Origin: Desulfosporosinus acidiphilus SJ4
GTDB taxonomy: Bacteria > Bacillota > Desulfitobacteriia > Desulfitobacteriales > Desulfitobacteriaceae
Reading direction: 5' to 3'
Length of the DNA stretch: 64,000 bases
Assembly (NCBI RefSeq): GCF_000255115.2
Contig: NC_018068.1
Location: forward strand, 806,001 to 870,000
Part shown: positions 1 to 64,000 of the stretch, piece after piece
Layout: each line of letters opens with the position of its first letter
Numbering within the stretch: the stretch's first letter is position 1
Program-made: the position numbers and the translations under genes
Notes under the pieces: generated by a model
The model's input: only the letters and a program-made list of their open reading frames with translations
Databases searched by the model: none
What the model was told of the DNA's origin: nothing

Positions 1-561
1 CTCCTCAAGGTCATCCGGAAAGAAATCCCCTTGCGTGCCCATGCCCATCGGGCAGATGATATTATGACCGCCATTCGTATTGCCCGTGAGTTCGATGTTG
101 ATTTAGTCATTGAACATTGCACTGAAGGTCACAAAATTGCCGAAGAACTTGCCGAATTGGGGTACCCGGCTGTAGTCGGACCACTTTTGACGAATCGCTC
201 AAAAGTTGAGTTGAAGGATAAATCCTTTAAAACGCCGGGGGTTCTGGCCAAAGCCGGAGTAAAAGTCGCAATTATGACGGATCACTCGGTAACCCCCATC
301 GAACAGCTTCCCCTCTGCGCAGCCTTTGCCCATAAGGCCGGGATGGACAAAGAGGATGCTCTTCGAGCTATTACTATAAATGCAGCGGAAATTCTCGGTG
401 TCTCAGACCGCATCGGTTCTTTGGAAGTTGGGAAGGACGCCGATTTAGTTGTTTGGAGTGAGCATCCCTTTCAATTGGCAGCTCGTCCTCTCTATGTCAT
501 TATTGATGGGAAACTTGTCTGCCCGGAAGCGAAGAGAGCTGAAGCCAATGATGGATTGTAA
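1..561 (+). CDS. Amidohydrolase (imidazolonepropionase-like), 3' part
   Basis: The gene enters from the left edge, so only the last 186 residues are visible and its true start lies outside the window. The visible part is the C-terminal half of a metal-dependent amidohydrolase TIM barrel: an HAHRADDI metal-binding stretch near residue 14, an IEHCTEGH segment, a TDH motif (the catalytic aspartate region), and the closing GSLEVGKDADLVVW stretch of the small beta domain. Proteins of this type are usually annotated as imidazolonepropionase and related amidohydrolases; the substrate cannot be told from this fragment. The next gene, tsaE, overlaps its last codons, so the two may be co-transcribed. 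Confidence 0.85.
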   Translation, partial: LLKVIRKEIPLRAHAHRADDIMTAIRIAREFDVDLVIEHCTEGHKIAEELAELGYPAVVGPLLTNRSKVELKDKSFKTPGVLAKAGVKVAIMTDHSVTPIEQLPLCAAFAHKAGMDKEDALRAITINAAEILGVSDRIGSLEVGKDADLVVWSEHPFQLAARPLYVIIDGKLVCPEAKRAEANDGL

Positions 562-1051
562 AGTAACGAGTGAGACTGTTGAACAAACTCGAAATTGGGG
601 AAAATGCTTAGGAGAGCGCTTGCTGCCTGGTGATGTCCTTGCCTTAATTGGAGATTTGGGAGCAGGAAAAACGGCCTTGGCCCAAGGAATTGGTGAAGGG
701 TTAGGAGTCACTGGACCCATGACCAGTCCTACGTTCACCTTAATTCATGAATACGAAGGGCAGTGTCAAGGAAAAAAGATTCGGTTAGTGCATATGGATC
801 TCTACCGTCTTCAGCACCCACAAGAAGCGGAAGTTATCGGTGTTGAGGAGTCATTCACAGAGGATGCCATTTGTCTGATTGAATGGCCGGAAATTGCTGA
901 GGATTATTTGCCCGAAAATCGTCTGGACATTAAGATCTTGGGGAGCGGCGAGCAACCCAGGGAGATTATCTTTCACAGTGCTGAAAATGATTGGGAACAG
1001 CGGATTATGGATTTGATTTACTCTAGGGAGAAGCTCGGAGGGTCCCAATGA
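551..1051 (+). CDS. tsaE: tRNA t6A biosynthesis ATPase TsaE
   Basis: About 166 residues, the normal size for TsaE (YjeE). A Walker A motif GDLGAGKT lies near residues 35-42, followed by a TSPTF stretch and the HMDLYRL segment typical of the family. TsaE is the ATPase that works with TsaB and TsaD to load threonylcarbamoyl onto A37 of ANN-decoding tRNAs. The open frame extends upstream to 449, but that part lies inside the preceding gene, so I start at the ATG at 551 (an ATG at 548 is equally possible). The stop overlaps the tsaB start (ATGA at 1048), which implies translational coupling. Confidence 0.93.
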   Translation: MDCKVTSETVEQTRNWGKCLGERLLPGDVLALIGDLGAGKTALAQGIGEGLGVTGPMTSPTFTLIHEYEGQCQGKKIRLVHMDLYRLQHPQEAEVIGVEESFTEDAICLIEWPEIAEDYLPENRLDIKILGSGEQPREIIFHSAENDWEQRIMDLIYSREKLGGSQ

Positions 1052-1773
1052 AATATTTGACCATTGATACAACCACGAAAGTAAGTTCTATTGCCTTAGC
1101 CGAAGATGGGAAGCTTATTGCCGAGGGTTTTCTGCACACCACGAAGACCCATTCGGAGAGAATAATACCCATGCTGGATCAACTCTTTACAGCTGCTGAC
1201 TGGAAACTTTCTGAATTGGAACTCATAGGGGTTGTAAGAGGTCCGGGTTCATTTACCGGTATTAGAATTGGTATCGCCACGGCTCAAGGTTTAGCACAAG
1301 TCTTGAATTTACCGCTGATAGGGATACTGTCCCTTGATGCTCTCGCCTGGGCCGGCTGGGGCAGAGAGGAAGACATTGTGCCTATTTTGGATGCCCGAAA
1401 GAATGAGTGGTATACGGCTCGGTATTGCTGGACCAAGGAGAAGGAAGAGGCGGAGTGTTTAACCTCTCCCCAAGCCCTGACAACCGGAGAATGGTTGGAG
1501 CAATTAAAAGATCTAAATCGACCGATTTGTTTTGTGGGAGATGCTGCCGGAAAGGCAAAACAACAAATAGAGGCCGTATTGGGCGAAAGAGCAAGGGTCA
1601 TGCCGGATTATATAAGCTTGCCGAGAGGTGCCTATGCCGCTCGGGAAGTGTGGAGACGCTGGCAAGAAGTTGGAGCAGGCGAAAAAGTAGAGCCCTACTA
1701 TATTCGCTTTTCGGAGGCAGAAGTCAACTGGGCCAAAAAAGAGCGGGCACGCAAAGGAGAGACGCATGAATAA
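1048..1773 (+). CDS. tsaB: tRNA t6A biosynthesis protein TsaB
   Basis: 241 residues. The N-terminus (YLTIDTTTKVSSIAL) and the GPGSFTGIRIGIATAQGLA motif near residue 70 are diagnostic of TsaB (YeaZ), a degenerate ASKHA-fold protein that scaffolds TsaD and TsaE in the t6A complex. It overlaps tsaE by four bases and rimI by eight, so it sits in a compact operon with its two partners. No unusual features were seen. Confidence 0.94.
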   Translation: MKYLTIDTTTKVSSIALAEDGKLIAEGFLHTTKTHSERIIPMLDQLFTAADWKLSELELIGVVRGPGSFTGIRIGIATAQGLAQVLNLPLIGILSLDALAWAGWGREEDIVPILDARKNEWYTARYCWTKEKEEAECLTSPQALTTGEWLEQLKDLNRPICFVGDAAGKAKQQIEAVLGERARVMPDYISLPRGAYAAREVWRRWQEVGAGEKVEPYYIRFSEAEVNWAKKERARKGETHE

Positions 1774-2230
1774 AGGATTAGTGCGTCCGATGCTCTTGGA
1801 GGATCTGGAAGCCATTATGGAAATTGAACATGCCTCCTTTACAACGCCTTGGTCCTTGCAGGCTTTTGCAGCGGAACTTAAAGACAACGAATATGCCCAG
1901 TATCGTTGTTTGGAGTTGAATGGGCGAGTGATAGGGTATATGGGTCTATGGTTTATTCTTGATGAGGGACATATTACCAACATTGCTATTTCCCCTGACT
2001 ATCGCGGCCAGCGATGGGGAGAATTTTTAATGCGCTCTATTATGAAAGAGATGGCGGAGCTAGGCATGGAACGGATGACGCTGGAAGTACGCGTCTCTAA
2101 TTACCCGGCCCAAGAATTATATAAGCGGATGGGTTTCGCCGCAGCAGGGGTCCGCAAAGGATATTATGCCGATACCGGCGAAGATGCCCTGATCATGTGG
2201 GCGGAATTGGGAAGGGAGGAAGACATATGA
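1766..2230 (+). CDS. rimI: Ribosomal protein alanine N-acetyltransferase RimI
   Basis: 154 residues of a GNAT fold. The N-terminal half has the IEHASFTTPWS motif characteristic of RimI, the acetyl-CoA loop reads ISPDYRGQRWGEFLM (a Q/R-x-x-G-x-G/A type loop in which the usual second glycine is tryptophan), and EVRVSNYPAQELYKRMGF forms the C-terminal signature. RimI acetylates the N-terminal alanine of ribosomal protein S18. It commonly sits between tsaB and tsaD in Firmicutes, as here, overlapping both neighbours by a few bases. Confidence 0.92.
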   Translation: MNKGLVRPMLLEDLEAIMEIEHASFTTPWSLQAFAAELKDNEYAQYRCLELNGRVIGYMGLWFILDEGHITNIAISPDYRGQRWGEFLMRSIMKEMAELGMERMTLEVRVSNYPAQELYKRMGFAAAGVRKGYYADTGEDALIMWAELGREEDI

Positions 2231-3261
2231 CGGTGAGCCAGAAGAAGCAGGTTACTATTTTAGGCATTGAAACGAGCTGTGATGAAACCTCTGCCGCTGT
2301 TTTAGTTGATGGAGTCGATCTGCGCAGCCATATTATTTCTTCCCAAATTAAGACACATCAGAAGTATGGAGGTGTGGTGCCGGAAATCGCCTCCCGGGAA
2401 CATAGCCTTCACATCCAACCGGTTGTAGAGCAGACTTTAGCTGAGGCCGGCGTTGGTTTTACAGATCTTACGGCAATTGCCGTAACCTATGGCCCCGGAC
2501 TCGTTGGTTCTCTTTTAGTAGGGGTTTCCGGTGCCAAGGCTATGGCTTATGCCGCCGGAATACCCTTGCTGGGGATAAACCACTTAGAAGGGCATATCTA
2601 CGCAAACTTTCTTGAACACCACGACATCAAATTTCCTCTGGCAGCCCTTTTAGTATCAGGAGGGCATACCCATCTAATTTTATTTGAAGATCATGGCAAG
2701 TACCGTGTCTTAGGGTATACTCGGGACGATGCTGCAGGTGAGGCCCTGGATAAAGTGGCCCGAGCTTTAGGTTTAGGCTATCCGGGAGGGCCGCAGATCC
2801 AGAATACTTCTCGGGGCGGCAATGAACAAGCTTTTAAGTTTCCGCGAGCAATGTTGGAACCCGGAAGTTTAGATTTTAGTTTTAGCGGAATGAAATCAGC
2901 CGTTTTAAATACCTTGAATTCTGCCCGGATGAAGGGGGAAACTTTGAATGTCCCTGATTTGGCTGCATCGTTTCAGCAAGCGGTGGTAGATGTTTTAGTT
3001 CACAAGGCCTTAACAGCTCTTGAACAGACAGGAGTAAAAACGCTGCTCTTAGCAGGCGGCGTGGCAGCCAATCGATTATTAAGGGAAACACTTGACTATG
3101 AATTATCGCAACGGAAGGTGCGGCTGGTATATCCCTCGCCAATTTTATGCACCGACAATGGAGCAATGATTGCTACGGCGGGTTATTACCACTTTTTAGA
3201 GGGAGATTTTGCTCCTTGGACGCTGAATGCAGTTCCGGGATTAAATTTAAAGTCAATATAG
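2227..3261 (+). CDS. tsaD: tRNA N6-adenosine threonylcarbamoyltransferase TsaD
   Basis: 344 residues from the ATG at 2227, which overlaps the rimI stop; the open frame upstream of it is within rimI. TsaD (Gcp/YgjD) is the catalytic subunit of t6A synthesis. Visible signatures are GIETSCDETSAAV at the N-terminus, the iron-binding HLEGH motif in GINHLEGHIYANF, ALLVSGGHTHL, and the C-terminal LAGGVAANRLLRE and CTDNGAMIA segments. It ends the operon; a strong hairpin terminator follows about 35 bases downstream. Confidence 0.96.
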   Translation: MTVSQKKQVTILGIETSCDETSAAVLVDGVDLRSHIISSQIKTHQKYGGVVPEIASREHSLHIQPVVEQTLAEAGVGFTDLTAIAVTYGPGLVGSLLVGVSGAKAMAYAAGIPLLGINHLEGHIYANFLEHHDIKFPLAALLVSGGHTHLILFEDHGKYRVLGYTRDDAAGEALDKVARALGLGYPGGPQIQNTSRGGNEQAFKFPRAMLEPGSLDFSFSGMKSAVLNTLNSARMKGETLNVPDLAASFQQAVVDVLVHKALTALEQTGVKTLLLAGGVAANRLLRETLDYELSQRKVRLVYPSPILCTDNGAMIATAGYYHFLEGDFAPWTLNAVPGLNLKSI

Positions 3262-3294
3262 TCATTATTGTGGTTTAAATGAAAATGAATTCGA

Positions 3295-3345
3295 CGAAAC
3301 AAAGCGAGGAAGTTAGGTTTTCTCGCTTTGTTTCGTATTCTTTTA
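3295..3345 (+). terminator. Rho-independent terminator after tsaD
   Basis: A perfect 14-bp inverted repeat (3295-3308 with 3322-3335) with a 13-base loop, followed by a T-rich stretch (tattctttt). It ends the tsaE-tsaD operon. Confidence 0.85.
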
Positions 3346-3374
3346 AAAATTAACTTTTTTGAGTAACGACTCGT

Positions 3375-3550
3375 TGTGGATAAGGATAATTTGTGGATAA
3401 TGTGTATAAGTCTGTAGATAACTATAGACAGCGGTTTCAGGGATTTGTGGTTAGCGTGGACAATTCGGATAAAGTTACCCACAGGCCCTGTGGATAGTGT
3501 TGATAACTTTTCCTACAAGGCGGTAAAGCTGACTAGTAAGCTGTGGATAA
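3375..3550. promoter_or_regulatory. Cluster of DnaA boxes
   Basis: Three exact 9-mer DnaA boxes (TGTGGATAA, the complement of TTATCCACA) lie at 3375-3383, 3392-3400 and 3542-3550. Five more 9-mers differ by one base: 3401-3409, 3413-3421, 3475-3483 (opposite strand), 3489-3497 and 3498-3506. Eight boxes in 176 bases is far above chance. No dnaA, dnaN or rpmH lies nearby, so this is either an extra-oriC DnaA-binding cluster (titration or regulatory) or, less likely, a replication origin. Confidence 0.75.
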
Positions 3551-3913
3551 GGATGTGTGTCAATTAAGTTTAAATCTTTAGCAAAACATGACTAAGCAAA
3601 TTGAAAAAATGAAAATAAGTTCGAAACAATGAAAAGAATTTCTAACTAAAGAAAAACATAAAGGTTTAGTTTAGCTAAAAGTTTTAATTCTGTCCTTGTT
3701 TCGCAAGATTATCTGATTAATGTAGAAATTCATCGTTTTTTTAAAAAGTCATGTAGTATTGAGTCATAGTTATTTGATTAAATATTTCGGTACAAAAGAT
3801 GTTGAAAAATTCTAACTATACATAATAAAAATTATAATCGGAAGAAGGAGTTTGCCGCTGTTGAGCGAATATTTCTAATAAACATGTGATTTTACCGAAA
3901 GGCAGTACTAGAG
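3551..3913. other. AT-rich intergenic stretch
   Basis: No gene is visible. The stretch is strongly AT-rich with many A-tracts and TTAG/CTAA-like steps, lying directly beside the DnaA boxes and before the 5-formyl-THF cyclo-ligase gene. It would suit easily melted DNA, but I see no defined unwinding element. Confidence 0.5.
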
Positions 3914-4507
3914 ATGAGTGAGGAGAAGTTATTACAAAAAGGTATCAGCCGCAAATGCTGTTTAGCTCAGCGCGCAGGTATGGGGGAGAAAGAGAGACAT
4001 CACAAGAGCCGGCTTATTCAGGAGAAGATTTTAGCTTTGCCTGAGTATAAGCGAGCTCAAGCCGTTATGCTCTTTCTTAACTTTCGCGATGAAGTAGAGA
4101 CAACGGATTTAGCTGAAATTACCTTGGCAATGCCGAAACGACTTATCTTGCCACGATGTGCGCCTCGAGGGACGCTTCTGCCAATTGAAGTACGCAATCT
4201 TAGAATGGATCTTGAACCAGGGCGCTGGGGAATACGAGAGCCTAAATTGAACCTTGACGAAATAGAACCTTCTGAGATTGATTTAATCCTTGTGCCTGGT
4301 GCCGGTTTCGATCTCCGGGGAAATCGTGTGGGATATGGAGGGGGCTTCTATGATCGCTTTTTCGAGCGGCTTAAGCCGACTGTGCCCAGGATTGCCATAG
4401 CGTTTGAATGTCAAGTCGTTGATGAAGTCCCTGTGGCTGAGCATGATGTTCAAATGACCATGTTAATTACTGAAAAAAATGTTTATCATTTTGAATCTAG
4501 GGAGTAA
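3914..4507 (+). CDS. 5-formyltetrahydrofolate cyclo-ligase
   Basis: 197 residues. The C-terminal signature GYGGGFYDRFF (about residues 140-150), preceded by LILVPGAGFDLRGNRVG, is that of 5-formyl-THF cyclo-ligase (MTHFS/YgfA family), which converts 5-formyl-THF to 5,10-methenyl-THF using ATP. The ATG at 3914 has only a weak ribosome binding site. Fifteen bases separate it from the formate dehydrogenase subunits, which is consistent with a shared link between formate and one-carbon folate metabolism, though co-transcription is inferred only from spacing. Confidence 0.9.
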   Translation: MSEEKLLQKGISRKCCLAQRAGMGEKERHHKSRLIQEKILALPEYKRAQAVMLFLNFRDEVETTDLAEITLAMPKRLILPRCAPRGTLLPIEVRNLRMDLEPGRWGIREPKLNLDEIEPSEIDLILVPGAGFDLRGNRVGYGGGFYDRFFERLKPTVPRIAIAFECQVVDEVPVAEHDVQMTMLITEKNVYHFESRE

Positions 4508-4521
4508 TAGGGGGTATTTAC

Positions 4522-5004
4522 TTGTGCACTGCGTGTGAGGATCTTATCGATCCTAAAGAGATCAAATTAGATGAAATTATTGCCAAGCATCGAAGTGAAA
4601 AGGGACCTCTGATTCCGATTTTACAGGCAGCTCAGGAAGTCTATGGGTACTTGCCTGCCCACGTTCTAAAACACATTAGCAAAGCAACACGTATACCGTT
4701 AGCTAGAATATATGGTGTGGTCACATTTTATGCTCAATTTCGCTTAACTCCGGTAGGACGTAATCTGATTAATGTTTGTATGGGAACGGCCTGTCATGTC
4801 CGCGGAGGAGCCAAAGTCTTAGAAACTCTGGAAAAGGAATTGAAAATTAAAGATGGGGCAACAACGGAAGACGGACGCTTCACCTTAGAAATTGTGGCCT
4901 GTATTGGGGCGTGTGGACTCGCGCCGGTAATATCCATAAATAATGAGGTTCATGGGCGATTGCTGCCGGAAAAGATTGCCGGGATATTAGCCAAATACGA
5001 GTAG
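4522..5004 (+). CDS. NuoE-like [2Fe-2S] subunit of NAD-linked formate dehydrogenase
   Basis: 160 residues starting at TTG 4522. It belongs to the 24-kDa NADH dehydrogenase subunit family (NuoE/HymA type), with a thioredoxin-like [2Fe-2S] domain: cysteines C86 and C91 in CMGTACH and C127 and C131 in CIGACG. It precedes a NuoF-like and an FdhA gene, the arrangement of soluble NAD(P)-dependent or electron-bifurcating formate dehydrogenases in clostridia. The same family also serves in [FeFe] hydrogenases, but no hydrogenase catalytic subunit is present here. Confidence 0.92.
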   Translation: MCTACEDLIDPKEIKLDEIIAKHRSEKGPLIPILQAAQEVYGYLPAHVLKHISKATRIPLARIYGVVTFYAQFRLTPVGRNLINVCMGTACHVRGGAKVLETLEKELKIKDGATTEDGRFTLEIVACIGACGLAPVISINNEVHGRLLPEKIAGILAKYE

Positions 5005-5016
5005 GGGGATAAAGGG

Positions 5017-6807
5017 ATGGCTGAGAATCAAAAGATTCTGGTTTGTGCCGGAACGGGTTGCGCCTCGTCGGGAGCACTTCCAATCATAGATATTTTAAAA
5101 GACGAAATAAAGCGTCAAGGACTCGAAGACACTGTTAGTATTGTCGGCACCGGGTGCCAAGGATTTTGCGAAAAGGGACCAACTCTCGTTATTGAACCTC
5201 AACATGTTCTTTATACTCGTGTTCAAGGAGAAGATATTGCGGAAATTGTTGCTTCGGATATTATGAAGGGTGAGCGTGTTGAGCGACTATTGTTGTTAGA
5301 TACGGAAACTCAGCAACCCATTACTAAAATGTCCGACATACGGTTTTTTGCCAAACAACATCGAATTGTCCTTAAGAATTGCGGAGTTATTGACCCTCAG
5401 CGCATCGGCGATTACACGGCTCGAGAGGGTTACAAAGCATTAGAAAAAGTGCTCAAAGAGATGAAACCGAATGATGTTATTGAGGAAGTTAAAAAATCAG
5501 GATTGCGAGGACGCGGCGGTGCAGGTTTCCCGACAGGTTTAAAGTGGAGCTTCTGCCAACAAACGCCCAGTGACAAAAAATATATTATTTGCAATGCTGA
5601 TGAAGGAGACCCGGGAGCCTTTATGGATCGGAGTGTTCTGGAAGGTGATCCCCATTCCGTCATTGAAGGAATGCTCATTGGTGCTTATGCCATGGGTGTA
5701 GATGAGGGGTATGTTTATTGCCGTGCTGAATATCCATTAGCCATTAAACACCTGGAAATCGCTATTAAGCAAGCTGAAGAAGCTGGTTTCCTGGGAGATA
5801 ATATTCTTAATTCCGGTTTCAATTTCCATTTGAAAGTATTTGCCGGGGCTGGAGCCTTCGTTTGTGGTGAAGAAACAGCTCTTATGGCTTCCATTGAGGG
5901 TAAGCGCGGAATGCCCCGTGTTCGCCCGCCGTTCCCTGCAGTGAGTGGTTTATGGGGAAAACCAACGAATATTAATAACGTGGAAACCTGGTCGAATATT
6001 CCGCACATCATTCGTCATGGAGCAGAATGGTATGCGCAGTTCGGAACGGAAAAGAGCAAGGGGACAAAAATTTTCGCTCTCACAGGAAAAGTGAATAATA
6101 CAGGTCTGGTTGAGGTCCCCATGGGAACAACGCTGCGGGAGATCATTTTCGATATCGGGGGAGGAATCCAGAACAACAAAGAGTTCAAGGCTGTTCAAAT
6201 CGGAGGCCCTTCAGGTGGATGTTTGCCTACAGACATGCTCGATCTCTCCGTAGATTATGAAACATTGACCAATGCGGGAGCGATGGTGGGTTCGGGAGGA
6301 CTTGTCATCATGGATGAGACAACCTGTATGGTTGACATTGCCCGCTTCTTTGTGAATTTTTCACAGAAAGAATCTTGCGGGAAATGTACTCCTTGCCGTG
6401 AGGGAAATAAGCGGATGTATGACATCTTGGATAAAATCACCAAGGGAAAAGGGAAACTGGAAGATCTTGATACTCTGGAGAATCTCGCCTTAACGATTAA
6501 AGAAACTTCTCTTTGCGGGTTAGGTCAAAACGCTCCCAATCCTGTCTTGGCAACTCTCAAATATTTCAGGCATGAGTTTGAAGCCCATATCTTAGAGCAT
6601 AAGTGTCCGGCACACGTTTGCTCCGCTCTTCTGAGCTATTCAATTGATGCCGAGAAGTGTAAAAAATGCAGTCTTTGTGCTAAGAACTGTCCGGTTAGCT
6701 GTATCAAAGGAGACAAAAACACACCCTATGTCATTAATCAAGATGAGTGCATTAAGTGTGGGACCTGTATGGATAAATGCAAGTTTGGGGCTGTCAGTCG
6801 TTCATAG
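5017..6807 (+). CDS. NuoF-like NADH/FMN subunit of formate dehydrogenase (HymB-type)
   Basis: 596 residues with four parts. An N-terminal thioredoxin-like [2Fe-2S] domain has C10, C15, C47 and C51. The NADH/FMN Rossmann-like domain carries GRGGAGFPTG (about 165-174) and AGAGAFVCGEETAL. An SLBB and [4Fe-4S] domain carries ESCGKCTPCREG (about 453-464). A C-terminal two-cluster ferredoxin carries CKKCSLCAKNC and CIKCGTCMDKC. This is the flavin subunit that exchanges electrons with NAD(P) and, in bifurcating complexes, with ferredoxin. It lies 12 bases after the NuoE-like gene and 52 before fdhA. The extra N- and C-terminal Fe-S domains match the longer HymB/HydB/FdhB class rather than respiratory NuoF. 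Confidence 0.94.
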   Translation: MAENQKILVCAGTGCASSGALPIIDILKDEIKRQGLEDTVSIVGTGCQGFCEKGPTLVIEPQHVLYTRVQGEDIAEIVASDIMKGERVERLLLLDTETQQPITKMSDIRFFAKQHRIVLKNCGVIDPQRIGDYTAREGYKALEKVLKEMKPNDVIEEVKKSGLRGRGGAGFPTGLKWSFCQQTPSDKKYIICNADEGDPGAFMDRSVLEGDPHSVIEGMLIGAYAMGVDEGYVYCRAEYPLAIKHLEIAIKQAEEAGFLGDNILNSGFNFHLKVFAGAGAFVCGEETALMASIEGKRGMPRVRPPFPAVSGLWGKPTNINNVETWSNIPHIIRHGAEWYAQFGTEKSKGTKIFALTGKVNNTGLVEVPMGTTLREIIFDIGGGIQNNKEFKAVQIGGPSGGCLPTDMLDLSVDYETLTNAGAMVGSGGLVIMDETTCMVDIARFFVNFSQKESCGKCTPCREGNKRMYDILDKITKGKGKLEDLDTLENLALTIKETSLCGLGQNAPNPVLATLKYFRHEFEAHILEHKCPAHVCSALLSYSIDAEKCKKCSLCAKNCPVSCIKGDKNTPYVINQDECIKCGTCMDKCKFGAVSRS

Positions 6808-6859
6808 ACCCAGAGTTGCGCTTTCAAGATGATGGACAAACTGAGAGGAGTGAAACACT

Positions 6860-9538
6860 TTGGAGTGGCTTACAATTACTATTGACGGCCGTGAAGTCAG
6901 TGTTCCCAAGGGGACGACTGTGCTTGAAGCCTGTCGCATGAATAATATTCCGATTCCAACTTTGTGTCATGATCCGGAGCTTACCCCTGCCGGGGCTTGC
7001 CGTTTATGTGTGGTTCAAATTGAAGGAATGAGAAATCTTCCTCCTTCTTGTGTCACCCAAGCGACCCAGGGAATGAAAATCGAGACTCAAAATGCCAAAG
7101 TCCGGGCAGCCCGCAAAATGATTTTAGAGCTATTGGTTGCTAATCATCCCTTAGACTGTATGACATGCGAAAAAATGGGAAATTGTTCGTTAGCTGAATT
7201 TGCTTACGAGTATGGAGTAAAAGGTGAGGTATTCGAAGGGGAAAAGCGTAGTCTCCCTGTGGATGATGCAAATCCTTTTATTATAAGAGATCCGAATAAA
7301 TGTATCTTATGCGGAAAATGTATCAAGGCTTGTTCCGAAATCCAAGGGAAAAGCAGGTTGGATTTTTCCTTCCGTGGTTTTAATACTCAAGTGGGTCCTG
7401 AGTTTAATCTTCCTTTGCAGGAGTCTGAATGCGATTTCTGCGGTTCTTGTGTCTCAGTCTGCCCGGTGGGTGCACTGACCGAAAAACAAATGGTTGGGAA
7501 AGGTCGTCCCTGGGAAATTACAAAAGTTCAAACCACATGCCCCTTCTGTGGGGTGGGCTGCAACTTTGACCTAAATGTCAAAGACGGAAAGGTTATTGGG
7601 GTAACCTCGAACCCGCAGGCTCCTGTCAATGGCAAAGCCCTTTGCGTCAAAGGCCGTTTTGGGATGGACATGATTTATAGCTCCAGACGTGTAACAACAC
7701 CTTTGATTAGAAAGGACGGAGTCCTGGTTCCAGCGGATTGGGATGAAGCTTTAGATTTGGTTGCTTCGAAGTTCCGTGAAATTAAGGATACCTACGGACC
7801 TAATTCACTGGCAGCCTTGAGTTCAGCTCATTGTACCAATGAAGAAAATTATTTAATGCAAAAATTCATGCGCGCGGTGATCGGAACCAATAATGTTGAT
7901 CACTGCGCCAGGACCTGACACGCTCCCACTGTGGCCGGTCTGGCCACTTCATTCGGATCAGGTGCTATGACAAATTCAATCAATGAGATTCCAAATACTA
8001 AGTGTATGTTCGTAATTGGTTCAAATGCAACGGAGGCTCATCCGGTAATTGGAACCAAGATGAAGCAGGCATTGGCCAAGGGTGCAAAACTCATTGTTGC
8101 CGATCCTCGCTGTATTGATTTGGCAGAGTGCTCAGATATATGGCTGAGACTTCGCCCGGGAACTGATATCGCCCTGATTAACGGGATTATGAATATTATT
8201 ATCGCTAATGGCTGGGAAAATCGTGCCTTCATTGATACACGGACCGAAGGGTTTGAAAAGCTTAAAGAAACTGTTCAGAACTATACACCTGAATTTACCA
8301 GTCAGATTACCGGTGTGCCGGTAGAACAACTCGTTGAAGCTGCAAGAATGTATGCAACGGCTGAACGGGCGCAGATTTTCTATACGTTAGGGATTACAGA
8401 ACACTCTTGCGGTACAGATAATGTAATGAGTTTAGCAAACCTTGCTATGCTGACCGGAAATATAGGCAGGGAATCAACTGGGGTCAATCCGCTGCGCGGG
8501 CAAAATAACGTTCAAGGCGCCTGCGATATGGGAGCTCTGCCCAACGTATATCCGGGGTATCAGCAAGTCAGTAACCCGGAGGTTCGGGCTAAATTTGAAG
8601 CCGCTTGGGGAGTTCCCCTCGACCCGAATCCTGGTTTTATGATTCCGGATATGTTTGAGGCTGCAGTGAGCAAACAACTGCGTGCTCTTTATGTTATGGG
8701 TGAAGATCCTGTAATGACGGATGCGGATGCCAACCATGTACGCAAAGGTTTAAAAGCTCTGGATTTCCTTGTGGTGCAGGAAATTTTCTTATCGGAAACT
8801 GCTCTGCTGGCTGACGTTGTTTTGCCGGGGGCAAGTTACGCAGAAAAGACAGGAACCGTTACCAATACAGAGCGCAGGGTCCAAATGGTTAATCAGGCCA
8901 TTAAACCCTTGGGGAACGCCAAGACTGATGGGGAAATTATCTGTGAACTTGCCAATCGGATGGGTTATCCATTCCCCTATTCTTCCGCGGCAGAGGTTAT
9001 GGATGAAATTGCTCAGCTCACTCCTCAATTTGCCGGTATTTCTTATGCCCGACTGGGTACCCAAGGACTGCAATGGCCGGTTCCCAGTATGGAGCACCCT
9101 GGAACTAAGTTCTTGCATGAAGGAAAATTTAATAGGGGCAAAGGACTTTTCGTTCCCTGTGAAAATCAACCACCTAAAGAACAGCCTGACGCAGAATACC
9201 CATTATTGCTTAGTACGGGGCGGAAACTTTCCCTTTACAATGTGTTTACTCAAAGTTCAGAAGGGTTAGTTAAAAACTCTCCGGAAGAGTTGGCAGAGCT
9301 TAACCCTGCTGATGCCAAGCAACTGGGAATAAGTGACGGTGAAGTTGTCAAGGTGGCCTCTCGTCGGGGTGAGCTGAACACGAAGGTTAAGGTAACAGAA
9401 CGTGTACCTTTGGGTATGATATTTATGACACTTCATTATACGGAGTCGCCGACCAACGTTCTAACCAACGGAGCCTACGATAAAGTCACCAAGACGTATG
9501 AGTACAAGGTTTGCGGAGTAAAGGTTTCAAAACTTTAA
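6860..9538 (+). CDS. fdhA: Formate dehydrogenase catalytic subunit FdhA, selenocysteine-containing
   Basis: One gene of 892 residues starting at TTG 6860 (GAGAGGAG upstream). An in-frame TGA at 7916-7918 is read as selenocysteine (Sec353) in CARTUHAPTVAGLA; an ordinary gene call would split it in two. The order of domains is: [2Fe-2S] plant-ferredoxin-like (C36, C47, C50, C64), a His-liganded cluster (H96, C100, C103, C109), two [4Fe-4S] clusters (C148/151/154/158 and C191/194/197/201), then the molybdopterin oxidoreductase with its own [4Fe-4S] site (C227, C230, C234, C262). The Sec is the expected Mo or W ligand. The C-terminal molydopterin-dinucleotide-binding beta barrel begins near LLLSTGRKLSLYN. 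The NuoG-like N-terminus docks with the two preceding subunits, giving NAD(P)-linked formate oxidation or CO2 reduction. Confidence 0.96.
7916..7947 (+). promoter_or_regulatory. Selenocysteine codon and bSECIS hairpin in fdhA
   Basis: TGA 7916-7918 is followed 12 bases later by a perfect 6-bp stem (7931-7936 GTGGCC with 7942-7947 GGCCAC) closing the loop GGTCT. A GGUCU apical loop at this distance from UGA is the hallmark of bacterial SECIS elements such as that of E. coli fdhF, where SelB binds the loop. It lies inside the coding sequence, as bacterial SECIS elements do. Confidence 0.9.
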
Positions 9539-9550
9539 TAAATGAATGAA

Positions 9551-9585
9551 AACAGGGTCTTCGATGTTCGAAGGCTCTGTTTCTT
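9551..9585 (+). terminator. Terminator after fdhA
   Basis: A 14-bp inverted repeat (9551-9564 with 9568-9581, two G-U pairs) with a three-base loop, followed by tcttt. It closes the formate dehydrogenase operon. Confidence 0.85.
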
Positions 9586-9720
9586 TGTAAGGATTGACCA
9601 TATTAGAAGTTTTCTCTTTGAATCAATGATCACGTTAAGTCTGGTTTACTACGTGACATAAGGAGTTTGAACTAGTATATTGTAAGGTATTAAAGGGCTG
9701 GCAGTTTAGGAAATCCTTTT

Positions 9721-9763
9721 GCAAGTAAGGCTAATACGTGTGAAGACAGTGTCTTTGTCCTAC
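9721..9763 (+). repeat. Leader repeat, copy A (partial)
   Basis: Partial copy of the repeat seen at 9771-9850 and 11938-12017; it contains the core gaagacagtgtctttgtcct. It is shorter and more diverged than the other two copies. No gene is visible between 9586 and 10151 apart from these repeats and the hairpin at 10041. Confidence 0.6.
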
Positions 9764-9770
9764 TATCAGA

Positions 9771-9850
9771 AAGTATAACTTTTGGTTAAATACTGCAAGA
9801 AGAGTTTATACGTGCGAAGACAGTGTCTTCGTCCTCTGGCATAAGTGCAA
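9771..9850 (+). repeat. Leader repeat, copy B, upstream of mobA
   Basis: About 80 bases, roughly 85 percent identical by eye to copy C upstream of moaA. The core is a short hairpin CGAAGAC-agt-GTCTTCG. In this copy CCTCTGGC (9833-9840) can pair with GCCAGAGG (9867-9874) downstream. Its presence before two Mo-cofactor genes suggests a regulatory leader, but a mobile repeat is an alternative. Confidence 0.7.
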
Positions 9851-10040
9851 CTAACCTGCCGCTTTCGCCAGAGGCTTAGCGCCAGCTAAGTTTTCTTTAT
9901 CTAACATAAGAGGGATTAACCTGCCGCCTGCTAAGTTCTCTTTAATCTAATTCCTTAACGAATAAAAATGAAGTTTATACAGTTTTTAAGTGGGGCTGTA
10001 CCGGAACTTGGCAGCACCCTTATTGAGTCCCCATCTGAAG

Positions 10041-10072
10041 CCCCGATGTTCAGCTTTAGCTGAACGAGTTCA
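10041..10072 (+). repeat. Dispersed hairpin repeat, copy 1
   Basis: A 32-base element with a 7-bp stem (10048-10054 with 10059-10065, loop ttta), repeated without change at 58787-58818, about 49 kb away. It lies 80 bases upstream of mobA. Confidence 0.75.
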
Positions 10073-10151
10073 TTAAATTACCGATTTATGAAAACATACG
10101 TTATGATGATTCTTTAGAAAAGTAGGTTAGATAAGTGGAGGTTTTTAATCA

Positions 10152-10766
10152 GTGACAGACCTTGGCATGAAAAGACCACAACCCAAGCTAGAGGCCACAG
10201 GAATTTTATTGGCGGGAGGAAAAAGTTCACGCATGAAAAGGAATAAGGCCTTCCTGGAATATGATGGCAAGCCTCTTGCGGGGCGTGCTATAGAAGTTTT
10301 AGATGCGGTATTTTCCGAAGTACTGATTAGCAGTAATGATCAGGAACTTTACAAGAGATATAATTTCCCCGTCATCCAAGATGAACTACGTGATCAAGGA
10401 CCTCTGGCAGGACTATATCAGGGTTTGAAGGCCGCTACCTTTAAATCTGTTTTTTTTGTTGCCTGTGATATGCCGTTTCTGCAAATAGAGCTGATTCGTT
10501 TTCTGTTTCGTTGGGCATCGGATTATGACATAGTAGTTCCCCGGATCGGTCCGGTAATTCATCCGCTTCACGCTTTTTATAATCGGAGCTGTCTCCCTGG
10601 GATTATAAAAAATCTTGAGGCCGGACGCCTCAAGATTAGGGATCTGTTTCAGGATTACTCTGTCAAATATGTGGATGAAATTGAGCTTAAAGGTTTTTCT
10701 GATTTAAGCCAGGTGTTTTGCAATGTGAATACTCCTGAGGATTGGTCCGAAATCCTTAAACCATAA
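10152..10766 (+). CDS. mobA: Molybdenum cofactor guanylyltransferase MobA
   Basis: 204 residues starting at GTG 10152, with a GGAGG ribosome binding site about nine bases upstream. The N-terminal nucleotide-binding signature ILLAGGKSSRMKRNKAFLEYDGKPL and the central VACDMPFL (metal and substrate site) identify the MobA-like nucleotidyltransferase that adds GMP to Mo-molybdopterin. The bis-MGD product is the cofactor required by FdhA, encoded just upstream. The 3' end overlaps the convergent fdhD gene by 11 bases. Confidence 0.93.
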   Translation: MTDLGMKRPQPKLEATGILLAGGKSSRMKRNKAFLEYDGKPLAGRAIEVLDAVFSEVLISSNDQELYKRYNFPVIQDELRDQGPLAGLYQGLKAATFKSVFFVACDMPFLQIELIRFLFRWASDYDIVVPRIGPVIHPLHAFYNRSCLPGIIKNLEAGRLKIRDLFQDYSVKYVDEIELKGFSDLSQVFCNVNTPEDWSEILKP

Positions 10767-11541
10767 TTCGCTCAGGACAAGTATAAATATTCAGACGTTG
10801 CTCCCGGGCAAAGCCAATAATGGTGATGTTTAAGGCTGACGCCTGGGATATAGCCATATCAGTTGGCGCTCCGCGGGCAATAAGAATAGGAACCTTCATT
10901 TTGGCGACTTTAAGAAGAATTTCCGAAGATACTCGCCCGCTAAAAAAAATAACATGGTTATCCAGTTGTAAACCAGAACGAAAGGCACTGCCATTAAGTT
11001 TATCAAAAACATTATGCCGCCCGATGTCATAACTCGTTAAAACCACTTGGCCTTGATACCCCACACCGCCGCTATGAATTCCTCCCGTTGCTTGAAAAAG
11101 CGGAAGGGGAGACTGCAAAAAAGCGGTATAACCATAGGCTTCTGTAAGCGTGATACTGTGTTTTGAGGTAAGAGGCTTTACCATCAGTGCGTCGTTGGCA
11201 AAGCAAAATGAAGCTCGGCTTTTTCCACAGCAAGCCGATACAAAACGTTTGGTCATTAGTTCCTTTTGCAAAAGACAAGGTTTCCCCTCTACCCAAACTA
11301 AATGGTCCTTAGGATCTTGACGAATTTCAGAAATGTCCTCAGGAACTCGAATAAAACCTTCATTTAGCAAAAAACCCAGGGTGAGTTCTTCAATTTGTGA
11401 AGGGGAGCATAATAAAGTAGCGATTTCTTCTCGATTAAAGTGAATAGTTAAGGGAATTTCTTGAACCACGCAGTCTTCAACCTGTTCGAGCTGCAGTCCT
11501 TTTGCTTTTAATATGGTATAAGTCACTATTTCGTTTTTCAT
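10756..11541 (-). CDS. fdhD: Formate dehydrogenase accessory sulfurtransferase FdhD
   Basis: 261 residues, the usual size for FdhD, which transfers sulfur to the bis-MGD cofactor before insertion into formate dehydrogenase. Recognisable parts are QIEELTLGFLLNEGFI, TGGIHSGG, YDIGRHNVFDKLNG, FFSGRVSSEILLKVAKM and ARGAPTDMAI. The redox cysteines occur as SACCGKSR rather than the CxxC of the E. coli protein. The gene is divergent from moaA and convergent with mobA. Confidence 0.94.
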   Translation of the reverse strand: MKNEIVTYTILKAKGLQLEQVEDCVVQEIPLTIHFNREEIATLLCSPSQIEELTLGFLLNEGFIRVPEDISEIRQDPKDHLVWVEGKPCLLQKELMTKRFVSACCGKSRASFCFANDALMVKPLTSKHSITLTEAYGYTAFLQSPLPLFQATGGIHSGGVGYQGQVVLTSYDIGRHNVFDKLNGSAFRSGLQLDNHVIFFSGRVSSEILLKVAKMKVPILIARGAPTDMAISQASALNITIIGFAREQRLNIYTCPERIMV

Positions 11542-11713
11542 GTCAACCTCCTCATACCTTCTACCTCCTAGTTTACATTATTTTTAGAAAAACCAAAATC
11601 TTTTTTTAATGTCGAAATAATAGCGTTTTTATGGATATTGATAAAGGAATTTTGAAATCATATCTCGAATGAATACATAATAAATGGTTACAACGATACA
11701 AACTAATTAACAA

Positions 11714-11870
11714 TTGAATGCTCCGAAGCTGGTTTTCCTAAGGCAAGGCTATGGCGACCAGACAAGTGTCTTAGACACTCGGGTATTGCGGGAAACTGTA
11801 ATATCTCCTATTGGAAAGGAGTCTGTTGAACAGGAGGAAGTAATCCCCCGGTTATTTACAGACCGTGTAT
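11714..11870 (+). ncRNA. Structured leader of moaA, candidate Mo/W-cofactor-sensing RNA
   Basis: Between fdhD and moaA there is no gene, but this stretch holds several nested pairings: AGTGTC/GACACT (from 11765), GTCTGT (11821-11826) with ACAGAC (11858-11863), and a CTCC...GGAG hairpin near 11805-11821. It is followed immediately by a strong terminator. A structured region plus terminator ahead of moaA is the layout of a Moco riboswitch (Rfam MOCO_RNA_motif). I could not fit the published consensus from memory, so the assignment is tentative. Confidence 0.35.
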
Positions 11871-11878
11871 TTAAGAAC

Positions 11879-11927
11879 AACTTGGCAATTGCAGCGCAAA
11901 CTATACTTGCGCCGGCCAAGTTTTTTT
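11879..11927 (+). terminator. Strong terminator in the moaA leader
   Basis: Two stacked stems, AACTTGGC with GCCAAGTT (11879-11886 and 11915-11922) and GCGCAA with TTGCGC (11894-11899 and 11907-11912), followed by seven Ts. It lies upstream of moaA with no upstream gene on this strand, so it is most likely an attenuator rather than the end of a gene. Confidence 0.85.
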
Positions 11928-11928
11928 G

Positions 11929-12017
11929 TGCTAGAGGAAAGTAAACTTTTGGCAGTATACCGCAAGAAGGGTTAATACGTGCGAAGACAGTGTCTTCGTC
12001 CTCTAGCATAAGTGTGC
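11929..12017 (+). repeat. Leader repeat, copy C, upstream of moaA
   Basis: Copy of the repeat at 9771-9850. Here the repeat is enclosed by a 10-bp pairing TGCTAGAGGA (11929-11938) with TCCTCTAGCA (11999-12008), with the CGAAGAC/GTCTTCG hairpin (11982-11998) inside. It begins directly after the terminator and ends about 140 bases before moaA. Confidence 0.7.
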
Positions 12018-12154
12018 AAGGCAGATACTGTTCATGGACGATAAGTTCACGAGCTTGCTCACCACACCGCAGTTCATTATGCATACTCCTGTAGTGTGGA
12101 TTGGCTAAGTGTCTCTAAAACCATGAACGGGTACAGCATGAAAAGGGGGATTTT

Positions 12155-13126
12155 ATGCAGGATCAATTTCGCAGGCAAATAAATTATCTGAGGATTTCCA
12201 TAACTGACCGTTGTAATCTCCGTTGTAAATACTGCATGCCAAGTGAGGGTGTAGCTTGGATGCCTCATGAGAATATCCTTAGCTATGAAGAAATCCTCCG
12301 TATCATGAGGATTAGTACGCAGCTTGGCTTCCATCGTTTTCGTATTACCGGGGGAGAACCTCTAGTTCGTAAAGGTATTCTGGAGTTTCTTGGGAAAGGA
12401 GCACAAATTCCTGGGGTCGATGATTTAATGCTTACTACCAACGGACTCCTTCTTCCAGAGATGGCTTTTGGTTTAAAAGCGGCGGGAGTTCAACGCGTGA
12501 ATATTAGTCTTGATACAATGAATCCCGAGCGGTTTGCCGAGATTACCCGTGGCGGAGATGTTTCTAAGGTGATTCAGGGCATCTTCCGTTCGCTTGAAGC
12601 AGGCTTGAACCCTGTAAAAGTTAATGTTGTGGTTGTTCGTGATTTTAATACACAAGAATTGCCCGGCTTTTTAACCCTCGCTAAGCAATATCCGATTCAT
12701 ATCCGTTTTATCGAACTCATGCCCATTGGCACAAGTTCGGAACGACGAAGTGATTTCGTTTCTATCCAAGAAATGAAAGAATTGTTAGGAGTTAAACAGT
12801 ATATTCCTACTAAGGAAGTCCCAGGCGGGGGACCAGCCGAATATTTTCGGCCGGATGACTATAAGGGTAGTATAGGGTTTATTAGTGCTTTGAGCCGACA
12901 TTTTTGTAATACTTGTAATAGAATACGTTTAACCCCTGACGGCAAACTAAGGCCTTGTTTGCATAATGAACGGGAAATTGATTTACTTGAAGGATTGCGA
13001 AATGGAAGTTCAGATCAAGAACTGTTGGATATTTTTGCACAGGCAGTTTGGTATAAGCCAGCGGAGCATCGTATGAATGAAGAAGCTTTGCAGGGCCATC
13101 GCATTATGTCCCAAATCGGAGGTTAG
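12155..13126 (+). CDS. moaA: GTP 3',8-cyclase MoaA
   Basis: 323 residues. The radical-SAM cluster motif is CNLRCKYC (about residues 17-24); the second, C-terminal cluster uses CNTCNRIRLTPDG and the later RPCL cysteine. The protein ends in the double glycine (QIGG) typical of MoaA. It converts GTP to 3',8-cyclo-H2-GTP, the first step of molybdopterin synthesis. The ATG at 12155 has a GGGGG purine-rich site eight bases upstream. moaC starts four bases after its stop. Confidence 0.96.
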   Translation: MQDQFRRQINYLRISITDRCNLRCKYCMPSEGVAWMPHENILSYEEILRIMRISTQLGFHRFRITGGEPLVRKGILEFLGKGAQIPGVDDLMLTTNGLLLPEMAFGLKAAGVQRVNISLDTMNPERFAEITRGGDVSKVIQGIFRSLEAGLNPVKVNVVVVRDFNTQELPGFLTLAKQYPIHIRFIELMPIGTSSERRSDFVSIQEMKELLGVKQYIPTKEVPGGGPAEYFRPDDYKGSIGFISALSRHFCNTCNRIRLTPDGKLRPCLHNEREIDLLEGLRNGSSDQELLDIFAQAVWYKPAEHRMNEEALQGHRIMSQIGG

Positions 13127-13129
13127 AAA

Positions 13130-13600
13130 ATGGAGGATTTAACGCATTTTGATGAACAAGGCCGTGCTCGCATGGTCGATATCAGTGATAAAGCAGAAAC
13201 TTCCCGTGTTGCCGTGGCTCATGGCAATGTTTTAATGCAGCAGGATACCTTAGAACGTATTCGCGCCGGACGTATTGCCAAAGGAGATGTCTTAGCAGTT
13301 GCGCAAGTGGCAGGAATCATGGCGGCCAAACAGACCTCGCAGCTAATCCCTATGTGCCATCCTTTAGGCATTACCGGGGCAAAACTAAGCTTTCATTTGA
13401 AAGACCCTGGAGAAGTTGAGATTGAGGCCATCGTTAAAGTTCAAGGAAAAACAGGAGTGGAGATGGAAGCGCTCACTGCTGTCAGTGTCGCCGCACTGAC
13501 TATCTATGATATGTGTAAAGCCATTGATAAATCTATGACCATTGGAGAAATTTATCTGGTAGAAAAACAGGGCGGAAAAAGCGGTCACTATGTACGGTAA
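13130..13600 (+). CDS. moaC: Cyclic pyranopterin monophosphate synthase MoaC
   Basis: 156 residues, the normal length. Signatures are [31 protein letters not shown] (catalytic region) and [24 protein letters not shown]. MoaC turns the MoaA product into cPMP. It is translationally adjacent to moaA. The genes for the next steps, moaD, moaE and moeA, are not in the window. Confidence 0.96.
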
Positions 13601-13782
13601 ACGTGAAACGAAACGATGGCACAAGGTCATATTTGCGAAAATAATTAGAGACTGAGAATTATCAAAGATGGTTAAACGATGGTTTAAAGATCCATTTAGA
13701 GGATAAGGATTTAATCAATCTTACGGGTTTCGTTGTTATTGAAGGTAAGAAAGATCGATCTAAAAGAAATGAGGCGCCATAT

Positions 13783-14217
13783 ATGGGTAAAATCGTTGCT
13801 GTATGTATTAGTGAACGAAAAGGAATGCGCAAAAAAAATATAGGTGAAGGTATCTTGAAAGTGAATTTTGGCCTGGAAGGGGATGCTCACGGCGGAAATT
13901 GGCATCGCATGGTCAGTTTGCTGGCAATGGAAAGTATTAAAACGATGCAAGACAAAGGGTTAGATGTTGGTCCGGGAGATTTCGCCGAGAACTTGACGAC
14001 GGAAGGGTTAGAATTATGTACTCTACCCATTGGAACAAAGCTAAGAATTGGTGCCACAAGTATTGGTGAAGTAACGCAAATTGGCAAGGAATGTCACTCG
14101 AAATGCGCGATTTTTTATCAAGCCGGAGATTGTGTGATGCCGAAGGAAGGGATTTTTATTCGTTTACTGGAAGGCGGAGTGGTTCGAGTAGGCGATACTA
14201 TTGAGGTGATAGAATAA
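13783..14217 (+). CDS. MOSC domain protein
   Basis: 144 residues forming a stand-alone MOSC domain, with GLEGDAHGGNWHRMVSLL near the N-terminus and the conserved cysteine in GKECHSKCAIFYQAGDCVMPKEGIF. MOSC domains occur in Mo-cofactor sulfurases and in small stand-alone proteins near moa/mog genes, and are thought to handle sulfur or molybdopterin; the precise reaction of this type is not established. It is joined to mogA by an overlapping stop/start (TAATG at 14215). Confidence 0.9.
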   Translation: MGKIVAVCISERKGMRKKNIGEGILKVNFGLEGDAHGGNWHRMVSLLAMESIKTMQDKGLDVGPGDFAENLTTEGLELCTLPIGTKLRIGATSIGEVTQIGKECHSKCAIFYQAGDCVMPKEGIFIRLLEGGVVRVGDTIEVIE

Positions 14218-14720
14218 TGGTTCGGGTTGGAATAATAACGGCAAGTGATAAAGGTTCCCGTGGAGAACGAGAAGATCTCTCCGGTCCTGCTCTTAAAGAG
14301 TTGGTTCAAGAGATGGGATGGGAAGTTGCTGAATATACAGTGCTTCCCGATGATCAACGTCTTTTGGAAAGTACCATGCGTTTGTGGACGGATGAAATTA
14401 AGCTGGATCTGATATTAACCACGGGGGGCACAGGGTTTTCTCTCCGCGATGTCACGCCAGAGGCAACGTTAGCAGTCGCTGATCGATTAGTGCCCGGTAT
14501 AGCAGAAGTGATGCGCCAGGAAAGCTTAAAGGTGACCCCCAAGGCGATGTTAAGCAGAGCTGTGGCTGTTCTCAGAAAACAGACCCTTATTATAAATATG
14601 CCGGGAAGTCCTAAGGCGGTTCGTGAATGTTTCTCAGTGATTTCCCCATCCTTACCGCATGGTATCCAAATTCTCAAGGGTGAAACCAGTGAATGTGCGA
14701 CTCCCGTTAAGCCGGAATAG
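14217..14720 (+). CDS. mog: Molybdopterin adenylyltransferase MogA (MoaB/Mog family)
   Basis: 167 residues. The signature TTGGTGFSLRDVTPEAT (about residues 62-78) and the later INMPGSPKAVRE are those of the MoaB/Mog family, which adenylates molybdopterin before metal insertion. Whether it should be called MogA or MoaB cannot be settled by sequence reading alone. It overlaps the MOSC gene by one base. A hairpin terminator follows. Confidence 0.92.
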   Translation: MVRVGIITASDKGSRGEREDLSGPALKELVQEMGWEVAEYTVLPDDQRLLESTMRLWTDEIKLDLILTTGGTGFSLRDVTPEATLAVADRLVPGIAEVMRQESLKVTPKAMLSRAVAVLRKQTLIINMPGSPKAVRECFSVISPSLPHGIQILKGETSECATPVKPE

Positions 14721-14729
14721 ATTCAGAAT

Positions 14730-14763
14730 CAAGGGGCTTTCACATAGTTGTGGAAGTCCCTTG
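14730..14763 (+). terminator. Hairpin after mogA
   Basis: A 15-bp inverted repeat (14730-14744 with 14749-14763, two G-U pairs, loop tagt). The T-run after it is poor, so termination is likely but not certain. Confidence 0.65.
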
Positions 14764-14842
14764 GCATACTATCAGACTCTTTTGCCGATGCGCGGCCTTC
14801 GGGCATTACCGAGTTTTCCATAGAGAGCTCTGCTTGTCACTC

Positions 14843-14870
14843 TTGTCCAGAGTTTAGCGTATGATATCAT
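14843..14870 (+). promoter_or_regulatory. Possible sigma-A promoter of the NYN gene
   Basis: TTGTCC (14843-14848), 16-base spacer, TATCAT (14865-14870), 28 bases ahead of the start codon. The match is imperfect. Confidence 0.35.
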
Positions 14871-14898
14871 AGACGTGGCTTGAAAGGTGATGACAACA

Positions 14899-15729
14899 AT
14901 GATTAAAGCCATTGCGTTTGTTGATTACGAAAATATCTGGACGGGTTTACTTGAACGAGGCCATGAATTGACTCCGGAACAATTAGTGCAATATCTTCAG
15001 GTTTATGCCAAGAAGAATGATATGGATTTACAAGCCATCTACTTGTACGCAAATTTTGATCGCGAGGAGTTTTGGCGGACTCAAACGACCTTCGAGAAAA
15101 CGAATGTCTTTACAAGACACGTATTTAGTAAAAACAATTACTCTAGTACGGGATTGCGCCACAACGCAGCGGATTTAGAGTTGATGCTGGAAGCCCAAGA
15201 AATATTGCTTACCCGGACAGCAACCTTTGATCTATTTTTACTGATTACAGGTGACGGAGATTTTCTCTCTCTATTACGCAAAATCAGAGCCTGGGGGAAA
15301 GAAGTGAAGGTTGTAGGGGTTGGCGGCAGTGTTCATCATTCTCTACAGCCCTATTGTGAAGGGGACGATCTCCTGGAATGGGTGCATCATGAGAATCCGG
15401 AAACTGAATATCTGCCAGAGAAGGATTTAGTTCGCGGAATTCAAATTATCGGAACTCTGCAAATTCGCTTGCCTTATGTTGCTTCAACAAAGGCAAGGGC
15501 AGCCTTGTCCGAGCTGCTGGGCCGGTCTATTCCTCAAGTGAAAGAGTTTATTCGTTATTTGTTAAGGGAAAATCTGCTTACTGAGAAGGAACATCTCGAC
15601 AGTAATTTAAAAATTGGCAAAACTAAGATCTACCTTCTTAACTTAAAAGACAAGAAAATCGAAGAAGCGCTTGGACCTATGCTTGAGGAAATTGCTCAGC
15701 GTCAGGCAAAGCTAATTTTGGAAGTATAG
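14899..15729 (+). CDS. NYN-domain (DUF88/LabA-like) protein with C-terminal helical domain
   Basis: 276 residues from ATG 14899, which is spaced well from AAAGGTG at 14883; earlier in-frame starts at 14887 and 14890 lie too close to that site. The first 165 residues are an NYN/PIN-like nuclease fold: AFVDYENIW (first acidic site), HNAADLELMLEA and LITGDGDFLSLLRK carry the acidic residues expected to bind metal. A second domain (about 180-250) resembles a winged helix, as in LOTUS/OST-HTH fusions. Such proteins are predicted RNases, but no substrate is known for this one. It stands alone between mogA and groES. Confidence 0.85.
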   Translation: MIKAIAFVDYENIWTGLLERGHELTPEQLVQYLQVYAKKNDMDLQAIYLYANFDREEFWRTQTTFEKTNVFTRHVFSKNNYSSTGLRHNAADLELMLEAQEILLTRTATFDLFLLITGDGDFLSLLRKIRAWGKEVKVVGVGGSVHHSLQPYCEGDDLLEWVHHENPETEYLPEKDLVRGIQIIGTLQIRLPYVASTKARAALSELLGRSIPQVKEFIRYLLRENLLTEKEHLDSNLKIGKTKIYLLNLKDKKIEEALGPMLEEIAQRQAKLILEV

Positions 15730-15886
15730 ATGAATAAAATAGTAGTAATGTGGAAATTATAGACTTTAGTGATTTAAAGGCTTAGGGGAGAGGCCCTTAG
15801 CGGATATAATCAAAAGCCTTGTATAGAAAATGAGAGTAAATGAGATATAATTAAGGTACAAGGGCAAATTACGCCATATAAGGGGG

Positions 15887-15915
15887 TTGCTTTCCGCTGT
15901 CCCCTTGCATATTAT
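15887..15915 (+). promoter_or_regulatory. Sigma-A promoter of groESL
   Basis: TTGCTT (15887-15892), 17-base spacer, TATTAT (15910-15915). The predicted transcript would start about 15922, placing the CIRCE element in the first bases of the message. Confidence 0.65.
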
Positions 15916-15928
15916 TATAGTGATATTG

Positions 15929-15955
15929 TTAGCACTCAATAAAGCCGAGTGCTAA
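15929..15955 (+). promoter_or_regulatory. CIRCE operator (HrcA binding site)
   Basis: An exact CIRCE element: TTAGCACTC (15929-15937), nine-base spacer, GAGTGCTAA (15947-15955). It is the binding site of the heat-shock repressor HrcA, so groESL is expected to be derepressed by heat or misfolded protein. Confidence 0.97.
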
Positions 15956-15998
15956 CAAATTATAAAATAACAATAACATTAAGGAGGGTCTTTTCTTC

Positions 15999-16283
15999 AT
16001 GAACATTAAACCTCTCGCAGATCGGGTGATTATTAAAGCACTCCCGATGGAAGAAAAAACAAAGAGCGGAATCATTATGCCGGATACGGCAAAAGAAAAA
16101 CCGCAAGAAGGCGAAGTTGTAGCTGTAGGACCTGGCAAAATGGAAAAAGGGACTCGTATTGCCCTTGATGTTAAACCGGGCGATAAAGTCATTTATTCCA
16201 AGTACGCCGGTACTGAAGTTAAGTATGATGGTGAAGAATACCTGATTTTAAAAGAAGCAGATATCTTAGCCGTTCTTGGCTAA
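15999..16283 (+). CDS. groES: Co-chaperonin GroES
   Basis: 94 residues, normal length. It begins [24 protein letters not shown]-like, contains the mobile-loop region [15 protein letters not shown] and ends in [14 protein letters not shown]. GroES caps the GroEL ring. It has a strong AAGGAGG site and sits 49 bases before groEL under CIRCE control. Confidence 0.97.
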
Positions 16284-16320
16284 TTAATTCTTGTTTAATT
16301 AAATGGTAATAATTATTTAA

Positions 16321-18115
<1,795 letters not shown>

Positions 18116-19283
18116 CATGGACTTGGTAACATGCATATAGACGTATCGAGTTGTATCGTCATTTTTGTGACCGAGCCGCCGCATGATCTCCTCCAGCCCC
18201 ACTCCGGCTTCTGCGAGGTGAGATGTGTGTGTATGACGTAAAGAATGAGGTGTTAAAGTTATCTTAAATCCAGCGGCCTTTAACAACTGCCTCATACGAA
18301 TCTCAATAGTTTTAATAAGTAACGGGTAACCAGCAAATCGATCATAATTGACGAAAACGAAATCTTTATCTTGGTAAGAGCTGCAAAACTTCATCCGAAG
18401 TTCCTTCTGCCAGGATTTTAGCTTTTTTAAATCTGCCAGAACTTCTGGATCTAGCTCAATACAACGAACTGAAGTTTCGGTTTTGGGTGAAGGAGTTGAT
18501 ATTTAACGGTGTTATTATCGGGATTATAATAGGTCTTTGTGATATTGATGGTACATCCTTCAAAATCAATATCACGCCATTTAAGCGCACACAGCTCGCC
18601 GACCCTCATGCCTGTATAAGCTAGTAAGGTAAAAATCTCATAATCCTGAGGTTTCCCGACTTCTTTACATTTATCCAAATAGTGAGCGAGCTCTTCTTTT
18701 TCAAGATACTTAATCGTCTCCCTAGCTTCTCCAAGTTCTTCAACCGTTTTCTTGCGCTTTGGAACTACCGCGTATTGAGTAGGGTCATTTTTGATAATGT
18801 CAAGTTCAACGGCTTTCTTGAAGATCATTCTGCCGGTGGAATGGATTCCCTCAAGGGTTGTATTCGAAAATCGTTTATATAGATCACTTAGTGCATATTG
18901 ATACATTTTCTTAGTTATGCTGGACATTTTGCAATGCGCAAAATAGGGCATCAAATTGTTTATTTCAAGAGTCCGTACTCGGACAGTACTAATTTTAACT
19001 TTGCCGGAACTTTGATACAAATCCAACCATTCTTGGGCAAAATCCTTAAATATAATATCAGACTCATCAATATACGTGTTGTTAGAAAGGTCTAATTGAA
19101 GCTTTGCTAGAGCAATTTGTGCTTCTTTTTTGGTTTTGAACCCTCCTTTTGATGTTCTTTTGCGTCTGCCTGTTTTAGGGTTAATTTCAACGTCGATTAC
19201 ATATGTCCAGGAATTACCTCTCTTAAAACAGTGACCAGTCATACGTTTTCATTCCTTCTTTTATTCGGGGCTCTAAAAAGCAG

Positions 19284-19321
19284 AAAAACCCCACACTTAT
19301 CCCTATGAGAAAAATGTGGGG
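19284..19321 (-). terminator. Minus-strand hairpin upstream of the integrase
   Basis: CCCCACA (19289-19295) pairs with TGTGGGG (19315-19321) and is followed on the minus strand by TTTTTC. It would stop leftward transcription just before the integrase, or act as an attenuator for it. The rest of 19243-19586 holds GC-rich ggctct/ggcgct runs and AT-rich DNA but no gene. Confidence 0.6.
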
Positions 19322-19586
19322 CTCTATGGCCCTCTAAAAATTTATGGCGCACTGGCTCTCTGAACTCTCGCGAAAAGGCACTGGGGCTCTGGCGCTCTGG
19401 CGCTTTTGAGGCAATTTTAACCTAAAATTTCATTTGTGTCAAAAAGAATAATATTAATATCCTAAAATACATCTGTAAAAACGAAGAAGGAAATTATTTT
19501 TTCTCCCAAGAAGTAAAATAAAGGTAAGAATACCTTTAATATCGAATAATTTTGATCATCCTAATCTTAGTAGGAGGACGATTATT

Positions 19587-20048
19587 TTGCGTTTTTTGGG
19601 TTTTTACAAGAAATATCTTATTTTCTCAACGATTGTAGGATTGGTGGGGATGAGTTATATGCTTCATGATGAAGCTGTTAAAGACCCAGCAGCAGCTTTA
19701 ATTCAAAAAGAACTTAGAGTTGAACTCGATAAGATAGAACCCCTACCTGGAGCTACATTCATCGGAACTTCAGATGGTCATAAATCTGACCATGCATTAG
19801 TAGAAAATAATTATAACAGTGCTTTAACCATGACTGAAATCTATCAATATTATAACGAACAATTCGCTAAGAACGGGTGGCAATTTTACAAGGAAAAGTC
19901 CGTTACAATTTGGGGAAAGGATTACGGAGCTAAGGAATTTATCTATAAAAAAGGAGATTATGTAGCCGTTTTAGATTATATGGCTCCTGATCCGGAACCA
20001 CGCCAAACGTTTGATGTTAACATTAGTTGGGGATTAAAAATTAACTGA
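19587..20048 (+). CDS. Hypothetical membrane-anchored protein
   Basis: 153 residues from TTG 19587, with AGGAGG about ten bases upstream. One N-terminal hydrophobic segment (about residues 8-26) after basic residues makes it a signal anchor or uncleaved signal peptide; the rest is soluble and probably extracytoplasmic, containing YNSALTMTEIYQYYNEQFAKNGWQFY. I do not recognise a family. It lies in the accessory region beside other small membrane proteins and has no clear operon partner. Confidence 0.7.
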   Translation: MRFLGFYKKYLIFSTIVGLVGMSYMLHDEAVKDPAAALIQKELRVELDKIEPLPGATFIGTSDGHKSDHALVENNYNSALTMTEIYQYYNEQFAKNGWQFYKEKSVTIWGKDYGAKEFIYKKGDYVAVLDYMAPDPEPRQTFDVNISWGLKIN

Positions 20049-20089
20049 TAATAGCACCCAACTGAATGATAAAGAAAGGGGGAGGAAAG

Positions 20090-20353
20090 TTGCCTTTTGT
20101 AATAAATTTAATTAGCGTGATAATCTCTTTTGCAACAGCTTATTTTCTAGGACTAAAAATTAGGAGTTTGATACCGAAAGGAAAAGAATTTGTAGGTTTA
20201 GTCTGTAGCATAGGAATTCTGACTGTATTTTTTATGACAAAAGATAATTTATTTCCATACAAAAGTAGTTTTGTTAACGCTATAGCTTTTGGAGTGGTGT
20301 ATGGATTAGCTTTTGGAGTAGGAAATAGAGATCCTAAACTCAATAAAAAATAG
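20090..20353 (+). CDS. Hypothetical small membrane protein
   Basis: 87 residues from TTG 20090, chosen because GGGGGAGG lies just upstream; an ATG at 20066 has no such site. There are three predicted hydrophobic segments (about 3-20, 33-50 and 60-80 of the chosen product). No family is recognised. It follows the preceding gene by 41 bases and may be co-transcribed with it. Confidence 0.6.
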   Translation: MPFVINLISVIISFATAYFLGLKIRSLIPKGKEFVGLVCSIGILTVFFMTKDNLFPYKSSFVNAIAFGVVYGLAFGVGNRDPKLNKK

Positions 20354-20454
20354 CACTAGAGCTATAATAATTGGTGCTATTGTCATAATATTCGTTATAG
20401 GACTCAGAGTGAGAATTCCTAGTGGATGATTAAACGGTATAAGTTATTTACAAA

Positions 20455-20513
20455 GCCCTCCTAATGATATATATTTATAACATGAAGTTACAAATATATA
20501 TCATTAGGAGGGC
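20455..20513 (+). promoter_or_regulatory. 22-bp perfect inverted repeat covering a ribosome binding site
   Basis: Arms 20455-20476 and 20492-20513 are perfect complements of 22 bases, with a 15-base loop. The right arm contains AGGAGGG (20506-20512), the ribosome binding site of the gene starting at 20520. In RNA the hairpin would hide that site; as DNA it could be the operator of the HTH protein encoded next. Confidence 0.85.
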
Positions 20514-20519
20514 GCTAAA

Positions 20520-20915
20520 ATGAGCTCTAAATTGAGTTTGCGCAAGAAAATTATTATGCGAACGATATCTCAATCTGTAGTTATACTATTTAGTGGGGAA
20601 ATCATAATGCGTGGTCAACACGATATGTTGACTAAGATTATTGCTTTCATACCTATTGTGTTTTTTCTTAGCATACTCTTCTATACTAATCGTAAAGACT
20701 GTGAACCTAGAGATGAAATGGCAAGGTTTAACCAATTAAAGGCGGGTAATTTATCTTATAGTATTACACTGTGTGCGATTGGCTTAGTTATGTTTTATGC
20801 TTTATGGTTTAAGACGTCCGTGGTAATTTCCTTGTTGAATTTAGTATTTATTTTTGTAGCTATGTATATTTTGAATCTCGCAATTTTTCTCTTTTATGAT
20901 ATCCGAGGTAATTAA
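20520..20915 (+). CDS. Four-helix membrane protein paired with an HTH regulator
   Basis: 131 residues with about four hydrophobic segments (18-34, 38-54, 78-95, 100-124) and a basic N-terminus. It is followed with a one-base gap by a small XRE-type repressor. Pairs of a small integral membrane protein (DUF2178-like) and an HTH protein are common in Firmicutes, where the membrane protein is thought to modulate the regulator. The family assignment is tentative. Its ribosome binding site lies in the 22-bp hairpin just upstream. Confidence 0.75.
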   Translation: MSSKLSLRKKIIMRTISQSVVILFSGEIIMRGQHDMLTKIIAFIPIVFFLSILFYTNRKDCEPRDEMARFNQLKAGNLSYSITLCAIGLVMFYALWFKTSVVISLLNLVFIFVAMYILNLAIFLFYDIRGN

Positions 20916-20916
20916 T

Positions 20917-21120
20917 ATGCCAAAGTTGATAACAAAAATTAAAGAATATAGGGCAAAAAATAATATGAAACAAGAGGAACTTGCCCAACTGATAGGAGTT
21001 CGAAGGGAAACGATTGGGCATTTAGAAAACGGCAAATACAATCCTTCGTTAAAAATGGCAATGGATATTGCTAAAGTTTTTATGGTTTCGGTAGAGGAAT
21101 TGTTTCAATTCATGGATTGA
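20917..21120 (+). CDS. Small XRE-family transcriptional regulator
   Basis: 67 residues from ATG 20917 (GAGGT site upstream); the whole protein is one HTH_3 domain, with KQEELAQLIGVRRETIGHLENGKYNPSLKMAMDIAKVF. Such one-domain regulators (YgzD/YvaO-like) often repress their own operon. The partner is the membrane protein upstream, whose leader contains the 22-bp inverted repeat that could be the operator. Confidence 0.92.
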   Translation: MPKLITKIKEYRAKNNMKQEELAQLIGVRRETIGHLENGKYNPSLKMAMDIAKVFMVSVEELFQFMD

Positions 21121-21135
21121 GATGATAATTAACAG

Positions 21136-21168
21136 AAGTCCCCTAGCGCTTGTTAAACGAGGGGACTT
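21136..21168 (+). terminator. Hairpin after the HTH gene
   Basis: A 9-bp stem AAGTCCCCT (21136-21144) with AGGGGACTT (21160-21168). The T-run is weak. Confidence 0.6.
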
Positions 21169-21240
21169 AACGCAAGTGTCTTTTATCGGACTCAAGGAGT
21201 AAAATAAAGGTGAATTCAGAATCTTTTAAAGGGGGCCTCT

Positions 21241-21693
21241 ATGAAAAAGGGTTATAAGATTGTTTATGAAATAACATTAGCTATTGTTGTTGTTTTGGTA
21301 ATTACTGTTAATTTGCCTAAAAACACTACATTTAAGGCGGCAGTATTGGACAAATTGAATGGGGAGAAAGTAAGTTCAATCGAAATTATAAGAACATCTA
21401 ATAAGAGTGTTAAAGACGATACAGTCGAATTAAAAGACCCAAGCCAAGTAGAATCCATTATAAACTTCTTATCTCAAATGAAGTTAAGAGAGACAGAGCT
21501 TCCTGATAGAATGGCTATTCCGTATAGGGTAGCAATTAAAACTAACGGAATTATAAGGTTCGGATTAACTCTCTATGATGAAGGTTACATCGACATATTT
21601 GAGTTAGATAACCATACCAAGGACGCTGATAAATCATATATTATAACTAATAAGTTTGACCCTAAAGCTATTAAATCATTGATAAAAGAATGA
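21241..21693 (+). CDS. Hypothetical membrane-anchored protein
   Basis: 150 residues from ATG 21241, with AAAGGGGG upstream. A single N-terminal hydrophobic segment (about 7-24) is followed by a soluble domain with VSSIEIIRTSNKSVKDDTVELKDPSQVESIINFLSQM, resembling small extracytoplasmic alpha/beta proteins of Firmicutes (DUF5301-like at best). No function can be assigned. It has its own hairpin terminator. Confidence 0.7.
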   Translation: MKKGYKIVYEITLAIVVVLVITVNLPKNTTFKAAVLDKLNGEKVSSIEIIRTSNKSVKDDTVELKDPSQVESIINFLSQMKLRETELPDRMAIPYRVAIKTNGIIRFGLTLYDEGYIDIFELDNHTKDADKSYIITNKFDPKAIKSLIKE

Positions 21694-21697
21694 TAAA

Positions 21698-21745
21698 AGA
21701 AGCGATCATTTCTCCCTAACCAGAAAAATGGTCGCTTCTTTAACT
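21698..21745 (+). terminator. Terminator
   Basis: A 14-bp stem, one G-U pair (21698-21711 with 21726-21739), followed by ctttaac. Confidence 0.75.
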
Positions 21746-21886
21746 AGGAGGACAATTACATAACTATCCAGTATGATATGGTGGAAGTAAATCTTCTCTT
21801 TATTGCATATCCCCAAGTAGGTGTTCGATTTGTCTCAGATCCAGGAGTGGTTGGTTTAAATAAGTTTGTTTAATTTCTTCTTTTAG

Positions 21887-22075
21887 GAACTTGCCGTAAT
21901 TTTTGTATTAGTTCTTGGTATATTTACCGGAAAAATGGAGTTTATCTTTATCTCTATCGGAATGACACTATTTTGGATGTATCGGATGTTCGGTGGAGCT
22001 AGGACGCGAAAACAAATGACAATTGATTTATCATTAAGACTCTCAATGCAAATGGAAAGCGTAATTAGCAAATAG
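21887..22075 (+). pseudogene. Remnant of a small membrane protein
   Basis: An open frame of 62 codons ends at TAG 22073 and is closed upstream by TAG 21884, with no usable start before an internal ATG. It encodes hydrophobic segments (LAVIFVLVLGIFTG, FIFISIGMTLFWMYRMF) and a basic tail, which looks like real coding sequence that has lost its start. The family is not recognised. Confidence 0.4.
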
Positions 22076-22196
22076 CTTATTTTTTTAGAGATGACAGTTA
22101 TTTTGGGTTTTGTGAACTGCCAGTTTGAAGATTCATAATTGGCAGTTATTATATTTACGACAATAGTTTTCGGGCAAATTATATATTCACTTCATA

Positions 22197-22232
22197 AAAG
22201 ACTCCTTACGTTTATTTGTAAGGGGTCTTTGC
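22197..22232 (+). terminator. Terminator before the Spo0E-like gene
   Basis: A 13-bp stem with G-U pairs (22197-22209 with 22218-22230), loop gtttattt. A second hairpin, AACTGCCA with TGGCAGTT, lies just upstream at 22115-22147. Confidence 0.7.
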
Positions 22233-22320
22233 TATTATTTGGTTTAACAAATTCTTCACGGAATGCACAGAGTACATTAAAAGATTTAGGTTAAAATGTA
22301 TTATAACGGAGGATTAAAAT

Positions 22321-22503
22321 ATGTCTGAGATATCAGATCTGATAAAGCAAATCGAAGAATTACGAGCGAATTTGATAAAGATAAAAGAGGGCAAATCTTA
22401 TACGGATCCAGAGGTAATATCTGCAAGCCAAAGACTGGATGAAGCTTTAGACAAGTATCAAGAGATGACAATAGAAAAATCAGAGAACGCCCAAAAAAAC
22501 TAA
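22321..22503 (+). CDS. Spo0E-like aspartyl-phosphate phosphatase
   Basis: 60 residues from ATG 22321 with a GGAGG site. The protein is a two-helix hairpin with the Spo0E signature: IKQIEELRANLIKI, a KSYTDPEVISASQRLDEALDKY stretch with the S-Q-x-L-D core. In spore formers these small proteins dephosphorylate Spo0A-P and so delay sporulation. Its location in the accessory region suggests an acquired modulator of sporulation timing, which is inference. Confidence 0.88.
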   Translation: MSEISDLIKQIEELRANLIKIKEGKSYTDPEVISASQRLDEALDKYQEMTIEKSENAQKN

Positions 22504-22574
22504 TATTTTAGCTGATTTTTTTCCGGCACTTCTTGAAAATAAACGCTCGTTACAAAAACAAAGGGGAGATCGCC

Positions 22575-22790
22575 GTGAGAGCAAGGATAAAAAGCTGTCC
22601 CGATAAAGAATATTGGTACTGGGGAATGATTGGCAAATCAATCAGCATCACTGGTAAAAAAGTAGTTGATGATGGTTTGCACGAGAGAGTATTTGTGCCT
22701 GGCAAAGATGATAACGTTCCCCTTTTGCAGATAAGTTATTTAACTCCCGATGGGAAATATTTATGCGCGAACGATGTTGAGGTACAGTGA
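22575..22790 (+). CDS. Hypothetical small protein
   Basis: 71 residues from GTG 22575, which has GGGGAG seven bases upstream; the frame extends to TTG 22533 but without a ribosome binding site. The product is small, soluble and aromatic-rich (EYWYWGMIGKSISITGKK). No family recognised. A strong terminator follows. Confidence 0.55.
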   Translation: MRARIKSCPDKEYWYWGMIGKSISITGKKVVDDGLHERVFVPGKDDNVPLLQISYLTPDGKYLCANDVEVQ

Positions 22791-22834
22791 ACAATTTAAA
22801 ATGAACGAGTTTAGACATTATAGTGTTAAAAGTG

Positions 22835-22875
22835 AAGCACACCAATTTAAACGAAAGTTTGAAATTGGTGTGCTT
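22835..22875 (+). terminator. Terminator
   Basis: A perfect 14-bp stem (22835-22848 with 22862-22875), 13-base loop, followed by ttatga. Confidence 0.7.
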
Positions 22876-23009
22876 TATGATTGGTTAGTTATTAATTAAA
22901 GAGTAAGCTGTAAGAAGTAAGTCATAACGGATTCAATAATTCTTTCTCAGCCGTTTCCGGTATTGGAATAACTTTCAAACCTGAACTAGCAACTTTTCTG
23001 ATTTAAAAC

Positions 23010-23041
23010 TTGACATTCACATCAATGTCATACTTTATAAT
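23010..23041 (+). promoter_or_regulatory. MerR-type promoter and operator
   Basis: TTGACA (23010-23015) and TATAAT (23036-23041) are separated by 20 bases, longer than the usual 17, and the spacer region holds a perfect dyad TGACATT-cacatc-AATGTCA (23011-23030). An over-long spacer with a central dyad is the hallmark of promoters untwisted by MerR-family activators. Confidence 0.85.
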
Positions 23042-23068
23042 GACATACAGAAGGGAGGTAGCTCTGAA

Positions 23069-23422
23069 TTGAACATTAGCAAATTATCCGCTCTGACAGG
23101 AGTTAGTGTTCGCTCTTTGCGTTATTATGAGGCAAAAGGAATTTTGAGATCAGAGCGATTGGAAAATGGCTATCGTGACTTTCAAGAATCTGCAGTGGAC
23201 CGAGTTAAGCTGATCCAGCTCTATTTAGGGCTGGGTCTTAGCAGCAACGAAATTGCGCATATAATTGATTGCCCTGTATCAATATCCGATCAAAAACCTC
23301 TTTGTGAAAAGGCTATTAAGGCTTATCAATCAAAATTGGCAGAAGTCGAGAATCAGATTGAAATATTACAAAAGTTACGGTTGCAACTCTATCAACGTAT
23401 TTCTAATTACGTGGAAACATAA
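23069..23422 (+). CDS. MerR-family transcriptional regulator
   Basis: 117 residues from TTG 23069 with AGGGAGG upstream. The N-terminal winged helix reads ISKLSALTGVSVRSLRYYEAKGIL, followed by the dimerisation coiled coil (about 75-110, KAYQSKLAEVENQIEILQKL). There is no cysteine-rich metal site apart from C71 and C82, so the signal is unknown. It lies under the MerR-type promoter at 23010 and 32 bases before an amidohydrolase, so autoregulation and activation of that enzyme are likely. Confidence 0.93.
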   Translation: MNISKLSALTGVSVRSLRYYEAKGILRSERLENGYRDFQESAVDRVKLIQLYLGLGLSSNEIAHIIDCPVSISDQKPLCEKAIKAYQSKLAEVENQIEILQKLRLQLYQRISNYVET

Positions 23423-23454
23423 TTTTAACCTCTTAGAAAGGGCGGTAACCTGCC

Positions 23455-24240
23455 ATGATAATTGACAGCCACCAACATGTGATTCTTCCATCAGAAAAGC
23501 AATTGTCTATGATGAGTGAAACCGGCATAGAAAAAACCATATTATTTTCAACGACAGTTCATCCTGAAATTGCATTTGATCTCGATTCTTTTGAAAAGGA
23601 AATGGGTATTCTCAATGAGATTATATCGGGAAAAAGAAACCCACTTGATGCTAGGATCAAGTCCATTAAGGAACAAGTGAAGGTAATTGCAGAAAATCCA
23701 ACTAAGTTCATTGGGTTTGGGTCAGTCCAACTTGGATTATCACAAGAGCAAACCGCATGCTGGATCGAGGATAATATTATTGCCAATAAGTTTCGAGGCC
23801 TTGGTGAATTCACGCTGACTTCAGGCCAAATGCATTTACTTGAGCCTGTTTTTGCTGCAGACGTGGAATTTGGGTACCTTCCTTTATGGATTCATACCTT
23901 TTCGCCCCTAACATTGGATGATATTAAAAGCATTGCTGCGCTCGCTAAAAAGTATCCTAAGACACCAGTCATTTTAGGACATTTAGGTGGTGCAAACTGG
24001 TTGGAAACAATTAAACTTGCAAAAGAAATTCGAAATCTATATTTGGATCTCTCCGGAACGTTTTCAATTCTCGTTGTTTCACTAGCAATAAAGGAAATAC
24101 CGGAACGAACGCTTTTTAGTTCAGACGCTCCTTATGGTGATCCATTATTGGCCAGGGAAACAATTGAAAGAGTAACTAACGATAATTACGTAAAGGATAG
24201 AATACTTGGTGAAAACATTGCTCAACTATTGTGCTTGTAA
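23455..24240 (+). CDS. Amidohydrolase family metal-dependent hydrolase
   Basis: 261 residues from ATG 23455 (GAAAGG site). A TIM-barrel hydrolase of the amidohydrolase_2 group: IIDSHQHV at the N-terminus (metal-binding H-x-H), WIHTF, ILGHLGGANW and the terminal catalytic aspartate in LFSSDAPYGDP. The substrate is unknown. It is the only structural gene under the MerR regulator, making a two-gene inducible unit. Confidence 0.88.
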   Translation: MIIDSHQHVILPSEKQLSMMSETGIEKTILFSTTVHPEIAFDLDSFEKEMGILNEIISGKRNPLDARIKSIKEQVKVIAENPTKFIGFGSVQLGLSQEQTACWIEDNIIANKFRGLGEFTLTSGQMHLLEPVFAADVEFGYLPLWIHTFSPLTLDDIKSIAALAKKYPKTPVILGHLGGANWLETIKLAKEIRNLYLDLSGTFSILVVSLAIKEIPERTLFSSDAPYGDPLLARETIERVTNDNYVKDRILGENIAQLLCL

Positions 24241-24916
24241 AGGCACTCTTTAATTGGGAGTATAGAAGCGGATAAGTAGACAATGATTCACTGCTACAGT
24301 TGTTACAGACTATGAGATAAGTCTGCCTAAGGACAAAGACGAGGAATTATATGACAAACAAGAGAAAGAGTAGAACTCCACTGAATACCATGGATGGACA
24401 TTATTAATATCAGGCATATGAAATTGCCGAGGCATGATTAGCGCTTCGGCTTTTGAAATTTTTTAGAATAAGATGGTAAGATTTGCAGGAATGTGAGGAA
24501 TTTTATGGAATCAAGAAGCGTAAACCCCATTTGATTGCGCCCTGTTAACTTTATAAAGTCGCCTTTAATAAAGCTCGTCCAGCAGTCATTTGTCGAGTTT
24601 TGTGTGTGGGGATAACGAAGGTGTTATTTATTCTTTTCTTATTTTTATCGGCGGAATTATTCTCTTTTTTGTTTTATCTTATGATATTAGTTATTGTTCT
24701 GAGTTCTCAATAACAATGCCCATCGCACCTCAGCGCCACAACTTCAAGGCGAAATAGCCGCTTTTATAGCCGCTTTTATTAAGGCTAACTGGGGGTCAAG
24801 TGGCGTGACTTGTGTGTGAAGTTGCCGGATGGTGGGCCTTCTAGCTAAAGGAGCCACTTACAGCCAATGCCACGGGCAGTCCTTACCTATCCAAAGGCGC
24901 TCACTGAAATGGAAGC
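24241..24916. other. Non-coding stretch with decayed sequence
   Basis: No convincing gene. It contains short hairpins (for example GCCGA...TTCGGC near 24430-24455) and the first copy of a degenerate repeat (24719-24940) that precedes the DinB gene. Confidence 0.5.
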
Positions 24917-24940
24917 TTGGGGGATGCGATGACATGGATG
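24719..24940 (+). repeat. Degenerate intercistronic repeat, copy 1
   Basis: The stretch from cccatcgcacc to gggggatgcgatgacat recurs in pieces: the start and end at 25533-25595 and 25995-26050, and the middle (cgtgacttgtgtgtg core) at 26281-26371. The middle forms an imperfect hairpin (CAAGT-ggcgtg-ACTTG within GGCTAACT...AGTTGCC). The copies separate small unrelated genes. Confidence 0.55.
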
Positions 24941-24982
24941 TTTTATATAAAAAGGAATTTCAATTTAAGAGGAGGCAATCCA

Positions 24983-25480
24983 ATGATTAGTAAGAGTCAA
25001 TTAATTGATCTTTATAAATATGACGACTGGGCCAATTTTAAGCTACTGGATGGGATAAGGCAATTAGAAAATGAAGAGTTTATCCGAGACTTATCAAGTA
25101 GTTTTAGTTCAGTAAGAGATACGATGGTACATATTTTAGGAGCCGAAGAATTGTGGCTATCACGCTGGATGGGAGAACAAGGAAGATCTTTATTAAATGC
25201 TAATAATTTTCTCACGGCTGATGCATTGAGTAAACGATGGAGTGATTTTGGGAAACTGTTGAATTCTTATTTGGACTCTTTAAAAGAAGAGAATTTGATG
25301 GAAGAAATAAGTTATAAAAATCTCAAAGGGATACCATATTCTTTAGAATTGTGGAAGCAAATGCTTCATGTAATTAATCATTCCACATACCATCGAGGTC
25401 AAGTAATAACGATGCTTAGACAGTTGAAGAAACAACCACCATCACTTGATTTGATTAATTACTATTTAGAACATAAGTGA
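24983..25480 (+). CDS. DinB-family protein
   Basis: 165 residues from ATG 24983, eight bases after AGGAGG; the frame extends upstream only into the repeat. The four-helix DinB/YfiT fold is shown by YDDWANFKLLDGI at the N-terminus and the three metal-binding histidines, H in MVHILGAEELW and two in NHSTYHRGQVITMLRQL. Members are metal-dependent thiol transferases or enzymes of unknown substrate. It is flanked by copies of the degenerate repeat. Confidence 0.92.
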   Translation: MISKSQLIDLYKYDDWANFKLLDGIRQLENEEFIRDLSSSFSSVRDTMVHILGAEELWLSRWMGEQGRSLLNANNFLTADALSKRWSDFGKLLNSYLDSLKEENLMEEISYKNLKGIPYSLELWKQMLHVINHSTYHRGQVITMLRQLKKQPPSLDLINYYLEHK

Positions 25481-25532
25481 GATGGGAATTTCGGGATGTT
25501 TACTCTGCCTTGAGTTACCGTTGAGTTGATAC

Positions 25533-25595
25533 CCAAGCTCATCGCACCCCCTTGTAACACAAGAAGAAATATTCGCTGTGATAAACTTAGCTTGG
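25533..25595 (+). repeat. Degenerate intercistronic repeat, copy 2 (5' part)
   Basis: Shares ctcatcgcacccc...caagaagaaata...tagcttgg with copies 1 and 3. The matching 3' part lies at 25995-26050 (cttacctatc...ggggggatgcg), so this copy appears to be interrupted by about 400 bases holding an open frame. Confidence 0.45.
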
Positions 25596-25644
25596 TGAAA
25601 ATTATTTCTCTTGCGGATCTCTCTGCCATATTTTTAATGTATAG

Positions 25645-25938
25645 GACGCAGCTTTCGTTGGCAACAATCCGTCAACCCCTTATTTTGATCGGCGGGTAGA
25701 AAATCAAAAGGTATTCTTTAGCGACACTGGCAGGTTGATCCGAAACTGCACGGCCCCAGAGCCAGGTAATTCAGTATTTTATGGTACATCACACGTAACA
25801 ATGGTGCTGGCAGTATACCCTGACCATACCTTCGATGAAATAGAAACCGCGCCGGGAACCCTTTTCGTAACTGTTCATTATCATAAAGCTTGGGTTCCCA
25901 GAGACGTAGGTCGCTTCAACCGGCTCCAGGTAAGGTAA
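25645..25938 (+). pseudogene. Unrecognised open frame inside repeat copy 2, likely gene fragment
   Basis: 97 codons run from just after TAG 25642 to the stop at 25936, with no start supported by a ribosome binding site (TTG 25735 is internal). The translation looks like folded protein (FFSDTGRLIRNC, GTSHVTMVLAVYPDHTFDEIETAPG, HKAWVPRDVGRF) but I cannot name a family. It is probably the end of a decayed gene. Confidence 0.35.
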
Positions 25939-26066
25939 ACTCATGATATAAAGCCTATCTGCTGGTTAAAGTAGGGTGTCTTGCAGTCATGCAGGATGGA
26001 TGTTCTTACCTATCGGATAACGGGAAGGTGGGGGGATGCGTTACATCTATTAAAGAGGTAATCCAT

Positions 26067-26267
26067 ATGATATTCAAAGCTCTAATTTTTAGCGTCATTT
26101 TACTAACCTATTTCTCTATACCCATATTCTTGATTATAAAACTGGCTAAATTTAAAAGTCTCAGAAGAATCATGAAGGAGATTATAATCTCTTTGATAGT
26201 GGTAGTTTTTTATTTGGTTTCAACTGAATTACTGAAATTAATTGGAGATAATATCGTGCATAATTAA
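26067..26267 (+). CDS. Small two-helix membrane protein
   Basis: 66 residues from ATG 26067 with GAGGT upstream. Two hydrophobic segments (about 5-26 and 38-55) with a basic loop between. No family recognised. It lies between repeat copies 2 and 3. Confidence 0.6.
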   Translation: MIFKALIFSVILLTYFSIPIFLIIKLAKFKSLRRIMKEIIISLIVVVFYLVSTELLKLIGDNIVHN

Positions 26268-26280
26268 TACCCCCTCTAAG

Positions 26281-26371
26281 CTCAAGAAGAAATAGTTGCC
26301 CTGATTTAAAGTCTAGCTGGGGGTCGAGTAGCGTGACTTGTGTGTGAGGTTACCGGATGGTGGCCCTTCCT
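26281..26371 (+). repeat. Degenerate intercistronic repeat, copy 3 (middle part)
   Basis: About 85 percent identical by eye to 24750-24846, including gcgtgacttgtgtgtg. The hairpin pairing is kept (CGAGT with ACTTG). Confidence 0.6.
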
Positions 26372-26636
26372 GCCCCTTATCAGGGTAATAAGTGGCACGT
26401 TAATCTCGAAACAAGTAATAAAATTTACGATAGAAGTCGACGAGTGGACTCCGAATCAGACAACCGGTACTGGTATGTGGGCCGGATTACTTTCCGGTAA
26501 CATAATTTCAATGCAAAAGATAAATTCTGACGAAAGCAAGATGTATGGTTTACGAGTCCTTATTACAGGACATATTTATTCTATTAAAATGATAAAGTCC
26601 TTTCGAGCTGATAGAGAATATTTGTTTCGTAATTAA
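26340..26636 (+). pseudogene. Unrecognised open frame after repeat copy 3
   Basis: 98 codons, but the first 10 or so lie in the repeat and no start has a ribosome binding site. The rest (FTIEVDEWTPNQTTGTGMWAG, YGLRVLITGHIYSIKMIKSF) looks protein-like. A truncated gene is the best reading. From 26637 to 27157 there is no gene, only the rRNA promoter region. Confidence 0.35.
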
Positions 26637-26886
26637 GGCCGGGAGTATCTTTATCTAATCAGCTAAAGTCAATTGAAACTACTATGTAGAAATTGAAAAG
26701 ATTTAGTGGATGAGAGAAGAAGTCGAACATATCGAAATAAGCGCAGCATAGGCTATCTGAGTTCTGTGATATTTTCTAATACATATTTTATGGTTGAAAT
26801 TAACAGTAGACATAACAACCTAATTTGTGATATTCTAACTAAGCGCCAAAACGGCGAAGCGATTTCTAACCTTTAAAATATAGCTG

Positions 26887-26915
26887 TTGACAAGATTAGT
26901 CGAACATGCTAATAT
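26887..26915 (+). promoter_or_regulatory. rRNA promoter P1
   Basis: TTGACA (26887-26892), 17-base spacer, TAATAT (26910-26915). First of two tandem sigma-A promoters ahead of 16S. Confidence 0.85.
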
Positions 26916-26981
26916 GTATTTTGGTCAAATTTGGCCAAACGATTAATTAAAGATAATAATTAAAATGTTTAAAGTTGGCTA

Positions 26982-27010
26982 TTGACAACGAGAGTTGAAA
27001 ATGCTAAGAT
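26982..27010 (+). promoter_or_regulatory. rRNA promoter P2
   Basis: TTGACA (26982-26987), 17-base spacer, TAAGAT (27005-27010). A boxA-like tctttgaaaactaaaca follows at about 27043, as in rRNA antitermination leaders. Confidence 0.85.
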
Positions 27011-27157
27011 ACAGTTCCGGCCTCAAACAGCCGAAACTAGAAATGGTCTTTGAAAACTAAACAACAAGGACAGCCAATGAGAGAAACTCGCAAGAGTTTC
27101 AAAAGAATCATGAAATCATGAGCAAGAAATCATCTTCTTACGAAGAAGTTGAATAAC

Positions 27158-32073
<4,916 letters not shown>

Positions 32074-32196
32074 AATTGAACTACGATAGGAACGTGGCTC
32101 AGTGTTTCCGAAGAAGAGAAGACGAAACTAGAAAGAAGACTCTATGTGGTTTTGAGAGAGCAGGGTTCTGTAAAAGAAAACTGAAAATCTCAGAGA

Positions 32197-32313
32197 TCTG
32201 GTGATCATGCCGGAGGGGTTCCACCCGTTCCCATACCGAACACGGAAGTTAAGACCTCCAGGGCCGAGCATACTTGGGGCATAGCCCCTGGGAAATTAGG
32301 TCATCGCCAGGTA
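32197..32313 (+). rRNA. rrf: 5S ribosomal RNA
   Basis: About 117 bases: CTGGTGATCATGCCGGAGGGG at the 5' end pairs with ATCGCCAG at the 3' end; CCGAACACGGAAGTTAAGACC is conserved loop sequence. Confidence 0.96.
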
Positions 32314-32320
32314 ACAAGCG

Positions 32321-32347
32321 AAAGACTGCCTTATGGCAGTCTTTTTC
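32321..32347 (+). terminator. rRNA operon terminator
   Basis: A perfect 10-bp stem AAAGACTGCC (32321-32330) with GGCAGTCTTT (32335-32344), ending in five Ts. Confidence 0.93.
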
Positions 32348-32535
32348 GAATTAGGAGAATAATATGGCTCAATTCTGCGTAGAAGTAATAGCGAGGCTTT
32401 TTGATTTTTGATAAAGGTTCTTTCGGCTTACTTTTTCAAGCAAATTCAATTCTTGGCTATTCCGTCATTTAAGTGTAAGTCGTATAGAAAAAATTATTAA
32501 GAAATACTGTTGAGTCATCTGGGGGGGAAAGACTG

Positions 32536-32676
32536 ATGGATGCACCGATCAGAATAGTACTACTTCGCGATGCTGATAAATGCGAAACTAACCCTGAATT
32601 AATGGATGCAAGAAATAAGTTTACCGTAGGGGAGTTGGAAATTGAATATTATCAGTGGTTGGATGAATTGGCCTAA
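32536..32676 (+). CDS. Possible small protein, unrecognised
   Basis: 46 residues from ATG 32536 preceded by GGGGGGGAAAG. The sequence is acidic (DAPIRIVLLRDADKCETN, ending YYQWLDELA). No relative is recognised; it may be the start of a longer gene that has been lost. Confidence 0.35.
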   Translation: MDAPIRIVLLRDADKCETNPELMDARNKFTVGELEIEYYQWLDELA

Positions 32677-33539
32677 ATTAGATTAAGCGGCTAAGCTGTC
32701 ATACATACGTAATAAGTTAATGAGGTCATGGTATAAAGGAAGAAACAGTTGTGTGTGAACTGAGTAGGTATTAGAGTTGCCTGCTTTACTAAATAACAAG
32801 ACTCTACGTTTAACAATTTGGTTAGAATATAAATGGCTCTTGCCAATTTTGGAGGGAACGGCTCTGCTGGAGAGCAACCGGAGCGCCTTAATTGGATTCT
32901 GCCACAGGGGAAAGGGAAACAATAGAGTTCCCTTTTTCTTTCCCTTGTGGGAGAATCTAAAGCGGAAAACTCAGGGGCGCAGCCCATATGTTGTGTCAAT
33001 TCGATATTTGCTTTAACATTATTATGTAAATCAATATATTCGATCCTATCATAAATAAACCAGTCAGAATAATTATAGATAGAATCTTAGATCTTATTGT
33101 CCAATTTCTAATGAGGTTCATCTGCACACACCCCTTGTTACATATTTCACCCTTCGTAAGTTTGTGTATTAGTGATTTACATGTATTTTAAGCTCTTAAT
33201 ATTACTTGATCATGAAGTACTCTTTAAATCTATGTTAAAAGACAAGTTATTCCAGCGTTTTGACATTAATACAAGGTTATCTCATTAGATCTTAGGGTCC
33301 TATTTTAAGGATGATCGCGGCCTTTTTCGCAGAGACTGAGATGATCTTAAGAAATGACGTGCGGTATTATTGCTTAGCCTTATTGGTGGAAGATTACTCA
33401 TCGAATCACATTAAACCAAAGTGTGGTAACATTTTGGTAACGCAATCCAATAAAACTCAAAATAGAAAAAGTCTTGAATTTCCTCGATTTAATCCACTTC
33501 TTACTACCCAATGAAAGATGTTCCTACCTATTGGGATAT
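32677..33539. other. Gene-poor stretch after the rRNA operon
   Basis: No supported gene. It holds a long imperfect inverted repeat (32894-32957: GATTCT-CCACA-GGGAAAG pairing with CTTTCCC-GTGG-AGAATC) and AT-rich DNA. A 67-codon frame at 33311-33514 has no ribosome binding site or family. Confidence 0.5.
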
Positions 33540-33688
33540 GGCGGCATGATGTAAAAAGGCCTGAGACTCTTGCGTAGCAAGGATTACAGACTTGAAGAGA
33601 TCAGAGCTTTTACCATTTAGTTGCCATTATTAAGTGTTCTTACGGAGTCCTCTCATGAGTTCACTGAACTTGCGAGAGGACTCTTTCT
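33540..33688. repeat. Right att-like repeat
   Basis: Second, diverged copy of 17962-18115: the last 15 bases of groEL (ending ATGATGTAA), the CTTGC-gta-GCAAG hairpin, and the terminator GAGTCCTCTC (33645-33654) with GAGAGGACTC (33674-33683) and following Ts. It does not belong to a groEL gene here; the sequence upstream is unrelated. Confidence 0.7.
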
Positions 33689-33861
33689 GTTAAAATGACA
33701 AATCATAAATATAAGAAGAATGTCATAATAATGTAATTTTTCTTTGTTATAATTCAAAAAATAAGATTTGAAACGGCCACTGCGGTAGCAGTGCGGATTC
33801 AATGGACATAAGGCAAATCAACTAGAATATTTTTAATTTAAGGAGAAAGAGGCGGAGCTAT

Positions 33862-34335
33862 ATGGATATTTTGACATTTGCCATCAAAATGGAACTCGAT
33901 GGAGAGACCTTTTACACTGAACAAGCTAAAATCAATCATGAAAATGGGTTGGACATAGTATTTCTTATGTTAGCTAAAGATGAAAAAATGCATGCCCAGA
34001 TTCTGCAGAATAAAGAACACAAGCTTCCCTATAAGTTAAACGATAGCGAGTTACTGTCGAAAGCTAAAAACGTCTTTGATAACTTTGATCTCAACAAACA
34101 AATTGTTAATCAACTAGAAGTTTATCGGACAGCATTAAAGAATGAAAAAGATAGTATCAATCTTTATCAAGATTATTTAGCCAAAGCAACAGATGATGAA
34201 TCGAAATCATTGTTTGAGTATTTGATAAAGGAAGAGGAAGGGCATTACTCAATTATTGATCAACTGATTTCACATATAAGTCGTGCCGAAGAATGGGTAG
34301 AATCTGCAGAATTTGGGGTTAGGGAGGAATATTAA
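33862..34335 (+). CDS. Rubrerythrin/ferritin-like domain protein
   Basis: 157 residues from ATG 33862 (AAGGAG site some 15 bases upstream). A four-helix bundle with two half-sites: ELDGETFY and DEKMHAQIL in the first half, NEKDSINLYQDY and EEEGHYSII in the second, giving the glutamates and E-x-x-H motifs of a di-iron site. There is no C-terminal rubredoxin domain. It probably acts in peroxide or iron handling in an anaerobe. It is the first gene after the right att-like repeat. Confidence 0.88.
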   Translation: MDILTFAIKMELDGETFYTEQAKINHENGLDIVFLMLAKDEKMHAQILQNKEHKLPYKLNDSELLSKAKNVFDNFDLNKQIVNQLEVYRTALKNEKDSINLYQDYLAKATDDESKSLFEYLIKEEEGHYSIIDQLISHISRAEEWVESAEFGVREEY

Positions 34336-34388
34336 CTTTAGATAACTTCTCAACTCAAAACTAGTTGGAATCCAGATTCAAAATATTA

Positions 34389-34434
34389 GAGGTTTCCCAT
34401 GAGTTCACTGAACTTTTGAGAAGCCTCTTTTTTT
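34389..34434 (+). terminator. Terminator after the rubrerythrin-like gene
   Basis: A 10-bp stem with G-U pairs (34389-34398 with 34418-34427) and a T-run. Its loop, catgagttcactgaactt, is the same as in the terminators at 18071 and 33645, so the three are related. Confidence 0.85.
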
Positions 34435-34623
34435 ATGACTTTTATCGTGTGCCCGAGTGTATAATATAACAGTGCCAATATCACCTTTTATGTGCGAATG
34501 GCACGATAAATTTGTGACTTTTGCTACTAGCTAAGAACTTTTAACTGGACTATTATAATATACATTAGGGCGAAAGAACTAACAGAATAGAACGATCGGC
34601 CTAAATTAATAACAGTAACAATA

Positions 34624-34713
34624 ATAGCAAGCTTGGACGAAAGTCAAGGACGCAAAACTATGGGCCTTCCGGTATAACTGATGACAGCCAGGCCACCGAA
34701 TCAAATTTGCTAT
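34624..34713 (+). ncRNA. c-di-GMP-I (GEMM) riboswitch
   Basis: The core GGACGAAAGTC (GNRA-capped stem), GGACGCAAA, and the P3 pairing GGGCCT...AGCCAGGCC followed by ACCGA match the GEMM-I consensus closely. The closing P1 stem is ATAGCAA (34624-34630) with TTGCTAT (34707-34713). A weak hairpin TCATA-cgt-TATGA plus TTTTTT follows at about 34715-34738. No clear target gene starts nearby; the next long gene, a sensor kinase, is 520 bases away. Confidence 0.87.
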
Positions 34714-34765
34714 CATCATACGTTATGACAATTTTTTCGATGTTAATTTAACTCTGGGTGTAACC

Positions 34766-34966
34766 ATGATGCTCAGGATAACTATAAATCTATTTTCTAA
34801 TCTGTGGAATAAGATGTTGGCTATTGAAAGTAGAGTTTCTGAGAGGTCCGAACTGGCGGAGAGCTTGTTATTATTAGTAAATAGAGGCCAATTCAGATAT
34901 ATCGAGAATTTTCCGCCAAAAATTATTATTTATTACAAAAACTATTTACTGATTCGACACATTTAG
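34766..34966 (+). CDS. Short open frame downstream of the c-di-GMP riboswitch
   Basis: 66 residues, no clear ribosome binding site, no recognised family (NLFSNLWNKMLAIESRVSERSEL). It may be what is left of the riboswitch target. A small terminator, GCTGC-gaaaaaaa-GCAGC followed by ttctatttttt, lies at about 35110-35138 before the kinase; otherwise 34967-35233 holds no gene. Confidence 0.25.
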   Translation: MMLRITINLFSNLWNKMLAIESRVSERSELAESLLLLVNRGQFRYIENFPPKIIIYYKNYLLIRHI

Positions 34967-35233
34967 ATTAGTTTTTCTACATATTTATGTTAATGTGTAA
35001 ATTATAGTGGCTATGTCAATTTGAGAAAGAATCCTGGAAGGGTTGACAAAATTAAAAAATTCTCGCTTTTTCAACTAACATTGTTAAATACATAGAAAAT
35101 ACTAAACGCTGCGAAAAAAAGCAGCTTCTATTTTTTAAAAGTATATTGATATCATTAAGTAAATATAAAATTAGCGATTTTACATAGTTTCTTCGCTGGG
35201 CAATATCACCAGAAGGGATTTGGGCATAAGATA

Positions 35234-36565
35234 ATGGAAATAGCTCATGAAATGATAAACGATTTTTTAGAGAAACGAAAAAGGCAAATAATGAAAAAAC
35301 TTAGCGTCCAAAATGCCGAAAGAGTACGAAATATTTCATTAATACTAATAACACTTTCGGTTTTGCTTTTTTTAACAGATTATTTAAATAAGATATTTGG
35401 TAAATGGGTATATAAACGTGCATATATTGCTTTATTTCAATCCCATATTATCCTATTGGTAGGAGTTTTATTCTATTTCCTTGTATATAAAACAATAAGA
35501 AATAAAGATAAAGAAGTTTTTTATAATATTTATAGTTACTCGTTTATAATTTTTATTGTGAATTTTTGCGCTTATGTTTCTGGAAGTATAGACCAAGAAA
35601 TACATGGAGAAATTACCCTTTATGTCCTAAGTTGTTTCTTTATCGCTAGTTATCTTTATATGAATCCTAAGTTTATAATTTTTTTATATAGCCAAACGTA
35701 TGCCGTATTACTAATTTTAATATTAATAACACAAAATGACCCGGAAATAAGGCAGGGACATATACTTAATTCAACTTTAATTGCAATACTCTCAGGTTTT
35801 ATGGCAACAACTATTTCGAAACTGATGCAAAGAGATATATTGTATAAATTAAAACTAGAAGAGATGGTTGAAGCAAGATCAAATGATTTAATTCAGAAAC
35901 AAAAGGAAGTCAATCGACTTCAGCAATTCAATCTTATTGGACAAATGGCAGGAGGTATGGCACACGAAATAAGAAATCCAATGACTACGGTTCGTGGTTT
36001 CTTACAATTACTTGGCAACAAAGAACATCATAAAAAAGAATATAATTATTTTGAGTTAATGATCTCGGAGCTCGATAGAGCCAATGGAATAATTGAACAA
36101 TTCCTTTCATTAGCAAAAGACAAAGTTATTGTATTGCAGAAAAAGTCATTGAACGAAATTATTTTGAAATTATCGCCATTAATTGAGGCGAATCTATCTT
36201 TTGAACAGAATTTAAGGATGGATTTACAGGATATACCTAAAATTCTTTTAGACGAAAAGGAATTATGCCAGATCATTCTAAACATTACCAAAAACGGATG
36301 TGAAGCTATGCCAAACGGCGGCAATTTAACTATTAGCACTTATCAGCAGGCTAATAACGTTATGTTAGAAATTCAAGATGAAGGTATAGGAATTGAACCT
36401 GAAGTTCTAGATAAAATAGGGACTCCATTCTTTACAACTAAAGAGAATGGGACTGGCCTAGGGTTAGCAGTATGTTATAACATTGTAAAAAAACATAACG
36501 CAATCATAAAACTTCATTCAAATGCAAAAGGAACAAAATTTACAATAATATTTAGCATTTGCTGA
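35234..36565 (+). CDS. Membrane sensor histidine kinase
   Basis: 443 residues. Six hydrophobic segments between about 28 and 195 form a membrane sensor resembling those of sporulation kinases (KinB-like) or 5TM/MASE types. A HisKA domain follows with the phospho-accepting histidine in GGMAHEIRNPMTTVRGFLQLLG, and then an HATPase: N box NITKNGCEAM, G1 DEGIGI, F box PFFTTKENGTGLGLA. No response regulator is adjacent, so it is an orphan kinase, as sporulation kinases are; a role in sporulation is inference. ATGs at 35249 and 35291 are alternative starts because no good ribosome binding site precedes 35234. Confidence 0.93.
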   Translation: MEIAHEMINDFLEKRKRQIMKKLSVQNAERVRNISLILITLSVLLFLTDYLNKIFGKWVYKRAYIALFQSHIILLVGVLFYFLVYKTIRNKDKEVFYNIYSYSFIIFIVNFCAYVSGSIDQEIHGEITLYVLSCFFIASYLYMNPKFIIFLYSQTYAVLLILILITQNDPEIRQGHILNSTLIAILSGFMATTISKLMQRDILYKLKLEEMVEARSNDLIQKQKEVNRLQQFNLIGQMAGGMAHEIRNPMTTVRGFLQLLGNKEHHKKEYNYFELMISELDRANGIIEQFLSLAKDKVIVLQKKSLNEIILKLSPLIEANLSFEQNLRMDLQDIPKILLDEKELCQIILNITKNGCEAMPNGGNLTISTYQQANNVMLEIQDEGIGIEPEVLDKIGTPFFTTKENGTGLGLAVCYNIVKKHNAIIKLHSNAKGTKFTIIFSIC

Positions 36566-36625
36566 TAAGGTGAGACTTTTAAAACTTAGCTAACACAACC
36601 AAAGGACTTTTCTAAACTTGAAATA

Positions 36626-36667
36626 GGTCTCGATTTTCAATAACGAAAATTGGGACCAATCTTTTTT
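36626..36667 (+). terminator. Terminator after the histidine kinase
   Basis: A 13-bp stem with G-U pairs (36626-36638 with 36645-36657), loop aataac, then aatctttttt. Confidence 0.85.
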
Positions 36668-36781
36668 GGTGTCCAAATATGGAAAGATTTTGCGGTTAAA
36701 AGTTATTGCAGTATGTGATACACTAAAACTCCACTTGTGTAAAAGTGGGCAAAAAAATATATAACTTAGGAGGAGGCGGAG

Positions 36782-38392
36782 ATGAAGCATTTTAAATTGA
36801 TTCGTTTAACCATTGTACCTATGTTAGTGACGCTCTTGATTTCAACCCAAGCAGCTCCATCTCTGGCCGATGTCAGTATCAATCCTCGCCTCTATGGTAC
36901 AAATCAATACGAAACTTCCACTTCTATTGCCAACCAGTTTTCTAATCAAACTGTTAGTAATGTTGTTTTAGCTTCAGGAAACGGTTTCTCTGATGCACTA
37001 TCAGCCAGTGTCTTGGCTCATAACTTAAATGCTCCAATCTTATTAGTCAATACTCATACTCAAACGTCAACCGAAGCTTTGGATTATATTAGTGCTCATT
37101 TACAAGCAAACGGTACGGTATACATCATCGGTGGACAAGCTGTTATCGGTCCTGATTTTGACACGAATTTAACGAGCAAAGGTTATAGTGTGAAACGACT
37201 TGGCGGTAACGATAGGTATGACACCAACCTTCTGGCCGTCAATGAATTAAACACAACAAGCAGTGCAGTTTATATTGCCAATGGCGAAAATTTTCCCGAT
37301 GCCTTAGGCGTTGCCAGTTTTGCAAGTTATACTAATTCTCCTATTCTCTTGACGCAAACGTCTGCTTTATCAAAAGGAGTACAGGATTACCTCAAAAACA
37401 AACAGCCAACCCAGGTTTATATTTCTGGAGGTATTGCAGTTGTATCCAGTGAAGTTGAAGCTGAAATCAGATCGCTATTGCCTAAAACCAGTACAATTAC
37501 ACGATTTGCAGGCCAAACAAGATTTGATACGGCCTCTCTGGAGTATAGCCAATTGGCTGCCAGCCCAAAGAATATCTATATTGCATCAGGCCTAAATTAC
37601 CCGGATGCTTTGTCTGGTACTGTATTAGCAAGCCAAAATGGTGACCCGATTTTGCTGATCGACCCAACTACACCATTAGTGCCTGATCGTATTGCTGCGT
37701 ATTTATCACAGCTGCATAAAAGTGGTATAGCCCCAACGATTACAGCTCTCGGTGGTCCGGTTGTGGTACCGAGTGAGGTCGTAAGCAACGTTGCCAATCT
37801 GTTGAACGGCCAAGCCGAATCGCCTTTATTTAATATCACGGCGGTTGACCCCAGATTGAATTTTGAAGGATTACCTGTTTATGCCTTACCCAATGAAAAC
37901 TATTGGTTCAATATTAACACGTATAAATATAGTTATCCCTATAGTAGTTTTCATTCCTCGGTAGAAAATAAATTATATAACTACATGCTCAGTCAAGATA
38001 ATGAGGTGTCTGTTTACAACAGAGCGGTGGCACTCCATGGCGGGATAACCAGCAATAACTGCGTTTATTTCCAATCTGAAGCCTTGAGAAGAATAGGCTT
38101 TAATATAAGCAATTCAATGGCAAATACCATCCAATTCAGCAATCTATTATCACAATTAAAATTCAAAAAGGATACAAACATCGGGAATTTAAGGCCGGGA
38201 GATATTGTCTTTACTCAAGGGATGACTCATACCTATATGTTCATGGGCTGGGTTAATCCCGGAAGGGAGGATTATGCGTATGTCGTCGATAATCAGGCCC
38301 GTTCCTTCGGAGGACAAGTGTTGCACGTGCGAAGCATAACAAACGATTCTGTGCAAAACACTGATGGTATGGCGTTTTTTATGTATTATTAA
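36782..38392 (+). CDS. Exported protein with three CWB_2 repeats and a C-terminal peptidase-like domain
   Basis: 536 residues from ATG 36782 (AGGAGG site). A signal peptide covers about residues 1-29. Three cell-wall-binding type 2 repeats (PF04122) follow, each starting RLYGTNQYETS, RLGGNDRYDTN and RFAGQTRFDTAS and each with a GLNYPDALS-like motif. The last 190 residues form a separate domain with a cysteine in SNNCVYFQSEALRRIG and a histidine in GMTHTYMFMGW, consistent with a CHAP or NlpC/P60-type cysteine peptidase or amidase. CWB_2 repeats anchor proteins to anionic wall polymers. The catalytic role is inferred, not shown. Confidence 0.88.
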   Translation: MKHFKLIRLTIVPMLVTLLISTQAAPSLADVSINPRLYGTNQYETSTSIANQFSNQTVSNVVLASGNGFSDALSASVLAHNLNAPILLVNTHTQTSTEALDYISAHLQANGTVYIIGGQAVIGPDFDTNLTSKGYSVKRLGGNDRYDTNLLAVNELNTTSSAVYIANGENFPDALGVASFASYTNSPILLTQTSALSKGVQDYLKNKQPTQVYISGGIAVVSSEVEAEIRSLLPKTSTITRFAGQTRFDTASLEYSQLAASPKNIYIASGLNYPDALSGTVLASQNGDPILLIDPTTPLVPDRIAAYLSQLHKSGIAPTITALGGPVVVPSEVVSNVANLLNGQAESPLFNITAVDPRLNFEGLPVYALPNENYWFNINTYKYSYPYSSFHSSVENKLYNYMLSQDNEVSVYNRAVALHGGITSNNCVYFQSEALRRIGFNISNSMANTIQFSNLLSQLKFKKDTNIGNLRPGDIVFTQGMTHTYMFMGWVNPGREDYAYVVDNQARSFGGQVLHVRSITNDSVQNTDGMAFFMYY

Positions 38393-38399
38393 AGAGAAT

Positions 38400-38429
38400 C
38401 AACGGACACTCTTTAGAGGGTGTCCGTTG
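38400..38429 (+). terminator. Hairpin after the CWB_2 gene
   Basis: A 13-bp stem with one G-U pair (38400-38412 with 38417-38429). No T-run follows. Confidence 0.6.
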
Positions 38430-38472
38430 AGGCGAAAACCATATTAAATTAACCCGTAAATAGAAAATAAGT

Positions 38473-38511
38473 ACAAACACCCTATGATAAACTCAATCGT
38501 AGGGTGTTTGT
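38473..38511. terminator. Second hairpin, probably bidirectional
   Basis: A 16-bp stem with one G-U pair (38473-38488 with 38496-38511), loop aaactca. It lies between the converging CWB_2 and DUF4317 genes. Confidence 0.7.
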
Positions 38512-38633
38512 GTCTGATAAATACCCACGTCAAATGACAGAAATTATTCCTGACGTCGTATATCCGTTATGTTATAGCATCAGCAATGCTTTTTATCATT
38601 GGAGAAACTTCTTTCTAACGAGAATGGAATGTT

Positions 38634-39785
38634 TTAAAATTCTTCCGTACTTAATTCAAAGCCTTCCAGAATTGCAGGGTCATCAATTTCAATGAGTAAG
38701 TACTGTCGCCCATTCTTCTTGACTTGCTTGATGCGCTTTAGCTCCTCATGGCGAATCTTAATTTGTGCGACACTGCTTTTTATTTCAATCACTTTACTGC
38801 TTGGCAGCAGGTTGGTTGCCTTAAATTCATAATTTGTCTTTTCGGTATTCTGCAGAAATGAACTTTCTAATCTATGTGTATCTTCAATTCCGCTTTTAAC
38901 AAGTATTTGTTCAATTGCTTTGACGCCAAGAGTAGGAATTTCACCGTTTTCACTGGCATCAGTGATGCATTCATTAATCTGTTCATAAACATTGGCAATT
39001 ACTTCGGGTTCAACCTGATCTCCTGCAACATCCTTGATAATTGTTAAAAATCGTTCTTTGTCATCCTGAGCTGTTGGGACAACTTCACAATTCAGCACGT
39101 GGTGAATAAAGCTTTCACTGGGTTGATTATCTTTCTTCGTATAATAAATAACCTTATTGCTATCCGCGTATCCATCACTGAGAGAAGGAAAAACAAACCC
39201 CTCTTCAGGCGATGCGGCATTGATATAGACATTCATCGGGATATCGACTCTAAAGTTCTTCTCCTCAAAATCGAACATTAAAGCTCGTTTAGGGCTGGTC
39301 ACCAGGTTGACTGTACCCATCATAAATTCAAAGACATTCACCACATCGTTTTTCGCTTCATCGTCCGGGCCCACTTCATTTTTTGCAGGAATCCAAAATT
39401 CGCCACGGGTAAATGAAATCATATAATCCGATTCGTAGGACTCACTGTGGTCTAAGATTTTTTTCACGATGTGCCTAATTTCTTCTTTAAAATCCGAATG
39501 CAAGGCTTCAAATAGGATCTTCTGCTCGGGATTTTCACCGAGTTTGTTATCCGCAAAACTTAGTTCAAAAATTTTACTGTCCAGTTGACCCGTAATGAGC
39601 TTTTTAAATCCTTTCAGGTAAAATTCCTGTTTTAATTGGTCCATTTGCTCGAAGTATTCAGTCTCTACCCCAAGAATTTGTGCGTTGTCTTTTTTGATGT
39701 AAACGCTGCAAATTTCCTTTAATTTAAGACCGTCATTGCCTGCCCTAAATTCTTTTCTGAGTTTGTCCAGATCATTTTTGTCCAT
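38634..39785 (-). CDS. DUF4317 family protein
   Basis: 383 residues from the ATG at 39785 (MDKNDLDKLRKEFRAGND), which has AGGGGAT upstream; a longer frame to 39818 has no such site. The N-terminus (x-K-x-D-L-x-x-L-R-K-E-F) and overall length match DUF4317, a cytoplasmic family of unknown function found in Firmicutes. No membrane segment or signal peptide. It stands alone, with terminators on both sides. Confidence 0.85.
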   Translation of the reverse strand: MDKNDLDKLRKEFRAGNDGLKLKEICSVYIKKDNAQILGVETEYFEQMDQLKQEFYLKGFKKLITGQLDSKIFELSFADNKLGENPEQKILFEALHSDFKEEIRHIVKKILDHSESYESDYMISFTRGEFWIPAKNEVGPDDEAKNDVVNVFEFMMGTVNLVTSPKRALMFDFEEKNFRVDIPMNVYINAASPEEGFVFPSLSDGYADSNKVIYYTKKDNQPSESFIHHVLNCEVVPTAQDDKERFLTIIKDVAGDQVEPEVIANVYEQINECITDASENGEIPTLGVKAIEQILVKSGIEDTHRLESSFLQNTEKTNYEFKATNLLPSSKVIEIKSSVAQIKIRHEELKRIKQVKKNGRQYLLIEIDDPAILEGFELSTEEF

Positions 39786-39853
39786 TCTTAATCCCCTTAG
39801 TTTATATAAAATTCTCAATGTCTTAGATCATAACATAGTTAGGCAGGACATTA

Positions 39854-39880
39854 AAAGACCAACCTCTAAGGTTGGTCTTT
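39854..39880. terminator. Terminator between slipin and DUF4317 genes
   Basis: An 11-bp stem AAAGACCAACC with GGTTGGTCTTT (39854-39864, 39870-39880), bidirectional. A further hairpin, ATCCTATAC with GTATAGGAT plus T-runs on both strands, lies at 39991-40022. Confidence 0.8.
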
Positions 39881-40168
39881 CAGTCATCGTAAGACTACCA
39901 ACAAGTTACTTCAAAAATAGCAGGGATTATCAGTAAAACGAGTAGTGTAAAATCTAGAACGTTCATGCCCCTTAATATAGATAGAAAAACATCCTATACC
40001 CGGATAATATCGAGTATAGGATATCTTTTTATAGGGAATGTTCAGTGTTTAACTATGTTCTAACTTTTTTAAGTACTAATTGTTTATGTACGGGTGGCGG
40101 AGTATTCCTGATATGCCCTTTCGTCGTATTCTGCTTGTTCTAAAGTTAGAGCGTGTTAAACATTTCTT

Positions 40169-41071
40169 TCACTCATTAGGAGGTTTGACAGTTGAAGCCA
40201 GGCTTGTTAAACCGGTTACTGCCCCAAGGCCCATCGTTTCTACAATGGAAGAAGGTACGATTACCATAGCACCTTTTTCCTTGATTCCTTCGTACAAAAT
40301 GTTCATTGCCCGTAGATGCAAGGCAACGGGATTATTTTCATAAGATTTGGCGGCTTCTGCAAATTTAGCGGCAATTTCTGTTTCAGCGGTTCCCAGGATG
40401 ATTCTTGCCCGGCGTTCGCGTTCAGCCTGAGCTTCCCGGCTCATCGCATCTTGTAATCCTGAGGGCAAAACGACATCTCGAATTTCAACTGCGTTAACAT
40501 TAACACCCCATGGTTCGGTACGCTTATCAATTACCTCTTTGAGTTCTCGATCAATTCTTTCCCTGTCTGAAAGCATCTCTGCCAAGTTAGTACGGCCTAT
40601 AACATCCCTTAAAGCCGTTTGTGCCGCCCAGAAAACTGCATCCCTATATTGAGCCACTTCCAGAGATGCTTTTTTAGCATCTACAACTGTCCAAAACAAT
40701 ACAGCATCAACGTCAACGGGTACTGTATCTTTGGTTAAGGTTTGTTCGGCCTTAAACGTTGTAGTGATTGTACGGTGGTCAATCCAGTTACTCACTGAGT
40801 CTATTATAGGGATGACAAAAAATAAACCTGGTCCTGCAAGGTGGCTAAATTTACCGAGACGAAGAATGACAGCTTTTTCCCACTGGTTGGCAACTTTTAC
40901 GCCATAACCAACTAAAATTGCAACGAAAGCTCCAATGACTATCCATCCGATCCAGCCCGTTATAAGCCAAATTAAGCCGCCGATAAGCAGAACGATAAAT
41001 GCTAAGAACAGTGATAATGGACTAGGCCCTCGGAAATCAAAATTGGTTAGGTTGATATTTGGATTAGGCAT
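40169..41071 (-). CDS. Slipin (SPFH/band 7 membrane protein)
   Basis: 300 residues. Two hydrophobic segments near the N-terminus (about 18-62) are followed by a band 7 domain: EKAVILRLGKFSHLAGPGLFFVIPIID at its start, then the tightly conserved VDVDAVLFWTVVDAKKA and the IRDVVLPSGLQDAMSREAQAERERRARI helix. Slipins form membrane scaffolds and often pair with NfeD; no nfeD is present here. It is expected to sit on the inner face of the cell membrane. Function not established. Confidence 0.92.
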   Translation of the reverse strand: MPNPNINLTNFDFRGPSPLSLFLAFIVLLIGGLIWLITGWIGWIVIGAFVAILVGYGVKVANQWEKAVILRLGKFSHLAGPGLFFVIPIIDSVSNWIDHRTITTTFKAEQTLTKDTVPVDVDAVLFWTVVDAKKASLEVAQYRDAVFWAAQTALRDVIGRTNLAEMLSDRERIDRELKEVIDKRTEPWGVNVNAVEIRDVVLPSGLQDAMSREAQAERERRARIILGTAETEIAAKFAEAAKSYENNPVALHLRAMNILYEGIKEKGAMVIVPSSIVETMGLGAVTGLTSLASTVKPPNE

Positions 41072-41384
41072 ATAAATGACACCTCTCCTTCTTAATATAG
41101 GTTATTGGTTAGTATATCGCATATGCCAATAGTATATAACATTAGTATATAATGGAATAGTTAATACCTGAAGAAATCAAATATAATCATTTATTTTAAG
41201 GGTTACCGAGTATGTAAGAATCATAGTATGAAGCGGAGATATCTTCTGGTGCGAAAACTTGGACTGTTCCTCAAAGGCCTGCGAACTGCCGGACTATATG
41301 GCTCCGGTGCAGACAACTGTTTTGTGACCTTTCTTCTGGGATGTTTCGAAAGGCTTGGTCCGTCCCGATGATAAGATGAAAACA
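41072..41384. other. Intergenic stretch, slipin to GntR regulator
   Basis: No gene is visible. AT-rich repeats of agtatata near 41115-41150 lie upstream of the slipin gene and may be its promoter region. Confidence 0.4.
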
Positions 41385-42407
41385 TCAGTTGTGAATGACC
41401 CGATATCTTATTTTAGCGTTTTCCAAATGGTTGTTCATCGCTAAAACAGCTTCTTCATTATTATGCTTGGCGATGTTTTCATAAATGAGGCTATGTTCCT
41501 TAAAGACGGCATTTAAATTATCTAAGTTCAACATCCCGCTTTTACTTATATGTTTGATGAGTTTGCGCGAAGTTTGAAGCAAATTACAAAGTATAGGATT
41601 ATGAGAACATTGCGCAATTGAAAGATGAAAATCAAGATCTAAATTAAGAAAGTGCTGGAAATTGCTTTCTTCATAGGCGGTTTTGGATTCTTGATAAATT
41701 TTCTTAAGAGCATGTAAATCCTCCCGGGTTGCATTAATAGCTGCCAGACGAGCTGATTCAATTTCCAGAACATTGCGTACTGAGATGACATGCTCCATAT
41801 TCTTATCGCCTAAGAAGAATGTCCAAGATAGCGGAGTCATAAAAAAATCCGAGCTATCTGAGGCAATAAAAGTGCCTTGCCCGGGCAGAATATTGATGAG
41901 TCCAAGTACGTTTAAAACTTTTAAGGCCTCGCGAATGGAAGTTCGCCCGACATTAAATTGGATTGCAAGATTGCGGTCTGAGGGAAGCTTATCGCCAGGT
42001 TTTAAAGCTCCTGCCAGGATTTGATCTTCCAAAAAGTTGCTGATGGCATTAGCAAGAGTTTCAACTTGGCTTGGTTTTCTAATAATTGGAGTGAGGTAGG
42101 ATAAGGCCTTTTCCTGAACTGAGTGTTGAGGGTTGAGAAAAACATCAATATTTTTGGCAAAATCATCTGGAGGGAGCTGAAATAACTTTGGATCCACAGC
42201 AAAGGTTTGTGCAAGTAATGATGTGTAATATTCACTGTCCTTACTCGATCTTTTTTCAAGTGATGACAGTTTTGATATGCTGAGATGAGGCCTATTATCA
42301 TCTTGGTTCATAAAATACTTTTGGATGAATTCAGTTTGAGAAAGCATGAGCCTTCTTCTCAGCAGCAACATATTTTCAGGAATATGTATAGGGTTGAGAT
42401 TATCCAT
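41385..42407 (-). CDS. GntR/FadR-family regulator with an N-terminal XRE-like extension
   Basis: 340 residues from ATG 42407 (a TTG at 42419 lies too close to the ribosome binding site). Residues about 110-180 are a GntR winged helix (LEDQILAGALKPGDKLPSDRNLAIQFNVGRTSIREALKVLNVLGLI) and 190-335 an FCD ligand domain with metal-binding histidines. The first 90 residues, containing LLLRRRLMLSQTEFIQKYF and SISKLSSLEKR, look like a degenerate XRE-type helix-turn-helix, not part of ordinary FadR proteins (about 230 residues). It is divergent from the cupin and allE genes, so it probably controls the ureide genes. Confidence 0.88.
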   Translation of the reverse strand: MDNLNPIHIPENMLLLRRRLMLSQTEFIQKYFMNQDDNRPHLSISKLSSLEKRSSKDSEYYTSLLAQTFAVDPKLFQLPPDDFAKNIDVFLNPQHSVQEKALSYLTPIIRKPSQVETLANAISNFLEDQILAGALKPGDKLPSDRNLAIQFNVGRTSIREALKVLNVLGLINILPGQGTFIASDSSDFFMTPLSWTFFLGDKNMEHVISVRNVLEIESARLAAINATREDLHALKKIYQESKTAYEESNFQHFLNLDLDFHLSIAQCSHNPILCNLLQTSRKLIKHISKSGMLNLDNLNAVFKEHSLIYENIAKHNNEEAVLAMNNHLENAKIRYRVIHN

Positions 42408-42537
42408 TTGTTTTATCAAGCCTTTCTTGTACTATCAGTGGACTGGCCGAGTGTCTCTGTAAATAATTATAGCAAAGCTTCAAGCCAAAATTAAAGATTG
42501 CATTATTACAATACATGAGTTAGAATAAAATTGCAAA

Positions 42538-42565
42538 TAAAGAGGTCGACCAGGCGACCTCTTTA
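42538..42565. promoter_or_regulatory. Hairpin/dyad upstream of the cupin gene
   Basis: An 11-bp dyad TAAAGAGGTCG (42538-42548) with CGACCTCTTTA (42555-42565), 20 bases before the start codon, between the GntR-type regulator and its likely targets. It could be the operator or a leader hairpin. Confidence 0.5.
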
Positions 42566-42584
42566 TTAAAACGGAGGATTGTTT

Positions 42585-42947
42585 ATGATTAAAAAAGCTG
42601 AAGAATTGGGGGTTGAATACAGCCCTAACCTAAAAGGCGGAAAAGGCACCATAAAAATCATCAATATTCTTGAGAATAAAGATAACCATCGAACAGGCAG
42701 GCTCTTTGGAGTAAGTATTATTCCCGTAGGGGGATCAATCGGCAAACATCAACATGTGGGGGATTTTGAAACATATTACATTCTGAAAGGGAAAGCCCTC
42801 GTCAATGATAACGGAAATGAACAAATTCTAGGACCTGGAGATATGACGAAATGCAATGACGGAGATTATCATTCCATTGAGAATATTGGGGACTGCGATT
42901 TAGAGTATATTGCTGTGATTTTATATAGCAAACAGAAAGAAAAATAG
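42585..42947 (+). CDS. Single-domain cupin
   Basis: 120 residues from ATG 42585 with GGAGG seven bases upstream. A cupin barrel with motif 1 GGSIGKHQHVGDFETYYILKG (two histidines and a glutamate) and motif 2 ending GDYHSIENIG. It lies 28 bases before allE. The substrate is not known; a role in allantoin or ureide breakdown is inferred from place. Confidence 0.85.
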   Translation: MIKKAEELGVEYSPNLKGGKGTIKIINILENKDNHRTGRLFGVSIIPVGGSIGKHQHVGDFETYYILKGKALVNDNGNEQILGPGDMTKCNDGDYHSIENIGDCDLEYIAVILYSKQKEK

Positions 42948-42975
42948 AGGATAAGGAAAGGAAGGGTGGTCGCAA

Positions 42976-43740
42976 ATGGGTTACCCAAAAGACATTCTAA
43001 CAACAAGATCAGTTGTTAAACACGGTAAATATGCCGTGATTCCTCCCGACGGACTCGTTAATAATGTCATCCCGGGGATTGAAGGCTGTCGAGTCAGTAT
43101 TGTCGCTTCACCTAAAATGGGGGCTAGTTTTGTTCAATATGTTATTACGGCTGAAAAGAATGGCGGAACAACGAAGGTATTCGGCAATCAGACTAATATC
43201 GAAACGTTTATTTATTGCCTTGAAGGGGAAGGTAGATATACTGTTGACGGCCAAGAATATAAGGCAGTGGATGGCGCCTATATTTATGCGCCGGCAGGAG
43301 TAGGCCTGGAATTCAAGAATACGTCCGAAAAGCCCATGAAAGTTCTTCTGTATAAACAAGTCTACATTCCTTGTGAAGGCATGAGGCCTTATATCTTTTA
43401 TGGAAATGTCAATGACATCGAATACAAAATCTATGATGAGATGGAAAACGTCTTTATCAAAGATTTGCTTCCTGTTGATCGCAATTTTGACATGAACATG
43501 CATATTCTCTCTTTTGCCCCCGGAGGATGTCATCCTTTTGTGGAGACCCATGTTCAGGAACATGGTGCCTATATTTTAGAAGGCGAAGGCTGTTATCTTC
43601 TTGATGACAACTGGTCTATGATTAAAAAAGATGATTTCATGTGGTTCGGTCCTTATGTGGCTCAAGCTGCCTATGGTGTGGGCAGGACGAACTTTACCTA
43701 CATCTATTCCAAGGATTGCAACAGGGATGTCGAACTTTAA
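42976..43740 (+). CDS. allE: (S)-ureidoglycine aminohydrolase AllE
   Basis: 254 residues, a bicupin like YlbA/AllE. The first cupin has VFGNQTNIETFIYCLEGEGRYTVDG; the second has the Mn-binding HPFVETHVQEHGAYILEGEGCYLLD motif. AllE releases ammonia from (S)-ureidoglycine, the product of allantoate amidohydrolase AllC encoded next, giving (S)-ureidoglycolate. The genes for ureidoglycolate use are not in the window. Confidence 0.93.
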   Translation: MGYPKDILTTRSVVKHGKYAVIPPDGLVNNVIPGIEGCRVSIVASPKMGASFVQYVITAEKNGGTTKVFGNQTNIETFIYCLEGEGRYTVDGQEYKAVDGAYIYAPAGVGLEFKNTSEKPMKVLLYKQVYIPCEGMRPYIFYGNVNDIEYKIYDEMENVFIKDLLPVDRNFDMNMHILSFAPGGCHPFVETHVQEHGAYILEGEGCYLLDDNWSMIKKDDFMWFGPYVAQAAYGVGRTNFTYIYSKDCNRDVEL

Positions 43741-43972
43741 TTGACAATTTAGCAGACTACTATACTAATATGCTCCTGTTATGAAGAAAGGTTATTAAAA
43801 TCTTTTGCATAATGGGGGCACTTTTAGTTTTTGCCTAATTACACAATTCAGATGATTTTAACCATATGGATCACTTCAACCCATTTCAGTGATCCTTAAT
43901 CAAACATACTGCTTGGTAAGATCGATTTTGATGACTAAAAAGAATAATTATGACGGCAGATGGCTAAATAAA

Positions 43973-44004
43973 GGGAGTGGTCAACATAAGTTTTGACCAC
44001 TCCC
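43973..44004. terminator. Terminator between allE and allC
   Basis: A 12-bp stem (43973-43984 with 43993-44004), serving the two converging genes. Another hairpin, GGATCACT with CAGTGATCC-like pairing, lies near 43868-43894. Confidence 0.75.
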
Positions 44005-44029
44005 CTAAAAGAGGAATATTTATATGTTT

Positions 44030-45271
44030 TTAGTTAACTTTAACTGCTAAATCCAGAAGGGTATAGTACAGAACCTTAACTCCCTTTGCACAATCATCCG
44101 AACTGCTCCATTCCGCAGGATTGTGACTTATCCCGTCTTTGGAACGTACAAAAATCATACCGATAGGGCAGATGTTTACCATCTGCATGGCGTCATGACC
44201 TGCTCCGCTGGGTAGGGAAAAATAAGGGAGTCCTGATGTCTCACAGGCCTTTTCGGCCGCAGCCTGAAACTCTTCTGCACAAGGTGCAGGCGGAATTCTT
44301 TGCAGAATTTCAGTTTTAAGACTAACACCTCTTTCGTTACAGATTCTATCAAACTCCTTAAAAATCCGCATTTCCACATTATCGCTGACCTCTTGGGAAG
44401 TGTCCCTGAGGTCCAAGGTGAATTCAACGGTTCCGGGAATAATGTTGATACCTCCCGGCTGTACATTGAGCCGTCCTACGGTAGCTACCGTAGTTCCTGT
44501 GGATTTTGCTTCTCGTTCAACAATTTGAATCATCTCCGCAGCAGCAACTAAAGCATCATGACGTAAGGTCATGGGTGTAGCTCCTGCATGGCCTGCTTCA
44601 CCTAGGACGGAACACTTTAGCCAAAGTTCGTTGACAATGCCGCTGACGATGCCAATCGAAAGGTTCTTGGACTCCAAGACTTTTCCTTGTTCAATGTGAA
44701 GCTCAATGAATGCTTTGATGGAATCTTGAGAGCGGTCTGCTTCGCTGATTTTGTCAGGATCATACCCTTGCGCCTTCATTGCTTCGGCAACGGTAATTCC
44801 ATTTTTGTCCTTCATCTCAAGATCTTTGTTTCTTAGGTTGCCGATGACACCCCTGCTTCCAAACATGCTAAAACTGAAACGAGAACCTTCTTCGTCATTG
44901 AATGCATAAACCTCGACGGGATGCTCTGTCTCAATGTGTTGTTCGTTCAGTGTCTGCAAAACTTCAATAGCGCCGAGCAAGCCCAGAGCTCCATCGTAAA
45001 TTCCTCCGTCGCAGACAGAGTCAATATGGGAGCCGGTAAGAACTATAGGTGCATCTGGGTTGCGTCCTTCCCGGCGGCCAATCACATTTCCTACAGCATC
45101 TTCTCTCACCTGCAAGCCTGCCTCTCGCATATAGGTCGAAACGAGGTCTTTCGCCAATCTATCTTCCTGCGTAAAGGCATGACGAGTTATGCCTCCAGAA
45201 TGATTCCTTCCTATTTTTCCTAATTCAATTAAACGATGTAGCAGACGCTCTTTATTAATCACGTTTGTCAC
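44030..45271 (-). CDS. allC: Allantoate amidohydrolase AllC
   Basis: 413 residues of the M20 metallopeptidase-like amidohydrolase family. The two-metal site is shown by GSHIDSVCDGGIYDGALG (H and bridging D), the FNDEEGSRFS glutamates, ELHIEQGKVLE and the late SGAGHDAMQM. The dimerisation domain lies at about 210-330. AllC and N-carbamoyl-amino acid hydrolases are close relatives; the allB, allE and permease genes around it favour allantoate as substrate. It is divergent from allB. Confidence 0.92.
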   Translation of the reverse strand: MTNVINKERLLHRLIELGKIGRNHSGGITRHAFTQEDRLAKDLVSTYMREAGLQVREDAVGNVIGRREGRNPDAPIVLTGSHIDSVCDGGIYDGALGLLGAIEVLQTLNEQHIETEHPVEVYAFNDEEGSRFSFSMFGSRGVIGNLRNKDLEMKDKNGITVAEAMKAQGYDPDKISEADRSQDSIKAFIELHIEQGKVLESKNLSIGIVSGIVNELWLKCSVLGEAGHAGATPMTLRHDALVAAAEMIQIVEREAKSTGTTVATVGRLNVQPGGINIIPGTVEFTLDLRDTSQEVSDNVEMRIFKEFDRICNERGVSLKTEILQRIPPAPCAEEFQAAAEKACETSGLPYFSLPSGAGHDAMQMVNICPIGMIFVRSKDGISHNPAEWSSSDDCAKGVKVLYYTLLDLAVKVN

Positions 45272-45546
45272 TCCTTAGGTTGGCTTATGTTAAGTCTAGT
45301 TTTATTTTTTAATATTTTTAGACTTTTGTCTTTAGTAAATTAGGATAATAAAAACACTTTTTGATTAGCATAGTAGGATAATGAAAAATGTAAATGTTCA
45401 TTATATTCTAGATGTAGTACATTATTCAAACTGTACCTAACAACATTAAGGAGGGGGTATTTAGCAACCACCGGAGTAATCTTCCTAATGAACTATTGTA
45501 TTTATAAAACTATTTGATTTGATTAGTTAAATGGAGGGGTTCGACG
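45272..45546. promoter_or_regulatory. Divergent control region, allC / allB
   Basis: About 275 AT-rich bases between divergent ureide genes. No certain promoter or operator could be picked out; PucR or the GntR-type regulator would be expected to bind here. Confidence 0.35.
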
Positions 45547-46905
45547 ATGTTTGATCTAGTTATAAAAAATGGTAAGGTCGTCAAAACTGATCGAGTTATC
45601 GAAGCTAATATAGGTGTGAATAATGGAAAAATAGCAGCGATTGTGGAATCAGGAAATCCCCTAGAAGGGAAAGAAGTCATTGATGCTCAAGGAACTTATA
45701 TATTTCCAGGGGCGATAGACAGTCATGCTCATTTAAATGATCCTGGCTACTTGTGGAGAGAAGATTATGCTCATGGCACTGCTGCGGCAGGTGTTGGTGG
45801 CATCACAACGATCATTGATATGCCTCTGCAGAATGAACCGGCAATGACCGATGCTCAAATTTTTGCTAAAAAGATTCAAGCAGTGTCGGCGAATGCTTAT
45901 GTTGACTACTGCTTTTGGGGAGGATTAGTTGATTATAACTTCGATAAATTAAAAGAGCTGGATGAAAAAGGCTGTATCGGCTTTAAATCTTTCATCGGTC
46001 CGGTATCTCCCGATTATGTATCTCTCAGCATCGGTCAAGCTAAAGAAGCTTTGGAAATTTTAAGAGCCTTTGATGCTCGTGCCGCTTTTCATTGTGAAGA
46101 CTATTCCATAATCAAGTGGGAAGAGAAGAGAGCACAACGTAAAGGAAACAATGATTGGCAGGATTTTTTGAATTCCAGACCGGTTATTGCCGAATTAATA
46201 GCAACCCAAAATATTATTGATCTTGCCAAGGAGTTGGGAGCAAAAGCCCATATCTGTCATGTCAGCCATCCCCGAGTTGCCAAAATCATTCAAGAGGCAC
46301 AACAGGAAGGGATTGATGTAACGGCGGAAACATGCGGACATTATCTAACGTTTACCGACCAAGATGTGATTAATAATGGGAGTTTGTTTAAATGTGCGCC
46401 ACCTTTAAGGGAAAAGGCGGCTGTGGAGGAAATGTGGGAATATGTCAATAACGGGACCTTATCTTGCGTTGCTTCTGATCATTCACCATGCGAATTGAGT
46501 GAGAAAAGTGAAGAAAAGCATGGGATATTCGGGGCCTGGGGTGGCATTAGCGGTATCCAAAACGTGATGCAGGTCGTCTTTAGCGAAGGTGTTGTCAAGA
46601 GAGGCTATAATCCGACCTTACTGGCCCGGAGTTTAAGTGAAGGTCCGGCAAAGGTTTGCGGGATTTATGGTAAAAAGGGTGCAATAGAGGTTGGATTTGA
46701 TGCCGATCTGGTTATTCTTGATCCGGAAAAGGAATGGGAAATAACTCCGGAATCCTTGCATTATGTCAATAAAATTTCTGCATTTGTCGGTTTAAAAGGA
46801 AAAGGACTTCCCGTCTGCACAGTTGTAAGGGGTCAAGTGGTAGCCAAAGACGGAAAAATAGTCGGGCCCAAAGGCTTTGGTGAGTTTGTCAGTAAATTAA
46901 AATAG
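45547..46905 (+). CDS. allB: Allantoinase-type cyclic amidohydrolase, first copy
   Basis: 452 residues of the dihydroorotase/allantoinase/hydantoinase family. All metal ligands are visible: HAHLNDPG, the carboxylated lysine in GFKSFIGPV, FHCED, CHVSHP and the catalytic aspartate in ASDHSPCE. Compared with the second copy the loop after the lysine differs (no CFSG), so the two enzymes may differ in preference. Hydrolysis of allantoin to allantoate is the expected reaction. It is followed 15 bases later by its paralog. Confidence 0.88.
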   Translation: MFDLVIKNGKVVKTDRVIEANIGVNNGKIAAIVESGNPLEGKEVIDAQGTYIFPGAIDSHAHLNDPGYLWREDYAHGTAAAGVGGITTIIDMPLQNEPAMTDAQIFAKKIQAVSANAYVDYCFWGGLVDYNFDKLKELDEKGCIGFKSFIGPVSPDYVSLSIGQAKEALEILRAFDARAAFHCEDYSIIKWEEKRAQRKGNNDWQDFLNSRPVIAELIATQNIIDLAKELGAKAHICHVSHPRVAKIIQEAQQEGIDVTAETCGHYLTFTDQDVINNGSLFKCAPPLREKAAVEEMWEYVNNGTLSCVASDHSPCELSEKSEEKHGIFGAWGGISGIQNVMQVVFSEGVVKRGYNPTLLARSLSEGPAKVCGIYGKKGAIEVGFDADLVILDPEKEWEITPESLHYVNKISAFVGLKGKGLPVCTVVRGQVVAKDGKIVGPKGFGEFVSKLK

Positions 46906-46920
46906 GAGAGGGGGATAAGT

Positions 46921-48273
46921 ATGAGCAAGCGCTTTGATTTAATTATTCGGCAGGGGATGCTTGTTTGCCCGGAGGGCGTGACGAAAGCAGATGTTGCAGT
47001 TAATGATGAAAAGATTGTGGAAATCGCTGAAGAAATAAGCGGCGAGGCAAAGGAAACGATTGATGCCGCGGGAAAATATGTTTTCCCCGGAGCTACTGAC
47101 GGACATGTTCATTTTAATGATCCAGGCAGAACAGAGTGGGAAACTATTGCCACCGGAAGTAACGCCTTAGCTGCGGGGGGAGGGGTTGCTTACTTTGATA
47201 TGCCGCTGAACTGTACCCCCTGTACGTTGGATGCTAAAAACTTTAAAAATAAGCTCGCTGTTGCCCAGAGGGATTCTTTAGTCGACTATGGATTTTGGGG
47301 CGGTCTTACGCCCAAAAACTTGGATAAGCTTGAAGAGCTTGCCGAATGCGGTGTGGTTGGTTTTAAGGCCTTTACCTGTTTCAGCGGAATTGAAGAGTTT
47401 GAGAGGATGGACGATTATACGGCTCTGGTCGGCATGGAGAAATTAGCCAAGCTCGGTTATCCTTTAATGGTTCATTGTGAAAACGCAGAGATTGTGAGCG
47501 CCTTGACTGCCCGAGCCCTGGCAAACAATAAAACAACGGTTCGGGATTATTTTGCAGCGCATTCACCTATAACAGAAATCGAAAATGTTTCAAGAATGAT
47601 TTCTTTTGCTGAGGAGACGGGCTGCAAATTAATTATTGCCCATGTAAGCACTGCAAGAGCGGTGGAGTTAGTAACACAGGCCAGGAACAGAGGGGTGGAT
47701 GTTTCCTGTGAAACCATCGGCCATTATCTAATTCTTACCGATGACGATGTTGAACGGATGGGGACTGTTGCCAAATGTTCGCCTCCAATCCGCGATGCTC
47801 AAAACCAAACAAAAATGTGGGCCAAATTGTTAAATGGGGAGTTCGCTTTTATCTCTTCCGACCATTCGCCCTGTGATCCCAAGCTGAAAGACGGAGAGTT
47901 TTTGAAGGTTTGGGGAGGAATCTCCGCCTGTCAAACCACGTTATCGTCACTGCTTACTCATGGCTATCATGAGCGAAAAGTACCTCTTGTTGATATTGCC
48001 AAATTAACAGGACAAAATGTTAATGAGGTGTTTAAAATTCCTGGCAAAGGAAAAATTGCTATAGGTTTTGACGGGGACTTTGCACTTGTAGATCTAAATC
48101 AGGAGTTTACACTTCATGCGGAACAACTCTTCTATAAACATAAGGTCAGTCCTTATGTGGGCAGTACTTTCCGCGGAAAAATTTCACAAACCATTCTTAG
48201 AGGGAAGACTGTTTTTAAAGATGGAAAAGTCGTTTCTAAACCTATCGGCAAACATTTAAAACCCCTTGTATAA
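46921..48273 (+). CDS. allB: Allantoinase AllB, second copy
   Basis: 450 residues with the same fold as its neighbour and an intact site: HVHFNDPG, the lysine in GFKAFTCFSG, VHCEN, AHVSTA and SSDHSPCD. The GFKAF-x-x-x-SG segment is the more typical allantoinase form. Alignment by eye shows the two copies to be clearly paralogous but well diverged, so the duplication is old. The permease follows after 51 bases. Confidence 0.9.
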   Translation: MSKRFDLIIRQGMLVCPEGVTKADVAVNDEKIVEIAEEISGEAKETIDAAGKYVFPGATDGHVHFNDPGRTEWETIATGSNALAAGGGVAYFDMPLNCTPCTLDAKNFKNKLAVAQRDSLVDYGFWGGLTPKNLDKLEELAECGVVGFKAFTCFSGIEEFERMDDYTALVGMEKLAKLGYPLMVHCENAEIVSALTARALANNKTTVRDYFAAHSPITEIENVSRMISFAEETGCKLIIAHVSTARAVELVTQARNRGVDVSCETIGHYLILTDDDVERMGTVAKCSPPIRDAQNQTKMWAKLLNGEFAFISSDHSPCDPKLKDGEFLKVWGGISACQTTLSSLLTHGYHERKVPLVDIAKLTGQNVNEVFKIPGKGKIAIGFDGDFALVDLNQEFTLHAEQLFYKHKVSPYVGSTFRGKISQTILRGKTVFKDGKVVSKPIGKHLKPLV

Positions 48274-48324
48274 TTTAATGATCGTATAAATAGGGCTAAC
48301 GCTTTAGAAGAGGAGTAGGTTAAA

Positions 48325-49725
48325 ATGTCTACAAATTCAGGGAACCTCGAAACAAACGTAACCCAGGTTTCTTCGGCTGCAGATACTGATGTAGCCTTGA
48401 ATCCGAAATCGCAGACCGAAAGAATGGTAGGCCCAATCCCTTATATGTTTATGTGGATTGGAGATGGTGTCAACTTAGGCAATATGACACTTGGAGCAAG
48501 CCTAGTTGTTGCAGGAGCTGCAACATTGAATATTTTCCAAACCTTTGCAGCCGCCATTATTGCTATAGCTATTATTTCAACGGTATTCGCTTTAAACGAC
48601 AGACTTGGTTATAGAACGGGAATTCCCTATGTAGTGCAGCTAAGATTATCTTTTGGTATAAAAGGAGCTACTGCAACCTCACTTTTGCGCGGCATTCCCG
48701 CAGTTGTCTGGTACGGTGTGCAAAGCTGGATCGGCGGTACAGCCCTGAACGAAATCGCCAAGGCTATTACGGGCGGAGCCTTTAATAATGTTGTCATTTG
48801 TTTTATTGTCCTTCAATTGGTGCAAATTGTACTTTCTATGTACGGATTCCACGCTATTAAATGGGTTGAAACACTGACTTCTGTAGTTATTATGGTCGCC
48901 TTGGTTTATGTGTTTGGTGTTCTCGTAACAAAGTATAATGGCGTTGTCAGTCAAAAATGGGTTCATGCTTCTGGGTCATGGGGGTTGCCTTTCTTTTCCT
49001 TCATTATGGTTTTCCTGGGGAATTATGCAGGTATCTTTTTAAGTGCTGCTGATTATTCGAGAGAGTTAAAATCAGGTATTAGCGATGGGAAACGGGGCTT
49101 CTTGTATTTTTCACCGATTTTGATTGCCTACGGTTTTGTTATTACCATTGGTGCAATGCTGGCATCAGCAACCGGGATCTCCAATCCTGTCAAGGCCTTT
49201 GCCATCGTCGTTGATAATTCTTATATTACCGTATTTGTTTCAGCTTTCATTGTACTTGGTGCTGTTGCTACAAACATGGTTGCCAATATTGTCACTCCGA
49301 CCTATGTTATTCAATTGTTCACTAAATTAAAATATAGAATTGCCGTGGTTATCACTGGACTTTTAGGGCTGTGTGCATTTCCCTGGGTGCTTGTTCAGGA
49401 TTCTTCGGCCAAGGGTCTGGATATGTTCATTCTAATCTATTCTGCATTCTTGGGACCCATTGTAGCTATTTTGCTGATTGAATATTATATTCTAAGAAGA
49501 GAACGAGTAGAAATAAGCGAATTGTACAATAAAGAGGGCGTCTTTTCCGGCTATAATCCGGCGGCTATCCTGGCAATGCTAATCGGAGCAGGGGCTGCCT
49601 TTTTGAAAGTAGACCTCGCGTGGATAATTGGCCTCGTGGTTGCAGGGGTTGCTTACTATCTGCTGATGAAATTCGCCTTTAAAGGATCAAATTTCAAAAA
49701 AGGCACGATATTTGAGAACAATTAG
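48325..49725 (+). CDS. pucI: NCS1-family allantoin permease
   Basis: 466 residues, about 12 hydrophobic segments. The NCS1 signature at the N-terminus is PYMFMWIGDGVNLGNMTLGAS, and the SFGIKGATATSLLRGIPAVVWYGVQSWIGG stretch follows (shown here in parts). Members transport cytosine, purines, hydantoins or allantoin by cation symport. The allantoinase genes just upstream make allantoin the likely substrate; the symbol is by analogy. Confidence 0.88.
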   Translation: MSTNSGNLETNVTQVSSAADTDVALNPKSQTERMVGPIPYMFMWIGDGVNLGNMTLGASLVVAGAATLNIFQTFAAAIIAIAIISTVFALNDRLGYRTGIPYVVQLRLSFGIKGATATSLLRGIPAVVWYGVQSWIGGTALNEIAKAITGGAFNNVVICFIVLQLVQIVLSMYGFHAIKWVETLTSVVIMVALVYVFGVLVTKYNGVVSQKWVHASGSWGLPFFSFIMVFLGNYAGIFLSAADYSRELKSGISDGKRGFLYFSPILIAYGFVITIGAMLASATGISNPVKAFAIVVDNSYITVFVSAFIVLGAVATNMVANIVTPTYVIQLFTKLKYRIAVVITGLLGLCAFPWVLVQDSSAKGLDMFILIYSAFLGPIVAILLIEYYILRRERVEISELYNKEGVFSGYNPAAILAMLIGAGAAFLKVDLAWIIGLVVAGVAYYLLMKFAFKGSNFKKGTIFENN

Positions 49726-49743
49726 AAAGTGTTATATATTTGT

Positions 49744-49775
49744 GAGGAAGTCGACTGCTAAGACGGCTTCCTTTC
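49744..49775 (+). terminator. Terminator after the permease
   Basis: A stem AGGAAGTCG with CGGCTTCCT (one G-U pair), followed by ttcattcatttt. Confidence 0.7.
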
Positions 49776-49802
49776 ATTCATTTTACCAACAGGAGGGGGA
49801 AC

Positions 49803-51455
49803 GTGGAAATAACCGTAGAAAAGTTGCTCAAACTCGAATCGCTGAGAACGTCACAAGTGGTGGCAGGTGTTCAAGGGCTTAGGAATACGGTTAAAGGGGT
49901 TACGATCATGGAGGCCCCGGATATCGTCGATTGGCTGGCGGGTGGAGAATTGCTCCTTACTAGTTTATATTCTACCCTGGGAGGAAAGGTAAACTATCGT
50001 GAATTCATCCAAAATCTCGCAGCTAAAGGTGTCAGTGCTCTGGCGATTAAAATTCGCCGCTTCGTTGACAAGATTCCGTCGGAAATCCTAGAGACCGCTG
50101 ATGAGGTCGATTTGCCTATCATTGAATTGGAAGGCAATGTTCGCTATGTTGATATTATGTATCCGGCTATGGAGATGCTTTTTAACAAGCAAGTTATCGA
50201 ACTGAAATATTATAAAGAAATACAGGAACGGTTTACCGCCTTAGCTCTTCAATGCGAAGGATTGGCCAAGATTACGAAGACTTTAGCGGAATTGATTGAG
50301 AATCCAGTGAGTATTTTTGACAATCAGAAAAAGTGCTTGCATACAACGGATGAAAGATTCCATAATTTTGAAGGAATGACCACCTTTTATGAAGGAGATT
50401 TATTAAGCAAGAACTTCAATTCTTATCGAATTAAGTTCTGTGATCTGAAGGAAGAACCTGTTTATCAAGTCGTTGTACCAATTCAAGCTTTAGGTCAGGT
50501 TAGAGCTTATCTGATTGTGACCGAAATTAATCAGCCTATGCGAGAGATGGATTTTATTTGTTTGGACCAAGCTACGACCGTTGTAACTCTGGAGATGGTC
50601 AGGCGTTTTGCAGTTCGGGAAGTAGAACAAAAATTCAGTAATGATTTCGTGGAGAAACTTATCAGCGGTGAAATTGAAGTCAGTGGTATTCGTGAAAGGG
50701 CTAATCTCTTGGAGTTGGACATTAATCACCCATTTGTTGTTGTACTGTTTAGCCTCAAATATCTGGATGAGTGTTTAGCTGATACTAAAATCAAACAGGA
50801 TAAAATTGCTTTTCAAGGAATTAAAGCTGAAATACAGTCCTTGATCATGAACGTGATGAGGATGCGAATGAAGGACTTTATTCTGGGACATAAAGGTGAC
50901 TCGATCATTGTCTTATGGCCCGTAAAAGTCTCAAGCCAAACCATCGAAGAGATTAAGAGGGCCGGACGGGAAGTTCAGAATAACGCCAAGAAACGATGGA
51001 AAAAAATTATGATTGGGATTGGCATAAGCAACGAAGCAGCGGAAATCGAAGAAATTCCCAGAAGCTACAAAGAAGCCCAGGATGCCCTCATTTACGGAGA
51101 AATGCTACAAGGGGAAGGTGCTATTTCTTGGTTTCAAGATCTCGGCGTCTATCGAATGCTTTGTAAATTTGGTCAAACTAATAATCTCGATGAGTTTTTA
51201 CCAAAAGCGCTTAGAAAACTTTTTGACTATGATCAACAGAATCAAACGGAACTTTTAAAGAGCCTGCAAGTCTTTTTGGAGTATAATGGCAACTCAAGTA
51301 AAGCCGCCAAAGCACTTTTTATTCATTACAAAACCTTACTCTATCGTTTAGAACGGATTAAAGAGGTCACCGGACTCGACCTGGAGGATAATCAAAACCG
51401 CTTAGAATTAGAACTCGGCTTAAAGATTATCCAAATATTAAACCATAGAGAGTAA
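49803..51455 (+). CDS. pucR: PucR-family transcriptional regulator
   Basis: 550 residues from GTG 49803 with GGAGGGGG upstream. It has an N-terminal purine catabolism PucR domain (about 5-125, with GVTIMEAPDIVDWLAGGELLLTS in parts), a CdaR GGDEF-like domain (about 290-430) and a C-terminal HTH_30 with FLEYNGNSSKAAKALFIHYKTLLYRLERI. PucR proteins activate purine and ureide catabolism genes on sensing allantoin or related compounds, which fits its place at the end of the cluster. Confidence 0.92.
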   Translation: MEITVEKLLKLESLRTSQVVAGVQGLRNTVKGVTIMEAPDIVDWLAGGELLLTSLYSTLGGKVNYREFIQNLAAKGVSALAIKIRRFVDKIPSEILETADEVDLPIIELEGNVRYVDIMYPAMEMLFNKQVIELKYYKEIQERFTALALQCEGLAKITKTLAELIENPVSIFDNQKKCLHTTDERFHNFEGMTTFYEGDLLSKNFNSYRIKFCDLKEEPVYQVVVPIQALGQVRAYLIVTEINQPMREMDFICLDQATTVVTLEMVRRFAVREVEQKFSNDFVEKLISGEIEVSGIRERANLLELDINHPFVVVLFSLKYLDECLADTKIKQDKIAFQGIKAEIQSLIMNVMRMRMKDFILGHKGDSIIVLWPVKVSSQTIEEIKRAGREVQNNAKKRWKKIMIGIGISNEAAEIEEIPRSYKEAQDALIYGEMLQGEGAISWFQDLGVYRMLCKFGQTNNLDEFLPKALRKLFDYDQQNQTELLKSLQVFLEYNGNSSKAAKALFIHYKTLLYRLERIKEVTGLDLEDNQNRLELELGLKIIQILNHRE

Positions 51456-51683
51456 GAATCAAGTATTAAAAATAATTAGATGAATAGAAACAGGAAGAAG
51501 CACGATTTAGCGGACATGAATGCTTATGATATGAAGAGTATCGAAAATGAAGCTTTTGAGTTATGGGGGTAGTGAAGTGGAAAAAGGTCCTATAAGGATG
51601 TCGTGTTAAATAACGGAAAATACCGAAACAATACACCTAAGATCCAATTGGCACATATGCTGTACAAAAACTGGAGGATAGCT

Positions 51684-53096
51684 ATGCAAATTCACGTTGT
51701 ACAGCATGGGGAAACTTTAGATCGGATTGCAATTACTTATGGAATAAGTACAACAAATTTAATGCGGTATAATGGCCTGCAAGATCATAACTTAGTGAGC
51801 GGACTCGCCCTAATTATTCCTTCCTCCACCCAGCCATACACCGTAAAATCAGGTGATACGCTTTGGAAGATTGCCAAAAAATCAGGTACGACCGTTTCCG
51901 CATTAATAGCGGCAAATAACATCAAGAATCCAGAGCATATTTATCCCGGAACTGTTTTAACGGTACCTACTAGAACCCATATTGTTAAATCCGGTGAGAG
52001 TCTTTGGAAAATATCCCGAAATTACGGTGTAACCATTCAAAGTATCGTGAATATGAATAATATGACTAACCCCAATGCCATCTATCCAGGCATGGTCTTA
52101 ATTATACCTGGAACGTCCAAATCATCTATTGAAGTAAATGCCTATTCCTACCAATCCGGAGATATAACGGTGGAATCGCTGCGAAATTATGGACAATATC
52201 TTACATATTATTGTCCATTTGCCTATGGTGTTCAGTCCGATGGCGGCCTTGCCCCTCTAAACGACGGTTCATTAATTCAGGAAGCTGATGCTCAAAAAAT
52301 TGTACCCATGATGTCAATCAGTAATTTTAGTTCAGAAACTCTGGGTTCAAACGTTGCGCATTCCATCCTTTCTGATCAAGGAATTCAAGCTATTCTTTTA
52401 TCCAATGTACTAAATATCATGAAAACAAAAGGCTATAAGATTTTGAATATTGACTTTGAAAATGTTTTGCAAACAGACCGTGACTTATACAGCAAGTTTG
52501 TCGAAAATGCCGTTAATCATTTGCATCCTGAAGGGTATCTTGTCTCAACTGCTCTGGCTCCTAAAACAAGTGCGGAACAGAGAGGGCTATTATATGAAGC
52601 TCATGATTATGCCGCCCATGGCAGGATAGCTGATTTTGTTGTGCTCATGACTTATGAGTGGGGCTACCGCTTAGGCCCTCCTCAAGCCATATCTCCCTTA
52701 AATCAAATTAACCGTGTACTTGATTATGCTGTAAGTGTAATCCCACGGAAAAAAATATTTATGGGTTTTCAAACGTATGCCCGTGACTGGACACTTCCAC
52801 ACGTTCGAGGCCAATCAGCAGAAACTTTCAGCCCACAATATGCAGTCCATCAGGCCATCCGGTATGGAGTTCCAATTCATTATGATCAACCTTCGGAATC
52901 GCCATTCTATAATTATGTCGATGCTCAAGGACGACATCATCAAGTTTGGTTTGAAGATCCCCGCAGTGCTCAAGCCAAATTTAATACAGTCAAGAACCAT
53001 AATATCGGCGGCATAAGTTACTGGGTTCTTGACACTTCTTTTCCTCAGAACTGGTTTTTACTTGCCGACAATTTTAATATTAGTAAACGTTTATAA
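51684..53096 (+). CDS. Spore cortex-type glycosidase, three LysM plus GH18 (YaaH/SleL-like)
   Basis: 470 residues from ATG 51684, seven bases after GGAGG; the longer frame to 51603 has no such site. Three LysM repeats (about 2-47, 50-97, 98-143) are followed by a GH18 barrel with the catalytic acid in the strand [10 protein letters not shown] and the late [11 protein letters not shown]. There is no signal peptide, as in YaaH/SleL, which are made in the mother cell and placed in the spore cortex, where they cleave cortex peptidoglycan as N-acetylglucosaminidases. This supports a spore-forming host. Confidence 0.92.
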
Positions 53097-53253
53097 GTCA
53101 TTTTTTATCGAGCTAAAATTTAATGGCTTGATCCCAACCCACGATCATTTGTTAAAAACACTCACAGACGGAAAAACCCGATTGTTCGGCTTTCTGTAAT
53201 AGGGTGTTTATTTTGTATTCCGCGCATTAATCAATGGGGTGTGTGTGTGCAAG

Positions 53254-53299
53254 GGGGACGGTCCTTTTGATACAAAAATGAGTCAAAAGGACCGTCCCC
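53254..53299. repeat. GGGGACGGTCC inverted repeat, copy 1
   Basis: A 17-bp inverted repeat (53254-53270 with 53283-53299), nearly identical to the one at 63241-63290. It lies in the 636-base gene-free stretch 53097-53732, which also has a 14-base tandem duplication at 53554-53581 and a short dyad (TTCGTCAGCG/CGCTGATGAA, 53683-53704) just ahead of the cytochrome gene. Confidence 0.85.
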
Positions 53300-53732
53300 G
53301 AAGGGTATGTTCTCGAGGCTCTAAAAAAGTTGTAAACTTCGCATTTTATTCGAATCATGGGGTATAACTGTGATTCATCTCACAACTTAATGAATGGATA
53401 CTCCGATATAATAATTTCGAATGTTTAAACATCAAAAAGAGTGAGGTGATATTTATAGGATAAGCTTTTAAGTCTTAGGGATGAGCAGGAGTTTAATAAG
53501 CGTTATATCTGAAGGTTAATCGTCTATTGATAAGTGAATTAAATTTCAAACTGAAGATATCATACTTAAGATATCATACTTAAGCATTACATATCACGGA
53601 ATAGAAGTTTAATTCGCTTAGCCAGGAAGAATGTTATTTTTTACTGTACAGATATAAACAAAATTTTAACGGTTGTTCATCCTTCGTCAGCGGTCGCTGA
53701 TGAAAAATAAGGAGGAGAGGATTTAGAGAAAG

Positions 53733-54998
53733 ATGAAGTCAACAACATCACGTATGATTATCCTATTGGGGATGGGTACAGTCTTAGTTTGTGCTTTGTT
53801 ATTCCTGGTGTATCACTCTGTCATCGGACCACAAGGAATAAGCACGAGTATGCCGGCTTTAAGTGTTGTGGCTACAGGAGAAAACAAAGCATGTGTTGAA
53901 TGTCATCAAAAAGAAAACCCGGGTATCATTCAACAATATCATGACAGTCAACACTCAGGCCGAGGCGTTCTATGTCTTGATTGTCACAAAGCCGTTAAAG
54001 GTCAAGAAAGCCTTACTTCGGAACATCATAATGTGGCTATCATTGCCAAGCCGACACCGAATAATTGCGCCCAGTGCCACGCAACAGAGGTCAAACAATT
54101 TGAAGCAAGCAATCATTCGGCCAAATCATGGTATGCCGTCCAGGGAGCCAAAAATTTTACTCCCGAAGAACTGGCTAAATATCACCTGCTGGACGCTAAT
54201 GGCAAACCACTTAATGGTGGAAACGCTAATGCAGTGTATAATCTTATCGGCAAAGACGCCAGTGCACAGTCCTGCGAAGTATGCCATGCCGTTGGTCAAA
54301 AGAACGGTGACGGAAGTTTTGGAGATTGTACAAAGTGTCATCTAAGACACACATTTGATGTTGCTCAGGCCCGCAAGCCAGAAACTTGCGCACAATGCCA
54401 TTTAGGTCCGGATCATCCTCAGGCTGAAATCTATAATGAATCGGCTCATGGGACTTACTACCAAGCAAACCAGTCAAAATACAATATGGACGCTCCGCCA
54501 GGAACCCTGACGGTCAAAGATTTTCCGGCCCCCACTTGTGCCACCTGTCATATGTCGGCCTTTGGCAGTGTTCCAGGAACACACGACGTCGGTCAACGTC
54601 TTAAATGGAATCTGACGCCTGAAATCGCTTCGGTTCGCAAGGACGGAGCAGCGCACGAGCAGATAATGAACTCGGTATGCCTCAATTGTCACACCCAACC
54701 GTTCATTGATGATGTCATGAGTAAGGCGGAAAAAAACATTGCCCTTAGCAATCAGAATATTGAAAAGGGCAAATCAATTGTCCAAGATCTGCGCAACTCA
54801 GGACTGTTGGGTACTAAACCTTTTGGCACACCCATCGACTTTGAGTATTTCGAATTGTGGCATCATGAAGGCCGCAGAGCAAGATTCGGGGCTGTCATGG
54901 GAGGAGCTGACTATGTAAACTGGAATGGAATCTATGAGCAAGAGAAAGCCTTAGTAGATCTGCAATCAAAAGCGGACGCCTTAAAAGCAAAGCACTAG
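53733..54998 (+). CDS. Octaheme cytochrome c, HAO-like family
   Basis: 421 residues. An N-terminal hydrophobic anchor (about 8-28) exports and tethers it to the outer face of the membrane. Eight C-x-x-C-H haem-binding motifs are seen: CVECH, CLDCH, CAQCH, CEVCH, CTKCH, CAQCH, CATCH and CLNCH. The later part (HDVGQRLKW, then WHHEGRRARFGAVMGGADYVNWNG) resembles the hydroxylamine oxidoreductase family of octaheme proteins, some of which reduce nitrite or hydroxylamine in anaerobes. I cannot tell if the cross-linking tyrosine of true HAO is present. AGGAGG precedes the ATG. The next gene is a probable membrane partner. Confidence 0.9.
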   Translation: MKSTTSRMIILLGMGTVLVCALLFLVYHSVIGPQGISTSMPALSVVATGENKACVECHQKENPGIIQQYHDSQHSGRGVLCLDCHKAVKGQESLTSEHHNVAIIAKPTPNNCAQCHATEVKQFEASNHSAKSWYAVQGAKNFTPEELAKYHLLDANGKPLNGGNANAVYNLIGKDASAQSCEVCHAVGQKNGDGSFGDCTKCHLRHTFDVAQARKPETCAQCHLGPDHPQAEIYNESAHGTYYQANQSKYNMDAPPGTLTVKDFPAPTCATCHMSAFGSVPGTHDVGQRLKWNLTPEIASVRKDGAAHEQIMNSVCLNCHTQPFIDDVMSKAEKNIALSNQNIEKGKSIVQDLRNSGLLGTKPFGTPIDFEYFELWHHEGRRARFGAVMGGADYVNWNGIYEQEKALVDLQSKADALKAKH

Positions 54999-55010
54999 GA
55001 GGATTTGAGA

Positions 55011-55829
55011 ATGATGAATCGTCTCATCCGGATAGCTTCTATCAATAAAACTCCTCTCTTGCTTGGCATGATGGGTATCAACTTTTTACTGACAGGCGTG
55101 GATGTTTTAATTGCCCATTCGCAAAACGACTTTTTTCGCTGGGAGCTCATTCCCTTGATCTATACGCCGCTGGCAGTTTTAGTGATTTTTACTCAACTCA
55201 TCCTAAAATCTAATAATCTTGTGAGTCGAGTCTTTAGAATTGTGATGTGGCTGGGTGTCTGCGTTGGCGTTTTGGGTACAATTTTTCACATCTTAGGCAA
55301 TGCCACTTTCAATCGTGAAAGTCTTTATCAGCTATTGGTTGAAGGATCTCCGGTAGCGGCTCCTATAGCTTTTGCCGGGATTTCCAGTTACGCTTTGGTA
55401 AGTGAACGTTATCGAGGGCCATCTCGGCGTTCTAAATTGTTAGTCCTGGTTGGTTTGGGTTTTTTGGGTGCGGTTTTGGCTGCGTTTTTAGATCACGCTC
55501 GGTTAGCTTTTATTCCGGGATACACCCTGATTCCCATAGTAACGGGTTCGCTTGCCACCATTGCTTGTTTCTATGCAGCCTTTTCCCAACTTACCAACAC
55601 CGAAACCTCTATACTCCTATCCGTTTTGGCCTTTAATTTGTTTGTAGGTTTATTAGGCTTTGGGTTTCATGTTTTTGGAGATTTGGCTGGAACTCAGGGT
55701 ATAGTCTGGGCAAGAATTCTCTATCGCAATCCACTGCTCGGACCGCTCCTTTTCTCAAATCTTGCGTGCTTAGGCGCTCTATGTCTGCTGCCGGAACATA
55801 CCGTTAGACTTGACGAAAGTCACAGTTGA
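55011..55829 (+). CDS. Eight-helix membrane protein, partner of the octaheme cytochrome
   Basis: 272 residues from ATG 55011 with AGGAGG eight bases upstream (a TTG at 55005 is too close to that site). About eight hydrophobic segments fill the protein. Histidines lie within or beside helices in TIFHILGN, LDHARLAF and FHVFGDLAG and could bind haem b or quinol, which is speculation. There is no CxxCH, so it is not a NapC/NrfH quinol dehydrogenase. Its start is 12 bases after the cytochrome gene, which implies one operon. Confidence 0.7.
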   Translation: MMNRLIRIASINKTPLLLGMMGINFLLTGVDVLIAHSQNDFFRWELIPLIYTPLAVLVIFTQLILKSNNLVSRVFRIVMWLGVCVGVLGTIFHILGNATFNRESLYQLLVEGSPVAAPIAFAGISSYALVSERYRGPSRRSKLLVLVGLGFLGAVLAAFLDHARLAFIPGYTLIPIVTGSLATIACFYAAFSQLTNTETSILLSVLAFNLFVGLLGFGFHVFGDLAGTQGIVWARILYRNPLLGPLLFSNLACLGALCLLPEHTVRLDESHS

Positions 55830-55869
55830 TATTTGAGCTTTCAAAAAAGAATCTGGGGACAAAATTTAC

Positions 55870-55913
55870 AAAAGGGTTAAAGAGATTGAAAAATCATCTT
55901 TAACCCTTTTGGT
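55870..55913 (+). terminator. Terminator after the cytochrome operon
   Basis: A perfect 14-bp stem (55870-55883 with 55897-55910) ending in four Ts. The rest of 55830-56221 holds no gene. Confidence 0.85.
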
Positions 55914-56221
55914 TAATCCATTCCTTGAAGTTTTTGTTCTTATACTAAAGTGCCCTATAAAGGAAAAAGTTATTATGATTTGTCTTAATATAAAAATTTC
56001 TAAAATAATTTGTTAAAATAAAAGGAAAGATAGAATTATTTGTTGAAGAGATAAGCGATATAGTTTTGATGCGCTTTTGCTAACAGGAATTTATGAGAAC
56101 GAATTTATTGAAATATAAAGTGAAAAAACTTAGAACAAAGAGCGCTTGGATTCACTGCTTTCTTAGTCCTTTGATCTGTTTGACATGTAATCGACTAATG
56201 AAATAAGGATAGGTGAAGGAG

Positions 56222-58477
56222 ATGGCTCAACCATTTATTTCTTGTGATCATAACATTTATAAATTGTCAAATCTCTTTGACCTGCGCGAAATTCAGAAGC
56301 TTCAGGATTTGTTTTCTGCGGCGACTGGTGTGGCCTCACTCATAACTGAGCCTGATGGAACACCTATAACGGAACCAAGTGGCTTTTGCAACTTGTGTCT
56401 GGCTATAAGAAGCACTGAAAAAGGACTGAACAATTGTCGAAAATCAGATTCAATGATGGGAAGTCCTCAAAAAGATGGGCCTAAAATACGGCGGTGTTCG
56501 AGCGGAGGTCTTCTTGATGCAGGAGCAAGTATTATTGTTGACGGAATTCATATTGCTAATTGGCTGATAGGTCAGGTACTTGACGAGGACGCAGCAATGG
56601 AAGATCTCATGAAATACACGGATGAAATTGGCGTCAAACCTGAAGTGTCTATGGATGCTCTAAAAGATGTAAAACGCATGTCCAAACTTCAGTTTGAAAA
56701 TATTTGTCGTTTCCTTTTCTTTCATGCCAATCAGCTTTCGATGTACGCGGCTCAAAATCTCTTACTAATCCAGGAAATCGGCCGGCGGAAGATTTTTGAA
56801 ACGGAAATCAAAAACCTTAATCATGATCTTGAATTAAAGATAGAAGAAAGAACTCTACAACTGCAGGAGACTGTTCAGACCCTTGAAGACAATAATGCTG
56901 AGTTAGAGGAAATAAATACGATTCTGGAGGAGGAAATTGCCAAACGCAAAAAGGCCGAGGAGGAAGTTCTCAAATTAAATGAGGAACTGGAAAGAAAGGT
57001 CGGAGAACGTACAAGAAAACTTCAGGAATTGAATGCCATCTTGGAAGAAGAAATCATGGAGAAGACCATGGCAGAGAATGAGCTGAAGAAGGAAAAGGTA
57101 TTAACTGATGCCTTATTTAACAGCGCTCCAGGGATGATATACCTCTACGATGAGAATAGCAACTTAGTGAGATGGAACAGGCAACATGAAGAAATGACAG
57201 GCTATTCTTCTGAAGAGTTGGCTCATATGAAGTTATTAGATTGGTATAAAGGAGACAAAGCAAGTCAAACATCCGTGGCCAAAGGAATCAAAAGGGCGAA
57301 TCGGTTCGGGTTTGGCGAGGCTGAAGCAAATCTTCAGAAAAAGGACGGGACTAAAATACCGATGTACTTTACTGCCGGTTCAATTTTTATTGATGGGAAG
57401 CAATATTTTGCCGGGGTAGGGATCGACATAACTGACCGCAAAAGAAGGGAAGAAGAAAATCACTATTTAAGTTATCATGATGTTTTAACGGGCCTTTATA
57501 ACCGAAGATTTTATGAAGAAGAAATCAAACGCTTGGATATCAATGGAGATCTTCCCCTTTCAATTATTATTGGGGATGTGAATGGCCTTAAAGTCATTAA
57601 TGATGCTTTTGGACACGATAAAGGGGATGAGCTTTTAAAGAAATCGGCAGAAGCCATCCAAAGGTCTTGTAAGGCAGATGACATCGTCGCTCGTTGGGGA
57701 GGCGATGAATTTGTTATCCTTCTTCCCAAAACCAAAAAAGAAGAGGCCGAACAGGTCGTCCAAAGGATTAATGACCGGTTTGCCAAGATAAAAATTAACA
57801 CAATACAGGTGAGCATGTCCTTTGGCTTGGAAACCAAAGAGGAGAATAATGTAAATATCCACGAAGTTCTAAAAAGAGCTGAAGATGCTATGTACAAACA
57901 TAAAGTCCTTGCCAATAATGGAATGATGGGTAATTTAATAAATACAATTATTAATACCCTGCACGAAAAGAATCCAAGAGAGGAACAACATTCCAAAAGG
58001 GTCAGTCAAATTTGTCAAATGCTTGGAAGGGAGTTAAACCTTTCTGAATCTGAAGTCGGTAAACTAAAAGCCGCCGGCCTCCTTCATGACATAGGAAAAA
58101 TTGCCATCGAAGAAAGTATCTTAAACAAACCCGGAAGACCTACAGAGACTGAATGGGACCAGATCAAGAGACACCCCGAGATTGGCTATAGAATATTAAG
58201 TACTTCAAAGGAAATGTCAGATTTGGCGGATTGCATTTTGGCACATCATGAACGCTGGGATGGTAAGGGTTACCCAAGGGGATTAATGGGCGAAAATATT
58301 CCGATGATTTCAAGAATTATTGCACTTGCTGATAGCTTTGATGCTATGATTAGTGAAAGGGTTTATCGAAATGCTCTGAGCAAGGAAGAAGCCCTAGCAG
58401 AAATTGAGAAAAACTCTGGTACACAATTTGATCCGGGAATTGCCGAGATATTCATTAAAGTCTTAGCGAAAGAATAG
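56222..58477 (+). CDS. PocR-PAS-GGDEF-HD-GYP signalling protein
   Basis: 751 residues from ATG 56222 (AGGTGA site; a GTG at 56213 is an alternative). Order: PocR ligand-binding domain (about 10-175, with cysteines CNLCLAIRSTEKGLNNC), a long coiled coil (about 190-295), a PAS domain (PGMIYLYDENSNLVRWNRQHEEMTGYS), a GGDEF domain with intact RWGGDEF, and an HD-GYP domain with LLHDIGK, HPEIGYRIL, HHERWDGKGYP. It holds both a c-di-GMP cyclase and a phosphodiesterase motif set and no membrane segment, so it is a cytoplasmic sensor; which activity dominates cannot be told. Two blocks of the coiled coil are near repeats of each other (ILEEEIxxK). Confidence 0.94.
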   Translation: MAQPFISCDHNIYKLSNLFDLREIQKLQDLFSAATGVASLITEPDGTPITEPSGFCNLCLAIRSTEKGLNNCRKSDSMMGSPQKDGPKIRRCSSGGLLDAGASIIVDGIHIANWLIGQVLDEDAAMEDLMKYTDEIGVKPEVSMDALKDVKRMSKLQFENICRFLFFHANQLSMYAAQNLLLIQEIGRRKIFETEIKNLNHDLELKIEERTLQLQETVQTLEDNNAELEEINTILEEEIAKRKKAEEEVLKLNEELERKVGERTRKLQELNAILEEEIMEKTMAENELKKEKVLTDALFNSAPGMIYLYDENSNLVRWNRQHEEMTGYSSEELAHMKLLDWYKGDKASQTSVAKGIKRANRFGFGEAEANLQKKDGTKIPMYFTAGSIFIDGKQYFAGVGIDITDRKRREEENHYLSYHDVLTGLYNRRFYEEEIKRLDINGDLPLSIIIGDVNGLKVINDAFGHDKGDELLKKSAEAIQRSCKADDIVARWGGDEFVILLPKTKKEEAEQVVQRINDRFAKIKINTIQVSMSFGLETKEENNVNIHEVLKRAEDAMYKHKVLANNGMMGNLINTIINTLHEKNPREEQHSKRVSQICQMLGRELNLSESEVGKLKAAGLLHDIGKIAIEESILNKPGRPTETEWDQIKRHPEIGYRILSTSKEMSDLADCILAHHERWDGKGYPRGLMGENIPMISRIIALADSFDAMISERVYRNALSKEEALAEIEKNSGTQFDPGIAEIFIKVLAKE

Positions 58478-58497
58478 CTGGAATATTGAAGACCATC

Positions 58498-58542
58498 TAA
58501 GGGACAAAGTTAGCGAAGGGCTGAAATGTCCCTTAAATTTTT
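58498..58542 (+). terminator. Terminator after the signalling gene
   Basis: A 9-bp stem TAAGGGACA (58498-58506) with TGTCCCTTA (58527-58535), followed by aattttt. Confidence 0.75.
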
Positions 58543-58786
58543 GGACAAAGCCCTTGGAAAAGTGGAAAAATCCTTCAATGCAATATCTTAAGAGGAATTG
58601 ATATAGACTAAAGACAGGTAGTCTTAAGACTGTAGGCAAGAGTGCTCTGGATGGTGAAAAGAACACTAACAACTGGTATAATATTATTCTGAGAGTAATT
58701 TAGTTCACTTGTCGATCCTGTATTTAGGCGGCAATTATTCGTTTTCATCCAATCGTGAGACTCACACTTCTATAAGTGGGAGCGGT

Positions 58787-58818
58787 CCCCGATGTTCAGC
58801 TTTAGCTGAACGAGTTCA
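58787..58818 (+). repeat. Dispersed hairpin repeat, copy 2
   Basis: Same 32 bases as 10041-10072. Here it is preceded by a hairpin-like CACTTCTATAAGTG (58764-58777). It lies upstream of polC in a stretch (58543-58889) without a gene. Confidence 0.75.
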
Positions 58819-58889
58819 CTGGAGATTGATGAACAATCTTTTTTTGATTTACACTGACTATTTTCTGTTGAAAATTAGGAGTTATAGAT

Positions 58890-61800
58890 ATGAAGACAAT
58901 TAATGAAATTTTTAGCGATTATGAAACAAGGGGCAACCTCAAGACTGCAATTGTAGAAGCTGTAGTTTTAAACAAAAATACCAAAACCTTGGAAATGAAA
59001 ATCAGTTCTGATAAATATATTGAAGTCAGTGAGATTGAAGGCATCAACGAGTTTATCAAAAAAAGGTTAGCTTTAAATGATTCAATCATAACGATTGAGT
59101 ATCATGAGGGAACCGATAGAAAACCTCTGGAAGCGGAGCTGAAAAACATTGTATTAATGTTAGTAGATAAAAGCCCCATCTTAAAATCAGCTTTAAATCA
59201 TTGTGATTATGAGATAGGCGAGAATACAATTACGTTTAATTTTAATATTGGTATATCCTACCTATTAAAGGCTAAGGGATGTGACAAATTAATCCAAGAG
59301 GCTGTGAAAAACCTTTATGGCATGGTCTATCAAATAAATTTTGTTGACAATGTAAGCATCGAAGAATCCTTAAAGCTGCAAGAGGATACATATGTCAATG
59401 AGATGTTGCTTCTGCAAAAGGAAGTAAGGACTGCACTCATCAATAACGTACCAAAGGAAAATGTTGAGATTAAGCGGGAGATACCTGGTGAAACCGGCGG
59501 GAAAAAAGAAAATTCCAACCTTATATTAGGGAGAAACGCCAATATAAAAGAACCCGTTATAAAAATCACCGACATCACGCCGGATGAGGGCAGGATAGCG
59601 TTAGAGGGTGACGTGTCTAATATAGAAGCTAAAGAATTAAAAAGCGGAAAAACACTAATTTCCTTTGATTTATATGACAGTTCAAGCTCTATGACTTGTA
59701 AGGCCTTCCTCAAACCGGGTGAAGACGGCGAGGTATTAGCCAGGCTTAAAAAATCCAAGGGGGTCAGGCTGTCCGGAAATGCCGGTTACAGTAAGTTTTC
59801 CGGGGAAGTCGAACTTATTGCCAATACTATCATTGAAACAGAAGGCCTGAAAAAGATTAAGCGACTGGATAGGACTGAAGTAAAGAGGGTAGAGCTTCAC
59901 CTCCACACCCAAATGAGTCAGATGGATGCTATGACCAGTGCCGCGGACTTAATTAAAAGAGCTATGAGCTGGGGCATGAAATCTATCGCCATAACGGATC
60001 ACGGAGTGGTTCAGGCTTTTCCTGAGGCCCACAAACTCATCGGAAGAGATAATCCGAATATGAAGATTATTTATGGCGTAGAAGCCTATCTGGCACCGGA
60101 TAAACGGCCATCTGTCACAAATTCCAAAGGACAGAGTATTGACACCACTTATTGCGTCTTGGATTTGGAAACCACCGGTTTTTCACCGGTAACTGAAAAA
60201 ATAACTGAAATTGGGATCATGAAACTTCAAGGCGGAAAAGTCACCGATAAATTCAGTTGCTTTGTCAATCCTGAAAAGCCTATTCCGGCAAGGGTCGTAG
60301 AGGTTACAAACATTACCGATGAGATGGTAAAGGATGCCGAAACCATAGACCAGGTATTTCCTAAGATGCTGGATTTTATTGACGGAAGTGTTTTAGTAGC
60401 CCATAATGCTGAATTTGATATTGGCTTCTTAAAGTACAATGCTAAAGACTTAGGCTATGATTTTGATTTTACCTATCTTGATACACTATCCTTAGCCAAA
60501 GAACTTTTTCCGGATTTTAAAACGTACAAATTAGGGCGAATTGCTAAGAACCTTGGGATCAAGGTCGAGGTTGCTCATAGAGCTTTAGATGACGTGGATA
60601 CTACCGTTAAAGTCTTTAATGTAATGATTGAAAAGCTGAAGCAAAGAGGAACCGAAACCCTTATGGATATAGATCGCTTCAGCTCTGATGAAGAGGCCAA
60701 GAAAGAAGAATATAAAAAGCTTAAAACCTATCATGCCATCATATTAGCCAAGGATTATGCAGGATTAAAAAATTTATATAAGTTGGTTTCCTATTCACAC
60801 TTGGATTATTTTTATAAGAAACCGCGAATTTTAAAAAGCCTTTATAAAAAATACTCCGAAGGTTTAATCCTGGGCAGTGCTTGCAGTGAAGGGGAGCTTT
60901 ATCAGGCAATATTGCTGGGAAAATCCGATGAAGAAATCGAAACTATTGCGGAGGAGTACGATTATTTAGAGATCCAGCCTCTTGGCAATAATGATTATTT
61001 AGTAAGAACTGAGCAGGTGCCGGACAAAGATTATCTGATGAAAATTAACAGAAAGATTGTTGCTTTGGGTGAAAAGTTAAACAAGCCTGTAGTTGCTACA
61101 GGAGATGTACACTTTATGGACCCTGAAGATGAGATATACCGGCGAATCCTGGAAGCAGGTCAGGGCTTTAAAGATGCGGATAATCAGGCGCCTTTGTATT
61201 TAAAAACCACCGACGAAATGCTTGATGAGTTTTCCTATTTGGGAACTCAAAAGGCCTATGAGGTGGTGGTTACCAACACCAATATGATCTCTGATATGTG
61301 TGAATCTATCAGTCCCATTTCTGCGGAAAAATGCCCGCCGCATATCGAAGGCTGTGAGCAGACGATCAAGGATATAGCTTTTAATAAAGCTCACGAGCTC
61401 TATGGAGATCCCTTGCCGGAGATTGTCCAGAAACGGTTAGACAAAGAGCTTGATTCTATCATTAAAAATGGCTTTTCTGTCATGTATATCATTGCACAAA
61501 AGTTGGTATGGAAATCCAATGAGGATGGTTATTTGGTTGGTTCCCGGGGGTCAGTAGGTTCTTCTGTTGTTGCCTATATGACGGGTATAACAGAGGTGAA
61601 TGCTCTGCCTGCTCATTATAGATGTCCTAGCTGCAAGTACTCGGACTTTTCCGATTATGGGTGCCAAATCGGCTTTGACTTGCCGGATAAAGTTTGCCCG
61701 GTTTGTGGAGAGACCTTGGCTAAGGATGGTATAGACATTCCTTTTGAGACCTTCCTGGGTTTTAATGGCGATAAAGAGCCGGATATTGATTTGAATTTTT

Positions 61801-63224
61801 CCGGGGAATATCAGGCTAAGGCTCATAGATATACAGAAGTTATTTTTGGCAAGGGGACAACGTTTAAGGCCGGAACGATTGGCACCATAGCTGATAAAAC
61901 CGCCTTTGGCTATGTTAAAAAATATTATGAGGAAAAGAGCCATACAGTAAACAAGGCTGAAATTATCAGAATTTCCAGGGGTTGTACAGGGATTAAGAGA
62001 ACTACAGGGCAGCACCCAGGTGGGATTATAGTGGTGCCAAAGGGAAGGGAAATCTTTGAGTTTTGCCCGGTGCAGCATCCTGCTGATGACCCAAATTCGG
62101 ATATCATAACCACTCATTTTGACTATCATTCTATCGATCAGAACCTCTTAAAGCTGGATATTTTAGGCCATGATGATCCAACAGTCATAAGAATGCTTCA
62201 AGATATTACCGGGGTTGACCCTCAAACGATCCCTATGGATGATAAGGATACTATGTCGATATTCTCATCGACAGAGGTTCTGGGGGTAACACCGGAGCAG
62301 ATAAATTCTAAAGTTGGAACCTTTGGTATCCCCGAATTTGGTACGAAATTCGTACGAGGAATGCTTTTAGACACAAAGCCCTCGACGTTTACTGATTTAA
62401 TCTGTATATCAGGTCTTTCCCATGGTACCGATGTATGGCTGGGAAATGCCAAAGATTTAATTGATGCGGGAACGGTTACCCTAAGCGAAGCAGTATGTAC
62501 CAGAGATGAGATCATGATTTATCTTATTAAAAAGGGTTTGCCGCCTAATACGGCTTTTAAGATCATGGAGCTGGTTCGTAAAGGAAAGGCATTAAAGGAC
62601 CCTGAAAAATGGGCAGAATATGAGGCTTTGATGAGGGAACACGAAGTGCCGGAATGGTATATTGATTCCTGCAGGAAAATTAAATACATGTTCCCTAAAG
62701 CTCATGCTGCGGCTTATGTCATGATGGCCTTCAGAATTGCTTGGTTTAAGGTACACATACCTAAGGCCTATTATGCAGCCTACTTTACCATCAGAGCTAA
62801 GGCCTTTGATGCCGAATTTATGATTTTCGGAAAAGAAAAAGTCAAAGCAAAGATGAAAGAAATTGAAATGCTGGGCAAGCAAGCTGCTCCAAAGGATAAA
62901 GATATGTATGATGACTTGGAATTGGTTTTGGAAATGTACGAACGGGGTTTTAATTTCCTGCCGATTGATTTATACAAATCCCACGCCACAAGATTTCTCG
63001 TTGAAGAAGAGGGCTTGAGGCCTCCAATCAATAGTATATCCGGCATGGGAACCGTTGCTGCGGAAGGTGTATTTAACGCTGTCCAAGAAAAACCCTTCAA
63101 CTCTGTAGAGGATATCAAGAAGCGTGCTAAGATCGGGAATTCGGCTATAGAGCTGCTCAGAGGATTTGGCTGTTTAAAAGGTCTGCCTGAAAGTGATCAA
63201 TTAAGTCTATTTGATGCAATCTAA
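58890..63224 (+). CDS. polC: DNA polymerase III alpha subunit, PolC type
   Basis: 1444 residues from ATG 58890 (AGGAG site), the normal size for PolC. In order: N-terminal domains, an OB fold (about 225-325), a PHP domain (HLHTQMSQMDAMTSA) split by an inserted DnaQ-like 3'-5' exonuclease (VLDLETTGF, HNAEFDIGFL, HRALDDVDTT, about 415-585), a zinc finger (CPSCKYSDFSDYGC, CPVCG) and the polymerase core with the PDIDLNFSGEYQ aspartates. PolC is the leading-strand replicase of low-GC Gram-positives. It stands alone here, not beside proS as in some relatives. Confidence 0.97.
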   Translation: MKTINEIFSDYETRGNLKTAIVEAVVLNKNTKTLEMKISSDKYIEVSEIEGINEFIKKRLALNDSIITIEYHEGTDRKPLEAELKNIVLMLVDKSPILKSALNHCDYEIGENTITFNFNIGISYLLKAKGCDKLIQEAVKNLYGMVYQINFVDNVSIEESLKLQEDTYVNEMLLLQKEVRTALINNVPKENVEIKREIPGETGGKKENSNLILGRNANIKEPVIKITDITPDEGRIALEGDVSNIEAKELKSGKTLISFDLYDSSSSMTCKAFLKPGEDGEVLARLKKSKGVRLSGNAGYSKFSGEVELIANTIIETEGLKKIKRLDRTEVKRVELHLHTQMSQMDAMTSAADLIKRAMSWGMKSIAITDHGVVQAFPEAHKLIGRDNPNMKIIYGVEAYLAPDKRPSVTNSKGQSIDTTYCVLDLETTGFSPVTEKITEIGIMKLQGGKVTDKFSCFVNPEKPIPARVVEVTNITDEMVKDAETIDQVFPKMLDFIDGSVLVAHNAEFDIGFLKYNAKDLGYDFDFTYLDTLSLAKELFPDFKTYKLGRIAKNLGIKVEVAHRALDDVDTTVKVFNVMIEKLKQRGTETLMDIDRFSSDEEAKKEEYKKLKTYHAIILAKDYAGLKNLYKLVSYSHLDYFYKKPRILKSLYKKYSEGLILGSACSEGELYQAILLGKSDEEIETIAEEYDYLEIQPLGNNDYLVRTEQVPDKDYLMKINRKIVALGEKLNKPVVATGDVHFMDPEDEIYRRILEAGQGFKDADNQAPLYLKTTDEMLDEFSYLGTQKAYEVVVTNTNMISDMCESISPISAEKCPPHIEGCEQTIKDIAFNKAHELYGDPLPEIVQKRLDKELDSIIKNGFSVMYIIAQKLVWKSNEDGYLVGSRGSVGSSVVAYMTGITEVNALPAHYRCPSCKYSDFSDYGCQIGFDLPDKVCPVCGETLAKDGIDIPFETFLGFNGDKEPDIDLNFSGEYQAKAHRYTEVIFGKGTTFKAGTIGTIADKTAFGYVKKYYEEKSHTVNKAEIIRISRGCTGIKRTTGQHPGGIIVVPKGREIFEFCPVQHPADDPNSDIITTHFDYHSIDQNLLKLDILGHDDPTVIRMLQDITGVDPQTIPMDDKDTMSIFSSTEVLGVTPEQINSKVGTFGIPEFGTKFVRGMLLDTKPSTFTDLICISGLSHGTDVWLGNAKDLIDAGTVTLSEAVCTRDEIMIYLIKKGLPPNTAFKIMELVRKGKALKDPEKWAEYEALMREHEVPEWYIDSCRKIKYMFPKAHAAAYVMMAFRIAWFKVHIPKAYYAAYFTIRAKAFDAEFMIFGKEKVKAKMKEIEMLGKQAAPKDKDMYDDLELVLEMYERGFNFLPIDLYKSHATRFLVEEEGLRPPINSISGMGTVAAEGVFNAVQEKPFNSVEDIKKRAKIGNSAIELLRGFGCLKGLPESDQLSLFDAI

Positions 63225-63229
63225 ATGAA

Positions 63230-63298
63230 AACGTGAGAAAGGGGGACGGTCCTTTTGACACATCAAAATGTGTCAAAAGGACCGTCCCCCTAACACGT
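63230..63298. repeat. GGGGACGGTCC inverted repeat, copy 2, between polC and sfsA
   Basis: A perfect 22-bp inverted repeat (63241-63262 with 63269-63290, loop tcaaaa), extended by AACGTG/CACGTT outside. It matches the element at 53254. Placed between converging genes it can act as a bidirectional terminator. Elements of this sequence are frequent in Peptococcaceae genomes as far as I know. Confidence 0.88.
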
Positions 63299-63300
63299 TC

Positions 63301-63987
63301 TTAGAGGCGGACTTCTACCGGATCTCCGATGATTATCTCGTCTTCGAAGACTAGAGAATCATAGGCCAGGACTGTCACTCCATTTGCTATGGCCAAGCGT
63401 AGTGCCTTGGTGAATTCCGGATCTCTAATCTCATGGGGAGTAAAATACTTTACGCCCTTCAACTGAATAAGAAAGAAAATATAACCCGCATAACCTTCTT
63501 TCACTGCGTTCATCATTTCATAAATATGTTTGCAACCTCTCTGAGTGGGAGCATCAGGGAAGAGGGCAACACCTTCATTTTCAAGAGTTACACCTTTTAC
63601 TTCAATAAACCCTCTCTTGTCGTTCGCTTCAAAATACAAATCGAATCTAGAGTTGCCGTAAACAACTTCTCTTGATAGCTTTGTAACATCATGAATGTGC
63701 TCAATTTTCTTTTCTTTGATGGCTTGGTAGACAACCATATTGGGAACCAGCGAATCGATATTGATTAACACATCCTCTTTATAGGCAGCTATGATTGAAT
63801 ATTTAGTTTTTCGCTTTTCATTTTTGGATTCTTGCAATATGACTGTGGTTCCTGTTTGCAGTATTTCCCGGCATCGTCCTGTATTTTTAACATGAACAAT
63901 TTCCTCATGATTATCAACTATTACATGAGCGGTAAATCGATTTGGACGGCTTATAAATTCGGCAGTTTTAATGGATGTATATTTCAC
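63301..63987 (-). CDS. sfsA: DNA/RNA nuclease SfsA
   Basis: 228 residues, the normal length. SfsA signatures: NRFTAHVIVDNHEEIVHVKNTGRCREIL at the N-terminus (an OB-like part; quoted in full elsewhere is not needed), then YGNSRFDLYFE, GFIEVKGVTLENEGVALFPDAPTQRG and a nuclease-like core with E-V-K. The family was named for sugar fermentation stimulation in E. coli and has been suggested to bind or cut nucleic acid. It converges on polC. Confidence 0.93.
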   Translation of the reverse strand: MKYTSIKTAEFISRPNRFTAHVIVDNHEEIVHVKNTGRCREILQTGTTVILQESKNEKRKTKYSIIAAYKEDVLINIDSLVPNMVVYQAIKEKKIEHIHDVTKLSREVVYGNSRFDLYFEANDKRGFIEVKGVTLENEGVALFPDAPTQRGCKHIYEMMNAVKEGYAGYIFFLIQLKGVKYFTPHEIRDPEFTKALRLAIANGVTVLAYDSLVFEDEIIIGDPVEVRL

Positions 63988-64000
63988 TCTTCGTACTCCT

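What the first reader, a model, noticed from the sequence alone, without database searches (positions are those of the whole stretch)
3375..3550. Eight DnaA boxes in 176 bases, away from dnaA
Three exact TTATCCACA-type boxes and five one-mismatch boxes lie in a non-coding region next to AT-rich DNA. Known extra-oriC clusters in Bacillus and datA/DARS in E. coli control DnaA availability, so this may be such a site. An origin is less likely because dnaA, dnaN and rpmH are absent nearby, but the AT-rich flank does not rule it out.
Basis: partly seen in the sequence, partly recalled or inferred. Interest (0 to 1): 0.6.

Follow-up and report, generated by a model that had tools for sequence, protein, structure and literature searches.

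The report
Ancient DnaA-box cluster beside tsaD
A short non-coding stretch that should bind the protein which starts chromosome copying sits just after the gene tsaD and keeps much the same layout in many families of one bacterial phylum, so it is probably an old control site for the timing of replication.

Summary
The eight boxes are real and far beyond chance. They are not an origin: dnaA and its boxes lie 0.8 Mb away and GC skew does not change sign here. The cluster is the positional counterpart of the Bacillus subtilis gcp-ydiF DnaA-binding region (gcp = tsaD), among the strongest DnaA sites in vitro (PMC4447404). All 29 genomes of the genus have it, with near-fixed spacing. A box cluster lies 3' of tsaD in 56 of 89 families examined in the phylum; spacings of 9, 12 and 21 bp recur above a jitter null. 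The core is two abutting strong boxes plus a conserved weak box. This triad occurs in 134 of 299 genomes, reversed control 0. Of 114 triads in genomes with a known tsaD place, 46 lie 3' of tsaD, 0.1 expected; 47 of the other 68 lie beside comF/hpf. Best reading: an ordered sink for (ATP-)DnaA that restrains initiation. Binding and function here are inferred; Bacillus lacks the triad. DARS membership fails on box II-III spacing. The kind is known; I found no print of this architecture or its conservation.

The parts
2197..3261 (+). tsaD (gcp): the cluster lies 3' of it in this genome and in many families
   Evidence: TIGR03723 at 441.5 bits, cut-off 296.1; ORF
3294..3336 (+). terminator-like hairpin between tsaD and the cluster
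   Evidence: 20-pair stem, 3-base loop, T-rich tail; 2 sites found in the region against 0.9 in shuffles
3375..3383 (-). DnaA box 1, exact
   Evidence: TTATNCACA in 27 of 29 genomes of the genus
3392..3400 (-). DnaA box 2, exact; first of the triad
   Evidence: 20 of 29
3401..3409 (-). DnaA box 3 (TTATACACA, fits TTATNCACA); abuts box 2; second of the triad
   Evidence: 28 of 29
3413..3421 (-). DnaA box 4, conserved weak box TTATCTACA; third of the triad, 12 bp after box 3 and 21 bp after box 2
   Evidence: 0 of 29 match TTATNCACA, yet 28 of 29 are TTATCTACA; position-6 loss in 18 of 24 family triads
3475..3483 (+). DnaA box 5, the only box on the + strand; faces box 6 across 5 bp
   Evidence: 18 of 29 match TTATNCACA
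3489..3497 (-). DnaA box 6
   Evidence: 23 of 29
3498..3506 (-). DnaA box 7, abuts box 6
   Evidence: 25 of 29
3542..3550 (-). DnaA box 8, 44 bp after box 7 (42-44 bp in the congeners but one)
   Evidence: 11 of 29 exact; one genome (G024) has no box at 42-45 bp
3551..3913 (.). AT-rich flank (27% GC) before the next gene; no role shown
3914..4507 (+). 5-formyltetrahydrofolate cyclo-ligase gene, neighbour in this genus; other families have other neighbours
   Evidence: TIGR02727 at 159.6 bits, cut-off 84.9; neighbours vary

Best explanation
It is an extra-oriC DnaA-box cluster, the counterpart of the gcp-ydiF cluster of Bacillus, that binds DnaA cooperatively in an ordered array and so keeps initiator away from oriC. 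SHOWN by sequence: the eight boxes, their near-fixed spacing in the genus, the location 3' of tsaD in many families, the strong-strong-weak triad, and independence of the downstream gene. SHOWN by others for B. subtilis only: strong DnaA binding there, with preference for ATP-DnaA, and early initiation when six extra-oriC clusters are removed together. INFERRED: DnaA docks on the abutting strong boxes (9 bp apart) and spreads head to tail onto the weak box 12 bp on, which would fill only with ATP-DnaA; 21 bp and 42-43 bp are near two and four helical turns, so those boxes share a face of the DNA; when the fork passes, the site doubles, its capacity doubles, and re-initiation is delayed.
For: Box cluster beyond chance. 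29 of 29 genomes of the genus carry it; boxes 97.4% against spacers 68.8% mean majority base. 56 of 89 families have a cluster 3' of tsaD. '--' spacing of 9 bp in 46, 21 bp in 39, 12 bp in 38 and 43 bp in 16 of 56 families, against jitter means of 14.0, 6.6, 12.2 and 5.6; 0 of 500 jitters reach any of these four. The triad's third box has lost position 6 in 18 of 24 triads, against 20 of 271 other boxes. Triad in 134 of 299 genomes, reversed control 0; 46 of 114 lie 3' of tsaD, all 46 in one orientation, 0.1 expected. B. spizizenii 3' of tsaD shares the 9- and 43-bp spacings. In B. subtilis the region 'downstream of gcp; downstream of ydiF' has 10 sites, Kd 0.15 uM (ATP) and 0.33 uM (ADP), 16-fold more DNA bound with ATP-DnaA at 55 nM (PMC4447404). 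Removing six clusters gives early initiation, partly relieved by one cluster put back (PMC5295017; PMC13220808). gcp/ydiF is not among the eight gene sets listed as directly regulated by DnaA (PMC8203912).
Against: No binding or phenotype is measured in this organism. A passive sink does not obviously need spacing this strict. Bacillus, where the data come from, lacks the triad, so the architecture is not uniform. 33 of 89 families have no cluster within 1.5 kb 3' of tsaD. The same review that reports the deletion also says that the B. subtilis clusters play no significant role in initiation (PMC5295017), and the effect was strong only with all six removed. tsaD lies no nearer oriC in families with the cluster than in those without (medians 0.39 and 0.29 of the replichore, p 0.45), so placement gives no support.
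Confidence: 0.62

Rival explanations
1. An active switch like datA: the ordered ATP-DnaA array on the direct boxes makes DnaA hydrolyse its ATP, so the site inactivates rather than merely holds DnaA.
For: Direct, closely packed boxes with fixed spacing and a conserved weak box suit a defined oligomer; the B. subtilis counterpart prefers ATP-DnaA (PMC4447404); whether Bacillota have regulators of the DnaA nucleotide state is said to be unknown (PMC13220808).
Against: No hydrolysis data; datA needs IHF (PMC5742627) and B. subtilis is said to lack IHF; datA's layout was not compared here.
Confidence: 0.17
2. A DARS-like site that reloads ADP-DnaA with ATP through the facing pair of boxes 5 and 6.
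For: Boxes 5 and 6 face each other across 5 bp (14 bp start to start), as do boxes I and II of both E. coli DARS1 and DARS2; the third box points with box II in both; the pair is at 14 bp in 27 and 15 bp in 2 of 29 congeners.
Against: Box II-III spacing is 9 bp here and 12 bp in both DARS. A facing pair at 14 bp (boxes with at most one mismatch) is seen in only 2 of 56 families and not in the Bacillus relatives read. DARS prefers ADP-DnaA (PMC5742627), the B. subtilis counterpart ATP-DnaA.
Confidence: 0.07
3. A transcription control site for tsaD or the downstream gene.
For: DnaA controls transcription at several B. subtilis clusters (PMC8203912); the cluster precedes a gene on the same strand here.
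Against: It lies after a terminator-like hairpin; only one weak promoter-like match on the + strand, no more than in shuffles; downstream genes differ between families and 8 of 56 next ORFs point the other way; gcp/ydiF is not listed as DnaA-regulated.
Confidence: 0.06
4. A second or alternative replication origin.
For: Box cluster next to a 27% GC flank.
Against: dnaA with boxes on either side is at C3:1-2300; skew is positive on both sides of the cluster; there are other such clusters in the same genome.
Confidence: 0.01

Closest known systems
Bacillus subtilis gcp-ydiF DnaA-binding region, one of the extra-oriC DnaA-box clusters
   Same: Directly 3' of tsaD (gcp); about ten boxes; shares the 9-bp abutting pair followed by a box 43 bp on (B. 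spizizenii as stand-in); not in the list of genes regulated by DnaA.
   Different: Bacillus lacks the 9+12 triad with weak third box and the facing pair; its neighbour is ydiF on the opposite strand, here 5-FCL on the same strand.
E. coli DARS1/DARS2 core
   Same: Box I opposite to II and III; facing pair I-II with a 5-bp gap.
   Different: Box II-III spacing 9 against 12 bp; five further boxes; no IHF/Fis sites sought; the Bacillus counterpart prefers ATP-DnaA.
E. coli datA
   Same: Non-coding box cluster away from oriC that lowers initiation.
   Different: datA works with an IHF site; layouts not compared here.
Bacterial oriC
   Same: Box cluster beside AT-rich DNA.
   Different: No dnaA, no skew switch; in this genome oriC has other spacings.

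Membership tests
Bacillus-type extra-oriC DnaA-box cluster (gcp-ydiF) | Dense DnaA boxes in a non-coding region away from dnaA | tested here: met
Bacillus-type extra-oriC DnaA-box cluster (gcp-ydiF) | Located 3' of tsaD/gcp | tested here: met
   window and 56 of 89 families; Bacillus relatives
Bacillus-type extra-oriC DnaA-box cluster (gcp-ydiF) | Shared box spacing with Bacillus | tested here: inconclusive
   9 and 43-44 bp shared with B. spizizenii, B. inaquosorum, B. siamensis; triad and facing pair not shared
Bacillus-type extra-oriC DnaA-box cluster (gcp-ydiF) | Bound by DnaA | not testable with these tools
   shown for B. subtilis only (PMC4447404, passages)
Bacillus-type extra-oriC DnaA-box cluster (gcp-ydiF) | Removal with the other clusters advances initiation | not testable with these tools
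   B. subtilis only, through reviews; the original paper is not held
DARS | Box I opposite to boxes II and III, I-II 14 bp start to start | tested here: met
DARS | Box II-III spacing as in DARS1 and DARS2 (12 bp) | tested here: not met
   9 bp here, 12 bp in both E. coli sites
DARS | Promotes ADP release; prefers ADP-DnaA | not testable with these tools
   the B. subtilis counterpart prefers ATP-DnaA
datA | IHF-dependent DnaA-ATP hydrolysis; IHF site between boxes | not tested
   no IHF-site scan and no comparison with datA was made
oriC | Next to dnaA/dnaN; GC-skew switch | tested here: not met
   dnaA 0.8 Mb away; skew positive on both sides

The most novel reading that the evidence does not exclude
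Two loci, one 3' of tsaD and one beside comF/hpf, usually on opposite arms of the chromosome, carry the same strong-strong-weak DnaA triad through much of the phylum and act as the nucleotide-state switch of DnaA (the part that datA and DARS play in E. coli), not as passive sponges.
Probability: 0.18. Interest if true: 0.92.

Novelty: new variant of a known kind. Interest (0 to 1): 0.64.

Why it matters
Extra-oriC DnaA clusters in Bacillota are known from B. subtilis and are treated mainly as titration sites of uncertain weight. If a box array has kept its spacing, its weak box and its place beside tsaD across families whose TsaD proteins share only about half their residues, then it is an old, selected part of replication control and its geometry can be tested directly. 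The shared triad at two loci gives a search pattern for such sites in genomes without any DnaA binding data, and makes the open question of whether Bacillota control the DnaA nucleotide state testable in B. subtilis and in clostridia.

Tried and rejected
Origin: rejected on dnaA position, skew and the other clusters. Chance: rejected. DARS as a family: the I-II geometry looked striking, but III spacing differs and the facing pair is seen in 2 of 56 families. Special placement relative to oriC: not supported. Transcription control: see rivals. tsaD itself as the reason: in the seven congeners without a cluster within 700 bp of tsaD, it is 2.0-3.9 kb downstream in three and on another contig in four; in three of the latter four whose neighbours I read, it still lies beside the 5-FCL gene, so other DNA has come in between. 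E. coli has no box within 1.5 kb 3' of tsaD; no other phylum was tried.

Limits of the tallies; one representative for each of 89 of the 121 families in a 299-genome sample; 62 families were taken from the listed, more TsaD-similar rows and 27 from 30 genomes that I chose; 32 families were not looked at, and the choice of representative matters (f39: L100 has it, L101 not; f30: L163 scores 4, L131 and L164 score 1). One search was a fit with limited freedom (the first gaps were fixed), so its spacing agreement is partly by construction; in G015 the first gap is really 16 bp and in G024 box 8 is displaced. The triad pattern was designed from families seen before, and its match list was cut; one search used the 114 listed matches in 79 genomes whose tsaD place was listed, and one match that qualified (G095, not at tsaD) was left out by oversight. 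All 68 matches not at tsaD were then read: 47 beside comF and/or hpf, 7 beside an amino-acid-binding-protein-like or a flagellar-chaperone-like gene only, 1 at dnaA/dnaN, 13 beside none of these; G095 is also none. Some of these stretches end at contig ends.

Literature: ten searches found no paper on a phylum-wide tsaD cluster or a comF/hpf DnaA cluster. The library holds open-licence papers only; the two main B. subtilis papers (Okumura 2012, Ishikawa 2007) are not held and may say more. I saw passages of PMC4447404, PMC4585315, PMC13220808, PMC5742627 (and one section), PMC8682772, PMC4245941, PMC5295017, PMC12371093, PMC7561715, PMC8203912 and PMC5749712; none was read whole.

Full report
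WHAT IS THERE. The window is C3:806001-870000 of a 4.93-Mb chromosome. Between tsaD (ends 3261) and a 5-formyltetrahydrofolate cyclo-ligase gene (from 3914) lie eight DnaA boxes in 176 bases: three exact and five with one mismatch, seven on the minus strand and one on the plus strand. About 0.05 are expected. Start-to-start spacing is 17, 9, 12, 62, 14, 9 and 44. A terminator-like hairpin (3294-3336) ends the tsaD side, and a 27% GC stretch follows. A caution: exact boxes across this chromosome are strand-biased anyway (18 of 20 minus on the right arm outside oriC), so seven of eight on minus is less telling than it looks.

NOT AN ORIGIN. dnaA is at C3:544-1938, with boxes before it and between it and dnaN. 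GC skew is positive on both sides of the cluster.

CONSERVATION IN THE GENUS. All 29 genomes of the genus in the search match the cluster. In an unconstrained scan 20 of 27 congeners with a tsaD locus have it within 700 bp of tsaD; in the other seven it is 2.0-3.9 kb away (three) or on another contig (four), and in the three of those four whose surroundings I read it still lies beside the cyclo-ligase gene. A fit to the layout (first gaps fixed, later ones allowed a few bases) gives 62 or 63 bp between boxes 4 and 5 (24 and 5 of 29), 14 or 15 bp between 5 and 6 (27 and 2), and 42-44 bp between 7 and 8 (28; the 29th fits badly). One genome has 16 bp, not 17, in the first gap. Boxes average 97.4% majority base, spacers 68.8%. 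Box 4 is never TTATNCACA yet is TTATCTACA in 28 of 29 (TTGTCTACA in one): a weak box kept weak.

CONSERVATION IN THE PHYLUM. The same search by tsaD in 299 genomes of the phylum found it in 294. That the phylum includes Bacillus is inferred: the box positions of one sample genome (L204) equal those of B. siamensis (L317). For one representative of each of 89 families I scored boxes within 1.5 kb 3' of tsaD against 100 dinucleotide shuffles: 56 have a cluster, 33 do not. Upstream and inside tsaD the score was 3 or less in every locus, against 4-16 in the clusters. Among the 56, pairs on the strand opposite tsaD at 9, 21, 12 and 43 bp occur in 46, 39, 38 and 16 families, against 14.0, 6.6, 12.2 and 5.6 when boxes are jittered by up to 6 bp; 0 of 500 jitters reach any of these. 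Neighbouring values (10, 11, 20, 22) are at or below the null. Families f14, f36, f53 and f65 share with the window the run 17-9-12. Genes downstream vary between families and 8 of 56 next ORFs point the other way (gene kinds there are read by eye from the protein starts).

THE TRIAD. In 24 families three boxes lie at x, x+9 and x+21. The first two fit the consensus in 22 and 20 of 24; the third has lost the C at position 6 in 18 of 24 (TTATNAACA in 16, TTATCTACA in 2, the window's genus among them), against 20 of 271 other boxes on that strand. Searched as a pattern with two mismatches allowed, the triad occurs in 134 of 299 genomes and its reversed control in 0; in the window's genome its only match is this cluster. 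The pattern was made from families already seen, so the count is not independent of them, but its place in the genome is: of 114 listed matches in 79 genomes with a listed tsaD place, 46 lie within 2.5 kb 3' of tsaD, all 46 in one orientation, 0.1 expected. An earlier pattern for boxes 5-7 matched 19 of 299 genomes, control 0, and 10 of those 19 loci are at tsaD.

A SECOND LOCUS. Of the 68 triads not at tsaD, 47 lie beside comF and/or hpf, 7 beside only an amino-acid-binding-protein-like or flagellar-chaperone-like gene, 1 at dnaA/dnaN, 13 beside none of these. The window's own genome has a cluster 3' of a comF-like gene at 4822.5 kb (boxes + 15 - 9 - 42 -; the ComF model scores 92.7 bits, below its cut-off of 233.6), but it is not a triad match. 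tsaD and this second cluster lie on opposite arms in 11 of 11 complete genomes tallied and in a twelfth (G197) read later, seven families in all; in G106 an extra triad with none of these neighbours lies on the same arm as tsaD. A third cluster, at 537.9 kb, is matched in 28 of 29 genomes of the genus.

COMPARISON. B. subtilis DnaA binds the region downstream of gcp and ydiF in vitro: 10 sites, Kd 0.15 uM (ATP) and 0.33 uM (ADP), and 16-fold more DNA recovered with ATP-DnaA at 55 nM (PMC4447404, passages). Reviews report that removing six extra-oriC clusters gives early initiation, partly relieved by putting one back; one of them also says that these clusters play no significant role in initiation (PMC5295017; PMC13220808; passages). 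Counting the non-oriC rows among the eight strongest regions gives six, gcp/ydiF among them, so I infer that it is one of the six. DnaA's directly regulated gene sets as listed do not include gcp/ydiF (PMC8203912, passages). B. spizizenii, B. inaquosorum and B. siamensis share the 9- and 43-bp spacings but have neither triad nor facing pair. E. coli DARS1 and DARS2 both have the facing pair with a 5-bp gap and box III 12 bp on; here box III is 9 bp on.

MECHANISM, with likelihoods. That this is a genuine, selected DnaA-binding array: about 0.97. That it acts mainly as an ordered sink for (ATP-)DnaA: 0.62. That it changes the nucleotide state of DnaA as datA does: 0.17; as DARS does: 0.07. Transcription: 0.06. 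Origin: 0.01. The strict spacing and the kept weak box speak for a defined oligomer and are what a passive sponge explains least well.

AGAINST. No experiment in this organism; the best-studied relative lacks the triad; a third of families lack the cluster; tsaD is no nearer oriC with the cluster than without it; and the two key B. subtilis papers could not be read.

NOVELTY. The kind (extra-oriC DnaA cluster) and one relative (gcp-ydiF) are known. The phylum-wide layout, the weak-box triad and the comF/hpf locus were not found in ten searches of an open-licence library; that is not proof that they are unpublished.

Noticed in passing
L011 (C3:4820500-4828500), boxes at 2003-2077: A second DnaA cluster 3' of a comF-like gene, + 15 - 9 - 42 -. 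A DNA search with it matched 27 of 29 genomes of the genus, some of them only at the tsaD cluster. In other families a DnaA triad lies beside comF/hpf in 47 of 68 triads not at tsaD.
   Followed up: partly
L009 (C3:536000-540000), boxes at 1816-2065: A third cluster between an argininosuccinate-lyase-like and a nicotinate-phosphoribosyltransferase-like gene (names by eye), matched in 28 of 29 genomes of the genus.
   Followed up: partly
window 6860-9538 (+): Formate-dehydrogenase-like gene read through one in-frame TGA (residue 353...DHCARTUHAPTVAG...), which looks like a selenocysteine codon; no SECIS or family search was made.
   Followed up: no
window 11709-11839 (+): Molybdenum/tungsten cofactor riboswitch, RF01055 at 49.9 bits, cut-off 36.
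   Followed up: no
window 34616-34700 (+): c-di-GMP-I riboswitch, RF01051 at 50.2 bits, cut-off 35.
   Followed up: no
window 27159-32312 (+): Complete 16S-23S-5S rRNA operon.
   Followed up: no
L380 (G215:C10:131900-136400): One genome carries a triad match at dnaA/dnaN itself, so the same layout can occur at an origin.
   Followed up: no
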